From the IMG/VR virus record IMGVR_UViG_3300037488_000828, positions 1-37,334 of that record: DNA of 37,334 bases. One strand, 5' to 3'. This document shows positions 1-37,334 of the stretch, piece by piece; position 1 is the first letter of the stretch; each line of letters starts with the position of its first letter. Both the position numbers and the translations under genes were made by a program. The DNA is from a virus. The notes beneath the pieces were generated by a model that made no database searches, had not been told where the DNA came from, and was given only the letters and a program-made list of their open reading frames with translations.

Positions 1-147
1 GAGTTGCTGAATCACCGACTTCTTGAACCGCTCGGTGACATCCATCTCGTTGACCGCGAACTTGCAGGCTTCGATGCGCTCGTCCGCGATGACGCGGTGC
101 ATCTCTCCCAGTTCCCCGACATACGCGGCCCACATGACCATGAATGG
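1..147. repeat. Terminal direct repeat, left copy
   Basis: The first 147 bases are repeated at 37188-37334 with one difference (T at 21, G at 37208). This shows the contig closes into a circle of 37187 bp. The repeat lies inside a leftward gene that crosses the join, so it looks like an assembly overlap of a circular or circularly permuted genome. A short physical terminal repeat is less likely but not excluded. Confidence 0.93.
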
Positions 148-204
148 GTGCGAGGCGGGGAGGGCGAGGCGGGGCTGATCTGCGATGGTGATGAGGTCCG
201 ACAT
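1..204 (-). CDS. Hypothetical protein, N-terminal part, split by the contig join
   Basis: This is the start of a leftward gene that continues at 37187-37098 when the genome is closed, giving a 97-residue protein. The ATG is at 204, preceded by the AGGAAGGAACC ribosome-binding site shared by many genes of this arm. A strong promoter and 5' hairpin lie directly upstream. The polypeptide is soluble and mixed-charge, with no motif that I recognise. The single mismatch between the two copies of the join changes one codon (Lys in this copy, Gln in the right-end copy). The gene heads a unit that continues into the YkgJ-type gene at 37033-36560. Confidence 0.8.
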   Translation of the reverse strand, partial: MSDLITIADQPRLALPASHPFMVMWAAYVGELGEMHRVIADERIEACKFAVNEMDVTERFKKSVIQQL

Positions 205-226
205 GGCGAGGTTCCTTCCTGTTTAG

Positions 227-244
227 GTCGGGGTCAATCCCGAC
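227..244 (-). promoter_or_regulatory. 5'-terminal mRNA hairpin
   Basis: The transcript reads GTCGGG-ATTGAC-CCCGAC, a perfect 6-bp stem with a 6-nt loop. Its first base lies 7 nt after the -10 box, so the mRNA should begin with the hairpin. The same element recurs at 2249-2266 and 7453-7470, and variants at 604-621 and 8519-8536 keep the pairing through G-U changes. Likely roles are protecting the mRNA 5' end or presenting a protein-binding site; both are inference. Confidence 0.7.
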
Positions 245-250
245 GACATA

Positions 251-279
251 AATATACCCTGCGCCGACATAGGTGTCAA
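251..279 (-). promoter_or_regulatory. Sigma70-like promoter for the leftward unit 204 to 36456
   Basis: On the minus strand TTGACA (279-274) is followed by a 17-bp spacer and TATATT (256-251). The spacer begins CCTA and ends CAGGG, as in the sister promoters. Upstream, GTGTC-GCTT-GACAC forms a palindrome overlapping the -35 box, a plausible operator. Confidence 0.88.
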
Positions 280-306
280 GCGACACGGGTAGAAATCGGG
301 AAGATT

Positions 307-582
307 TCAGATCTGCTCCGAACACCGCGGGCAGAACCAAAAGTGTTCGTCGGAGAACGAGTCGTGCGAGGTGACAGCATCCTCGTTGAGGGCCGCTTCG
401 TGGCAGCAGTCGCACTTGATGGTGTCGAGTGCTTCCAAGATCCCGCACTGCAACTTGTACTGCGCGTCGGTCAACTTGATGCCGTGCAGGTTGCGCGAGG
501 CGTTCTCCATTGCGATGAGCCGCAGGATGTCGCGGCGTTCCTCGACGGAGAAGAAACAGGCGGTGTGATTTGACGGGTTCAT
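307..582 (-). CDS. Small zinc-ribbon-like hypothetical protein
   Basis: A 91-residue product of unknown function. The start is the ATG at 582, chosen because AGGAAGGAACC sits just upstream and a promoter-hairpin cassette precedes it; a longer in-frame extension would read back through that promoter. The C-terminal half carries CDCC at about residues 56-59 and CPRC at about 85-88, two Cys pairs spaced as in a small zinc ribbon. It is alone in its transcription unit. The N-terminal half is helical and charged. It could be a zinc-binding adaptor or a host-takeover protein, but nothing in the sequence decides this. Confidence 0.72.
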   Translation of the reverse strand: MNPSNHTACFFSVEERRDILRLIAMENASRNLHGIKLTDAQYKLQCGILEALDTIKCDCCHEAALNEDAVTSHDSFSDEHFWFCPRCSEQI

Positions 583-587
583 TGTAG

Positions 588-674
588 GTTCCTTCCTGAT
601 GTGGCCAGGGTCATTCCCGACATAGGAAATATACCCTACGCTTGAATAGGTGTCAAGCGACACGGGTAGAAATC
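588..674 (-). repeat. Dispersed promoter-leader cassette, copy B
   Basis: This cassette has the same order of elements as copy A. The hairpin is diverged: the transcript reads GTCGGG-AATGAC-CCTGGC at 621-604. All six pairs survive because two positions became G-U pairs, which favours an RNA-level role. Confidence 0.85.
628..656 (-). promoter_or_regulatory. Sigma70-like promoter for the 582-307 gene
   Basis: On the minus strand TTGACA (656-651), a 17-bp spacer reading CCTATTCAAGCGTAGGG, and TATATT (633-628). The spacer is identical to that of the promoter at 2272-2300. Confidence 0.88.
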
Positions 675-695
675 CCGGGAAGATCGGTGGATTTT

Positions 696-1055
696 CTACA
701 GATCCTCGCCGCGCTCGACCTGACGCTGCGACCAATCATCCTCGTCAAGCACGGGGTAGTCTTCGTACCGCTCCGCGACTTCATCGGCCTTCCGGAGCGC
801 ATCGACCGCGTTCTTGTGGATGGCAAGCCACTCGACCCAACCGACGAGGAAATGGTTCTCACGCACTACGACCACGGTTTCGTCGTCGGATTCACCGCCG
901 ACCGATTCCAGTTGCGAGAACCAGTTGCTCTCTTCAAGGCTGTCGCTGTCGCGGTGTCTTCCAATCTTCGCCGCGTAATACTCGTGCCACTCCGCTCCGA
1001 TGTAATGCTGCGGACGGGTCCATAGGGTCAAGTGCTTTGGGGTGTAGGAAGTCAT
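696..1055 (-). CDS. Conserved phage hypothetical protein
   Basis: A 119-residue acidic protein of a type I recall from many tailed phages, with the features YIGAEWHEYYAA near residue 18, DSDSLEESN near 37 and EDYPVLDEDD near 98. No function is known to me. The ATG at 1055 has no Shine-Dalgarno site. It lies only nine bases downstream of the U-run of a strong rho-independent terminator, and I see no promoter between terminator and start. Expression may therefore depend on read-through, or initiation may be unusual. A longer start is unlikely because the upstream sequence is the terminator itself. Confidence 0.75.
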   Translation of the reverse strand: MTSYTPKHLTLWTRPQHYIGAEWHEYYAAKIGRHRDSDSLEESNWFSQLESVGGESDDETVVVVRENHFLVGWVEWLAIHKNAVDALRKADEVAERYEDYPVLDEDDWSQRQVERGEDL

Positions 1056-1064
1056 GGCATTCAG

Positions 1065-1102
1065 AAAAAAAGGCCGGGGTGGGCGCGTGGCCCACCACAG
1101 CC
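1065..1102 (-). terminator. Rho-independent terminator after the 2230-1124 unit
   Basis: On the minus strand a stem GGTGGGC-CACGC-GCCCACC (7 bp) is extended by five more outer pairs after one mismatch, and is followed by seven U. It lies 22 bases after the stop of the 43-aa gene and immediately before the 1055 start. Confidence 0.85.
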
Positions 1103-1123
1103 ATGGTTAGGAAAGAAACCGTG

Positions 1124-1255
1124 TTAGGCGGTCCACTCGACCACCCAATGTCCCGTGTGACGATACAGACGGACCTGCATCGCTCCCGTGTTCTGCAAGG
1201 CCCGCTTGAGTGCGCGGGCGCGGGAGAGCGAGTCGAACGACTTGGAGAGGATCAT
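1124..1255 (-). CDS. Small 43-aa hypothetical protein
   Basis: A short, basic, single-domain-sized product. It starts at the ATG at 1255, which overlaps the TGA of the upstream gene (ATGA), so translation is probably coupled. The stop at 1126-1124 is followed after 22 bases by a terminator, making it the last gene before that terminator. The middle is rich in Arg, Ser and Leu (SLSRARALKRAL) and the end is Trp-containing (HWVVEWTA). No family is recognised. Support comes from the tight coupling and position, not from homology. Confidence 0.62.
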   Translation of the reverse strand: MILSKSFDSLSRARALKRALQNTGAMQVRLYRHTGHWVVEWTA

Positions 1256-1614
1256 GCACACTCCTCCGCCGGGGCAGGTGCGCCTACTTCCGACTCGTTG
1301 ACCCACCGGAAACTCGGTCGGTCGTGCGGACCTCCGAACTCCTTCGATGCTTCGTAGCGATAATACGAGATCGACTGCATCGGGTGGGTAGGGACGCGCC
1401 GGAGGAACGCAACCGTCTTGGTCGCATTGACGCACTCCCACGACTCATGATACTCGCCGCCGGAGGTAAAAATCCGCGTGGTCGCGCCACCGAACATCCA
1501 CCCTTTGTTGTTCCTGATGTCGTCCTGCATGGCCTGTTGCAGCATCTCGTTGCGGATGCTGACCTTGGACTTGCGGACGCTCCGCATGACCCGAATGGAT
1601 GCCTGTCGCTTCAT
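1252..1614 (-). CDS. Hypothetical protein
   Basis: A 120-residue protein that begins at the ATG at 1614, overlapping the stop of the preceding gene by four bases, and ends overlapping the next start in the same way. The N-terminus is strongly basic (RQASIRVMRSVRKSK), compatible with nucleic-acid contact, and the C-terminus is acidic. There is no transmembrane segment and no motif I can assign. It is the third gene of a four-gene unit driven by the promoter at 2272-2300. Confidence 0.72.
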   Translation of the reverse strand: MKRQASIRVMRSVRKSKVSIRNEMLQQAMQDDIRNNKGWMFGGATTRIFTSGGEYHESWECVNATKTVAFLRRVPTHPMQSISYYRYEASKEFGGPHDRPSFRWVNESEVGAPAPAEECA

Positions 1615-2039
1615 AGTTCGCTCCTCAGAAAGTCGTCATTTTCGATGCTGCAACACTCGCAGACGACGCTCTCCCACCAGTTGGGATTGCCGTGCGATTC
1701 GCGGAAATAGCCTTGTCCGTGACAGATGTTGCATTGCCTGTCCCCGAACCATTCCGGGTAGGTCGCAAACATCCATTGCCGGAAGTCGTAGAACACTTCG
1801 GTTTCGGAGTTCTCGTCAATCTCCGGATTGAGGTCGATGCCGTTGACCACCATGAATGTGTCGGCGTTGATGCGCTCCTTCGGCTCAAGGTAGCCCTCGC
1901 TTGCGAGGATGTCCTTGACTGCCCGGACGAAGGAGGGATCGTTGTCGTCACAGAACACGGCGGTTGCTGATGTCATGTGCCATCGAAACTCGGTGTCCGG
2001 GCATCGCGTGTAGAAGCAGACATAGGAGTAAGGCTTCAT
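1611..2039 (-). CDS. Hypothetical protein with DnaJ-like Cys motif
   Basis: A 142-residue product. The ATG at 2039 is chosen because the AGGAAGG in the end of the upstream gene is correctly spaced; a longer frame upstream overlaps that gene without need. Near residue 103 the protein has CNICHGQGYF, resembling one CxxCxGxG repeat of DnaJ-type zinc domains, and about twenty residues later CECC, which could complete a single zinc site. The N-terminal part has no recognisable fold. Function unknown; zinc binding is inferred from the Cys pattern only. Confidence 0.72.
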   Translation of the reverse strand: MKPYSYVCFYTRCPDTEFRWHMTSATAVFCDDNDPSFVRAVKDILASEGYLEPKERINADTFMVVNGIDLNPEIDENSETEVFYDFRQWMFATYPEWFGDRQCNICHGQGYFRESHGNPNWWESVVCECCSIENDDFLRSEL

Positions 2040-2041
2040 GG

Positions 2042-2230
2042 TTAGTTGCCTTCCTTCTCGTCCTGCCACACCTTGCCGCCGAAGGTGGCGCAGAGCCGCT
2101 TGGCCTCGCCCTCCGTGACACCGATGCGGTTCTGCGAGATGTAGGGACCGCGCCAGTTCCAGTTGCGAGGCTCGTTGCCGAGCATCTGATCTGCGATGGC
2201 GCGGAAGTGGTGGAGTGCGAGTTCGTTCAT
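2042..2230 (-). CDS. Small 62-aa hypothetical protein, first gene of its unit
   Basis: A 62-residue basic-to-neutral protein, rich in aromatic and Asn residues near the middle (NEPRNWNWRGPY). It starts at the ATG at 2230, just behind the conserved hairpin leader and ribosome-binding site. Its stop lies two bases before the next start, and its last codons supply the Shine-Dalgarno of that gene, so the two are probably coupled. No family recognised. Confidence 0.72.
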   Translation of the reverse strand: MNELALHHFRAIADQMLGNEPRNWNWRGPYISQNRIGVTEGEAKRLCATFGGKVWQDEKEGN

Positions 2231-2232
2231 GG

Positions 2233-2318
2233 GTTCCTTCCTGTTTAGGTCGGGGTCAATCCCGACGACATAAGATACCCTACGCTTGAATAGGTGTCAA
2301 GCGACACGGGTAGAAATC
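2233..2318 (-). repeat. Dispersed promoter-leader cassette, copy C
   Basis: Nearly identical to copy A (211-297), one base shorter at the -10 box. It contains the hairpin at 2249-2266, -10 TATCTT at 2277-2272 and -35 TTGACA at 2300-2295. Confidence 0.9.
2272..2300 (-). promoter_or_regulatory. Sigma70-like promoter for the 2230-1124 unit
   Basis: On the minus strand TTGACA, a 17-bp spacer CCTATTCAAGCGTAGGG, then TATCTT. It sits between the terminator of the recombination unit and the first gene of the next unit. Confidence 0.88.
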
Positions 2319-2325
2319 TTCCGTA

Positions 2326-2364
2326 GAAAAGAAAAACCCGCCCCCGTGCAGCAACGGGAGCGGG
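2326..2364 (-). terminator. Rho-independent terminator after the recombination unit
   Basis: On the minus strand CCCGCTCCCGT pairs with ACGGGGGCGGG (11 bp, one G-U) around a 6-nt loop, then TTTTTCTTTT. It follows the Gp157-family gene by about 20 bases and ends the unit started at 4273-4301. Confidence 0.92.
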
Positions 2365-2386
2365 CCGGGGCGAACCCCTAGAGGAG

Positions 2387-2896
2387 TCACTTGAGGTTGA
2401 GCCGTTGCCCGCGCTCGCCAAGCGTAGCACCGGGGACTGTAACACCCTTCTCCAGTTCCTCGCGGATGCCGTCCTTGTCGATGGTAATGCTGACCTTCGG
2501 GACGCGGAACGCCTCCGGCAGCGAGGATTCGTCGTTGATGATGACAGGGATCTTGCCGCCGTTGTTCTGCACGGACAACTTGAACCGGGCGGTCTGCACC
2601 TTGAGCCGACCCGTTTCCTTCATCGCCGTCATCAGCGCAAGCCGGAGCCGCGATGCAAGGGCTTCGTCGTCCTGAGCGAGTTTGCGCATCCGCTCCGATT
2701 CCTCGTTGCGGGCGGCAGCGCGGGTTTCAGCCGTCCGGATCAGCGCGGCGTAGTCATCCGCTTTCGCGTCGAACGCCTCGACAAGCAGGGCGGTGTGTTC
2801 CTTGATCGCTTCCGCGGCCTCGCTCGACTCATGCCCGAAGTGATCGAACGCGTCGATCAGCCGCTTCAACTCGTCCGTAATGAGGTACAGGCTCAT
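2387..2896 (-). CDS. Siphovirus Gp157-family protein
   Basis: A 169-residue protein with the layout of the Sipho_Gp157 family. The N-terminal region is a long helical, probably coiled-coil segment (residues 1-100, Glu/Ala/Arg-rich). The C-terminal region has the family features SVQNNGG near 109, a beta stretch IPVIIND, the LPEAFRVPK step and the closing VPGATL. The family was linked to phage resistance in Streptococcus thermophilus. It often neighbours single-strand annealing proteins, as here, with the ERF gene two genes upstream. The start at 2896 overlaps the stop of the preceding gene (ATGA). It is the last gene before a strong terminator. Biochemical role unproven. Confidence 0.85.
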   Translation of the reverse strand: MSLYLITDELKRLIDAFDHFGHESSEAAEAIKEHTALLVEAFDAKADDYAALIRTAETRAAARNEESERMRKLAQDDEALASRLRLALMTAMKETGRLKVQTARFKLSVQNNGGKIPVIINDESSLPEAFRVPKVSITIDKDGIREELEKGVTVPGATLGERGQRLNLK

Positions 2897-3243
2897 TCGT
2901 GTCCTTTCCGGGCATTCGGCCCGATGTTCTGTTCGCCTTCGGCCATCCGCAAACGGAGCAGATGCGCCTCCATCTTCGCGTCATTTACCTCTGCCTTGAG
3001 GCGGGCATTGCAGTCCGCAAGCCGGATAGCCATGTTCTCAATGGCCTTTCCGATAAACTCGTTCTCCTCCCGGCGCGATTCGCGTTCCCTCGCCAACAGG
3101 CTGTCGAGCAGACGCATCCGGTCGCAAGCCGCGATGAACTCGGTCAGCGAGGCTTGGTCGATAAGACCGCCTTCGAACAAGGCGTTGCCCGTATTCGTAA
3201 GTCGGACGATCAGTTCCGTGGTTGTCGGTTGGTAGTCGTTCAT
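2893..3243 (-). CDS. Hypothetical coiled-coil protein between ERF and Gp157 genes
   Basis: A 116-residue, charged and predominantly helical protein (for example RERESRREENEFIGKAIENM), likely a coiled coil. The ATG at 3243 is preceded by GAGGAACCC and lies seven bases after the ERF stop; a longer in-frame start would run into the ERF gene without a ribosome-binding site. Its stop overlaps the Gp157 start. Position suggests a partner in recombination or ssDNA handling, but there is no motif to prove it. Confidence 0.7.
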   Translation of the reverse strand: MNDYQPTTTELIVRLTNTGNALFEGGLIDQASLTEFIAACDRMRLLDSLLARERESRREENEFIGKAIENMAIRLADCNARLKAEVNDAKMEAHLLRLRMAEGEQNIGPNARKGHE

Positions 3244-3250
3244 GGGTTCC

Positions 3251-4027
3251 TCAGAATGGGATCTCGCCCTTGGCAATCAGGTCGCGAAACTTCGGTGGGT
3301 CCTTGATCGACTTTGCCTCGTAGAAGCCCGACTCGTTCCACGACCAACTCAGTTCGATGTTGCTCTCCGCCTTGACATCCTGCAGCATCGACTTCGGTGC
3401 GCTGATCCACGCGGTCGAATGGACGGCGTGTCCGCACAGGAGGGCGATGACATCTCCGCGGTCAACGATCTTTTCGACGCGAACGATATCGTTGCCGGAG
3501 TCCGGCCACTTGCGCGACGAACTCGCCTTCGCTTTTGCTGCGGTCCCGACAGGCTGTGGCGAGAACACATCATCGCGCTTTGCTGCCGGAGCGGGTGCTG
3601 CCGCACGGGGCTTTGGCGGTGGTTCTTTCGCCTGACGATCCTCTTCCGCATCGGTGTCGTCTTCGCCCGTCAGCAAGGCCATCGCGGCCATTTGGTATCT
3701 CCGGAGGTAGGTCACAGCCGCACCGATGTTCTGTGCCGTGGCCTTCTCTGCGAGGGTCATGCCGACCGTGGACTTGACCCATTCGCCGGAGTTGTGGCAG
3801 ATCATGGTCGTGATCGAAACGACCTGCCCTTCCGATTGCACTCCCTGCACGATGGCAAGCCCGTGCTTGGCGAACGGCTCCCGGATCGCGTCGATGTGCG
3901 ATCCGAGCGAGGCGTAGCGGAATCCCCGGAAGTGCGGGTGTTCCTTGTCGAGTGTCGGGTTCTTGACGATCAACTGCGCCTGAGCGAGTGCCGTCACCAG
4001 TTTTGCGATGCTCTCAGACTGCTGCAT
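3251..4027 (-). CDS. ERF-family single-strand annealing recombinase
   Basis: A 258-residue protein. Residues 5-130 match the ERF superfamily pattern: HFRGFRYASLGSHIDAIREP at 32-51, a central beta region with SGEWV at 80-84, and the signature GAAVTYLRRYQMAAMALL at 102-119 followed by the acidic GEDDTDAEED. ERF proteins anneal complementary single strands during phage recombination and genome circularisation. A Pro/Ala-rich linker (135-170) leads to a C-terminal domain of about 80 residues that I do not recognise; it may bind partners or DNA. The ATG at 4027 has AGGAGGAACC upstream. A longer in-frame start would overlap the 69-aa gene and is rejected. Confidence 0.88.
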   Translation of the reverse strand: MQQSESIAKLVTALAQAQLIVKNPTLDKEHPHFRGFRYASLGSHIDAIREPFAKHGLAIVQGVQSEGQVVSITTMICHNSGEWVKSTVGMTLAEKATAQNIGAAVTYLRRYQMAAMALLTGEDDTDAEEDRQAKEPPPKPRAAAPAPAAKRDDVFSPQPVGTAAKAKASSSRKWPDSGNDIVRVEKIVDRGDVIALLCGHAVHSTAWISAPKSMLQDVKAESNIELSWSWNESGFYEAKSIKDPPKFRDLIAKGEIPF

Positions 4028-4035
4028 GGTTCCTC

Positions 4036-4245
4036 CTAGTGGACGCGGACATACCGCATGACGACCGCAAGCAGGTGGTTGTAATCCCCCGCCGTGGCCT
4101 CGTCGTAGAACTTGCGGACATCGGCGGCGTTCGCACCGCCCTTCTTGAGCGCGGAACCGACCGCGCCAAGGATCGAAAAGGCGTTGCCGTCCTTCCCGAC
4201 CAGTTTGACCTTGATGTGTGGATACAGAACGATCTGCTGCTGCAT
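4036..4245 (-). CDS. Small 69-aa hypothetical protein heading the recombination unit
   Basis: A 69-residue protein starting at the ATG at 4245, with GGAGGACAA in front and a GC-rich hairpin and promoter just upstream. The sequence has a beta-like N-terminus (QIVLYPHIKVKLVG) and a helical remainder, with no known motif. It precedes the ERF gene by eight bases. An early accessory recombination role is possible only by context. The longer in-frame version would cross the promoter and the RusA gene and is rejected. Confidence 0.7.
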   Translation of the reverse strand: MQQQIVLYPHIKVKLVGKDGNAFSILGAVGSALKKGGANAADVRKFYDEATAGDYNHLLAVVMRYVRVH

Positions 4246-4252
4246 TTGTCCT

Positions 4253-4269
4253 CCGCCGCTGTGCGGCGG
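4253..4269 (-). promoter_or_regulatory. 5' leader hairpin of the ERF unit
   Basis: The transcript reads CCGCCGC-ACA-GCGGCGG, a perfect 7-bp stem located about 4 nt after the -10 box and abutting the Shine-Dalgarno GGAGGA. The sequence is unrelated to the GTCGGG hairpins of the other units but the placement is the same. Confidence 0.75.
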
Positions 4270-4272
4270 GCA

Positions 4273-4301
4273 ACTATACCCTACTCCGATGCAGGTGTCA
4301 A
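4273..4301 (-). promoter_or_regulatory. Sigma70-like promoter for the ERF/Gp157 unit
   Basis: On the minus strand TTGACA (4301-4296), a 17-bp spacer CCTGCATCGGAGTAGGG and TATAGT (4278-4273). It overlaps the 3' end of the RusA coding region, so the promoter is embedded in the preceding gene. Confidence 0.87.
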
Positions 4302-4736
4302 GCCGACCCGTGGATCTTCCACCGCATCGACTGAAATCGCTGCGCCCGGGGCTTCGCCGGACTCGCACCATCTCCGCTCGACATGAAGCCGAACTACTTG
4401 CCTGTCGTTTCGATAAGCAATGCCCGCGAGTGCATCGCAAACCGCACGGGCGAGTTTGTCGCAGTCCGCATAGCCGGGGCGCGGCGGTGAACTCTTCCGG
4501 ACGCTGCCATCTTTGTGGAGATGAGTGACGGGACGCACCCACCGTGCGGAGATGCTGACTTCGACATCACCTTCATGCAGGGGCATTCGCGCAGCCGCCG
4601 CAGCCGCCGCTACGACCGCCCTCCACGGCATGACGCGCTTGGAGTCCTCCAACATCATCACTCGCCCCGTGCGAAGCCTGACGAGCCGCTTGCTGCCTTG
4701 TGGCGCGGGGATGCCGTGTGCGAAGAACTCAGGCAT
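4281..4736 (-). CDS. rusA: RusA-family Holliday-junction resolvase
   Basis: A 151-residue protein with the RusA layout: GIPAPQGSKR at 8-17, DSKRVMPWR at 31-39, and a catalytic cluster with D91 and D93 (DCDKLARAVCDAL, 91-103) and D111 (YRNDRQVV, 108-115). These match the Asp and Lys positions that bind metal in RusA. The enzyme cuts Holliday junctions and branched DNA to ready phage DNA for packaging. The start at 4736 overlaps the upstream gene by eight bases. It ends the long unit begun at 7430, and its last codons contain the next promoter. It joins ERF as the recognisable recombination toolkit. Confidence 0.88.
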   Translation of the reverse strand: MPEFFAHGIPAPQGSKRLVRLRTGRVMMLEDSKRVMPWRAVVAAAAAAARMPLHEGDVEVSISARWVRPVTHLHKDGSVRKSSPPRPGYADCDKLARAVCDALAGIAYRNDRQVVRLHVERRWCESGEAPGAAISVDAVEDPRVGLTPASE

Positions 4737-4890
4737 CCTTGTGCCGTTGGCCCTTGAGTACGCGGCAGATGCAAGCCGCGCTTACGCCGAACCGCAGAGC
4801 GATGCTCTTCTGAGTCTCACCGGCCTTATGGGCTTCCCGGATCTCGCGCACCTGCTGATGGGTTAGGTACTGTCGCTTCGGCTTGTTCAT
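4729..4890 (-). CDS. Small helix-turn-helix protein
   Basis: A 53-residue basic protein. Residues 9-48 read as a single HTH unit of the resolvase/homeodomain-like type: LTHQQVREIREAHKAGET, then the core QKSIALRFGVSAACICRVL. The start at 4890 has GGAGGG upstream. The first 65 bases overlap the end of the preceding gene in another frame, an unusually long overlap for this genome. It is likely to bind DNA, as a regulator or a recombination accessory beside RusA. Its target is not evident. Confidence 0.7.
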   Translation of the reverse strand: MNKPKRQYLTHQQVREIREAHKAGETQKSIALRFGVSAACICRVLKGQRHKDA

Positions 4891-5113
4891 CGCGGCCCTC
4901 CGTAGACATCGTACCACCTGCGCGGAGCAAGGCTACCTCGCTGTTGAGTCGATCTACCTGATCGCGGAGCCGTGCGATCTCGTCCGCACAGGACATCAGA
5001 AGCCGGATAGGGACGGCGAAGTCGGTCCTTCCGATTCCTGCGCGGACGGGATACATCTCGGTTGCCGCGGCAATGATCCCTCGCAAGATCGGGATGGGGT
5101 CGTCGTAGTTCAT
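4826..5113 (-). CDS. Hypothetical coiled-coil protein
   Basis: A 95-residue product whose start at 5113 overlaps the preceding stop (ATGA). Residues 45-75 (SCADEIARLRDQVDRLNSEV) form a clear heptad-like coiled coil, and the tail is acidic and Pro/Gly-rich. Its last 65 bases overlap the HTH gene in a different frame, so one of the two 3'/5' ends may be less constrained. No function assigned. Confidence 0.62.
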   Translation of the reverse strand: MNYDDPIPILRGIIAAATEMYPVRAGIGRTDFAVPIRLLMSCADEIARLRDQVDRLNSEVALLRAGGTMSTEGRDEQAEATVPNPSAGARDPGSP

Positions 5114-5505
5114 GCGAAGCCCTCCGGCAAGGTTTGGGCGAGTGACCGGGCCGGACACTTGAGCCGCCACACCCGGATCATGCGGGCATGGCTACCGACC
5201 CGGACGCTCTGCCGGAACTCCCCGGTCGGTTCAAACTCGTCGCTGCGGAAGATTGCGCCCGCCGCGTTGCCCAACTGATCGTAGGGGATGCCGCGTTCGT
5301 CCATCGCCCGTGCGACATCGTCGCTTGTGACCCAATCGGGACCGCTTCGCCCACGGTCGATGCAGATGTCCCGTGCGATCTCCCGGGCGAGTGCAACGAC
5401 CTTTCGCCGTGCGCCCGCCGCCATTGCGCGGGCGATGCCATCCTCTTTTCGCCTTTGAGCCTCCGCGAGATCAAACAGGCTGATGCCGACGATTTCATTC
5501 CGCAT
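5110..5505 (-). CDS. Conserved phage hypothetical protein, possible winged helix
   Basis: A 131-residue protein starting at the ATG at 5505 (CGGAGC upstream). It overlaps the CsrA-like gene by 11 bases and the next gene by four. The C-terminal half (WVTSDDVARAMDERGIPY, then GNAAGAIFRS and HARMIRVWRLK) resembles a family of small phage proteins that I recall from many siphoviruses. The helix-then-beta pattern would fit a winged-helix fold. The N-terminal half is a basic helix. Function unknown; DNA binding is a guess from pattern. Confidence 0.68.
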   Translation of the reverse strand: MRNEIVGISLFDLAEAQRRKEDGIARAMAAGARRKVVALAREIARDICIDRGRSGPDWVTSDDVARAMDERGIPYDQLGNAAGAIFRSDEFEPTGEFRQSVRVGSHARMIRVWRLKCPARSLAQTLPEGFA

Positions 5506-5686
5506 GGGCTTGCTCCGTGTTGGGTTCCCGGCGCACCCCGACCTTGCGGGGTGCTTCGATGACGACCTGAGTTCTGGTCTTGTTGCGGGGTTGAAGATGG
5601 ATGTGGACCGGACCATCGGTGGTGTGCAGTATCAGGTGTTCCTTGTCGGAACGGATCGTGACGACGATGCGGGATTGCTCGTTCAT
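5495..5686 (-). CDS. CsrA-like RNA-binding regulator
   Basis: A 63-residue protein that aligns by eye with CsrA/RsmA. The beta pattern and the segment QVVIEAPRKVGVRRE (40-54) match the family's QVRIGVxAPKEVAVHRE, including the Arg-Glu pair that contacts GGA motifs. CsrA dimers bind GGA in hairpin loops and Shine-Dalgarno sites and change translation and mRNA decay. The N-terminal strand is diverged: the usual LxLTRR is replaced by RIVVTIR. The start at 5686 overlaps the amidotransferase stop (ATGA). Most ribosome-binding sites of this arm carry double GGA (AGGAAGGA), so self-regulation of the phage units is plausible. Alternative: an unrelated small beta protein. Confidence 0.6.
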   Translation of the reverse strand: MNEQSRIVVTIRSDKEHLILHTTDGPVHIHLQPRNKTRTQVVIEAPRKVGVRREPNTEQAHAE

Positions 5687-6417
5687 GCTTCCTCCGTGAA
5701 GTGATCGCTGCCGAGGAACACCCGAGTGGATGCCTGACGCTTCGGCAACTTTCGGATGATGACCTTGCCTTCCCGCCGCATGGGGATGAGGTAGACGCGG
5801 TTGTTAGGGACGGTGTAGACCGTGCCGCGGAGCGCATCCTTCGTAGACGCGAACCATGAGTGGTCGTCGTCCTGCGACCAGTAGATCGGGTTGCCGCGCC
5901 GTGCGAGGATCAGCGCGTCCGGGGTAAGGATGGCCGCGGCGAACGGCGCGTAGTGGTCGATGTCCTTGACCGCCGCCACCACGCGGTCGATGATCGGTCC
6001 CTTGCCCGATTCAATGTGGCGGGCGACGACTTCGGAGTCGCACTCCGTGACGAGCCGCAGGTTTCGCTCCGCCGCGATGGACAGGTAGTTGCCGATGATC
6101 CCGTTGTGGACGAGGTAGGCGGGGTTGCCGCGGTAGGCGAAGCGATGCGGGTGGTTGTTGCGGTTGTCCTCCACCGACCCGTGCGTTGCCCACCGGGTGT
6201 GGCCGATGAGTGCGATGCTCTGCCCGCTGACCGTCATGGTTCCGGGGTGGTCGATAATGGACCCGGGACGCTTGACCCCTGCGATCTCGCCATCCTCCAT
6301 GAGGTAGGCGATGCCGTGGGCGTGGTGTCCGCGCTGCTGTTGCGAGTTGCCGACCGCGTAGAGTTGCGCGAGGTCGGTGAGCGGGCGACCGGAGAAGTGA
6401 CCGAAGATTCCACACAT
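5683..6417 (-). CDS. Class II glutamine amidotransferase (Ntn hydrolase, GlmS-type)
   Basis: A 244-residue stand-alone glutaminase domain. The ATG at 6417 is chosen so that, after Met removal, Cys2 is the N-terminal nucleophile (MCGIFGHF). Other family residues are present: GHTRWATHG at 72-80, NNHPH at 87-91, HNGIIGNY at 104-111 and ECDSEV at 125-130, the glutamine-binding acidic site. It should release ammonia from glutamine. No synthetase or isomerase domain is attached, so the ammonia acceptor must be elsewhere. The amidoligase encoded 35 bases upstream in the same unit is the obvious partner. The AGGAAGGAACC ribosome-binding site is repeated here inside the operon. Confidence 0.9.
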   Translation of the reverse strand: MCGIFGHFSGRPLTDLAQLYAVGNSQQQRGHHAHGIAYLMEDGEIAGVKRPGSIIDHPGTMTVSGQSIALIGHTRWATHGSVEDNRNNHPHRFAYRGNPAYLVHNGIIGNYLSIAAERNLRLVTECDSEVVARHIESGKGPIIDRVVAAVKDIDHYAPFAAAILTPDALILARRGNPIYWSQDDDHSWFASTKDALRGTVYTVPNNRVYLIPMRREGKVIIRKLPKRQASTRVFLGSDHFTEEA

Positions 6418-6452
6418 TGGCAGGTTCCTTCCTGTATTGGGAGATGGAGTGT

Positions 6453-7430
6453 TCATTCGTCCGAAGTGGACGAAAGGTTGGGGACGGTAATGGGGTTGAG
6501 GCCCGCCCGCTGATCGTGGCGGGTTGCAAGTTCGCGGAGCGTGTTCATCGCCCGCCGTGTGGTGTAACGGTCATGGTCGATCTTGCCAAACTTGCGACCG
6601 CCATGTGCTTGCCGCCACAGGTAGAAGATGAGGTAGTTCACCGCAGATTGTCCGCGTGTTTCGGGCTGACCTCCTTCGGGGACATGGAGGAGGGTGCGCT
6701 CCGAAACTTCCCAAGCGGGATTGATGCCGTTCAAGGCCATTTCGACGAGGCTGACGCAGATCCGGACCCACGCGTTGATCTTGTCCGCGTTCAAAGTTCC
6801 GGAGAAAGCGCGGAACTCGACGGTCGGTTGACGACCCTGAAGGTAGTTCGTGACATTGAGCAGGTGGTAACGGTTGGAGAAGAGATCGGTCTGATTGTCA
6901 AACATCAGGTTGCGCTTTTCAGTCGAGTTGGCGACTGACAGGCCGTTCCACCGGATGCCTTTCGCCTTCTTGATCGACCTGCACCATCCGCCGTTTGCGC
7001 GGGACGGAGTTCCGGTCGAGCAGTAGATGCCTTCCTCTACGCGGCTGACGAGCCGATACAGACGGCGCAAGGCTTCGATGCTGTCCGTGGGGAAGTGGAC
7101 ATGGACATGGAGGCCGCAGGACTGATTGACGCGACCTCCCCAAGCCTTGATCTGATCGACCGTAGCCTTGATGTTGTCGAATCCCTCGCCGCCTTTGAGG
7201 ACCGGGGAGACAAACTCGACCGCGGTGCGATTCTCGAAATGGACCGATCCGTCATGGTCCGCCCGCCAGTTGCGTCCGCCGGGAGCCGGAAGTTCCGCGA
7301 CCGGGAAGCCGCACCCGTGACCGCCGATGCGGAGGTTCGGACAGAGGCGGTGGTCGATGCCGCATTCGATCTCGACACCGTAGGTGAGGTCGTTTGCGGA
7401 GTAGGTCGTGGTAGCGGTCGTCGCGGGCAT
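6453..7430 (-). CDS. COOH-NH2 ligase (amidoligase family)
   Basis: A 325-residue protein of the glutamine-synthetase-like amidoligase family (Amidoligase_2). Visible motifs are YGVEIEC at 17-23 (first metal-binding Glu pair), DG at 60-61, VEFVSP at 71-76, the signature CGLHVHV at 105-111, NRYHLLN at 186-192 and VEFRAF at 204-209. Family members use ATP to join a carboxylate to an amine. They occur beside class II amidotransferases in predicted peptide- or metabolite-modifying operons, as here. The ATG at 7430 lies behind promoter cassette D and it is the first of seven genes. The substrate is unknown: host protein, cell-wall peptide, or small molecule. Confidence 0.88.
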   Translation of the reverse strand: MPATTATTTYSANDLTYGVEIECGIDHRLCPNLRIGGHGCGFPVAELPAPGGRNWRADHDGSVHFENRTAVEFVSPVLKGGEGFDNIKATVDQIKAWGGRVNQSCGLHVHVHFPTDSIEALRRLYRLVSRVEEGIYCSTGTPSRANGGWCRSIKKAKGIRWNGLSVANSTEKRNLMFDNQTDLFSNRYHLLNVTNYLQGRQPTVEFRAFSGTLNADKINAWVRICVSLVEMALNGINPAWEVSERTLLHVPEGGQPETRGQSAVNYLIFYLWRQAHGGRKFGKIDHDRYTTRRAMNTLRELATRHDQRAGLNPITVPNLSSTSDE

Positions 7431-7436
7431 AGTCAG

Positions 7437-7516
7437 GTTCCTTCCTGTTTAGGTCGGGGTCAATCCCGACGACATAAGATACCCTGCGCCTGAGTAGGTG
7501 TCAAGCGACACGGGTA
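7437..7516 (-). repeat. Dispersed promoter-leader cassette, copy D
   Basis: Same as copies A and C, with the hairpin at 7453-7470, -10 TATCTT at 7481-7476 and -35 TTGACA at 7504-7499. Similarity stops a few bases after the upstream ACCCGTGTCGC box. Confidence 0.9.
7476..7504 (-). promoter_or_regulatory. Sigma70-like promoter for the amidoligase-to-RusA unit
   Basis: On the minus strand TTGACA, a 17-bp spacer CCTACTCAGGCGCAGGG and TATCTT. It drives seven tightly linked genes down to RusA. Confidence 0.88.
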
Positions 7517-7538
7517 CTTTCCATGCAAGTTCGGATGT

Positions 7539-7859
7539 TTATTCTCCGATTCTTTTGATCCACTCGGGCGGCTCGGTGTCGTTGCCCTGCGCGTCCGGCC
7601 ATCCGACGATTGCGACCGTTCCGCAGACGGCATCCCACGCCGCGATGCCCGCGTAGGAATGCGCGAGATAAGTAGCGGTCATGTTGTGCGACAATTTCAG
7701 ACGCTTGCCGTCCTCGTTGCAGTACATCACCGCGTCACCCTGACCGTTCCGCAGGTAGATCGCTTCGATGTACCCGCCGACCGTATCGGAGAGTGCCGGA
7801 TACCCGGTGTGTTCCCTGCGCTCGACGCGCCCATTGGGGTCGATTGTCACGATCTGCAT
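7539..7859 (-). CDS. DUF3846-family protein
   Basis: A 106-residue protein with the DUF3846 arrangement: a short beta start (QIVTIDPNG), the hallmark VGGYIEAIYL at 27-36, MYCNEDGKRLKLSHNMTA at 45-62, and a closing CGTVAIVGW at 79-87. The family is common in phages and mobile elements and has no proven role. The start at 7859 overlaps the preceding gene by 13 bases. It is the last gene of the unit transcribed from 8543-8571. No terminator is evident between its stop and promoter cassette D. Confidence 0.75.
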   Translation of the reverse strand: MQIVTIDPNGRVERREHTGYPALSDTVGGYIEAIYLRNGQGDAVMYCNEDGKRLKLSHNMTATYLAHSYAGIAAWDAVCGTVAIVGWPDAQGNDTEPPEWIKRIGE

Positions 7860-8113
7860 TCGCGCTCCTCCCGTTCCTTTGCGGCCTTGAAGATCTCCCC
7901 GACGACTCCATGCGTCAGGATGTAGAACTTGCCCGTTTCGATCTCGCGCAGCGTCACGCAGATCTTGTCGTCGTCGCCGCCGCCGTGGTCAACGAGCATG
8001 GCTTCCAGTTGGAAGTGCCAGTTCTTGACGCTGACTACCCCGGCATCGTTCGCCCGGGCAGTCGTTTTCTTTTTCTGATTGCTGTGTTCGATGGTGCAGT
8101 AGATCTTGCTCAT
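7847..8113 (-). CDS. Hypothetical protein
   Basis: An 88-residue product starting at the ATG at 8113, overlapping the preceding stop (ATGA) and overlapping the DUF3846 start by 13 bases. It has a Lys-rich early segment (HSNQKKKTTARAN), a beta-rich middle and a charged helical end (FKAAKEREERECRS). No motif recognised. Coupled translation with both neighbours suggests a shared function or simply dense packing. Confidence 0.68.
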   Translation of the reverse strand: MSKIYCTIEHSNQKKKTTARANDAGVVSVKNWHFQLEAMLVDHGGGDDDKICVTLREIETGKFYILTHGVVGEIFKAAKEREERECRS

Positions 8114-8505
8114 TCGTAGTGCCTCGGCCCAAGTCGGGCGGCTTCCGGGAGCGCGTTGGTGATGAGGACGAAGTACTTGGTTGCCCCGCCGACTTCCGGC
8201 AGGTCGCACGGCTCAATGCCGCGGGCCTCGGCCCACTCGCAGGACTCAAGGCAGGAGAGGTTGAAGTCCCGTTCCTCCTCCTCGCTCATTCCCTTGGCGA
8301 GTCGTTCGATGCCGTCCAAGGCTCGGTTTGCGGCTTCCTCTGTCGGGAACTCCGCCCATTGCTCAAGGAAGGTGTCGCATCCCCACCATCCGCCTTCCTC
8401 CGGTCCCCCGTAGTACTGCTCGGTCCTCATCAGGCAGACATACCACGGCTCCGGCTTGCGGATGCTTCCCCGCAACGCGATCTGAAATGCTTCTGCGATG
8501 TCCAT
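8110..8505 (-). CDS. Conserved phage hypothetical protein
   Basis: A 131-residue acidic protein, first gene behind the promoter at 8543-8571. The ATG at 8505 has GAGAGGAACCC upstream; a longer in-frame start would lie within the leader hairpin and is rejected. The segment YYGGPEEGGWW near residue 31 is distinctive and I recall it in small phage proteins of unknown role. The C-terminal part is rich in Cys and acidic residues (CLESCEWAEARGIEPC), possibly metal-binding. No function assigned. Confidence 0.72.
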   Translation of the reverse strand: MDIAEAFQIALRGSIRKPEPWYVCLMRTEQYYGGPEEGGWWGCDTFLEQWAEFPTEEAANRALDGIERLAKGMSEEEERDFNLSCLESCEWAEARGIEPCDLPEVGGATKYFVLITNALPEAARLGPRHYE

Positions 8506-8518
8506 TGGGTTCCTCTCT

Positions 8519-8536
8519 GCCGGGGTTATTCCCGAC
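8519..8536 (-). promoter_or_regulatory. 5'-terminal mRNA hairpin, variant
   Basis: The transcript reads GTCGGG-AATAAC-CCCGGC. All six pairs are kept, one as G-U. Its 5' base is 7 nt from the -10 box, as in cassette A. Confidence 0.7.
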
Positions 8537-8542
8537 ACGGCA

Positions 8543-8571
8543 AAGATACCCTACTCCGCCGAAGGTGTCAA
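8543..8571 (-). promoter_or_regulatory. Sigma70-like promoter for the 8505-7539 unit
   Basis: On the minus strand TTGACA (8571-8566), a 17-bp spacer CCTTCGGCGGAGTAGGG and TATCTT (8548-8543). The -35 box overlaps the stop codon of the 136-aa gene. Confidence 0.87.
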
Positions 8572-8978
8572 GCGGGCGGAGTAGAATTGGACTTGTAAGA
8601 TTTGCTTACAGGTTCCTTGTAGCAGTCCCATCCGCAGATTTCTGCGATCTCCTCGGCGGTGCGACACTCGACATTCTCCCTGCCGACCCTCCGGTACACG
8701 CCGCCAACGGAAGCGCACATCTCGCAGAACTTCCGCCTGACGGCATCGCGCTCTTCGCGCATCTCCGTCAGATCTCGTTCCGCATTCCGGATCGACCACC
8801 GGATTCCTTCGATCAACTCCTGCAACGCGACCGCCTCGGCGCAGAACTGCGTGGTTCGTTGATCCCGCGCACATCCGCCTTGCCGGAGGCGTTCGATTTC
8901 GTCCGCAGCGGCATTCAGATCTTCGGAGGTAACGAATCCTCCCGCGTTGCGGAGTCGCCACGGCAAGTCGTGGATCAT
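8568..8978 (-). CDS. Hypothetical coiled-coil protein
   Basis: A 136-residue protein starting at the ATG at 8978, overlapping the small membrane-protein gene (ATGA). Residues 45-85 are a long charged helix (SIRNAERDLTEMREERDAVR) typical of a coiled coil. Several Cys follow (FCEMCASVGG, then CRTAEEIAEICGWDC), spaced so that a zinc site is possible. A longer in-frame start exists but would overlap the upstream gene fully and lacks a ribosome-binding site. Function unknown. Confidence 0.68.
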   Translation of the reverse strand: MIHDLPWRLRNAGGFVTSEDLNAAADEIERLRQGGCARDQRTTQFCAEAVALQELIEGIRWSIRNAERDLTEMREERDAVRRKFCEMCASVGGVYRRVGRENVECRTAEEIAEICGWDCYKEPVSKSYKSNSTPPA

Positions 8979-9079
8979 CGCCGCACCCCGCTGTTCTTCG
9001 CGATGGTGCGTAGGTCGATGGTGCAGGAAACGATGCAGAAGCCGACGACGATCTGCCAAACGATCTCAAGACATTCCAT
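8975..9079 (-). CDS. Small 34-aa membrane-anchored peptide, first leftward gene
   Basis: The ATG at 9079 has AAGGAG eight bases upstream. The 34-residue peptide has a hydrophobic stretch (IVWQIVVGFCIVSCTI, residues 6-21) followed by a basic tail, as in small single-pass membrane proteins. Its stop overlaps the next start (ATGA). It is the first gene leftward from the non-coding hub and the nearest to the promoter at 9100-9129. It could target the membrane or host channels, or be a leader peptide for the 136-aa gene. Confidence 0.6.
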   Translation of the reverse strand: MECLEIVWQIVVGFCIVSCTIDLRTIAKNSGVRR

Positions 9080-9099
9080 GATGTTCTCCTTGTGCCGCA

Positions 9100-9129
9100 A
9101 ACATACACCTACGCGGATGCAGGTGTCAA
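9100..9129 (-). promoter_or_regulatory. Leftward promoter of the divergent hub
   Basis: On the minus strand TTGACA (9129-9124), an 18-bp spacer CCTGCATCCGCGTAGGTG and TATGTT (9105-9100). ACACCT and AGGTGT form a 6-bp inverted repeat across the spacer. Unlike the other units, no hairpin follows. Confidence 0.8.
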
Positions 9130-9580
9130 TCGGGAAGGGTAGGAAATCAACGGAAACTTGGGCTTCGGACAAAGAACCGACCCCGGGGGCTTGACTGCCC
9201 TCTCAGGGTCGGTAAACTCTCTCTCGGTCGCCGCCTCGACAGGCTCAAAGTCCGGCGACGACCACATCGAAGCGTGAGCAGCATACCACGCACCCCGGGG
9301 AAGACCACGCCGTCAGTCGGCAACCGCTGCACCCTCGCCGGAGGGTCCGTATCCGGGCAAGAATGGGCGCGGCCACAGGCCGCTCAGACGCAGGGTTTGA
9401 CCCTACCCTGCGCACCGAAAGGTTGCTCTCGCATCGCAGAAGCAGGTGGCCCGCCGAAATGGTGAAAGCGATGCCTTGGTGATACCTCGTCCGGCTCCGG
9501 CGGGCTGATTTTCCCATGTCTCGCCCCGCGAAAGCGGGGTCATGGCGTGTCCTGTCGCCCTCCAACGGGCTGATGGGTGC
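9130..9580. promoter_or_regulatory. Non-coding hub rich in perfect inverted repeats
   Basis: No credible gene lies between 9080 and 9615. The stretch holds perfect inverted repeats at 9176-9183/9206-9213 (8 bp), 9227-9233/9253-9259 (7), 9272-9276/9287-9291 (5), 9309-9312/9318-9321 (4), 9331-9336/9341-9346 (6, tetraloop), 9369-9374/9378-9383 (6), 9389-9396/9405-9412 (8) and 9524-9529/9534-9539 (6, GAAA loop). Two more, 9431-9437/9468-9474 and 9449-9456/9498-9505, interlock like a pseudoknot. ACCCT/AGGGT half-sites recur. It may be a structured RNA, an operator array, or a replication origin. Confidence 0.6.
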
Positions 9581-9609
9581 TTGACCCGAACCCTATCTCA
9601 GGGTATCCT
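9581..9609 (+). promoter_or_regulatory. Rightward promoter with predicted leaderless start
   Basis: TTGACC (9581-9586), a 17-bp spacer and TATCCT (9604-9609). Six bases later comes the ATG at 9616, so the expected +1 is the A of the start codon. The spacer contains the palindrome ACCCT-ATCTC-AGGGT, an operator candidate. It shares the AGGGTAT junction with the leftward promoters. Confidence 0.8.
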
Positions 9610-9615
9610 AACGGC

Positions 9616-9873
9616 ATGAAACCCGTCAGAATCGAATGCCCGGGAGATTGGAAACGAGCAATGCACCGACACCTCGACTCCAACGGAGTCAGCCGTTACG
9701 CTTTCGTGCGCAAAGTCAGAGATAAGGACATCTGCACGACCCACACCGCGGAATGTCTCCTAGCCGACGATGGGACCGCGACCGGAAGCCGCGTACCGTC
9801 CTTCTCCACGGCAATCAACATGGCAAGACTCGCCGGATTCGACATGGTCATGATCCCGCGAAAGGCTCCATAA
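9616..9873 (+). CDS. Candidate phage regulator (repressor-like)
   Basis: An 85-residue basic protein and the first rightward gene. The start at 9616 follows TATCCT by six bases and has no Shine-Dalgarno site, so the mRNA is probably leaderless. The segments SRYAFVRKV (26-34) and AECLLADDG (46-54), then RVPSFSTAINMARLAGFDMVM (60-80), read like the helices of a lambda-repressor-like HTH with its turn. I recall similar small proteins in other phages. Its own promoter carries a palindromic operator candidate, which fits autoregulation. Without a database match the regulator call is an inference. Confidence 0.6.
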   Translation: MKPVRIECPGDWKRAMHRHLDSNGVSRYAFVRKVRDKDICTTHTAECLLADDGTATGSRVPSFSTAINMARLAGFDMVMIPRKAP

Positions 9874-9897
9874 CTCGCCACCCCGAAAGGTCTTCCC

Positions 9898-10713
9898 GTG
9901 GAAAACGGCACGACTCAACATCTTCAAAGGTGGCTTCTGTGTGCGACCGTACAGGACCGCATCTCAAGCATGATGACCTGTGCAGCGACGATCCGTGAGC
10001 ATCTGCCGTCTTGGAATGTCGTCGTTGCGACTCAGGAATACACCTCGGTCGAGGATCAGCGGCTCCGCAAAGCCCTTCCCGATGCCATGATCGTCAGCAT
10101 GACCCGCCGGGTGGGGATGCACAGCGCGAAGATGGCCGCACTCCGTCATGTCCGCAGGGTGTGTGGCTCCGACCCGTATGTCGTCTGCTCCATCGACGAC
10201 GACATGGAGTTCCTGCCGCAGACCAACCTTGAGCCGTGCGTTGCCAAGTCGCTTGACCCAATGACCGGATTCGTGACGGCGAACTGGGTGGCGCACCCCA
10301 ACCATCTCGCCAAGAGGAAGATCCGCCATGCGTTCGTGAAACAGCCGATTGTCTACACCGCCGGAGGCATGGTGTTCGACCGCAAGGTGGCGGACATCAT
10401 CTCCGCATTGCCCGATGCAAGGTACTACTCGGACAACAGCAAGTGGTCGATTGCCGCGTACACCGCGGGACTCAGCAACTACCGCTACCTCGGGAGCCTC
10501 GCCATTCACCGGATCTGTCAGAAGGGTGGGCGCAGGGCGTGGGTTATTGACAGCGATGTCGTCCCCCCCGACCCTGAGATGATCTCCGTGCGAGAAGGCC
10601 GACCCATCGCCGGGAAGACCGAATACCTGATCGGGCGTTCGGAGGATCTGACCGACCACGCCCACAACCTGCACAAGATGAACGCGGCCCTCCGCCGTCA
10701 AGGAACAGCATGA
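9898..10713 (+). CDS. Glycosyltransferase-like protein (GT-A fold)
   Basis: A 271-residue protein starting at GTG 9898 behind AAAGG. The N-terminal half alternates beta strands and helices. At 98-104 it has SIDDDME, a DxD metal- and sugar-nucleotide-binding motif of GT-A glycosyltransferases, preceded by a Rossmann-like stretch (WNVVVATQEY). The middle TAGGMVFDRKV and a late His/Arg-rich part fit the acceptor half. Its partners in the operon are ParB-like, methyltransferase-like and PAPS-reductase-like genes, suggesting glycosylation of DNA or of a modified nucleotide. Glycosylation of a virion protein is the alternative. The stop overlaps the next start (ATGA). Confidence 0.68.
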   Translation: MENGTTQHLQRWLLCATVQDRISSMMTCAATIREHLPSWNVVVATQEYTSVEDQRLRKALPDAMIVSMTRRVGMHSAKMAALRHVRRVCGSDPYVVCSIDDDMEFLPQTNLEPCVAKSLDPMTGFVTANWVAHPNHLAKRKIRHAFVKQPIVYTAGGMVFDRKVADIISALPDARYYSDNSKWSIAAYTAGLSNYRYLGSLAIHRICQKGGRRAWVIDSDVVPPDPEMISVREGRPIAGKTEYLIGRSEDLTDHAHNLHKMNAALRRQGTA

Positions 10714-11270
10714 ACATCGAAACCGTTGCCACTTCCGCCCTGATCCCCGACCCGAACAACGCCCGCGTCCATGACGAAGCGAACATCGAAGCCCTCAAGA
10801 ACTCCCTGACGACCTTCGGGCAGCAGAAGCCCATCGTCATCGACCGTGACAACATGGTCGTGGCGGGGAACGGGTTCCTGACCGCCGCGAAGCAACTCGG
10901 GTGGGAGAAGATCGCCGTTGTCCGCACCAACCTGACGGGTGACAAGGCCCGCGCATTCGCCATCGCGGACAACCGCACCGCCGAACTGTCCGATTGGGAT
11001 ACCGCCGCCCTCGCCACGATCCTCAACAGCCTCCCGGACGGCTACCTCGTTTCGACGGGTTGGGATCAGGCCGACCTCGACGCGATGCTCGGGGAAGCCT
11101 TGGAGTCCTACTCCCCGGTCCTGAACCCGGAGTTCGGGTCGAACCGCGTCGATGAGAGCCGTCTTGAGAAGGCCGAAAAGGTGTTCGATGTCGCGCAGAA
11201 GCCCGTCGAGGAAGTCGTCGTTGTTTGCCCGCATTGCGGGGAGGATTTCAAAGTTGACTCCATTTCTTGA
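10710..11270 (+). CDS. ParB/Spo0J-superfamily protein with C-terminal zinc knuckle
   Basis: A 186-residue protein. Residues 1-100 match the ParB N-terminal domain: IPDPNNARVHDEANIEALKNS, QQKPIVID at 38-45, then AGNGFLTAAKQLG at 52-64, where the usual GHGR reads GNGF, and AIADNRTAELSDWD at 84-97. The last residues include CPHCG, half of a zinc ribbon. This superfamily includes partition CTPases, nucleases and sulfiredoxin-like enzymes. Phage copies near terminases often sit in predicted DNA-modification clusters. The His-to-Asn change in the central motif may alter catalysis. The start overlaps the glycosyltransferase stop. Confidence 0.82.
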   Translation: MNIETVATSALIPDPNNARVHDEANIEALKNSLTTFGQQKPIVIDRDNMVVAGNGFLTAAKQLGWEKIAVVRTNLTGDKARAFAIADNRTAELSDWDTAALATILNSLPDGYLVSTGWDQADLDAMLGEALESYSPVLNPEFGSNRVDESRLEKAEKVFDVAQKPVEEVVVVCPHCGEDFKVDSIS

Positions 11271-12024
11271 TAGGCGCGTTTTCGATCACGCCGTCCGAGT
11301 CGCTGAGAAGATGCGGAACGCAGAGTATCGGTTCGCGTCCACGGCTCCCACGAACCCGCATTACTACACACTCCTCTCGACATGGGACAAGGAAGAGGAG
11401 TTTTGGGAATGCGATGATTTCATGCGGGACAACGGATATCCGACCCTTTGGCACGGCCACAAATACATCTACTTCGACATCGACGGGTGGCATTACTGGA
11501 ATCTTCCAAAGCCCGACCGTCAGAGAATCAAACTCATCAACAGGTGCAAGAAGCCGTACCCGAAGCGTGTGCCGTTCTCAGCCCCCAACCCGGAATTGCA
11601 GGAACGCATCGCCCAACGGCTTTGTGACATGAAGTTGGGACGGGTTCTTGAGATCGGGTTCCCCGAATCGGGAACAGTCCTGACTGCCGTGGACATCCAC
11701 CCCGACGATTACATTGGGATTGACACCGATTCCATCGCCGTGTCCCAAGCCGAATACGATCATCCGCAGCATCTTTTTGTCCGGACCTGCCTGTCGGATC
11801 ATTACCGCCGCTACGACACAATCCTCGCCCTTTGGGGTTCCGCATCGCGCATCCCCGGCCACGCGCTCGACCGCATCCCTTTGATGCTGAATCCGGGCGG
11901 TCAAGCGATCCTCATGTTCGATGAAGACCCGGGACTTCAGTTTGGGGAGAAAGACACGCCGTTCCACGGGTTCGTCGTGAGAAAAATCATCAATGCAGAT
12001 CTACACCAAGAAGACCGTCCTTGA
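11254..12024 (+). CDS. SAM-dependent methyltransferase-like protein
   Basis: A 256-residue protein if translation starts at TTG 11254, which has GGGGAGGA nine bases upstream and overlaps the ParB gene by 17 bases. An ATG further upstream would overlap more deeply. The N-terminal part is Trp/Tyr-rich (TLWHGHKYIYFDIDGWHYW). The C-terminal part, from about residue 125, has the class I Rossmann order: GRVLEIGFP (motif I), VDIHPDDYIGIDTD (motif II), ILALWGS (motif IV) and LNPGGQAILMF. A DNA or nucleotide target is suggested by its neighbours. The catalytic motif is not of the classic DPPY type, so the target base is open. Confidence 0.68.
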   Translation: MTPFLDRRVFDHAVRVAEKMRNAEYRFASTAPTNPHYYTLLSTWDKEEEFWECDDFMRDNGYPTLWHGHKYIYFDIDGWHYWNLPKPDRQRIKLINRCKKPYPKRVPFSAPNPELQERIAQRLCDMKLGRVLEIGFPESGTVLTAVDIHPDDYIGIDTDSIAVSQAEYDHPQHLFVRTCLSDHYRRYDTILALWGSASRIPGHALDRIPLMLNPGGQAILMFDEDPGLQFGEKDTPFHGFVVRKIINADLHQEDRP

Positions 12025-13123
12025 AGCCGCGCTCGACCGCGTTCGATACCTCTTCGATGAGTTTCCGAATGTCGTCGTGCAGTTTTCGGGAGGCAAAGAT
12101 TCCACCGCCATCCTCAACATCGCGCTGAAGGTTGCCGAAGAGAAAAACCGCCTTCCGCTCCGGGTGATGTTTATAGATCAGGAGTTGGAGTGGCAAACGG
12201 TCGTGGATCACATCAGGGAAGTGATGTCGGACCCTCGGATCGACCCGTGGTGGCTTCAAATCCCCTTCCTTATCGAAAACGCGACTTCGACCCGGGAGAA
12301 CTTCCTTCTAACTTGGGACCCTGACCGTAAGAATGTTTGGGTGCGTCCCCAAGAACCCAACTCCGTCAAGGTCAACAAGTTCGGAGCAAAGTACTGGAAC
12401 GACCTGTTCCCGAAAATCCCGGCTGTCGAATACCCGGGGCAGAAGATGTGTTTCCTCGGGGGAGTTCGATGCGAGGAATCCCCGACCCGTCGAGTCTGCT
12501 TGACCCACGCGGCCACCTACAAGCACATCACTTTCGGCCGGAAACTCGACTCAGCCGGACTGCATTTCACCTTCTACCCGCTTTACGATTGGTCGCTCAC
12601 GGATGTGTGGAAGTTCATTCACGACAACAAGATACCGTACTGCGGGCTGTACGACGAGATGTTCAAGCAAGGTGTTGCGCTGAACAAAATGCGCGTCAGC
12701 AACTTGAATCACGAAACCGCCGTCCACGCGTTGTTTTTCCTGCAGGAAGTCGAGCCGACAACTTGGAACCTGATCACCCGACGACTCAACGGCATTGCAA
12801 TGGCGGGGCAAATGAAGAAGGAAGCCTTCAACGCCCCGAAAGAACTGCCGTGGATGTTCTCTTCGTGGAGGGAATACCGCGATTACCTACTCGACAAGTT
12901 GATTGACAAATCCGATGCGGAACGGGTCGAGAAGTTCCGCCAAAAGTTCGCTCGGATGGACCGGATGTACGCGAAATACCCAAACCAAGATCAGATGGTG
13001 AAAGTGCATATTGCAGCCATTCTTTGCAACGATTGGCTGATGAACAAGATCACCGCTTGGGAGAACAAAAAAGAACGCTGCCTGTTCCGCAAGTCCCAAA
13101 GGTTGGAGAACCAAGACAAATGA
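11993..13123 (+). CDS. PAPS-reductase/adenylyl-PP-loop enzyme (IbrA-like)
   Basis: A 376-residue protein of the PAPS reductase superfamily with the PP-loop SGGKDST at 32-38, the following FIDQELEW, and a later MCFLGGVRCEES segment with a Cys pair. The C-terminal region (about 240-376) is helical and characteristic of the larger IbrA-type proteins. Such enzymes adenylate or reduce sulfur or other acceptors; DndC of DNA phosphorothioation is a relative. The start overlaps the methyltransferase-like gene by 32 bases. It is followed with a 4-base overlap by a ParB-like IbrB-type gene, the same pairing as IbrA/IbrB known from Escherichia coli prophages. Substrate unknown. Confidence 0.85.
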   Translation: MQIYTKKTVLEAALDRVRYLFDEFPNVVVQFSGGKDSTAILNIALKVAEEKNRLPLRVMFIDQELEWQTVVDHIREVMSDPRIDPWWLQIPFLIENATSTRENFLLTWDPDRKNVWVRPQEPNSVKVNKFGAKYWNDLFPKIPAVEYPGQKMCFLGGVRCEESPTRRVCLTHAATYKHITFGRKLDSAGLHFTFYPLYDWSLTDVWKFIHDNKIPYCGLYDEMFKQGVALNKMRVSNLNHETAVHALFFLQEVEPTTWNLITRRLNGIAMAGQMKKEAFNAPKELPWMFSSWREYRDYLLDKLIDKSDAERVEKFRQKFARMDRMYAKYPNQDQMVKVHIAAILCNDWLMNKITAWENKKERCLFRKSQRLENQDK

Positions 13124-13770
13124 CCGACGACCTAAAGACCACTCTGTCCAATGCAGTTCTGCACTCGGACAACCCGGTCCAAACCCTCTACGAAATCCGC
13201 GAGTTCCTGCATTCCATCTCGCCCCTCCGCGAACAGCCGATTGACTTCGTGCGATGGGTTCCCGTCGAGAAGGTCACGCCAAACGACTACAACCCTAACT
13301 CCGTGGCGCAGCAGGAGATGGGACTCCTATACACCTCCATCATGCACGATGGATACACGCAGCCCGTGGTCACGGTCTACAACCCCGACCGCGACCTGTA
13401 CGAGATCGTGGACGGTTTCCACCGCTACTACACCTGCAAGACCCAAGCCGATGTTCGGGAGCGAAACCTCGGTTTCCTCCCAATCGTCGTCCTCAACAAA
13501 GACATCAACGACCGAATGGCTTCGACCGTCCGCCACAACCGCGCCCGGGGAAAGCACTCGGTCGCAGGAATGTCCAACCTCGTCTTTCAAATGCTCCACA
13601 ACGGGTGGGGGGATGCCGACATCTGCAACGAACTCGGGATGGAGCCGGAGGAACTGCTCCGACTCAAGCACATCACCGGGTTCTCCAAACTCTTTGAGGA
13701 GGCTCAGTACCGAAAGGCATGGGAGAGCCGCGAGCAGATTCGACTCCGCAAGGCGCATGGTGTAGCATGA
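13120..13770 (+). CDS. ParB-superfamily protein (IbrB-like)
   Basis: A 216-residue protein starting at the ATG at 13120, overlapping the PAPS-reductase stop (ATGA) with GGAG upstream. After a helical start it has VRWVPVEKVTPNDYNPN (ParB strand entry), a central EIVDGFHRYY with the DGxHR catalytic-type motif, and VRHNRARGKH. It then continues into an HTH-like segment (GWGDADICNELGMEPEELLRLKHI). It is the natural partner of the PAPS-reductase gene, as IbrB is of IbrA. In contrast with the first ParB-like gene, the DGFHR motif is intact. The pair may act on DNA or nucleotides before packaging. Confidence 0.82.
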   Translation: MTDDLKTTLSNAVLHSDNPVQTLYEIREFLHSISPLREQPIDFVRWVPVEKVTPNDYNPNSVAQQEMGLLYTSIMHDGYTQPVVTVYNPDRDLYEIVDGFHRYYTCKTQADVRERNLGFLPIVVLNKDINDRMASTVRHNRARGKHSVAGMSNLVFQMLHNGWGDADICNELGMEPEELLRLKHITGFSKLFEEAQYRKAWESREQIRLRKAHGVA

Positions 13771-14312
13771 GCAAGGCAGGCAAGAAGGCGACCCGCCCGA
13801 AGCAGGATCAGCCCGACAGCCCCGGGGTAGGGGTAGATGCGCCCAAAAAGACCCCGACCTCCTCAAAGAAGGCCACGGACGCGACCATCGCGCCCGCCAC
13901 AGCCCTCCCCGCCGTCACGCCGCCCTCGGCCCCTCCGAAAGCAGCGACAGGCGTAGGCGAGACTCTTGCCGCCGACCTTGCCGACCCACACCGGAAGCGG
14001 TCAACCTACGCGCTTCTCCAACGCGCCATCGACATCGCCACCGATGTCCCCTATGACGCAATGCGGATCGCTTGCATGACCGCCGTCCGGGATCTGCAAT
14101 CCCCCGACGACCGCATCCGATCCCGCGCCCGCGAGTTCCTGTTCAAGGTGCAGGAGCATGGAATCGGAGCCGCCGTGGGACTCGACCGGATAACCCGACT
14201 TGACGAAGGAACCGCCACGGAGAATGTCGCCGTGGCTTCCATCACGCCCGAAGCCATCGCCGCGGTGGTCACGACCCTCCGGCAGACGGGAGGGGTGCTG
14301 CACCGTGGTTGA
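13767..14312 (+). CDS. Probable terminase small subunit
   Basis: A 181-residue protein directly ahead of and overlapping the large terminase. It starts at the ATG at 13767, overlapping the ParB stop (ATGA). The first 70 residues are Lys/Pro/Ala/Thr-rich and disordered. From about 75 a helical core follows (RKRSTYALLQRAIDIATDV, AMRIACMTAVRDLQSPDDR), then a helical end (TPEAIAAVVTTLRQTGG). Small subunits bind the packaging site and form rings. The identification rests on position and helical composition. No classic HTH is obvious, so confidence is moderate. Confidence 0.65.
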   Translation: MSKAGKKATRPKQDQPDSPGVGVDAPKKTPTSSKKATDATIAPATALPAVTPPSAPPKAATGVGETLAADLADPHRKRSTYALLQRAIDIATDVPYDAMRIACMTAVRDLQSPDDRIRSRAREFLFKVQEHGIGAAVGLDRITRLDEGTATENVAVASITPEAIAAVVTTLRQTGGVLHRG

Positions 14313-15786
14313 CGGGTTGGAAGATAAACCTCCACTTCTGAGCGTTTCGGAGGCTATCGAAGAAGCCCGCCGGAATCCCCTCGCTTTCATCTCTTTGGTA
14401 ATGCAGCGGCCAATCGGGCCGATCCATGCCCTGCTCGTTTCCTACCTCCTAGACGAGCGGGACTGCTACTGCGAACTTCCCCGCGGACATGGCAAGACGA
14501 CGACCGGGGCATTGACAGCCGCATGGCTCCTCGGTCATTACCCGCAACTCCGCATCAAAATCCTCGGCTCGACCGATGGCGAGGCTTCCAAGACCGCCGG
14601 GATGATCCGCGAGATCATCGAATCCGACCGCTACCGCGCCATCTTCCCCCACACCCGCATCCGCCCGCTTGACACCTCCAAGGCCAAGTGGCGGCTTGTC
14701 GGCGCAAGAGAGGGTGCGCGTGACGCGACCGTCGAGGCGATGGGAGTCATGGGCCGCGCAGGTGGTCGATTCGACCTCCTGTGGACCGACGACATCTCCG
14801 ACCTGCGAAACGCCGTTCTGATCCCCGCGGAGCGTGACAAGGTCAAGGAAGCCTACAACTCCAACTGGATGCCCATGCGGGACATCGCATCGGGCGGGCC
14901 GTTCGTCCCCCGGGTGTGGAACACCGCGACCCCGTACCACACCGACGACATAACGGGCGACCTCCGCCGAATCCACAGGGATTCCGGCACGATCCTCCGA
15001 TTGCCATGCCGTGTCGAGGGTGGGCAGAAAGTCAGCCCGTGGCCGGAGATCTTCGACCACAGCCAGTTGCAGGCTCAGTACGACCGCATGGGCGCGATGG
15101 CGTATGCCCGCGCCTATGAACTCGTCCCCCTGTCAAGCGACCTGCTGATCTTCCGACCGGAGTGGTTCGGGTATTACCGACCCGATGCGTTGCCAAAGAT
15201 CACGCGGACGGTTGCCGCGATTGATTGGGGTTACGGGCGAGCGGAACAGAGCCGCGCCTCGCCCGACTACAGCGTGTGCATCGTCGGAGAGATCGACCAT
15301 GACCGTAACCTGTACCTGACCGATGTCCTCCGCGTCCGCGAGGCGTTCCCGACCTTCGCACGGATGGTGGGGAGTCTCCTCGACCGCCGCGGCGTTTCGG
15401 TGGTCATGGCGGAAGCGAATGGACCGCAACGCGGCATCTTCGACCAGTTCACCACGATGACCAACTTCCCGACCGTTGCGGTCGAGCGCAATCACGACAA
15501 GCACTTGAGAGCCGCCGGATCACAGCCGTTCGTGCAATCCGGCAAACTCCGGTTCCCGACCGACGAAAGTGGAAAGGTGTTGCCATCGTTCCAACCCGTC
15601 ATTGATGAGATGACCGCCTTCCCCGCCGCCGCGCACGACGACACCGTCGATGTGGTCGTTGACTTGTGCGCCGAGGCCACCCGCGGTTCGCTGTCAATGA
15701 GCGACCTCGCAGCGACCCGTTTCGCCAAGCCCGACCCCGCAGCGTTCTTCAAGCAGACCCGGGCGAAGCGTCCGCTGTTTGGGTGA
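14305..15786 (+). CDS. terL: Terminase large subunit
   Basis: A 493-residue packaging motor. The start is GTG 14305 (GGGAGGGG upstream), overlapping the small-subunit gene by eight bases. The ATPase domain has Walker A LPRGHGKTT at 58-66 and Walker B FDLLWTDD at 156-163. The nuclease domain begins with AAIDWGYG, and the final conserved acidic site is AHDDTVD near residue 440. The protein pumps DNA into the prohead and cuts concatemers. It ends 12 bases before the next ATG. The neighbouring portal and gpF-type genes fit a Mu-like head module combined with siphovirus tail genes. Confidence 0.93.
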   Translation: MVDGLEDKPPLLSVSEAIEEARRNPLAFISLVMQRPIGPIHALLVSYLLDERDCYCELPRGHGKTTTGALTAAWLLGHYPQLRIKILGSTDGEASKTAGMIREIIESDRYRAIFPHTRIRPLDTSKAKWRLVGAREGARDATVEAMGVMGRAGGRFDLLWTDDISDLRNAVLIPAERDKVKEAYNSNWMPMRDIASGGPFVPRVWNTATPYHTDDITGDLRRIHRDSGTILRLPCRVEGGQKVSPWPEIFDHSQLQAQYDRMGAMAYARAYELVPLSSDLLIFRPEWFGYYRPDALPKITRTVAAIDWGYGRAEQSRASPDYSVCIVGEIDHDRNLYLTDVLRVREAFPTFARMVGSLLDRRGVSVVMAEANGPQRGIFDQFTTMTNFPTVAVERNHDKHLRAAGSQPFVQSGKLRFPTDESGKVLPSFQPVIDEMTAFPAAAHDDTVDVVVDLCAEATRGSLSMSDLAATRFAKPDPAAFFKQTRAKRPLFG

Positions 15787-15792
15787 TACGAT
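15787..15792 (+). promoter_or_regulatory. Possible -10 box for a leaderless start
   Basis: TACGAT lies six bases before the ATG at 15799, within the 12-base gap after the terminase stop. No Shine-Dalgarno and no clear -35 are seen. The geometry equals that at 9604-9616 and 20481-20493. Confidence 0.35.
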
Positions 15793-15798
15793 GCGCTC

Positions 15799-17679
15799 AT
15801 GGCCGACATCGACTTCCGACCGACTCAGCAGATGGCGGACAACGCCGCCCGCGGACTTGAACTGCGGAAGAAACATGGTCGCGGTGGCACGGCGGTAGGT
15901 GTGGCCCGCGCCCGCGACATCAGCAACCGCAAGAATCTGTCGGCTTCGACGGTCAAGCGGATGCACTCATTCTTCTCCCGCCATGAGGGCAATCAGGCAG
16001 GAGGAGAGGACGATGCCGGATACATCGCGTGGCTTCTGTGGGGCGGTGACGCGGGCAAGTCGTGGTCAAAGCGAAAGGTCGATCAGGTCGACGGAAAGAG
16101 CGAAAACTCTATGAACAACTCGACGCAAGAAATCATTGATCGTTACAACGAACTCAAGTCGCAGCCGAAGGCGAGGGTCTTTGACTTATGGAAGTCGAAG
16201 ATTCAGCGCGGTCGAGTCTCAATCGGAGTACAGAAGATCAGCGATTGGGACAAGGGATCGCTTATCTCGGACATCATTCGCGCTGAGTTTGGAGACAGAG
16301 CGGTAGACGCGGCGTTCGGATTTTCCCGTCCCGGCACGAAGGCGATCAACGCCAATGTCGATTTCAAGCCGTCCCATGAGGAGATGTACGAGTACACCAC
16401 CGGGAACAAGCCCCGTGGCCGTGGATCGTGGATCTTCGTCGCCCCCGATGGTTCGCTCGTTTACGCTCCGCACGGGCTGACCTACTCCCAAGCGAAGGCG
16501 TGGTTGAAGAAGAACGCGACGATTAGCGGGCAGTACAAGGTCGCCACTCAGCGACCGGGAACTGCGGCGAAGTTCTCCCGTCCCGCCCGCTTCTCTCGGT
16601 GGGAGGATAGGAAGCAAAGCGGTTGGGGCGATCTTTCAAGGTCGTACCACGCCACGATCAACGGCACGGATTGGGAGATTGTGGTGGACGCATCTACTGG
16701 GAAGGGAACGCTTATGCGAGCGACCGCAAGCGGCCCCAAGGTTGTTCGGGAAGGAACTGTCGATGAGTTGAAGCGATACGCGGAAACGGCGAAGGCATCC
16801 CGCCCCGGCGCGAAGGCGAAGTTTGGATTTGGCGACGGTTTCGTGGTCGAGGGCTATGTCGGCAACACAATCAGGGGGAGACAACCCGCTCGCACAATGG
16901 AAGGAGCAGAGCATTACGCAACGGTGATGCTTGCAAGCATTAAGAGTGGCAAAACAAACGGACAGCCCGTCAAGGTTGAGATTCAAAAAGTCAAGGCGTA
17001 CGAGCCACAGGGAGTCATCAAAACTCTTCACGCCCGCACGGGCGCGAAGGCGGAGTTTGATCGTCGTGTTGAACTTGACAAATGGACAAGTCCAAAGGGG
17101 ACGCGATACACCGCAGGATTTCATGTGGAAGGCGGCGGAACCTCGTTTGCGCCGTTTGTCTCGGCTACCTACTTAGACGGCAGCGAGCAACTGATGAGCG
17201 GGAACTCGCCATCCTTTAGGACGGAAAATGGCGCACGGAAATGGCTCGCCAAGTTCATGGAACGAATGTATTCCCGTACTGGGACTTTCTTGCGCCCCGG
17301 CACGAAAGCGAAGTTCGGGTCCGACCGACTCGCCAAGAGTCTGTACGACACGATGCACCGCTTCTTCCATCACGATGAACGCGGACGCGCCCTGCTCAAG
17401 AAGTACGGAGAACGCGCCGTGGACAACGCGATCACCGCGGTTGCAAACGATTACGCCGCCCGGAGCGAGGAGGGTCATGGCATCGGGTCGAGCGACATCA
17501 ACGCGATGATCCGCGCTGCGATCCGCGACATGGGTGGCGATGGGAAGTTCTCCCGCCCCGGCGCGAAGAAGCGAAACGACCTGACGGAAGCCTGTTGGGA
17601 AGGCTACGAGGCCGTAGGGACCAAGAAGAAGGACGGCAAGACCGTCCCCAACTGCGTTCCGAAGAAGGCGAAGCCATGA
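15799..17679 (+). CDS. Modular 626-aa protein with RPGxKAKF linkers, possible polyprotein
   Basis: The N-terminal module (1-95) has RGGTAVGVARARDISN and STVKRMHSFFSRHE, a module I recall from phage head regions. The end (595-626) has CWEGYEAVGTKKKDGKTVPNCV, also a recurring phage tail-piece. Between them the motif FSRPGTKA (175-182), RPGTAAKFSRPARF (252-265), SRPGAKAKF (334-342), RTGAKAEF (413-420), RPGTKAKF (499-506) and FSRPGAKK (584-591) recurs, separating segments of about 65-75 residues. This looks like domain beads on a linker string, or protease sites in a polyprotein. The start lacks a Shine-Dalgarno and has TACGAT six bases upstream. Middle modules look less GC-rich than the ends. 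Confidence 0.75.
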   Translation: MADIDFRPTQQMADNAARGLELRKKHGRGGTAVGVARARDISNRKNLSASTVKRMHSFFSRHEGNQAGGEDDAGYIAWLLWGGDAGKSWSKRKVDQVDGKSENSMNNSTQEIIDRYNELKSQPKARVFDLWKSKIQRGRVSIGVQKISDWDKGSLISDIIRAEFGDRAVDAAFGFSRPGTKAINANVDFKPSHEEMYEYTTGNKPRGRGSWIFVAPDGSLVYAPHGLTYSQAKAWLKKNATISGQYKVATQRPGTAAKFSRPARFSRWEDRKQSGWGDLSRSYHATINGTDWEIVVDASTGKGTLMRATASGPKVVREGTVDELKRYAETAKASRPGAKAKFGFGDGFVVEGYVGNTIRGRQPARTMEGAEHYATVMLASIKSGKTNGQPVKVEIQKVKAYEPQGVIKTLHARTGAKAEFDRRVELDKWTSPKGTRYTAGFHVEGGGTSFAPFVSATYLDGSEQLMSGNSPSFRTENGARKWLAKFMERMYSRTGTFLRPGTKAKFGSDRLAKSLYDTMHRFFHHDERGRALLKKYGERAVDNAITAVANDYAARSEEGHGIGSSDINAMIRAAIRDMGGDGKFSRPGAKKRNDLTEACWEGYEAVGTKKKDGKTVPNCVPKKAKP

Positions 17680-17843
17680 ACGGATTTCTCCAAGTCAGCG
17701 AACAGGTTTGGATCCCCATCCACAGAATTGTTCGCGTATCCCGATTCTGTGGCATCGTCACCGTCACCACCGACTATGGTGTAGAAGAGTTCGACGGCGA
17801 AGACGGCGAACGCATCGTCAAGCAACTCAACGCGATCCTGTGA
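17676..17843 (+). CDS. Small 55-aa hypothetical protein
   Basis: A short beta-rich protein (WIPIHRIVRVSRFCGIVTVTTD, then an acidic VEEFDGEDGERIV). It starts at the ATG at 17676 with a 4-base overlap to the modular protein and ends seven bases before the portal start. Its size and fold pattern suggest a small SH3- or OB-like barrel. It may be a head accessory by position. No family recognised. Confidence 0.62.
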   Translation: MNGFLQVSEQVWIPIHRIVRVSRFCGIVTVTTDYGVEEFDGEDGERIVKQLNAIL

Positions 17844-17850
17844 GGACTGA

Positions 17851-19332
17851 ATGGCCGACCCCGCGAACAACCCGATGGCGAATGGGCTTCCTCCGGACGA
17901 ACGCCCGCGTGAGCCGCTGCCCGCGCCAATCGAACGCGGACTGAGATTCCCACTCGCAACCTCGGTCGAGGTGCAGCGGTCCTTCTTCACGACCGCCGAC
18001 AAACTCCTCCGCAACAGCAGCCTCGCCTACAGGCTGAACCCGCAGTATCAGCAGATGATGCGGGCGGATGCAGACATCGAAGGTGTACTGCGGTCCATGC
18101 AGGTTACGCTTGCGAGTCTTGAGTGGTCCGTGATCTGCACCGACGATAAGAACGAGAAGGGCGCGGCGATGGCCCGCCGGATCTCGCAGATCTTCTCGGA
18201 GATGCCGCGGCGTTCGGACTTCGTCCGGGCGATGCACGAAGCCGTGTGGTACGGCAACGCGGCCTGCAACCTCGTTTACGAGAAGGACACCCGACTTTTG
18301 GTCCGCGTCAAGGAGTGGTATCCATTCCATCCCGACACCCTCGCCTACGACCAACGCGGCAACCTCGCCATGCGTGTCGGTGCGGATTACTCAGCGCACG
18401 GCCCTTCGTCGCAGAACATCGGATTCGATGCCCGCGTTCACATCTTCAACGAGCAGGAACGCAAGGCTGTCGTCCTCCACCGCGTCTTCATCAACGCGCC
18501 CGACTTCAACGATCCCAACTCGTCGGAGTCGATCTACCGCGGCGTGGGAGCGCGGGATGTCTGTTGGTTCATGTGGCTTGCCAAGCAGGAGATCCTGCAG
18601 GATGCCATCAGTTACGCGGAACGCTATGCAATGGGCATCCGCGTAGGTCGCTACCCGCTCGGGCAGGATCAGGGCCGGGAGATGATGGAGCAGGTGCTTG
18701 CCAACCTGACCAACGACAACAGCGTCCTCCTCCCGATGTCGGGAATGGACAAACTCTACGATGTTGAGATTCTTGAGCCGAACGCGGGCCGCGCCACGGT
18801 TTTCCTCGACCTCGTCAACTGGTTTAGCGGGAAGATCAAGGAGAGCATCGTCGGGCAGAATCTGTCCTCCGAATCCGCCGCCACGGGACTCGGATCGGGC
18901 TTGGCGAACCTCCATGCCGACACCCTCTCCCGGATCATCCGCTACCACGCCGATGCCCTTGCCGACTCTATGACTCAGGACTTCGTCCGGGTCATTGCGA
19001 TGATGCTCGGTGCTTCGATGGAGGAAGCCGCTTGCCTCCGCTTTGAGTTCGCGCCCGAAAGGCCCGACCCGAAGGAGAGGCTTGAGGCAATCAAGTCGTT
19101 CGTGGAACTCGGAGGCAAGGTCAGCGAACGCGAGGTCCGCGATCTGCTTGGCCTTTCGGAACCGGACGCGGACGAACCAACCCTCGGTGGAGCCATGTCT
19201 GCCGCCTCCGCAGGCACGGCCTCGCCGCAGGATGCTATCTCCGGATGGCTGTCGCAATCACCTCCCCCGCCGGAGGGCGAGAAGCCGAATCCGGGCGCAC
19301 CCGCTGAGTTCGCCCGCCGATCATGGTGGTAA
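17851..19332 (+). CDS. Portal protein, Mu gp29-like (DUF935)
   Basis: A 493-residue protein with the DUF935 layout. After a Pro-rich start there is DADIEGVLRSMQVTLASLEWSV, the classic early portal helix-strand, then VWYGNAACNLVYE, WYPFHPDTLAYD, WFMWLAKQEILQDAISYAERYAMG and a later helical crown (IKESIVGQNLSSESAATG). The last 50 residues are Pro/Gly/Ser-rich and end in EFARRSWW. The portal forms the dodecameric ring through which DNA enters and leaves. GAGGA lies upstream of the ATG. The gene overlaps the gpF-type gene by ten bases, the standard Mu-like order. Confidence 0.9.
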   Translation: MADPANNPMANGLPPDERPREPLPAPIERGLRFPLATSVEVQRSFFTTADKLLRNSSLAYRLNPQYQQMMRADADIEGVLRSMQVTLASLEWSVICTDDKNEKGAAMARRISQIFSEMPRRSDFVRAMHEAVWYGNAACNLVYEKDTRLLVRVKEWYPFHPDTLAYDQRGNLAMRVGADYSAHGPSSQNIGFDARVHIFNEQERKAVVLHRVFINAPDFNDPNSSESIYRGVGARDVCWFMWLAKQEILQDAISYAERYAMGIRVGRYPLGQDQGREMMEQVLANLTNDNSVLLPMSGMDKLYDVEILEPNAGRATVFLDLVNWFSGKIKESIVGQNLSSESAATGLGSGLANLHADTLSRIIRYHADALADSMTQDFVRVIAMMLGASMEEAACLRFEFAPERPDPKERLEAIKSFVELGGKVSEREVRDLLGLSEPDADEPTLGGAMSAASAGTASPQDAISGWLSQSPPPPEGEKPNPGAPAEFARRSWW

Positions 19333-20480
19333 CTCCCCCGCTCAAAGTACGAGACTCGGGATTCTCCGCCCTCCTTGAGGATGGGCAGGATGCCTACCGC
19401 CGCGCTATCGCCGCGCAAGTGCAGGGCATCGACGCGACCGATCAATGGTCCCGTTGGCAGACCGACACCGCGGCCCTGCTGCTGATCTCTTGGGCCTCCG
19501 GAGCATTGAACAGCCTCCAAGCCGCGGGCGTTCCCCTTCCCCCGGGTGCGGTCCCCCTGACGACCTTTGCCCGCGAAGAGCCGTCCCTGCGGTACACGCC
19601 TCCCGACCGCGTGGCGATTGACAGCGTCACGATGCGCTTCGCAGGTGGCCCCGCCCGCGAAGTCGTCGCCCGTTTTATCCGACTGATGCCAATGACCCGG
19701 CAGAAGTGGGAGGAGTTGATCGACGCGGCGTTCAAGGCCGCGCAGACTCTCCGCGACACCGAAGCGGCAAACGGACTCGCGGAGATCATGGCCCGTAGTC
19801 CGGATCTTGCCGACCTGATCCGTGGCAAGACTACCGCCAAGGTCGAGGAGCCGCCGCCGGATGCACCCGCCTCGGTTCGTCGGTCGCGTACCCCTGCCGT
19901 GCAAGCAGTCACGCAGGGTTCGTTCTTCGTCACCGGGATGACTCAGGAACAGGTCGAGCAGACCAAGGACATCCTCGCCCAAGCGATCCGCGGCGATACA
20001 ACCGTGTCGGTAGCGGGCAAGAAGGTCGAGGAGATGGGCATTGGCGACTTCGTCGCGCACACCGTGTTGCAGACGGGAACCGACTTGACCGCCGCCCGTC
20101 TTGAAACGGTCTACAGGACAAACATCAACCGGGCGCAATCGCAAGGTCGCCTTGACATCTGCCGCGACGACTATGTCAAGAAGTTCGTCCCCTTGATGCG
20201 CTTCCGTTCGACCAAGGACACCCGGACCCGCGACACCCACCGCAAGATGGATGGCTACATCGCTACCGTCGATCAGATCGACCGCATGGGAATCCCGACT
20301 CCGCTCGGGTTCAACTGTCGATGCTCTTGGACTCCCGTTCCGATCTCGACCGCCGTGTCTCAGGGTCTGTGCGATGAAGACGGTCAGCCGGACTTTGAAG
20401 CGATCAAGCGTCACAACGGCGACAAGCAAACTTTGATTGACAAAGGGCTTGTGCCGGATACTGGCTTCCTGTCCGGCTGA
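19323..20480 (+). CDS. Mu gpF-like head morphogenesis protein
   Basis: A 385-residue minor head protein of the gpF/SPP1 gp7 family. The C-terminal domain (about 255-355) has YRTNINRAQSQGR, then RFRSTKDTRTRDTHRKMDG and the ending IPTPLGFNCRCSWTPV, the PxxxxNCRC signature. The N-terminal two-thirds is helical and variable. These proteins attach near the portal and help connect DNA and head. The start overlaps the portal gene and has no strong ribosome-binding site, so coupling is likely. The stop is 12 bases before the next ATG. Confidence 0.88.
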   Translation: MVVTPPLKVRDSGFSALLEDGQDAYRRAIAAQVQGIDATDQWSRWQTDTAALLLISWASGALNSLQAAGVPLPPGAVPLTTFAREEPSLRYTPPDRVAIDSVTMRFAGGPAREVVARFIRLMPMTRQKWEELIDAAFKAAQTLRDTEAANGLAEIMARSPDLADLIRGKTTAKVEEPPPDAPASVRRSRTPAVQAVTQGSFFVTGMTQEQVEQTKDILAQAIRGDTTVSVAGKKVEEMGIGDFVAHTVLQTGTDLTAARLETVYRTNINRAQSQGRLDICRDDYVKKFVPLMRFRSTKDTRTRDTHRKMDGYIATVDQIDRMGIPTPLGFNCRCSWTPVPISTAVSQGLCDEDGQPDFEAIKRHNGDKQTLIDKGLVPDTGFLSG

Positions 20481-20486
20481 TAGTAT
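20481..20486 (+). promoter_or_regulatory. Possible -10 box for a leaderless start
   Basis: TAGTAT lies six bases before the ATG at 20493 in another 12-base gap without Shine-Dalgarno. The -35 region reads ATACTG at the expected distance, a poor match, so promoter activity is uncertain. Confidence 0.35.
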
Positions 20487-20492
20487 TCCTGC

Positions 20493-21041
20493 ATGGCTGA
20501 CGCAAACATCATGGTCCCGAGCAGGCCCGTGCAGATCATCACTACGGGAACGACCGCAATCCCGAGTGCGTTTTCTGCAACCGTGCCTACGACTACTGTT
20601 CCCGCGAATACCACTACAGACTCATCGGTAGTAATCACTCCTCCCGGTCCTGCCAACGGCATCGTCTTTATGCCGTTTACGACCAACAGCGCACACACGG
20701 GATCACAAGTGCGAGTCATCGGGTGGCAGGCGTTCACGCAGACGGTGACTAAGGACGCGGTTTGGTATATGCCGCAGGTGCTTGCGACCTTTACGCTGAC
20801 GACTACGACCGCGGTAACGAAGCCGAGTTACACGATTCAAAATGAAACGGTCGTCCCATACGCAGTTGCGACCCTTACGGCATCGTTGCTGACCAATGTG
20901 ACTCCGAGCATTTACGGCACAGCCGCCGCGGGAACAGAACAACTGTGGCTCGGCGTAGACACAACGGGATGCAGTTTCATCTCATTGCAGTTCATAGCGA
21001 ACGCGAACAGCGAGATGGGCGCATTCCTGAGGTGGGTGTGA
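20493..21041 (+). CDS. Hypothetical virion-type protein, Thr-rich
   Basis: A 182-residue protein, very rich in Thr, Ala and Val and poor in charge (for example TTGTTAIPSAFSATVPTTTV), with a beta-strand pattern throughout. This composition is typical of capsid decoration or surface beta proteins. The start lacks a Shine-Dalgarno but has TAGTAT six bases upstream. Its stop shares one base with the protease start (TGATG). The coding DNA is lower in GC than its neighbours and uses rarer codons, which hints at later acquisition. Function unproven. Confidence 0.65.
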   Translation: MADANIMVPSRPVQIITTGTTAIPSAFSATVPTTTVPANTTTDSSVVITPPGPANGIVFMPFTTNSAHTGSQVRVIGWQAFTQTVTKDAVWYMPQVLATFTLTTTTAVTKPSYTIQNETVVPYAVATLTASLLTNVTPSIYGTAAAGTEQLWLGVDTTGCSFISLQFIANANSEMGAFLRWV

Positions 21042-22240
21042 TGCTCATAGGAACTCCCTCGCACAACATCACCGACATGGGCGACAAGGTTGTCATTCAC
21101 GACCTTGAGGTGTTCTGCGCGTACGACCCGAACATCGACGGAGATCACGATGATGAACTCCGGCAGTTCGACAACAAGCGCGTCAGGTCCATTGTGCGCT
21201 CGACTCGTCAGTACATGGACAAGGGCAGTTATCCCCGGCTCGTCGTGATGCACGAACGAAATGGAGATGAGCCGAAGTCCTCTGTCGGTCGATTCACGGA
21301 CATCGCCTACGAGGAGCGGGGTGGCATTGGTTACATCGTCGGTGACTGCGAAGTCGAGCGCAGCGTGTTCGAACGCTTGCTCGCTACGAACGCGTTTCCC
21401 CGACGAAGCGCGGAGATTTGGCAGGAGCAGAACCATCTCTCCGAGGTGGCCCTGCTTGGCCGCGAGACTCCGCGCCGTCCGCTTCCGGACACCCACTTCA
21501 CCCGAAAGGGTGAGCGCGTCACATTCAGCAGACCTCTCCGCTTCGACATGGGAACGGTCGGTGGCGGTCTTAGCACCTATGTTCCCGACACGAAGGAAAC
21601 CAACATGGCAGACTCAGACCTCCGCAAGGAGATGTCGGCTCTCAAGGCGGCGATGGACGACATCTCCGCGAAGTTCAAGAAGCACTTCGGTGAGGACGAG
21701 AAGGATGGCGACAAGGAGGAGATGGCCTCCGACGATATGCTCAGTCAGCAGTTCGCGGAGGAGGAAGGCGAGGGCGATGGAGTTCACATCGACATCGACT
21801 CGCATGGCGGTGAGGACGATGAGGACGATGAGGAGGAGATGTTCCCGGCCTCGCGTTACAGCCGCACCCGCTTCGACCACATCGCCATGAAGCGTGAGAA
21901 CGCTCGCATGGCGCGTGAACTTGCGTCGATGAGGTCCGAACTTTCGCAGGAGAAGTTCTCCCGCGAACTCGACGCGATGGAGGCCGAAGGCTACCGCATC
22001 CCCGCGGAACGCCGTCCTCGCCTGATCTCCGAACTCGTCGTAAGCCGCGACCCGTCCGAACTGCTCGACACTTGGCGCGATCTTTTCAGCCGCGACCCTG
22101 TCGGCATCCGCATCGACATGAACCGTGCGTCCCTCCCCAAGAGCGACATCGACCCCAAGCAGATCTCCGACATGGTCCGCGAGTTCGCGGGCAAGCCGGA
22201 AGAGTTCACCAAGGCCATCAACTCCCGCATCAAGCGGTAA
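21041..22240 (+). CDS. Prohead protease fused to scaffold
   Basis: A 399-residue protein starting at the ATG at 21041. Residues 1-165 resemble the Mu gpI-type capsid protease: LVVMHERNGDEP (H71 candidate), FTDIAY, and NAFPRRSAEIW (S123 candidate) before LSEVALLGRETPRRPL. Residues 190-399 are a highly acidic, helical scaffold (long D/E runs around 240-268, then a coiled coil). Between them lies VTFSRPLRFDMG and GGGLSTYVP (174-182). GGGLSTY is also found at residues 7-13 of the major capsid protein. The protease should cleave the scaffold and possibly other FSR-containing head proteins. Confidence 0.8.
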   Translation: MLIGTPSHNITDMGDKVVIHDLEVFCAYDPNIDGDHDDELRQFDNKRVRSIVRSTRQYMDKGSYPRLVVMHERNGDEPKSSVGRFTDIAYEERGGIGYIVGDCEVERSVFERLLATNAFPRRSAEIWQEQNHLSEVALLGRETPRRPLPDTHFTRKGERVTFSRPLRFDMGTVGGGLSTYVPDTKETNMADSDLRKEMSALKAAMDDISAKFKKHFGEDEKDGDKEEMASDDMLSQQFAEEEGEGDGVHIDIDSHGGEDDEDDEEEMFPASRYSRTRFDHIAMKRENARMARELASMRSELSQEKFSRELDAMEAEGYRIPAERRPRLISELVVSRDPSELLDTWRDLFSRDPVGIRIDMNRASLPKSDIDPKQISDMVREFAGKPEEFTKAINSRIKR

Positions 22241-22258
22241 ACGAAAGAGGCAAACACC

Positions 22259-22663
22259 ATGGCAGATATGGGATTCACTCCGAACCTCATCGCAAGCGGC
22301 GACATCCGCCCGTTCCGATTCGTCGTCATCTCCGGCGCATTCCAAGGCGCACAGTCGGCAGTCGCCACGGACATTCCCGTTGGCGTGACCGATGGCTCCG
22401 TCTACCAGTACGATCAGACGCTTCACGCCAATTCCGGAAAAATGATCACCCTGCAGCCGTCGAACACGGTGCAGATCGAAGTCGGCACAGGTGGCGTTTC
22501 CGCGGGCGATTACCTGATGTCGGACGCGACCGCAGGAGTTGCGAACACCGGACGAGCAGTTACCCTCGCTACCGCAAACAACTACGCAACTTACATCGCT
22601 CTTGAGGCGGGATCAGCGGGCGAAATCATCCGCGCTTTCCGCACCGGGACCAAGAAGTTCTAA
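22259..22663 (+). CDS. DUF2190-like capsid decoration (cement) protein
   Basis: A 134-residue beta-rich protein between scaffold and capsid. The order FVVISGAFQGAQSAVATD, IPVGVTDGSV, VQIEVGTGGVSAGDYLMSDATAGVA and YIALEAGSAGEIIRA fits the DUF2190 trimeric decoration fold, which caps the capsid three-fold axes. GAAAGAGG precedes the ATG. Its position immediately before the major capsid gene is typical. The sequence match is by pattern only. Confidence 0.75.
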   Translation: MADMGFTPNLIASGDIRPFRFVVISGAFQGAQSAVATDIPVGVTDGSVYQYDQTLHANSGKMITLQPSNTVQIEVGTGGVSAGDYLMSDATAGVANTGRAVTLATANNYATYIALEAGSAGEIIRAFRTGTKKF

Positions 22664-22700
22664 TCACCCCCCTCGACTCTGAAAGAAAGGCAGGAATTAC

Positions 22701-23753
22701 ATGGCATTTACTGTTGCGGGTGGTGGTCTTTCGACCTACATCCCCTCGACCAACGATCTCGCTACGGGTGCGCTGCAGGTGGAGTTCACCCGCAGCGTCA
22801 ACTCGTTCGCCCTCTCGCGTTACGCGCAGTTGGTTCCCGTCACCAAGATGACCGGGTTCTATCTGCGGCAGGACAACGCAGACAATGTCCGCGTGACCGA
22901 CGAACGAGAGTTCGCGTGGCCGCTCGGTAACGACCGTCCCACGGGCAAGCAAAACGCGTTCGACTTCCTTCAGTACACGACTCTGCGGTACGGCTTCCCG
23001 TTCTACATCCCGCAGGAAACCACGCAGCAGGCCGCGTGGGATGTCGTCGCGCAGCACGCCCGTTCCAAGGCGCAGTTGGCGATGACTCGCCGCAGCATGG
23101 CTGTGGCGACCACCCTGACGACCAACTCGCTGTGGGGTACGAACTACACCACCGCCGCGGGTTCGGCAGGTCCGTCCGGCTCCGGTTGGTCCGCCACCGG
23201 ATCGTGGGTCGGCTCCGACTCGACTAACCGCTACATTCAGAAGTCGATTCAGCAGGCCATGCGAATCGTCAGCCTGACCTCCGGCGGCGCGGTCAACCCG
23301 AACAACTTGATCATGGTCATCAGCCCGACCACGGCCAACACCATCTCGCAGGCTCCGGAGATCGCGGAGTATGTCAAGTTCCAAGCAGGTATCCAGTACC
23401 TGCAGGGTTCGGACACCTTCGCGAAGTGGGGCATCCCCCCGACCCTCTTCGGCCTTGCCGATGTCGTGGTCGAGGATGCCGTCAAGGTCACTTCGAAGAA
23501 GGGCGCGACGAGCGAGTCCCGGTCGTATGTCCTCGGCAACGGCGCGTACTTCGTTTCGCGCCCGGGTGGCCTCGTCGGAGTCGAAGGCGCGAACTCGTTC
23601 TCGACGCTGCAGATCTTCGCTTACGAGGACATGACGGTCGAGCAGTTCAACGACCCGATGAACCGCCGCATCGAAGGCCGCGTCATCGACAACAGCGTCC
23701 CGGCCATCGTGGCTCCTGTCGGCGGCTTCGCCATTCAGAATGTCACGGCTTGA
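22701..23753 (+). CDS. Major capsid protein
   Basis: A 350-residue protein in the place of the major capsid gene, following protease-scaffold and cement genes and ahead of a strong terminator. It begins MAFTVAGGGLSTYIPSTND. The body has the mixture of long helix and beta expected of an HK97 fold (for example DFLQYTTLRYGFPFYIPQET near 92-111, VAQHARSKAQLAMTRR and NPNNLIMVISPTTANTI). The C-terminal FNDPMNRRIEG and the closing beta strand fit as well. AGGA lies upstream of the ATG. The family name cannot be fixed by eye. Confidence 0.85.
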   Translation: MAFTVAGGGLSTYIPSTNDLATGALQVEFTRSVNSFALSRYAQLVPVTKMTGFYLRQDNADNVRVTDEREFAWPLGNDRPTGKQNAFDFLQYTTLRYGFPFYIPQETTQQAAWDVVAQHARSKAQLAMTRRSMAVATTLTTNSLWGTNYTTAAGSAGPSGSGWSATGSWVGSDSTNRYIQKSIQQAMRIVSLTSGGAVNPNNLIMVISPTTANTISQAPEIAEYVKFQAGIQYLQGSDTFAKWGIPPTLFGLADVVVEDAVKVTSKKGATSESRSYVLGNGAYFVSRPGGLVGVEGANSFSTLQIFAYEDMTVEQFNDPMNRRIEGRVIDNSVPAIVAPVGGFAIQNVTA

Positions 23754-23772
23754 CATCCGTTGAGTCGGTAGC

Positions 23773-23806
23773 AGAGGGGCGGGGCCATGCCCCGCCCCTC
23801 TCTCTT
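23773..23806 (+). terminator. Strong terminator-like hairpin after the capsid gene
   Basis: AGAGGGGCGGGGC pairs perfectly with GCCCCGCCCCTCT (13 bp) around CAT, followed by CTCTTT. It lies 20 bases after the capsid stop and ends just before the ribosome-binding site of the next gene. Tail genes downstream must rely on read-through or antitermination, which would raise capsid over tail expression. Confidence 0.8.
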
Positions 23807-23816
23807 TGGAGGAACC

Positions 23817-24302
23817 ATGCCTTACGCGACCTACGCCGACCTTGAACACGCGCTCGACGCAACCATCATCGGACAGTTGTGCGGAGATGCCGGAGTCTCA
23901 ATGCCCGGGCCTAACGCGGTAACCGATGCTGCGCTTGAGCGCGGCACAGGCTCCGTACGGTCCTACATCCGCGTGGGCGGGATCTACAGCGAGGATGAGA
24001 TCACGGCCCTCGTTGCGGCTCACGATCCGCTTCTCGTCGGACTCGTCGTTGACCTCGCCACGGAGTTTCTTTTTCAACGCCGCGGGGCAAAGATGTCGCC
24101 CGCCATCGAACAGCGGATCAAGCAGGCATACTCGTATTGCGAAGGTCTGAGGGATGGCAAGATGCTGTTCGGAAGCACCGCGGCGAATGTGACCGCGGGA
24201 ACCCCGATTGCAGTCGCCGTCCCGATCTCCAACCTTGCTTGGTACAACTCTGCAAGCAACTCGCAGTTCTTCCCGCCGCGCAGGGGAACGACCTACCCAT
24301 GA
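23817..24302 (+). CDS. Mu gp36-like head-tail connector protein (DUF1320)
   Basis: A 161-residue protein. The beginning PYATYADLEHALDATIIGQL matches the DUF1320/gp36 pattern (tyrosine, then a helical adaptor). The middle is helical (ALERGTGSVRSYIRVGGIY, PLLVGLVVDLATEFLF, AIEQRIKQAYSYCEGL). These proteins form the ring beneath the portal. The ATG at 23817 has GGAGGAACC upstream; a longer frame would start in the terminator hairpin and is rejected. The stop overlaps the next start (ATGA). Confidence 0.78.
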   Translation: MPYATYADLEHALDATIIGQLCGDAGVSMPGPNAVTDAALERGTGSVRSYIRVGGIYSEDEITALVAAHDPLLVGLVVDLATEFLFQRRGAKMSPAIEQRIKQAYSYCEGLRDGKMLFGSTAANVTAGTPIAVAVPISNLAWYNSASNSQFFPPRRGTTYP

Positions 24303-24949
24303 GCGTTTGGCGCGACAAAGTCAAGACCGCTCTCCGCAATCCGCGCATCGTGCAGGGCATTGCCGCTCTCGCCGGGGCATGGATGGAGGAACACATCGAC
24401 CGAAACTACGGTCGTGGTCCCGGAGGAGCAACGGTCAACCATGCGCCGCTCAAAACCGTCAGGGGCCGCTCATGGAGGAGCAGCAGACCCAAGGACGGGT
24501 CTGCCCTTGCCGTCCGCCGGACCGTCGTTGACAAGGACGGAAAGGCCCGGATTCGCACGGTTTACCTTGTCGAGCAGACCTCTTTCCGCGCAGGTGGTCA
24601 GCCTCTCGTTGACACGGGGAAGTTGGTCGGATCGCTCGGAGCCACGGGAAGTTCCACGGGGAACAAGATCCAACTGACGATGCACGGGAGGAAATACGGT
24701 CTGTATCAGGACCGCGGCTTCTCTACGAAGGGGCCGAACTACATCCCATTGACCATGAAGGGCCGCAGGCAACACGCGACCGGACGCAATCCCAACTCCG
24801 AAGGACTGACAAGGGGACGGGATTTCACGATGGCATGGAAAGGCGTGACTGTCCCGGCCCGACCGTTTATCCTGCCGACACGCGATGACCTGCGGAGGCT
24901 CGGCAAGGACATCTACCTCGGACTTCGCTCCATTCTGAAAGGCAAGTGA
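24299..24949 (+). CDS. Tail completion/neck protein (gpG or HK97 gp10 type)
   Basis: A 216-residue basic protein. The N-terminal helix (ALRNPRIVQGIAALAGAWMEE), the segment LVDTGKLVGSL near 104-114, and the late PARPFILPTRDDLRRLGKD are the hallmarks of tail-completion proteins of the Mu virion-morphogenesis or HK97 gp10 class. There, a Thr-Gly-Leu step and an RPF motif near the end recur. It probably joins head and tail. It starts at the ATG at 24299, coupled to the preceding gene, and ends one base before the tube gene. Confidence 0.78.
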   Translation: MSVWRDKVKTALRNPRIVQGIAALAGAWMEEHIDRNYGRGPGGATVNHAPLKTVRGRSWRSSRPKDGSALAVRRTVVDKDGKARIRTVYLVEQTSFRAGGQPLVDTGKLVGSLGATGSSTGNKIQLTMHGRKYGLYQDRGFSTKGPNYIPLTMKGRRQHATGRNPNSEGLTRGRDFTMAWKGVTVPARPFILPTRDDLRRLGKDIYLGLRSILKGK

Positions 24950-24950
24950 C

Positions 24951-25433
24951 ATGGCCGTAGCAATCTTCGTCCCCGGACCAACAAAGGTGCAGGTCAACAC
25001 GACAGGCTCCTATGTCGATCTCGGATACTCCGACAACGACAACCTCCCCACGATCCAGTTGACTGACAATCATCATGAGATCAAGACGGTCCTTTCCGGC
25101 GCAGTCCCGGAAGAAATCGTCCTGACCGGAACCTCGGCGCGGCTGACGCTCGCGCTCGTCAAGTGGGATCAGACGGTGCTTGAGTTAGTTCTTGCGAAGC
25201 AGCGCGGCGCATCAAACGACTCCACCGTTGGTCGCGTTCTCGTTGCAAACGCATTTACCTTCGGCATCAAGATCGTCAGCGTCGGCGGTACGCAGGCGTA
25301 CCAGTTCGACCGCTGCTTCCTACAGCCGGACGGAATGGGTGATTCGCAATGGGGAAACCGCGAGCGCGTCCTGACGCTCAACCTCATGGCGATCCCGAAC
25401 GCGACCAACGACATCTACACCTACACTCCCTGA
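24951..25433 (+). CDS. Probable major tail tube protein
   Basis: A 160-residue, beta-rich protein just ahead of the tail chaperone pair, the usual place of the tube gene. It has YVDLGYSDNDNLPTIQLTDN, EEIVLTGTSARLTLALVKW (a hairpin typical of tube proteins, with an early LTG turn), FTFGIKIVSVGGTQAYQF and RERVLTLNLMAIP. No Ig domain is attached. Size and gene order support the call; the fold is inferred. Confidence 0.75.
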   Translation: MAVAIFVPGPTKVQVNTTGSYVDLGYSDNDNLPTIQLTDNHHEIKTVLSGAVPEEIVLTGTSARLTLALVKWDQTVLELVLAKQRGASNDSTVGRVLVANAFTFGIKIVSVGGTQAYQFDRCFLQPDGMGDSQWGNRERVLTLNLMAIPNATNDIYTYTP

Positions 25434-25435
25434 CC

Positions 25436-25699
25436 ATGATCGAACTCAACGACGACAACGACCCGCTTCTCTTCGCCGTCACGCTCCCCAACGGGCGACT
25501 AATCTGTCAGTACATGGAAGTCGTGGCGACCGTGCAGGCTCTTGCGCCGAACAACGGCGAACCCGGCATGGAGGTCATGGTCGAGGCAATCCGCACTTCA
25601 TCGCGCACTCCCGATGTCGCTGCGGCAGCAAACGCCTCGCATCTGATCGCCGCATGGCATCGCATGACGAAGGCAATGGAGTCCGCGGGAAAAGTCTGA
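25436..25699 (+). CDS. Tail assembly chaperone, short form (gpG-like)
   Basis: An 87-residue acidic/helical protein between the tube gene and the candidate tape measure region. It begins at the ATG at 25436 and ends at the TGA at 25697-25699. Its last codons GCG GGA AAA contain a slippery heptamer, so a fraction of ribosomes should shift to -1 and make a longer product. This G/GT arrangement is general in siphoviruses and helps the tape measure and tube assemble. The protein itself shows no motif other than position and length. Confidence 0.8.
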   Translation: MIELNDDNDPLLFAVTLPNGRLICQYMEVVATVQALAPNNGEPGMEVMVEAIRTSSRTPDVAAAANASHLIAAWHRMTKAMESAGKV

Positions 25700-25959
25700 G
25701 GGCAACCGCCCGGTTCTTGTCCGTTTACGGGCGGTTGCCATCGGAGTTCGACGCGGAGACTGCGATGGGACTCATGGCGAACATCCCCTCCATTGAAGCC
25801 GCGGAAGCACTTACGCTTGCGCGTGGCATCGCAATCGCCTTCGGTGATTCAAAGATGCTCGCCGCGTCGATCTATCAGACCACGGGGAACGACCGACTCG
25901 CGCAACGCGTGGAGATCATGGCTTCCATGCAGAAAGGCATGAATGGCAAGTGTCTCTGA
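25436..25959 (+). CDS. Tail assembly chaperone, frameshifted fusion (gpGT-like)
   Basis: Zero-frame codons 25436-25693 are followed by a -1 shift at G GGA AAA (25687-25693), and reading continues AGT CTG AGG from 25693 to the stop at 25959. The product is 174 residues. The added 88-residue T domain begins SLRATARFLSVYGRLPSEFD and is helical (SIEAAEALTLARGIAIAFG). A perfect 12-bp stem starts seven bases after the slippery site. The downstream frame has no good start of its own at its beginning, which supports expression only by frameshift. Confidence 0.82.
25687..25739 (+). promoter_or_regulatory. -1 programmed frameshift element
   Basis: The slippery heptamer is GGGAAAA, read as G GGA AAA in the zero frame. 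After a 7-nt spacer, GGCAACCGCCCG (25701-25712) pairs perfectly with CGGGCGGTTGCC (25728-25739) around a 15-nt loop. The zero-frame stop TGA lies inside the spacer. Composition and spacing match known stimulators; pairing of the loop to downstream bases (pseudoknot) is possible but not shown. Confidence 0.88.
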
Positions 25960-26401
25960 AATCCTGTACGCGATGAGGAACGACCTCGCTGATTGGATGT
26001 CGCAAAACGGTCTAGGCGATGCCGTCTACATCGTTGAAGCACCGATTGACGAGGTTGTCGGCCAATACGCGATTCAGATCGTCGCCGGACCCGACACCGC
26101 AGTTCATCCCAATAGCGGTGTTGGTCTGATCCGGACGACCATTGAAATCGTCGTGTGGTGGCGAGGCTTCTTCGACCCCATGCAGCGCGGAACGGAGCGT
26201 ATCGCGGGACAACAGGGCATTCAGCAGTTCGTAGATGTCCTCCGCGAATACCTCGTCCAACGGACCTATGACGGCATGACCGTCCAGTTGGTGTTCCGGA
26301 ACGGCGGGACGCTGCAAGCGGTCCCCGAACTTGAGGGATGGCTGACCCTCAAGGACACATGGGACTTCGCATACGAAATGACTTGGGAGGTCAAGAACTG
26401 A
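25943..26401 (+). CDS. Probable tail protein, tail-terminator-like
   Basis: A 152-residue protein that overlaps the chaperone T domain by 17 bases (AAAGG upstream). The pattern EILYAMRNDLADWM, a helical start, then QYAIQIVAGPD, GLIRTTIEIVVWWRGFFD and GWLTLKDTWDFAYEMTWEVKN resembles small tail-terminator or completion proteins with an alpha-beta sandwich. It sits after the chaperones, where many phages have the tape measure directly. The call rests on fold pattern and position. Confidence 0.6.
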   Translation: MASVSEILYAMRNDLADWMSQNGLGDAVYIVEAPIDEVVGQYAIQIVAGPDTAVHPNSGVGLIRTTIEIVVWWRGFFDPMQRGTERIAGQQGIQQFVDVLREYLVQRTYDGMTVQLVFRNGGTLQAVPELEGWLTLKDTWDFAYEMTWEVKN

Positions 26402-26402
26402 C

Positions 26403-27437
26403 ATGGAAGACCTCGGCCAAATCAACATCAACATCAACGAACGCGGCGGCGGCGGAGGAGGAGGATCTTCAAGCGGAGTCGTCGGCGGTGGTCCTCTCGC
26501 CCGCCCGAACAGCAACGCGATCATGAAGATCGACAAGGCGATCATTCATATCAATCAGGCGGTGATTCAGCAGATCTCGCAAGGATTCTCGCAGGGAATC
26601 AGCACCTCGCTCCGTCAACTGACGGGGCAGGTGTCGCGCACCGCAGCGAGCGGAGGATCGTCCTCTGCATCATCGCCTCCGCTGTCGATGTTTCAGCGAT
26701 TCCTCGGTGGAGCAGCGCGAGTCGAGGGTGCATCAGCGATCAAGGGAGAGTTTGCTGCATTCCTCCGCGCTCCATCGGCAGGCGGTCTTGCGAGTCTCTT
26801 TAGCGCATCGTCATCGACGGGAACGGCCATCGCGGGACTCGGAGCCGCTGCGCTTCCTGTCGCCATCGCGCTCGGTGCGCTCCTTGTCGGGATCGTCGCT
26901 GCAATCACCGTGTACAAAATCCTCTCCGCTTCTGCGGAGCGTGTAGCGCGGAAGTTCCAAGAGATCACGCGATTCAGCGGCGCGATGATGTATGCGAGCG
27001 CGAACGAACGCCTCGCTCAGTTCCAACGGCAACTCGCAGATGCGACTCGCAACGGAGCCGCGTATGCGAGAGCGCAGTTGTTTGCGACAGCGGCGGCGGA
27101 CGCTCAGGCCGAAACGATGCTCTACATCGACGGCGCGGCGGCGGAACTCGCCGTTGTGTTCAACCGGATGAGCCTCTTGTTTTGGAAGGCTCTCAAGCCG
27201 CTCGCTCAGTTCGTAGAGTTCCTTGCTAAAGCGGTCGATTGGGGAAATGTGCTTATCACCGCATTCGGGATGGCAGCCGGTCCCGGCGGCTCGGTTTTCA
27301 TTCAGATCCTCAAGATGATCTATGTGCAAACCGCAGCAGTCGCAAAGAACACGACTCCACGCGGAGGAGCAGCGATCAACAACTGGTTCATGGGTGATGT
27401 ACAGGCGATTACACGCAAAGCCTATTCGGGAATCTAA
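26403..27437 (+). CDS. Putative short tape measure protein
   Basis: A 344-residue protein in the tape measure position. It has a Gly-rich, flexible N-terminus, long helical stretches (AIIHINQAVIQQISQGFSQG, AERVARKFQEITRF, ASANERLAQFQRQLADATRN) and a hydrophobic segment TGTAIAGLGAAALPVAIALGALL then VGIVAAITVYKIL (about 139-174), as in tape measures that insert into the membrane. At 1.5 angstrom per helical residue the length predicts a tail near 50 nm, short for a siphovirus. It could instead be a pilot-like protein. It begins one base after the preceding stop. Confidence 0.6.
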   Translation: MEDLGQINININERGGGGGGGSSSGVVGGGPLARPNSNAIMKIDKAIIHINQAVIQQISQGFSQGISTSLRQLTGQVSRTAASGGSSSASSPPLSMFQRFLGGAARVEGASAIKGEFAAFLRAPSAGGLASLFSASSSTGTAIAGLGAAALPVAIALGALLVGIVAAITVYKILSASAERVARKFQEITRFSGAMMYASANERLAQFQRQLADATRNGAAYARAQLFATAAADAQAETMLYIDGAAAELAVVFNRMSLLFWKALKPLAQFVEFLAKAVDWGNVLITAFGMAAGPGGSVFIQILKMIYVQTAAVAKNTTPRGGAAINNWFMGDVQAITRKAYSGI

Positions 27438-27439
27438 AA

Positions 27440-29332
27440 ATGGCCGGAGCCTGCACACTCACCGTTACTCCATTCGGGACAGGCAAACCTTCTCGCGTCC
27501 TCAACCATGTAAACATCGAATCGCATTCGGCGGAACCGTGGTTGGCGGAGGATAACTCAATCACCTCGGGTGTCCGGATCAGCGTGGTTGGAACCTGCAT
27601 GATGTCGGCGGAGGATTGGGCCGACATTCGCGTATCGCTCGGGAACAACTCGACGCGACTCGCATCCGCAACGATGACGCACCCGGTCGGCGGAGCCGCA
27701 TTGATCTCGTTGTCGTCGGCAACGAGCAGCATCGGAGGTCCGTGGCTCAAACTGACGGCGAATCAGGTCATCGGAGCCGGAGTCGCAATCGTGCGGTTCG
27801 AACTGACCGACACGACTACGGTTTGCGACCTTCCGGCGGTCAGCCATGTATGGACTCAGCGAATGGCGGTAGATGCAGTCGGACGGCTGACTCGTCAGAT
27901 CAATGGAACACTTCGCACGGTGCGGAACGCGACTTCCTCCGGCAGCACTCCTGCGATCAGGGGAAGCGCAGCATGGGATGCGACAAAGCCGTGGGCGGAC
28001 CTTTTCCGCCGCGCCATCCTGCCTGATGTCCCCGGACCCGGTTGGAGGCGTGAGTCGCAGGAGTTCGCCTACGACACGATTGGGACCGCGCTCGTCTATC
28101 AGATCATGGACAAGCAGTACGCATACGACCTGCCGAACGGGGTCCGTATGGGCGACATGGAGTTCAACTACGAGCGCACGGCTGAGAACGCGGGAATCGG
28201 GATGTGCCGCATCGCAGTCGATCTTGAAGGCGATCAAAACCTGATGACGCTCCCGACCGCAGGAATCTCCGGAAACAGGAAACTGGTGCAGGCCGCGGTT
28301 GCGCTCTCCAAAGCGCGAATCAACGCAAACTTCCCGAACTTCATCATCACTCGGATGTCGGTTACGGAGCGGAACATCCTCTCCGGATTCAATATCCGTT
28401 TCGAACTCGACGCGCAGGTTTATCCGGGCCTCACCCCATCGGGAAAGACTTCGGTTCTCGCACCACTCGCGTTCATGATCGGGCAACGATTTCAGATCGC
28501 CCGGACAGAGACTCGGACGATGGACGCATACGGTTCGTTTACGAACCTCAATGCTACGGCTGAATGCGGTGAGCCGGGTACGCCGCAGTCGTACTACATG
28601 GTCCCTCACTACATCAACAACATCCTCTCGGGGATGGACTGCGATAATGCAACCGCGCAACTTCCATACGCGACTCTGACGACGATTACGAATGCGAACA
28701 CATATGGGTCGATCACCATTGCGATCTGCGCCGACAACTACGGCATGGACGATGTCAACGGAGGTCTAACGGACGGCCTCCACGCAACCGAGCAGTCTCA
28801 GGAAGAGAATGCCGGGGGTGGCACTCAGATCGTCGCGCATTCGGTTTCGACTACGCGGGCGCGTTACGACTCCGGCATCGTGCGGATGTCCCCGATGTAC
28901 ACCGCAGGAGCCGATCTCGTCCTACAGACCCGCAAGCCGCTCGTCATTGTTTCGGAGCGCGTCGAGGTTTCCCGGGCTAACACCGCGCCGGACAAGGTCA
29001 TTCGCCCAATGCCTGCGGGAGCCATCCTGCTGCGGGACGAGTGGAATGTCGCATTCGGAAAGTTTGACCCGCAAGGCAATCGCCTGTTTACGGGGGTCTA
29101 CGACCGCACCTTCCAAATGTACGACAGCGGAGCCGGAGGAGCGGGATATGCGACGACCGCGACCGCTTACGCGGGCAATGTGCGGTCTTGGGCGGCTCCT
29201 AACGGAGTAATCCGACCGACCTTGTCCGCGCTCGGTACGACTGCTTCACAGGCTACAGGCAGCAGCGTGTTTACCGTTGATGCGGTCGCTTCGAATCAGT
29301 ACACGGTCCCATCGGAGTCCTTCGTGACATGA
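27440..29332 (+). CDS. Tail protein, distal tail region
   Basis: A 630-residue, beta-rich protein with few charges in its strands (for example GVRISVVGTCMMSAEDWADI, IGAGVAIVRFELTDTTTVC). It carries a central NILSGFNIRFELDAQVYPG and a Gly/Thr-rich C-terminus (SGAGGAGYATTATAYAGN). The position after the tape measure candidate and before a second large tail gene suggests a distal tail or baseplate component. I do not recognise a family. The stop overlaps the next start (ATGA). Confidence 0.62.
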   Translation: MAGACTLTVTPFGTGKPSRVLNHVNIESHSAEPWLAEDNSITSGVRISVVGTCMMSAEDWADIRVSLGNNSTRLASATMTHPVGGAALISLSSATSSIGGPWLKLTANQVIGAGVAIVRFELTDTTTVCDLPAVSHVWTQRMAVDAVGRLTRQINGTLRTVRNATSSGSTPAIRGSAAWDATKPWADLFRRAILPDVPGPGWRRESQEFAYDTIGTALVYQIMDKQYAYDLPNGVRMGDMEFNYERTAENAGIGMCRIAVDLEGDQNLMTLPTAGISGNRKLVQAAVALSKARINANFPNFIITRMSVTERNILSGFNIRFELDAQVYPGLTPSGKTSVLAPLAFMIGQRFQIARTETRTMDAYGSFTNLNATAECGEPGTPQSYYMVPHYINNILSGMDCDNATAQLPYATLTTITNANTYGSITIAICADNYGMDDVNGGLTDGLHATEQSQEENAGGGTQIVAHSVSTTRARYDSGIVRMSPMYTAGADLVLQTRKPLVIVSERVEVSRANTAPDKVIRPMPAGAILLRDEWNVAFGKFDPQGNRLFTGVYDRTFQMYDSGAGGAGYATTATAYAGNVRSWAAPNGVIRPTLSALGTTASQATGSSVFTVDAVASNQYTVPSESFVT

Positions 29333-31218
29333 TCGAAGCCTATTTCACAACCTCGGGCGGAACGATCATCCCCGCCATCATGCCGGACGAGGAGATCATA
29401 GAACTCGCCACGATGGCGGGTTTTTCGCTTGAAGACCTGTTCAGCATCGACATCCCCGGAGGAGCGAGCAGGCACACGACGATCCGTGCAATCGTTTCTC
29501 AGTCGCAGATTGCGACCCTGTATGCAAGCAATGGCACATACGGGACAGCCTCATGCACCTTCTCATGGCGCGAATCTACGACTGCAACGGCGAAGTCGAT
29601 TGCCGTCACGCTGCTGCCTCCGAAGCCTCTGTTCATGGTTCCGGGTCATGCGGGCATCTCGGTGGTCGAGGCAGTCGATGTTCGTTATTGGTGGAAGCGG
29701 ACGATTACCAATGACGGCATCCTGAGTCAGCAGTTCGGACCTCTGATGTCGTCGGATGGAAGGTGGCAGACAGCCGGAGTTAGCCTTGGCACGACTCCTC
29801 TAACGGTGATTACTACCCTGCGTGGCAATCTTCTTGTCGGATCATTCTCTACGGCGGGGTTTACTCCTGATGCATCGCTGATAAACAGGATCGTAGATCA
29901 TCGGTTTACGCCGGACATGAGCATCGCGATGGCGTTGGACATCGCCTTGTCGGCGTTCGGGTATGTGTTGGTATGGAACCCGGCGGTCGCGCAGACCTAT
30001 TCGCTCGCGCAGATCAAGGACGACACGACGATCATCAACAGTTGGATGACGAGCAACTTGCGAGCGTACGCAGGCGGTCTTGAACCGACGAGCGACGACA
30101 CGGCGTTTAGCGAGACACTTCTGACGGCGTGGAACAGCACGGCCAATACGCAGGTCAATCGGATGCCGGATCAACTCAGCATCTCGTTTCCGTATCGCAC
30201 GGTCGAGGGGATGACTGAGTACAACAATGAATCGCCGGGCGTTCTGCCGAGCCGTCTGAAGTTTGCACAGCAGTCTGAGTTCTCTATTCAACAGGACTTC
30301 GTGACGGGACGAGCGCGAAAGATCAATGCCACCGCTTCGGTGTTGCGGGAACCTCGCCCTCTTGTGGCTCCGGCGAGTATTCCATTCGACCCCACTACCG
30401 GAACCGCCAACACTCTGAACTCTCCGACTCCTCCGGCATGGAACTGGACTGCGTTCCGAACCGCCGTTGGAGATGTGCTTGAGAACCGTTGTCAGATGTC
30501 GATTGGGCGCGTGGTGTGGATGGGATGGCCCGATCTTCCTGTCGGCGCATTCCGCGGAACGATGCTGAGGTATCACCTCGGCAAGCGCACCAACAAGTTC
30601 GTCAAGGACCGTGCGACCGAAGAGGAGGTCGTAACTGAAACTCAGTTGGTCCCGATCACGACCACGATCTGCGATGACGACGATTGGGTACTCGGATCGA
30701 ATGGTGTCGCAGAACACCATCCGAATCAGGTCTTCATTGGCAAGGGTCTTGCTCATGCTCGGAGGCTGTCGAGCGGAGTAACGACGATTGATGTTGCTCC
30801 TCCGAACTGTCGCATCTTCCCCGCAATCATTACTGGTGCTTCCCGCATGGCCGCGAGCGGCAACGGATACTGGAAGTGGGTTTACACCTTCGCGGAGCGC
30901 GAGCCGAACCCGCTTGCAAATGACCCGCATTCGGTTTCCGCCGCACCGTTCGACCGGAACAGCACGGCCCGCAACATGATCGAAAATCCCAACATTTACC
31001 TCGGCGCGGGCAACGCGGGAAACCTGATCTCGCCCGGCGTGCTTCAGTCGCATTACCTGCCCAACGCAACCATCGACTGTCTCCCCATCTGCAACGGGGC
31101 CATCGTGATGATGTGCGAGCAATACCTGACGATCTACACCGAATCAGGAAGCCCTCCGTTTGGAGTCGAATACTGGTTTAGCGTCCCGAACGCCGTCAAA
31201 GTGACCTGTGTTGAATAA
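29329..31218 (+). CDS. Tail hub or tip protein
   Basis: A 629-residue protein almost equal in length to its upstream neighbour. It has an N-terminal beta domain (SRHTTIRAIVSQSQIATLY), a middle with FTPDMSIAMALDIALSAFGY, a recurrent motif of tail hub proteins that dock the tube, and a long beta C-terminus. A hub role, connecting tube and fibres, is inferred from that motif and from gene order. No enzymatic lysin domain is seen in it. Confidence 0.6.
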   Translation: MIEAYFTTSGGTIIPAIMPDEEIIELATMAGFSLEDLFSIDIPGGASRHTTIRAIVSQSQIATLYASNGTYGTASCTFSWRESTTATAKSIAVTLLPPKPLFMVPGHAGISVVEAVDVRYWWKRTITNDGILSQQFGPLMSSDGRWQTAGVSLGTTPLTVITTLRGNLLVGSFSTAGFTPDASLINRIVDHRFTPDMSIAMALDIALSAFGYVLVWNPAVAQTYSLAQIKDDTTIINSWMTSNLRAYAGGLEPTSDDTAFSETLLTAWNSTANTQVNRMPDQLSISFPYRTVEGMTEYNNESPGVLPSRLKFAQQSEFSIQQDFVTGRARKINATASVLREPRPLVAPASIPFDPTTGTANTLNSPTPPAWNWTAFRTAVGDVLENRCQMSIGRVVWMGWPDLPVGAFRGTMLRYHLGKRTNKFVKDRATEEEVVTETQLVPITTTICDDDDWVLGSNGVAEHHPNQVFIGKGLAHARRLSSGVTTIDVAPPNCRIFPAIITGASRMAASGNGYWKWVYTFAEREPNPLANDPHSVSAAPFDRNSTARNMIENPNIYLGAGNAGNLISPGVLQSHYLPNATIDCLPICNGAIVMMCEQYLTIYTESGSPPFGVEYWFSVPNAVKVTCVE

Positions 31219-31227
31219 GGAACGACC

Positions 31228-31569
31228 ATGACTCGTTGGAACCTCATCTTCGCTAAGAACCGGACCTATCAGCAGACGATTACGGTCGATGGAGTTGCCG
31301 ACATCGCCACGGCTACGGGTTGGTTTATCGTGTGCGCTTTCCCGAACGAGGCTCCGTTCCTGACCGCATCGACGGCGAACGGGATGCTGACGGCGGGCGC
31401 AACGACGAATCAGAAAGTGATGACAGTCACCGCGGCGACTACCAATGCGTTTGAAACAGGCAACGGTCGATTCGACTTCTACATTGAGTGGGCGGGCGGA
31501 GTCCGACGACCGTATTACATCGGCGGGCAGGTGCAGGTGCTGCCGTATGCCGGAGAGGTCAGCCCATGA
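31228..31569 (+). CDS. Small baseplate-type beta protein
   Basis: A 113-residue protein starting at the ATG at 31228 behind AAGGA. The strand pattern and the sequence TTNAFETGNGRFDFYIEWAGG then IGGQVQVLP resemble an immunoglobulin-like or BppU-type N-terminal domain that precedes fibres. Its stop overlaps the fibre gene (ATGA). Probably the adaptor between hub and fibre. Family membership is by pattern only. Confidence 0.58.
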   Translation: MTRWNLIFAKNRTYQQTITVDGVADIATATGWFIVCAFPNEAPFLTASTANGMLTAGATTNQKVMTVTAATTNAFETGNGRFDFYIEWAGGVRRPYYIGGQVQVLPYAGEVSP

Positions 31570-33218
31570 CGACGATCAATGTGTCGAATCCCGCGGTTAC
31601 GGTCAATGTGGCTAATACCGATGTGACCGTGACGGTGTCTGATTCCGCCGTAACCCTGACTGTGCAGCAGGGTCAGCCCGGTCCTCCGGGTCCGGCAGGC
31701 GGCGTGAACTCGGTTACAGGGACCGCGAATGAAGTCACGGTGTCACCGACGACCGGAGCGGTCGTTGTCGGTCTTCCCGACTCAATCGTCGTGCAGGAGG
31801 TCAATACCGATTGGATCGACTTCAGCAAGACCCCGATTACGACTGATGCTCAGGCGCGGACCTATTGGGATTCCACATACGAAACCCTGACGCTCGGACT
31901 TGATTCCAATGTCCAGTTGAAGATGGGACAGGGTCTATACAAGCGGGGTCGCAATCAGAGCGGCGTTACGATCAACAAGGGAGAGGTCGTCTTCATCTCG
32001 GGATCTCATGCGCTGACCGAAATCGGCATCAACCTTGCATCGGCTCTGTTCGAATCGACAAGCGCGAATACCATCGGAATGGCAGCAGAGTCAATCGCCG
32101 CCAACACGACCGGGTTTGTGCAGGTGTTCGGATACCTGACCGGGATAACCACGAACAACTCAAACTTCCCTGCAACCGAAGGCGAGCCGTTTTACCTTGC
32201 GACTACCGCCGGATCGACGACCCCCACGATCCCGACTCAGCCGTTGCACGGCGTTCGACTCGGGTTCCTTGCGAAACGCGCAGGTGCAGGTGCAGGCTCC
32301 GTGTTTATCTCGCCGCAGAACTATCAGGAACTTGAGGAACTGTCGGATGTCCTGATCGGGACGGCGAGCGGCGGAACCGCGCTTGCCGATGGCGATGTCC
32401 TGTCGTGGGTTGCCGCGCAGAGCGTGTGGCGAAACAAGGTTCCGAAGAGCGTGACGGTCAACCTGCAGGAGTTTTACGACGACACGCCGAACGGAGGCTC
32501 CGCTACCGGGACCGTGTGGACAAAGCCGACCGGAGCGATTTCCGTTCTTGTGCAGATGTGCGGCGGAGGCGCATCGGGCGTAAACGGGTCAACCAGTCTC
32601 CCCGGAGTGGGTGGCGGTGGAGGCGGTTATGTCGAAACGACATTCCGGGCGACTGATCTTCCTGCAACCGTCAACATCGTGATTGGCGCGGGTGGAACTT
32701 CCGGAAGCGGAACCGACACAGGCGGTACATCTCAGTTCGGGACTACCGACATCTTCGTGCAGATTCCGGGAGGACGCGGCAGTACCTCATCCAATGCCTA
32801 CACCTCTCGGTTGGCGAATATGTGGGGGGCAGGCGGCAGTACCGGATTAGGGGGCCTTTATGGAGGTCAGGGACCGGGCGGTGGCGGCGCAGGAGGTAGC
32901 ACGACAGTTGGTAATGCAGGCGGTCTTGCTCGTCGGCTTTCGTACATCGCAGGTAACACGCCGACGACAGGTGGCGGTGGAACAGGCGGAGCGACGAACG
33001 GAGGCGCGGGCGGAGATGGCATTATCCGCTCTCACGCGATTGGATTCGGTGATGGCGGCGGCGGCGGCGGGTCCGGCCTCACGCTTACGGGAGGCACGGG
33101 TGGTAAGGGCATCCGCGGCGGCGGCGGAGGAGGAGGAGGAATCGGATCAGCCTTCGGCGGAACCGCAGGTCGCGGCGGCAACGGTTACATCCGCGTTACC
33201 ACAATCTGCTATGCGTAA
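31566..33218 (+). CDS. Tail fibre with polyglycine C-terminal domain
   Basis: A 550-residue receptor-binding candidate. The N-terminus has repeated strands (AVTVNVANTDVTVTVSDSAV), then a short collagen-like GQPGPPGPAGG at 36-46. The middle is a beta domain with SGVTINKGEVVFISG and SVFISPQNYQELEELSDV. From about residue 350 the protein is dominated by Gly blocks (GVGGGGGGYV, GGQGPGGGGAGG, GDGGGGGGSG, GGGGGGGGIGS). Such Gly-rich regions form polyglycine-II sandwiches in phage adhesins and expose variable loops for receptor contact. The start overlaps the preceding gene. It is the most likely host-range determinant here. Confidence 0.8.
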   Translation: MTTINVSNPAVTVNVANTDVTVTVSDSAVTLTVQQGQPGPPGPAGGVNSVTGTANEVTVSPTTGAVVVGLPDSIVVQEVNTDWIDFSKTPITTDAQARTYWDSTYETLTLGLDSNVQLKMGQGLYKRGRNQSGVTINKGEVVFISGSHALTEIGINLASALFESTSANTIGMAAESIAANTTGFVQVFGYLTGITTNNSNFPATEGEPFYLATTAGSTTPTIPTQPLHGVRLGFLAKRAGAGAGSVFISPQNYQELEELSDVLIGTASGGTALADGDVLSWVAAQSVWRNKVPKSVTVNLQEFYDDTPNGGSATGTVWTKPTGAISVLVQMCGGGASGVNGSTSLPGVGGGGGGYVETTFRATDLPATVNIVIGAGGTSGSGTDTGGTSQFGTTDIFVQIPGGRGSTSSNAYTSRLANMWGAGGSTGLGGLYGGQGPGGGGAGGSTTVGNAGGLARRLSYIAGNTPTTGGGGTGGATNGGAGGDGIIRSHAIGFGDGGGGGGSGLTLTGGTGGKGIRGGGGGGGGIGSAFGGTAGRGGNGYIRVTTICYA

Positions 33219-33227
33219 GGAGCAGTC

Positions 33228-33407
33228 ATGCAGACATTTGCAGTCGTTATCAACGGTGTCGTAGACAATGTGATTCAGTATGATGGCGGATGGAGCGAAA
33301 TCCCTACGACTTGGGAGTTGATTCGGGTCAACCAGTTTGAAATCGTTCAACTAGGTTGTATCTATGATGCTGCTTCCACGCCTCGGTTTTACGCTCCGGA
33401 GACTTAG
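33228..33407 (+). CDS. Small 59-aa hypothetical protein after the fibre
   Basis: A short protein starting at the ATG at 33228 with AAGGAGC upstream and ending at the TAG at 33405-33407. It begins MQTFAVVINGVVDNVIQYDG and ends FYAPET, a beta-hairpin followed by a loop, as in small proteins that accompany tail fibres (similar to tip attachment or fibre chaperones). Ten bases separate it from the fibre stop. No hydrophobic helix. Function unproven. Confidence 0.68.
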   Translation: MQTFAVVINGVVDNVIQYDGGWSEIPTTWELIRVNQFEIVQLGCIYDAASTPRFYAPET

Positions 33408-33409
33408 CC

Positions 33410-33592
33410 GTGACCGTAGAAACCCTTAGTACGATTATCGCGCCTATCGCCACTATCGTCGGCGCAACGGCATGGCTGCACTCAAGCCTCTCCGCCCTGC
33501 GTGAGCAGATCGCGGGAATGAGGCGGGACATCGACCACCTACAGTCGGAAGTCAATCGACTGCGGGACCAACAGAACGGAGTTCACCGATGA
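33410..33592 (+). CDS. Small membrane protein with coiled coil (XhlA-like)
   Basis: A 60-residue protein from GTG 33410. Residues 5-24 (TLSTIIAPIATIVGATAWLH) are a membrane segment. Residues 28-55 (SALREQIAGMRRDIDHLQSE, then VNRLRDQ) form a coiled coil. This matches small XhlA- or spanin-type lysis helpers. It lies before the holin-like gene with a 4-base overlap. The lysis role is inferred from topology and context. Confidence 0.65.
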   Translation: MTVETLSTIIAPIATIVGATAWLHSSLSALREQIAGMRRDIDHLQSEVNRLRDQQNGVHR

Positions 33593-33789
33593 AGGCATCT
33601 TGGCGTACCACGGCGGCGGGCATTGGCGCGATTCTCGTTGCGCTCGGCAGCGCGGCAACCTCAGCGTTCGACAACGATCCGGCGACCGTAGCGGATTGGG
33701 GTTCGGTCGTTGCAGCAATGATCGCAGGCATTGGTCTGATCTTCGCCCGCGATGACAAGGTCAGCAGCGAAAAAGCCGGGGCTGTGTGA
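33589..33789 (+). CDS. Holin-like protein with two membrane segments
   Basis: A 66-residue protein with TM1 at 7-26 (TAAGIGAILVALGSAATSAF), a short loop DNDPATVADWG and TM2 at 39-52 (SVVAAMIAGIGLIF), then ARDDKVSSEKAG. I recall near-identical layouts as a conserved small phage protein. It is likely a holin or membrane-organising lysis protein. There is no adjacent recognisable endolysin. It starts in a 4-base overlap with the previous gene. Confidence 0.72.
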   Translation: MKASWRTTAAGIGAILVALGSAATSAFDNDPATVADWGSVVAAMIAGIGLIFARDDKVSSEKAGAV

Positions 33790-34142
33790 ACGACGAATAC
33801 GACACTTGGTTTGCGGACAACGCACCATGCTCGACAGAGTCATCGCGCAGATCATCCTCGCCCTTATGTCGTACCTTGAAAAACGGATGGAGCGTGGCTC
33901 TGTGGCGGTCGATGCTGATGTGGACCGTGATCGCCTTCGGCGTGGTGGTTCTCGCATTCGCGATTGGCTGCGGCAGCAGGGCGGTGTTCATTCCGGATCA
34001 AAGCCCGGTGAGACTCGGCCCGGGGATCAAGGGCCGGGTGTGGATGCTCGTTGACGGCACTTGGACCCTGTCGAACAACGCAATCGAACTGCCGGAAGGA
34101 ATGTACATCGTCCCTCCGCGGTTCGTTGAGGAGAACGAGTGA
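33786..34142 (+). CDS. Phage lipoprotein, possible outer spanin
   Basis: A 118-residue protein from GTG 33786. A Ser/Arg-rich start leads to a hydrophobic stretch (WTVIAFGVVVLAFAIGC, about 46-62) that ends in AIGC, a lipobox with the Cys ready for lipidation. The mature part has VFIPDQSPVRLGPGIKGRV and LPEGMYIVPP, which I recall from other phage lipoproteins. The position after the XhlA- and holin-like genes suggests lysis or superinfection control. The long N-terminal extension ahead of the hydrophobic part is unusual for a signal peptide, and a shorter start is possible. Confidence 0.62.
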   Translation: MNDEYDTWFADNAPCSTESSRRSSSPLCRTLKNGWSVALWRSMLMWTVIAFGVVVLAFAIGCGSRAVFIPDQSPVRLGPGIKGRVWMLVDGTWTLSNNAIELPEGMYIVPPRFVEENE

Positions 34143-35998
34143 GCGCGACGACCTATGCGACTTGTTGCTGTGGGGGAACAGGACTGTACTACGCGCTCAA
34201 GTGCGTGGACTTTTACAGCAACTACTGCTGCCTTCACTCCTGCGAACTCGCGCCCGCTCGCATCAATCTCTGCCCGGACTATCTCGCTTCCATTGGCGTT
34301 CCGGTCCCTCCGACTGTGGGGATGTGTTACATCATCGCGTACGACTGCTGCGCGTACTACCTCGCCGGATTTGAGGATGTCCCGTGTTGTCCGGCGGGTT
34401 CTCCGTATCCGTGCAATGTCGGCGTTCTCGTCGCAACCTACCCGTCGAACAACGAGCCGTGCTGCCGACCGTACAGCACCCCGAAACTGCCTCCCGGCGA
34501 GATGGGTCTGATCGCTTGCGATGATTGCGCTCCGCAGTTCGGCGGGTACATCATTGCGAACAACAACGACCCTTGCCATGAGTACATCGCGGACTGCTAC
34601 GACCTCTGCGATCAGTACGGACTCGTCAAAGGCAAGGAACTGACGATCCGCTCGACGCTGTCCGTGTGCAACACCGTACTTGGCATCGCAATCGGGGAGC
34701 GATGCGATCACGGTCCTCCGGACACGCTATTCAAGGTAACGCGCAAGGCGGAGCAGCAGATGGGAACCTGCGTCGAGGATTGCCCGTCGTACAACGGAGT
34801 TCCGCTCGTTCCCTGCACTCCTCTGCCTACCCTGTGCAGCAACGAGAAGATGCAGTTTTGGTTTACCTATCAGAGTTGCGATCCGCTCGACTGCCCAAGT
34901 ACGGTTGCGTTTGACTGTTGTGGCGGCTACAGCCCTTGCTTTACCGACCCGCTGATCTGCGATTCGCTCCTCGACCCGCGGACGACTTGCGAGATCAAGA
35001 CCTGTTACGCGGTCGGAGACTGCGAAGGAGAGGATGATTGGTTCCACGACGAAGAGGTCATGACAATCGACATCCCGGACTGCGTGTTCATTGGACGCGG
35101 CATCGACCCGAACAACCAAGCGCAGTTGGAGAACTACATCCGGAACACATTCATCGTTATCTCTGATCGCAACACGACGACCTGTTGGGGCGACATCGCA
35201 ACCATTCGCTTTGAAATCTGCGGACTCGACATCGACATCGTCAGCGGTCAGGCAACGACACTCGCGTACAAGATCAACTACAGGCTCGGCGCATTGATGC
35301 AGGCGACTGCGACCTCTCCGTGGGCTGACCACTATTGGTTTGGCACTCGTCAGCCGTGCATTCCATGCGTAGAAGGGCAGACCTGTACACGACCCGATTA
35401 CCGTGAAGGCGACGACCTGTTGATCGGGACAATCGTCTACACGCCTGCAAACTTTACCGTGCGGGTTCAGATCGTCGGTCGTTCGAAGCGCAAGCACATC
35501 TGCGTGGCTCAGGGCATGAACAGCGAGTTCAACTGTCGTGGATTTGCGACCGACACCGCGACCGTGACTGCTGCCGTATCGGCCCGTGGACCGTATCCCT
35601 ACACCCTGCATTGCCTGTCGCTCCCGGAGTTCGACTCCGGCCTGCGGTACGACATGGTCAATGTCGAGGAGCCGCAGACAACGACTGTTATCTGCACCGG
35701 GCTGAATACGACTCAGGTAGTCACGGCCTGTGAGGGAACGGCGGGGTATCCGCTCTACAACATCTATCAGACCATCGGGGGTGTTCAAACCCTGATTACT
35801 CGCGGATACCTCGACGGCCTGTGTGTGCAGATGCCCGCTCCGCGCCGGAACTGCCGCTGCTATCCTTTCCTGTACGAACCTTGTCCTTGCGAGGCAGAAA
35901 CCTGCCCGCAGGCTTGCATCGGCGTGTTCCAAAACGCGGATGTGTTCTGCCAAGCGACTGCGAGCGGTATGCCGGAAATCACTTGGTGCGGGCAATGA
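34139..35998 (+). CDS. 619-aa Cys-rich protein of unknown function
   Basis: GTG 34139 overlaps the lipoprotein stop. I count about 56 Cys in 619 residues (near 9%), many paired as CC, CxxC or CxC (for example CCCGG at 9-13, NEPCCRPY, FDCCGGYSPC, RNCRCYPFLYEPCPC, then TCPQAC near the end). There is no signal peptide or membrane segment. It is very long for a metal-binding or disulfide protein. Either it sits outside the cell on the virion, where disulfides form, or it binds many metal ions. No repeat family recognised. Confidence 0.72.
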   Translation: MSATTYATCCCGGTGLYYALKCVDFYSNYCCLHSCELAPARINLCPDYLASIGVPVPPTVGMCYIIAYDCCAYYLAGFEDVPCCPAGSPYPCNVGVLVATYPSNNEPCCRPYSTPKLPPGEMGLIACDDCAPQFGGYIIANNNDPCHEYIADCYDLCDQYGLVKGKELTIRSTLSVCNTVLGIAIGERCDHGPPDTLFKVTRKAEQQMGTCVEDCPSYNGVPLVPCTPLPTLCSNEKMQFWFTYQSCDPLDCPSTVAFDCCGGYSPCFTDPLICDSLLDPRTTCEIKTCYAVGDCEGEDDWFHDEEVMTIDIPDCVFIGRGIDPNNQAQLENYIRNTFIVISDRNTTTCWGDIATIRFEICGLDIDIVSGQATTLAYKINYRLGALMQATATSPWADHYWFGTRQPCIPCVEGQTCTRPDYREGDDLLIGTIVYTPANFTVRVQIVGRSKRKHICVAQGMNSEFNCRGFATDTATVTAAVSARGPYPYTLHCLSLPEFDSGLRYDMVNVEEPQTTTVICTGLNTTQVVTACEGTAGYPLYNIYQTIGGVQTLITRGYLDGLCVQMPAPRRNCRCYPFLYEPCPCEAETCPQACIGVFQNADVFCQATASGMPEITWCGQ

Positions 35999-36393
35999 CC
36001 ATGAAGGACATCGGCACTATCAGCGTTCGTCCGGGAGTCCAACTCCCCATCATCGACTGCAAGAAATGGCGGATCGTGCATGGCAATCCCGATTGCTCGG
36101 ATTCCCATGACCTCTCCTCCTGCGAAACCTGCGAACACCGTGTTTCGCGGGACGGGAACCTGACTGATCCGCCCCTGTTCGGGGATTCGCCTCTACCGCG
36201 CCGCGCACCGCCGCCCCCACCCGCCACCCATCCCGAATCGACGGAGGCCGCAGACGGCAAATGGCGCGGCCTTGGCGATGTCGTGGCTTCGGCAACGAAA
36301 GCGGTCGGGATCTCGCCGTGCGGAGGATGCCGGAAGCGGCAGGAGTTGCTGAACAAGATCGTGCCGTTCAGCGGCGATGCACCCGAAAAATAA
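35995..36393 (+). CDS. Small Cys-motif protein, last rightward gene
   Basis: A 132-residue protein from the ATG at 35995 (overlapping the previous stop); a second ATG at 36001 is possible. It has SSCETCEHRVS at about 42-52, a Pro-rich middle (RRAPPPPPATHPE), and the ending GISPCGGCRKRQELLNKIVPF, a Cys-Gly-Gly-Cys motif I recall from the ends of small phage proteins. The latter might bind an Fe-S cluster or metal, or act in thiol chemistry with the Cys-rich neighbour. It is the last gene before the terminator. Confidence 0.7.
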   Translation: MTMKDIGTISVRPGVQLPIIDCKKWRIVHGNPDCSDSHDLSSCETCEHRVSRDGNLTDPPLFGDSPLPRRAPPPPPATHPESTEAADGKWRGLGDVVASATKAVGISPCGGCRKRQELLNKIVPFSGDAPEK

Positions 36394-36427
36394 AACTCCC
36401 CCCGGCAGATCGGCTTGCCGGAGGGAG
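36386..36427 (-). terminator. Rho-independent terminator of the leftward unit
   Basis: On the minus strand CTCCCTCCGGCA pairs with TGCCGGGGGGAG (12 bp, one T-G) around AGCCGATC, followed by TTTTATTTTT. It ends the unit that includes the YkgJ-type gene. Its U-tract overlaps the stop of the rightward gene at 36393, so it sits between convergent genes and may also block rightward transcripts weakly. Confidence 0.9.
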
Positions 36428-36455
36428 CAGGGGAAAAGATCTCGGTGAGGCCGCG

Positions 36456-36560
36456 CTAGGCGACAGGCCAAATATACGGCAGATTGTCGGGGACTGTCCA
36501 CCCGAAAGTGCAGTAATACTGTGGATTCTTGCGGAGCAGGTTGCTGAGGAAGGTCTGCAT
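36456..36560 (-). CDS. Small 34-aa coupled protein downstream of the YkgJ-type gene
   Basis: The ATG at 36560 shares one base with the stop of the preceding gene (TGATG), so translation is coupled. The 34-residue product starts MQTFLSNLLRKNPQYYC and is basic and aromatic, with Phe, Tyr and Trp spread through its second half. It ends at TAG 36458-36456, 28 bases before the terminator. The frame is short, so real coding is inferred from coupling and position rather than length. No motif recognised. Confidence 0.55.
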   Translation of the reverse strand: MQTFLSNLLRKNPQYYCTFGWTVPDNLPYIWPVA

Positions 36561-37033
36561 CAGTCGAGTTCCACCGGGTGTCCGTTCATAAAGTACGGGA
36601 TGTCGTGCGCGGACGGGTCTGCGCCGAGTTTGCTGCGCTTGTCGCCGCTCACGACGAACACGGGGATGCCGGAGTTGGCGACATCGACCATTGCGTCATA
36701 GAACTTGCCCTTGCGCCACGCTCCGGGGAAGTTTGGGTCTTCGTGGATGACGACCCCTCTGCCATCGGTGGTGGTGATGACGACCGCCTTGACCTTGGGC
36801 GGGGCGAACTCCTCCGGCATGGCTCCGCCCGCCCACAGGCAGACGAAGTCGCGGCAGGGCTTCCATCGGTTGTCGTAGGTCGAGCAGGAACAGCCGCCCG
36901 ATCCGATGGAAATGTTCTCGCACCATTGGTTGCGCGGCTTTACCGTGCCGTCGTCGCGGGTGATGTCGAAGACTTTGCAGCACCAACCGCATCCGTTGCA
37001 GTCGCGCTTCTGAGAGAGAATCTGAAGTTCCAT
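36560..37033 (-). CDS. YkgJ-type Cys-cluster protein (zinc or Fe-S binding)
   Basis: A 157-residue protein starting at the ATG at 37033 behind AAGGAAGGAACC. The Cys pattern DCNGCGWCC at 11-19, CENIS near 38, GGCSCST near 47-53, and CRDFVCLW near 60-67 is the CxxxCxxCC-type cluster of the YkgJ (UPF0153) family, thought to bind zinc or an Fe-S centre. A second, alpha-beta half follows (KAVVITTTDGRGVVIHED; VFVVSGDKR), larger than the minimal family. No enzyme activity is established for phage copies. A GC-rich hairpin lies between the preceding gene and its ribosome-binding site. Confidence 0.78.
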   Translation of the reverse strand: MELQILSQKRDCNGCGWCCKVFDITRDDGTVKPRNQWCENISIGSGGCSCSTYDNRWKPCRDFVCLWAGGAMPEEFAPPKVKAVVITTTDGRGVVIHEDPNFPGAWRKGKFYDAMVDVANSGIPVFVVSGDKRSKLGADPSAHDIPYFMNGHPVELD

Positions 37034-37045
37034 AGGTTCCTTCCT

Positions 37046-37081
37046 TGGGTAAGCGAGGGGGATGGGGCGGGTGTTCCCCAC
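37046..37081 (-). other. GC-rich hairpin upstream of the YkgJ-type gene
   Basis: Between the genes ending at 37098 and starting at 37033 the transcript contains G-rich then C-rich arms (GGGGGGTGGGG and CCCCATCCCCC) that can pair with a bulge. No U-run follows. It may attenuate, process, or shield the ribosome-binding site. It lies within the 64-base gap. Confidence 0.5.
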
Positions 37082-37097
37082 CCCCCTCTTGTGGTGG

Positions 37098-37328
37098 TCA
37101 TTCGACCGTCCAACCGAAGAGGCTTGAGATGTCTTCGATGGTGTCCCAAGAGGTGACGGTTGAGTCGTGGAAATACTTGAGGTGGTCGAGTTGCTGAATC
37201 ACCGACTGCTTGAACCGCTCGGTGACATCCATCTCGTTGACCGCGAACTTGCAGGCTTCGATGCGCTCGTCCGCGATGACGCGGTGCATCTCTCCCAGTT
37301 CCCCGACATACGCGGCCCACATGACCAT
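37098..37328 (-). CDS. Hypothetical protein, C-terminal part across the join
   Basis: Continuation of the gene starting at 204. In the linear view it appears to start at an internal ATG at 37328, but the true N-terminus lies at the left end. The complete protein is 97 residues and ends SLFGWTVE. The duplicated part differs by one codon (Gln here, Lys at the left). It is followed by the YkgJ-type gene 64 bases further on. No family recognised. Confidence 0.78.
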   Translation of the reverse strand: MVMWAAYVGELGEMHRVIADERIEACKFAVNEMDVTERFKQSVIQQLDHLKYFHDSTVTSWDTIEDISSLFGWTVE

Positions 37329-37334
37329 GAATGG
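37188..37334. repeat. Terminal direct repeat, right copy
   Basis: Right copy of the 147-base overlap with 1-147, with one mismatch. It marks the contig as circular or circularly permuted. Confidence 0.93.

Follow-up and report, generated by a model that had tools for sequence, protein, structure and literature searches.

A structured noncoding RNA of about 350 nt shared by uncultured phages

The viral record IMGVR_UViG_3300037488_000828 (IMG/VR; 37,334 nt, positions 1-37,334, the whole of which was analysed and is referred to here as the window) almost certainly encodes a structured plus-strand RNA at about 9225-9573, as judged from homology and covariation among its relatives. The locus occupies the gap between two oppositely directed gene blocks, the minus-strand genes starting at ~9080 and the plus-strand genes from 9616, and the RNA is found in dozens of viruses that have never been cultured (94 viral contigs in total, including the window). 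Our overall reading, to which we assign a probability of roughly 0.6, is that this ~350-nt phage RNA would be transcribed from a sigma-70 promoter under the control of a Cro/HipB-type repressor and would act in trans through exposed motifs. Phages have few large structured RNAs, and these lack an explanation; for this family there are now 42 non-redundant copies, a calibrated model and pairs fixed by covariation, which opens concrete tests.

Covariation and fold of the RNA

The initial annotation described a divergent non-coding region packed with hairpins and offered a structured RNA, a replication origin or a dense operator field as candidates. The gene starts given above agree with the divergent setting, and the two hairpins spelled out, ACCCTC-GCCG-GAGGGT (9331-9346) and CCCCGC-GAAA-GCGGGG (9524-9539), were found exactly. 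However, "packed" overstated the case. When perfect non-overlapping stems with loops of 3-10 nt were counted in 9130-9580 and in 200 shuffles, stems of at least 4 bp (10 observed vs. 9.4 shuffled; 92/200 shuffles as high) and at least 5 bp (5 vs. 3.5; 53/200) were near the shuffled numbers, and only those of at least 6 bp exceeded them (4 vs. 0.96; 4/200). Hairpin density was therefore rejected as proof of a structured RNA. All five hairpins of at least 5 bp map onto helices of the conserved RNA (helix and cluster names were coined in this analysis). The single-sequence fold of the plus strand was weak (z -1.5, with 10/100 shuffles equally good) and that of the minus strand was better (z -3.7), which taken alone would point to the opposite strand. 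We favor the plus strand because the G-U pairs, which are frequent in P8 and P6, would be A-C mismatches on the other strand.

The evidence for structure comes from relatives. Alignments A1, A3 and A4 come straight from MAFFT; the structures tested in them had been worked out by eye, with the sequences and preceding alignments as the basis. In A1 (25 sequences; helices P3, P4, P5, P6, P8 and the possible PK3), 94.6% of cells were paired vs. 82.5 in shuffles, the number of doubly changed cells was 105, against 31.3 in shuffles (0/500) and no more than 17 in the slid-strand control, and 19 pairs had compensatory change. In A5, which holds the 42 non-redundant sequences and, being fitted to our covariance model R1, leans toward the R1 structure, 96.1% of helix cells were paired, 252 cells were doubly changed vs. 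60.4 shuffled, and compensatory change occurred in 25 of the 30 base pairs. Compensatory change thus exceeded both the shuffled and the slid controls, as expected of a structured RNA. The initial annotation had itself named a lack of covariation or conservation in relatives among what could refute its candidate; both were looked for and found, so its guess of a structured RNA holds, because of the comparison with relatives and not because of hairpin density. The folded RNA is probably a working RNA and not a chance scatter of hairpins: that GC-rich intergenic DNA merely formed hairpins at random, as the near-shuffled counts of stems of at least 4 and 5 bp would allow, is refuted by the covariation and all of the comparative evidence, and we give it a negligible probability.

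The features of the RNA are as follows.

9225..9573, plus strand: structured noncoding RNA, from homology and covariation; 5' end placed from the promoter and 3' end from the limit of conservation
9272..9330, plus strand: pseudoknot PK1, with stem A 9272-9276/9287-9291, stem B 9278-9282/9326-9330 and an inner hairpin 9309-9321
9331..9356, plus strand: pseudoknot PK2, with stem 9331-9335/9342-9346 (the ACCCTC hairpin) and loop helix 9338-9341/9353-9356
9369..9383, plus strand: P2b hairpin GCGGCC-ACA-GGCCGC; counterparts noted by eye in the aligned sequences, uncounted
9389..9412, plus strand: P3 helix with conserved loop UUUGACCCUA; 7/7 pairs compensatory in A5
9414..9423, plus strand: P4 hairpin ACC-GAAA-GGU; 4/4 pairs with compensatory change
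9431..9474, plus strand: P5 helix (9431-9437/9468-9474); within it lie P6 (9445-9448/9452-9455) and, at 9457-9464, the conserved AAAUGGUG
9492..9499, plus strand: conserved CGGCUCCG segment, kept in most alignment rows; pairing uncertain
9524..9545, plus strand: P8 hairpin (CCCCGC-GAAA-GCGGGG here), then UCAUGG; from the alignments and RNAalifold
9560..9573, plus strand: 3' segment, proposed to form PK3 with UGGUG 9460-9464; one of five pairs is broken in the window

Two subclasses can be told apart by their 5' halves, and the H-type pseudoknot PK1 is kept in both. Covariation was found for stem B of PK1 in A3 and for stems A and B in A4, stem A being countable only in the subclass that is not window-like, as the loop length of the window-like sequences shifts the columns. 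The PK2 loop helix, in the window-like subclass, is paired in 11/11 sequences, and all four of its pairs have compensatory change. P5 is 98.0% paired with compensatory change in 7/7 pairs, and in P6 the figure is 5/5. P8 has compensatory change in 2/7 pairs, its variation lying almost only on the 5' strand while GGGUC on the 3' side is constant. This GGGUC is complementary to GACCC of the nearly invariant P3 loop (GACCCUA), and RNAalifold prefers the pairing with the loop, suggesting a possible switch or tertiary contact. PK3 (UGGUG with CACCA) remains a proposal because, although 96.8% of its cells are paired, there are no compensatory double changes.

The initial annotation saw no plausible gene here, and we agree: the distance separating two conserved motifs takes all three phases among homologs (21/11/9), and changes track base pairing, not codons. 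Short frames do start at the AUG of GAAAUGGUGAAA, some of them ending near AACUGA (by eye), but they are not the same in all copies, and a coding reading was rejected. Extra hairpin-like insertions occur between CGGCUCCG and P8 in loci L004 and L031, and after AAAUGG in L006, with the common fold intact. In part of the window-like subclass only (L009, L010, L015, L031, L041, L053, and L062), a conserved stretch around GCGAGTGCGC and GCAACTG lies 3' of the RNA; it is absent from the window.

Distribution among viruses and comparison with catalogued families

Relatives were collected with the large terminase (TerL) gene of the window as query, which gave 12 viral loci. When 8900-9900 was compared with these by blastn, the noncoding stretch itself proved to be conserved (75% over 304 nt in L010); in L010 and L009 the RNA lies ~7 kb away from the relative of the ORF that adjoins it in the window. 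A gapped two-motif pattern matched 49 stretches in viral_contigs, and two further patterns matched 55 and 94, the sets partly overlapping. Fifty-seven early occurrences were reduced to 25 at 97% identity, and 68 occurrences to 42 at 95%; the 68 include representatives of the 57 and not all of them, and L083 (repeats L006), L116 (repeats L011), and L078 (cut by a contig end) were left out.

The calibrated model R1 (190 positions, 30 pairs) matches the window at 9384-9573 with 124.8 bits. On 60 newly fetched loci it gave 44 matches at E<1e-10, the rest having no match below E 0.05. In a search of whole records with R1, 30 of 33 had one copy each and no more; the other three are 4- to 11-kb fragments. 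Among the 30 are the records of L006 and L011, which lie outside the training set of the model and were recovered at E 9e-21 and 4e-40.

Searches beyond these viruses yielded no genuine copy. The first of two exact patterns had no match in ~85,000 bacterial and archaeal species genomes, and the four matches of the second (L127-L130) were judged false: L127 and L128 had no R1 match, and the R1 matches in L129 and L130 spanned only 52-54 bases where the contig ends (E 0.05 and 0.13), within a stretch that both contigs contain as a repeat. The end of L129 and the start of L130, two contigs of one Rhodobacterales MAG, carry the same end sequence, probably that of an insertion sequence; compared with the phage loci, these two gave nothing by blastn and only low-identity matches by tblastx, mostly to L038, neither of which was used. 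In seven isolate phages related through virion proteins, R1 had no match at E<0.02 (0/7; the best score, E 0.024 over 31 model positions, is chance-like), implying that the RNA is dispensable for some phages of that build. The P3 hairpin, searched as an exact 22-base pattern, had no match in viral_contigs, no relatives were reached through a glycosyltransferase-like gene, and DNA similarity to phage and plasmid records was not found. The searched portion of the open-licence literature held no description of this RNA.

None of the 4227 Rfam 15 models matched the copies from the window, L010 or L035 at the gathering score, the best weak match (E 0.087) being to an unrelated family. The RNA thus matches no family catalogued in Rfam 15, and from these comparisons we regard it as a new RNA class.

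Promoters, flanking genes and terminases

Four features of the window surround the RNA.

9176..9213, no strand assigned: dyad ACCGACCC / GGGTCGGT around the -35 box, a possible operator; 8-bp perfect arms, 1/100 shuffles
9191..9218, plus strand: sigma-70-like promoter of the RNA, TTGACT (9191-9196), 16 nt, TAAACT (9213-9218)
9581..9609, plus strand: second promoter TTGACC-17-TATCCT, with dyad ACCCT-ATCTC-AGGGT, just upstream of the gene at 9616
9616..9873, plus strand: k0, an 85-aa Cro/HipB-like helix-turn-helix protein, the first gene downstream of the RNA

An equivalent promoter (TT[GC][AC]NN-N15-18-TANNNT) is present upstream in 30/42 copies vs. 2.0 in shuffles, mostly at one of two distances. 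At ten window-like loci the promoter lies within a perfect dyad of 8-12 bp whose sequence differs from phage to phage (at most 1/100 shuffles each). The dyad test was restricted to the 30 loci at which a promoter had been called and gave p<=0.05 in 11 of them, the L014-like loci mostly not being among these. The promoter dyads might be repressor operators. The annotated recurrence of ACCCT/AGGGT half-sites is confirmed in one form: CCCT-N{0,4}-CTCAGGG occurs only in the two plus-strand promoters of the window (9198-9208 and 9591-9603; 0.10 expected), while the looser CCCTN{3,6}AGGG, with 3 occurrences vs. 1.75 expected, is not above chance. What survives of the dense operator field is thus at most two promoters whose spacers share one common dyad; most of the hairpins are helices of the RNA.

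These dyads at both promoters, together with the divergent position, are also what might suggest that the locus acts as DNA, as an operator array or a replication origin. We consider this very improbable since compensatory changes, many G-U pairs and pseudoknots are signatures of RNA; in addition, a repeat search showed no iteron array, and the composition change at ~9 kb coincides with the change of coding strand. The origin candidate found no support.

Genes were called with our own codon-score scripts, and two of the 42 copies had no callable downstream gene and three no callable upstream gene. The upstream gene is divergent in 33/39 loci, and the downstream gene is co-directional in 36/40 and convergent in the remaining four (L076, L094, L097, and L124). 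The convergent gene of L094 and L097, of ~2550 codons, faces the RNA and is unlike those at other loci; that of L076 resembles by eye the k3 protein, which is encoded co-directionally elsewhere. First downstream genes differ between loci. A separate gene-neighborhood comparison of 31 loci covered 30 of them, missing L006, which the pattern did not fit. Intrinsic terminators 3' of the RNA are near chance (2/42 copies vs. 1.0 shuffled), as are terminator-like sites on the plus strand upstream (6/42 vs. 3.8).

This arrangement bears on whether the RNA could instead be a 5' leader acting in cis on the rightward operon, e.g., a processive-antitermination RNA that modifies RNA polymerase, or a long attenuator. 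Its place directly downstream of a promoter, the usual co-directional gene and the lack of a terminator before that gene are all consistent with a leader. However, the next gene is not always co-directional, the convergent gene of L076 looks related to one that is co-directional elsewhere, the first downstream genes vary, and in the window the first of them has its own promoter; we consider a leader unlikely. We prefer action in trans, which we regard as fairly probable from these comparisons, because two terminase families accompany the RNA, an intrinsic terminator is lacking and the next gene is convergent in four loci. The convergent loci and the variety of neighbors favor it and the usual co-directional neighbor speaks against it, as does the missing terminator, which was thus weighed on both sides.

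Among 40 long RNA-bearing records, 20 have the terminase type of the window, 15 another type, none both and five neither. The k0 profile is present in 36 of these 40 and in none of the seven isolate phages that lack the RNA (0/7), a weak control as the isolates are only distant relatives; k0 often adjoins the terminase rather than the RNA. The predicted model of k0 has a pLDDT of 93.4, and its nearest solved folds by Foldseek are HipB antitoxins and similar helix-turn-helix proteins (E 0.04 and above). PHROGs gave "transcriptional repressor" for 3/17 members of the k0 family (best E 0.0037), and a Pfam search of k0 found no match.

Proposed role and other observations

We propose that host sigma-70 polymerase would start the RNA at ~9225 from TTGACT-16-TAAACT, and that a Cro/HipB-type phage repressor, possibly k0, would control this promoter via the surrounding dyads. 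Covariation shows that the RNA folds as a series of helices: two H-type pseudoknots occupy the 5' half, and the 3' half contains P3-P6 and, with weaker evidence, P8. This fold leaves conserved unpaired motifs exposed (the GACCCUA loop, GCUC, AAAUGGUG, CGGCUCCG, and the 3' CACC). Acting in trans, the RNA may use these motifs as a surface with which to grip a macromolecule of the cell or the phage in the course of infection. We consider a role in regulation or host takeover the most likely, more so than service as a structural component of the particle.

Several known RNAs resemble it in part. The tmRNA is of similar length and has several pseudoknots; however, ARAGORN found no tRNA or tmRNA gene in the whole window, there was no Rfam tmRNA match, and the tRNA-like domain and tag frame of a tmRNA were not found. 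The phi29-type packaging RNA is a small structured phage RNA about half as long as that of the window. Unlike it, the window RNA has no Rfam match and no partnership with a single packaging-ATPase lineage, the two TerL families being found without overlap in 20 and 15 of the 40 records (neither in 5); a packaging role is disfavored because these two families never occur in one record. HK022 put and EAR are antitermination RNAs that modify RNA polymerase, structured and encoded just downstream of a promoter where a gene block starts, and are much smaller than the window RNA, which differs from them also in its four convergent loci of 40 and in having no Rfam match.

Another likeness is to ROOL and GOLLD as described in PMC12286853: phage-borne noncoding RNAs with elaborate, covarying, pseudoknotted structure and no known function. 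Their profiles were taken from Rfam and their stated lengths are 659 and over 800 nt (PMC12286853), vs. ~350 nt for the window RNA, which has no match among the 4227 Rfam models, GOLLD and ROOL presumably being among them, and which is accompanied by no tRNA gene in the window. Based on this likeness in size, pseudoknots and phage origin to the RNAs of PMC12286853, and on the chance that the P3 loop of one molecule pairs with the GGGUC strand of another's P8, the RNA could be structural, as an RNA-only oligomer like GOLLD/ROOL or as a particle component. We doubt this, and more so than we doubt a leader: its length is about half or less of that stated for GOLLD/ROOL in PMC12286853, the window has no tRNA, and the presence of two terminase families speaks against a motor RNA for packaging.

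Beyond the regulatory role preferred above, we tentatively suggest, as a possibility short of even odds, that the RNA represents an undescribed class of pseudoknotted trans-acting phage RNA, which would be passed between lineages with different packaging modules, inherited with a Cro/HipB-like regulator, and serve as an infection machine with a built-in switch. Within this suggestion, the RNA might grip the host transcription or translation machinery or assemble into a particle, and GACCC of the nearly invariant P3 loop might compete with the 5' strand of P8 for the one GGGUC.

Other features of the records were noted in passing. Two leftward near-consensus promoters are present on the minus strand of the window, TTGACA-18-TATGTT at 9100-9129, in an ACACCT/AGGTGT dyad, and TTGACA-17-TATCTT at 8543-8571, ahead of leftward genes. 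The head-tail connector of Limnohabitans phage DC33 (PQ492659.1, our L131), a tailed-phage protein, is 74% identical to that of L029, and the filing of DC33 under Inoviridae looks wrong. PHROGs identified amidoligase-like (6453-7430), ParB-like (10710-11270), and phosphoadenosine phosphosulfate (PAPS) reductase-like (11993-13123) genes in the window, and at other loci a gene cluster judged by eye to be PAPS-reductase-like (k15) is repeatedly found close to the RNA.

Follow-up and report, generated by a model that had tools for sequence, protein, structure and literature searches.

What is the function of the genes that stand just before the terminase of this virus? The window, that is, the whole stretch of viral DNA analysed (37,334 nt; IMG/VR record IMGVR_UViG_3300037488_000828), carries a cassette at 9898–13770 that a sequence-only reading likened to a DNA modification island.

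Organization of the cassette

The cassette is composed of five genes that directly precede the terminase genes, as that reading had it with nearly correct coordinates. All are on the plus strand, overlapping or nearly so.

9898..10713, + strand: GT-A/GT2-type glycosyltransferase-like protein (module type GTw), with a DDD motif; PF00535
10710..11270, + strand: ParB1, with a ParB-fold N-terminal domain and a CPHC zinc-ribbon-like C-terminal end; phrog_620
11311..12024 (start uncertain), + strand: fusion of N-dom and a class-I SAM methyltransferase; N-dom profile and Foldseek
11993..13123, + strand: IbrA, a PP-loop (SGGKDS) ATP-pyrophosphatase with DUF3440; PF01507, PF11922 and phrog_2302
13120..13770, + strand: IbrB, a ParB/sulfiredoxin-fold protein with the P-motif GFHR and an HNRARGKH motif; phrog_2159
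13719..14312, + strand: putative small terminase, named by position alone, with no family match in Pfam or PHROG
ORF opening at 14200 and ending at 15786 (start approximate), + strand: TerL; phrog_38 (E 4e-62), PF17289 and PF03237

The ParB1 ORF overlaps the glycosyltransferase ORF by 4 nt. The ORF of the methyltransferase-like gene opens at 11152, and 11311 is the first in-frame ATG past the ParB1 stop codon. The IbrB ORF opens at 13024, with an ATG at 13120 that shares bases with the stop codon of IbrA (ATGA).

A fixed core with interchangeable tailoring enzymes

N-dom alone, used as the query, retrieves 80 viral loci, with IbrA in 78, a ParB1-type gene in 77, and IbrB in 75. The non-redundant set (<90% IbrA identity) comprises 65 module loci, 63 of which contain IbrB and 62 ParB1. 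The gene set is common to at least 65 different viruses and is not a chance cluster. TerL lies at most 4.5 kb downstream in 37 of the 44 module loci with enough sequence, compared with 13 of 39 control loci that have IbrA without N-dom.

Tailoring enzymes were counted in the 65 module loci and in 64 control loci. The methyltransferase type MT25 is present in 31 and 1, the acetyltransferase GNAT in 27 and 10, and DPPW/N6_N4 methyltransferases in 30 and 2, respectively. MT25 and GNAT occur together in 2 of the 65 module loci (Fisher 3e-8) and DPPW and GTw in none of the 65 (5e-4), p values that ignore ancestry. On the IbrA tree there are at least nine MT25/GNAT changes, several rows being placed with poor support. 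Independent-pairs tests on exclusivity (0 same, about 4 opposite) point in the same direction, with numbers too small for significance. Sister cassettes differ by one-for-one positional swaps (L137/L157, L115/L116, and L132). The module thus has a fixed core of ParB1, N-dom, IbrA, and IbrB just upstream of the terminase, and interchangeable tailoring enzymes at fixed positions. The tailoring enzymes of the window are the methyltransferase-fold domain fused to N-dom and the GT-A-like glycosyltransferase.

The 'SEPP' and 'DPPW' methyltransferases have cross-matching profiles, so they were merged instead of being kept as separate slots. A putative 2OG-Fe oxygenase (HxD...H), seen in two loci only (L011 and L018), was not confirmed by sequence. 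An early amidoligase was not linked to the module because just 6 loci have it, nor was a GATase, which none has.

IbrA and IbrB have been named as activators, and the E. coli eib genes are their reported targets. By analogy, the pair could regulate late gene expression here, the neighbours being unrelated accessory genes. The module opens the late operon, and a survey table labels IbrA/IbrB as activators of prophage genes (PMC4490671). We consider regulation quite unlikely, given that the PP-loop of IbrA stays fully conserved among 88 homologues, that N-dom comes with tailoring enzymes at rates far exceeding those of the control loci, and that these enzymes replace one another singly at fixed positions.

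IbrA lacks the cysteines of sulfur chemistry

The IbrA/IbrB-type pair recognized in the sequence-only reading is borne out, as a DUF3440 PP-loop protein stands beside a phrog_2159-type ParB-fold protein. IbrA matches PF01507 (E 2e-17), PF11922 (E 9e-8), and phrog_2302 (E 2e-81). A single-protein scan of viral contigs recovered no IbrA relatives, but an alignment query did. The SGGKDS motif is 98–100% conserved in the 88 homologues, as expected of the PP-loop fold that PAPS reductase (CysH) has. The conserved catalytic cysteine of CysH, on the other hand, is missing: no alignment column has cysteine in more than 51% of the 88 homologues, and no cysteine column is shared by all 18 members of the window's clade. 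NCBIfam CysH/PAPS-reductase models score far below their cut-offs. Judged from these alignments, IbrA as a PAPS reductase is disfavoured. Among the solved sequences nearest IbrA are two adenylyl transferases, FAD synthase and CysD, as well as CysH.

The same residues bear on phosphorothioation of DNA, or some other sulfur-based change to the backbone of the DndC kind, to which we attach next to no probability. IbrA has weak profile matches to DndC (PADLOC, E 2e-11; TIGR03183, E 5e-9, far below its cut-off). DndC/SspD chemistry involves conserved cysteines and a desulfurase partner. IbrA has no conserved cysteine, a search of 20 module records, the window and the complete Hendrix genome among them, finds no cysteine desulfurase (a host enzyme may supply this activity), and the tailoring enzymes would have no role in phosphorothioation. 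The backbone modification suggested earlier is therefore disfavoured.

ParB1 and IbrB differ in the P-motif

ParB1 matches phrog_620 with E 2e-45 and IbrB matches phrog_2159 with E 6e-71. The GNGF sequence of ParB1, noted before as a lost central histidine, is real, but the histidine itself is unremarkable: His-to-Asn is common among 70 homologues (GNMR in 16, GNQR in 2). The rare trait is the missing arginine of the P-motif (GxxR), which is kept in 66 of the 70 homologues and absent in 4. ParB folds that have been tested need this arginine to bind NTP (PMC12704722). The window ParB1 thus lacks the arginine of a CTP/NTP-binding switch, whereas IbrB has it (GFHR; 100% conserved in 59 homologues).

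N-dom is fused to a degenerate methyltransferase

The methyltransferase-like protein is composed of two parts, an N-dom of about 80 residues (about 11311–11550) and a degenerate class-I methyltransferase. The N-dom profile matches the window protein with E 2e-30. N-dom has no match in Pfam, PHROG, or the PDB; a fold search gives a best PDB E of 0.27, which is no match, and one viral model that does match. One N-dom query sequence has zero tblastn matches in 50,697 named phage records, and neither does the window methyltransferase have any there. In a MAG contig, an N-dom homologue is fused to an ADP-ribosylglycohydrolase.

The methyltransferase gene has no family match by sequence (Pfam, PHROG). 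An AF2 model of the fusion protein (pLDDT 76) is predicted to have the Rossmann-like fold of class-I SAM methyltransferases; Foldseek places it with PmtA, NodS, TehB, and TylM1 (best E 2.6e-6, probability 1.00), with a TM of about 0.4 by query length because the query includes N-dom. Motif I is degenerate (VLEIGFPESG for VLDIGCGTG) and lacks GxGxG, whereas nearly all of the other 29 members in an alignment of 30 homologues keep a GCGxG-like motif.

The folds closest to the methyltransferase domain are small-molecule N-methyltransferases, e.g., NodS, TylM1, and PmtA, and the solved relatives nearest IbrA (FAD synthase, CysD, CysH) also act on small molecules. Together with the ADP-ribosylglycohydrolase fusion, they are compatible with a substrate other than DNA: the module would produce or decorate a small molecule, a nucleotide (e.g., one serving as decoy or signal), or an RNA (e.g., tRNA), with IbrA adenylylating the substrate and the glycosyltransferase, methyltransferase, and GNAT decorating it. 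Such a substrate is unlikely in view of the pair of ParB-family proteins that almost all cassettes encode, the terminase adjacency, and the match of DPPW proteins to the DNA methylase family PF01555 (E 3e-7).

The glycosyltransferase

The window glycosyltransferase matches PF00535 (GT2) with E 7.5e-5 and 23.2 bits, just under the cut-off of 23.3. Its DDD motif is 100% conserved in 11 module homologues. It is 32–34% identical to homologues in three other loci (L016, L022, and L023), and has zero tblastn matches in the 50,697 named phage records.

Glycan decoration typically uses a glycosyltransferase, a GNAT, and a methyltransferase, and amino sugars are the substrates of NodS and TylM1. The cassette could accordingly modify a virion or host protein, or host surface glycans (seroconversion). 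This is very unlikely, as a glycosyltransferase is detected in fewer than half of the 65 module loci (GT14 in 14, GTw in 11), and such a target would not account for the PP-loop enzyme, the ParB proteins, or the place beside the terminase.

Module phages avoid restriction-type palindromes

The modification had been supposed to act perhaps against host nucleases. An anti-restriction role predicts relaxed palindrome avoidance, and no relaxation is found in module phages relative to controls: their avoidance of restriction-type palindromes equals or somewhat exceeds that of controls. Of the 46 module loci that span 10 kb or more, 28 lack a 4-bp palindrome, compared with 12 of 43 controls (p = 0.003). 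In the window, ACGT occurs 0 times (111 expected) and AGCT 0 times (69 expected). General restriction resistance is therefore unlikely, the proposed protection against host nucleases is not supported, and it is doubtful that the module shields the phage from restriction enzymes.

The same gaps could mean that the module brings, or exposes the phage to, sequence-specific DNA cleavage, so that the genome must drop certain 4-bp palindromes. We give this very little probability. The ordinary cause of such gaps is host restriction-modification, the missing palindrome varies among loci with no obvious dependence on which genes the cassette holds, and the module shows no nuclease domain.

Comparison with known systems

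The combination of genes, which the sequence-only reading did not recall, is not found in the literature searched either, but Microbacterium phage Hendrix (NC_047977) carries nearly the same set. Hendrix genes 154–158 and 1–5, with those of its relatives Rasputia, Leaf, and Dewdrop, are the best-known counterpart; the genome is circularly permuted and the set spans its join (PMC7302621). The set comprises two glycosyltransferase-like genes, an N-dom/methyltransferase fusion, GNAT, IbrA, IbrB, two ParB-zinc-ribbon proteins, gp4, and TerL. IbrB of Hendrix is 51% identical to that of the window (BLAST). Hendrix differs in having GNAT beside the methyltransferase, two ParB1 copies, and a glycosyltransferase (gp155) that cannot be aligned to that of the window. 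No report on Hendrix DNA chemistry was found in the literature searched.

Cluster B3 mycobacteriophages, e.g., Heathcliff (KJ194584), have, in this order, ParB, two small genes, IbrA, IbrB, and TerL at the left genome end, but no annotated N-dom or tailoring enzyme, and the IbrA of Heathcliff is 27% identical. Flavobacterium, Streptococcus, and other phages carry IbrA and IbrB (phrog_2302/phrog_2159) side by side, as in the window. Where N-dom is missing, the tailoring set is mostly missing from IbrA loci too, and these adjoin TerL far less often than module loci do.

In phage DNA hypermodification islands (5hmU/5hmC, TET, CmoX/CmoY, Mom), an initiator is followed by interchangeable glycosyltransferase, methyltransferase, and GNAT tailoring, as in the module, and CmoX also has ParB-domain genes nearby (PMC12783734). 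The module differs in that its initiator would be a PP-loop enzyme. Thymidylate-synthase-type hydroxymethylase (PF00303), as expected for 5hmU/5hmC, is not found in 20 records, namely the window, Hendrix, and 18 others that are mostly fragments. Neither of the markers of TET- or CmoX-based hypermodification is found in the 20 records: C5-cytosine methyltransferase (PF00145) is absent, and Tet_JBP (PF12851) has no match above cut-off, with one sub-cut-off match in a record other than the window.

Discussion

The most probable reading (about 60%) is that the cassette belongs to a recurrent phage module that modifies its target covalently in several steps, the target most likely being the DNA of the phage itself, before or during packaging. 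The modification island of the sequence-only reading fits well with the core, the swappable tailoring enzymes, and the terminase adjacency; DNA as the substrate is what we infer from them. The window ParB1 and methyltransferase, which lack key motif residues, count against this reading.

In the proposed pathway, phage DNA would be modified once it has replicated, either ahead of packaging or in the course of it. IbrA would adenylylate an oxygen of a carbonyl or phosphate group, or else a small donor, as TilS, CysD, or FAD synthase do, and its step would then install a group, probably amine-bearing. IbrB and ParB1 may bind DNA and NTP and bring the enzyme onto DNA. From fold class, we infer that the first tailoring slot would provide N-methylation or N-acylation of the installed group, and the second slot methylation or glycosylation. 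With both the NTP motif of ParB1 and motif I of the methyltransferase degenerate, glycosylation may be the main surviving decoration in the window.

More tentatively, at somewhat less than even odds, the module represents a new class of DNA hypermodification, in which a cysteine-free PP-loop IbrA performs the first step with ParB/Srx proteins and N-dom, and single-enzyme swaps diversify the product. The starting step of this class would be neither hydroxymethylation nor carboxymethylation, and neither TET oxidation nor sulfur transfer.

Many phages carry IbrA/IbrB pairs, most of which bear the label 'PAPS reductase', with their chemistry unassigned. Because the core is fixed and the decorations can be swapped, the order of the pathway is testable, and Hendrix is a cultured phage, grown on the laboratory host M. 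foliorum, whose virion DNA is open to direct analysis. If DNA is the substrate, the module would be a modification route independent of known initiators and a source of new DNA-modifying enzymes.

Gene content of the cassette

The window spans an entire record in the IMG/VR collection of viruses (37,334 bases). The five pre-terminase genes of the sequence-only reading are confirmed by coordinates:

9898–10713, GT2-like protein, the first cassette gene
10710–11270, ParB1, with a ParB domain and a CPHC end at the C-terminus
11152–12024 (ORF), methyltransferase-like gene
11993–13123, IbrA, PP-loop/DUF3440 protein (phrog_2302, E 2e-81)
13120–13770, IbrB, second ParB-fold protein (phrog_2159, E 6e-71), its ATG overlapping the IbrA stop

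The two PHROG matches bear out the proposed IbrA/IbrB pair. A putative small terminase, a clear large terminase (TerL), and then a Mu-type portal lie 3' of IbrB. The 626-residue protein after TerL (15799–17679) carries several RPGTKAKF-like linker repeats between its segments, and its homologues also follow TerL in some phages that carry the module described below (loci L013, L014, L021, L108, and L117).

Seven copies of a ~35-nt element (247–281, 624–658, 2268–2302, 4269–4303, 7472–7506, 8539–8573, and 9097–9131) lie upstream of minus-strand early genes. On the minus strand the element resembles a sigma70-type promoter (TTGACA-like, 17-nt spacer, TATnTT-like), and most copies adjoin a longer conserved block.

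The methyltransferase-like gene encodes a fusion of an N-terminal domain (N-dom, first ~80 residues) with a class-I methyltransferase fold (Foldseek best E 2.6e-6; nearest PmtA, TehB, and NodS, with TylM1 also listed). N-dom, either stand-alone or fused in relatives, has the family motif FAKTMPxxPHYYTL...KYWTMGxPxxxTILINR. It matches nothing in Pfam, PHROG, or PDB by sequence, nor any PDB fold despite a very confident model (pLDDT 93.8). In the window methyltransferase, motif I has degenerated to VLEIGFPESG; of the 29 further family members in the alignment, nearly all have VLDIGCGTG or a similar sequence. Cellular MAG contigs also contain N-dom homologues. The homologue is joined to an ADP-ribosylglycohydrolase in L171 (934–2388) and to a methyltransferase in L173 (9178–10059), whereas those of L172 (9935–10234) and L174 (9926–10228) adjoin genes that by eye are restriction-like (type I methylase and NucS-like in L172, McrBC-like in L174).

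A conserved module near the terminase

Searching viral contigs with the IbrA alignment gave 80 loci, and ParB1, N-dom, and IbrB lie near IbrA in nearly all of the closest 16 (41–49% identity). In an independent test, N-dom alone also retrieved 80 loci, where our profiles detect IbrA in 78, IbrB in 75, and a ParB1-type protein in 77, a count that may be too high as the ParB1 profile cross-matches IbrB. After removal of loci with >90% identical IbrA, 65 module loci remain, with IbrB in 63 and a separate ParB1, the preferred count, in 62. A TerL start lies no more than 4.5 kb downstream of IbrA in 37/44 module loci with enough sequence, versus 13/39 IbrA loci lacking N-dom, a comparison that may favour module loci as the TerL profiles were made from module phages; a Pfam terminase model confirms TerL in 15/18 records. 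One locus (L025) has two different IbrA genes (656–1750 and 2425–3591) beside one IbrB.

The closest known counterpart, Microbacterium phage Hendrix, carries GT-like gp154, GT gp155, N-dom/methyltransferase gp156, GNAT gp157, and IbrA gp158 at one record end; the opposite end has IbrB gp1, a pair of ParB-zinc-ribbon proteins, gp4, and TerL. Because the genome is circularly permuted (PMC7302621), these genes form one cluster. Mycobacteriophage Heathcliff has the order ParB-x-x-IbrA-IbrB-TerL. The portions of the literature searched describe no DNA modification in Hendrix, and our search found no paper describing the module as such. The island is real, conserved, and largely undescribed.

ParB1 and IbrA

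The window ParB1 has GNGF at the P-motif, as the sequence-only reading noted in pointing to a lost central histidine. That loss is not unusual, as GNMR occurs in 16/70 and GNQR in 2/70 homologues; the rare change is loss of the arginine (4/70), a residue required for NTP binding in tested ParB folds (PMC12704722).

The PP-loop is essentially invariant in 88 IbrA homologues, among which no cysteine column exceeds 51%. Among proteins of solved structure, FAD synthase, CysD, and CysH are nearest in sequence. Cysteine desulfurase, thymidylate-synthase-type hydroxymethylase, and C5-methyltransferase are absent from 20 module records, among them the window and the complete genome of Hendrix. As most of these records are fragments, the absence is secure only for Hendrix, and for the window if that record is complete. 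Tet_JBP gives a single sub-cut-off match in these records, outside the window. On these 88 homologues and 20 records, known modification chemistries are excluded or disfavoured for the module.

Exchange of tailoring enzymes

Variable genes sit between and around the core.

Tailoring genes in module loci and in control IbrA loci lacking N-dom
MT25 (class-I methyltransferase, often N-dom-fused as in the window): 31/65 versus 1/64
DPPW-type methyltransferase (PF01555 match): 30/65 versus 2/64
GNAT acetyltransferase: 27/65 versus 10/64
Small GT-like proteins: 14/65 versus 1/64
Window-type GT: 11/65 module loci

MT25 and GNAT share a locus in only 2/65 cases (Fisher 3e-8), and DPPW and the window-type GT in none of 65 (5e-4). 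MT25/GNAT changes number at least nine on the IbrA tree; ancestry-aware pair tests point in the same direction, with too few pairs for significance. Sister cassettes show one-for-one swaps at a shared position: N-dom-MT25/GT/IbrA in L137 versus N-dom/GNAT/GT/IbrA in L157, and IbrB/GT in L115 versus IbrB/DPPW in L116. In L132, N-dom-MT25 takes the position of N-dom/GNAT in L115 and L116. The simplest chemistry for the MT25/GNAT alternation would be one amine that is either N-methylated or N-acylated.

Two related cassettes (L011, 3–500; L018, 9483–9998) have a possible 2OG-Fe(II) oxygenase (HxD...DTHSPHQ), matched by no profile, directly upstream of their IbrA gene. In the early region of the window (5683–7430, minus strand), a class-II glutamine amidotransferase adjoins an Amidoligase_2 gene (PF12224, E 2e-23); an amidoligase is also near six module loci, and by sequence the amidotransferase is near none.

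Palindrome avoidance and the role of the module

A module that protects DNA against restriction enzymes would be expected to weaken the avoidance of palindromes. No such weakening is seen: 4-mer log O/E has a median of -0.169 across module loci versus -0.121 in controls (p = 0.02), and some 4-bp palindrome is missing in 28/46 module loci with a length of 10 kb or more versus 12/43 IbrA loci without the module (p = 0.003). The missing palindrome varies by locus (GATC 0/41 in L116, CATG 0/46 in L137, CCGG 0/47 in L162). The window lacks ACGT and AGCT (expected about 111 and 69 under a Markov model; 162 and 87 from dinucleotide shuffles), and 6-bp palindromes are at 0.31 of expectation throughout the genome. 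These data speak against the suggested protection from host nucleases. Therefore, either those enzymes can cut despite the modification, or few sites or genomes carry it, or it is incomplete, or its substrate is not DNA.

Of the proposal that the five genes form a DNA-modification island, the anatomy stands, and it gives good support to the view that the module functions in the manner of a hypermodification island. DNA is a candidate substrate only, and the palindrome data do not fit a shielding role. The module is a candidate DNA hypermodification system.
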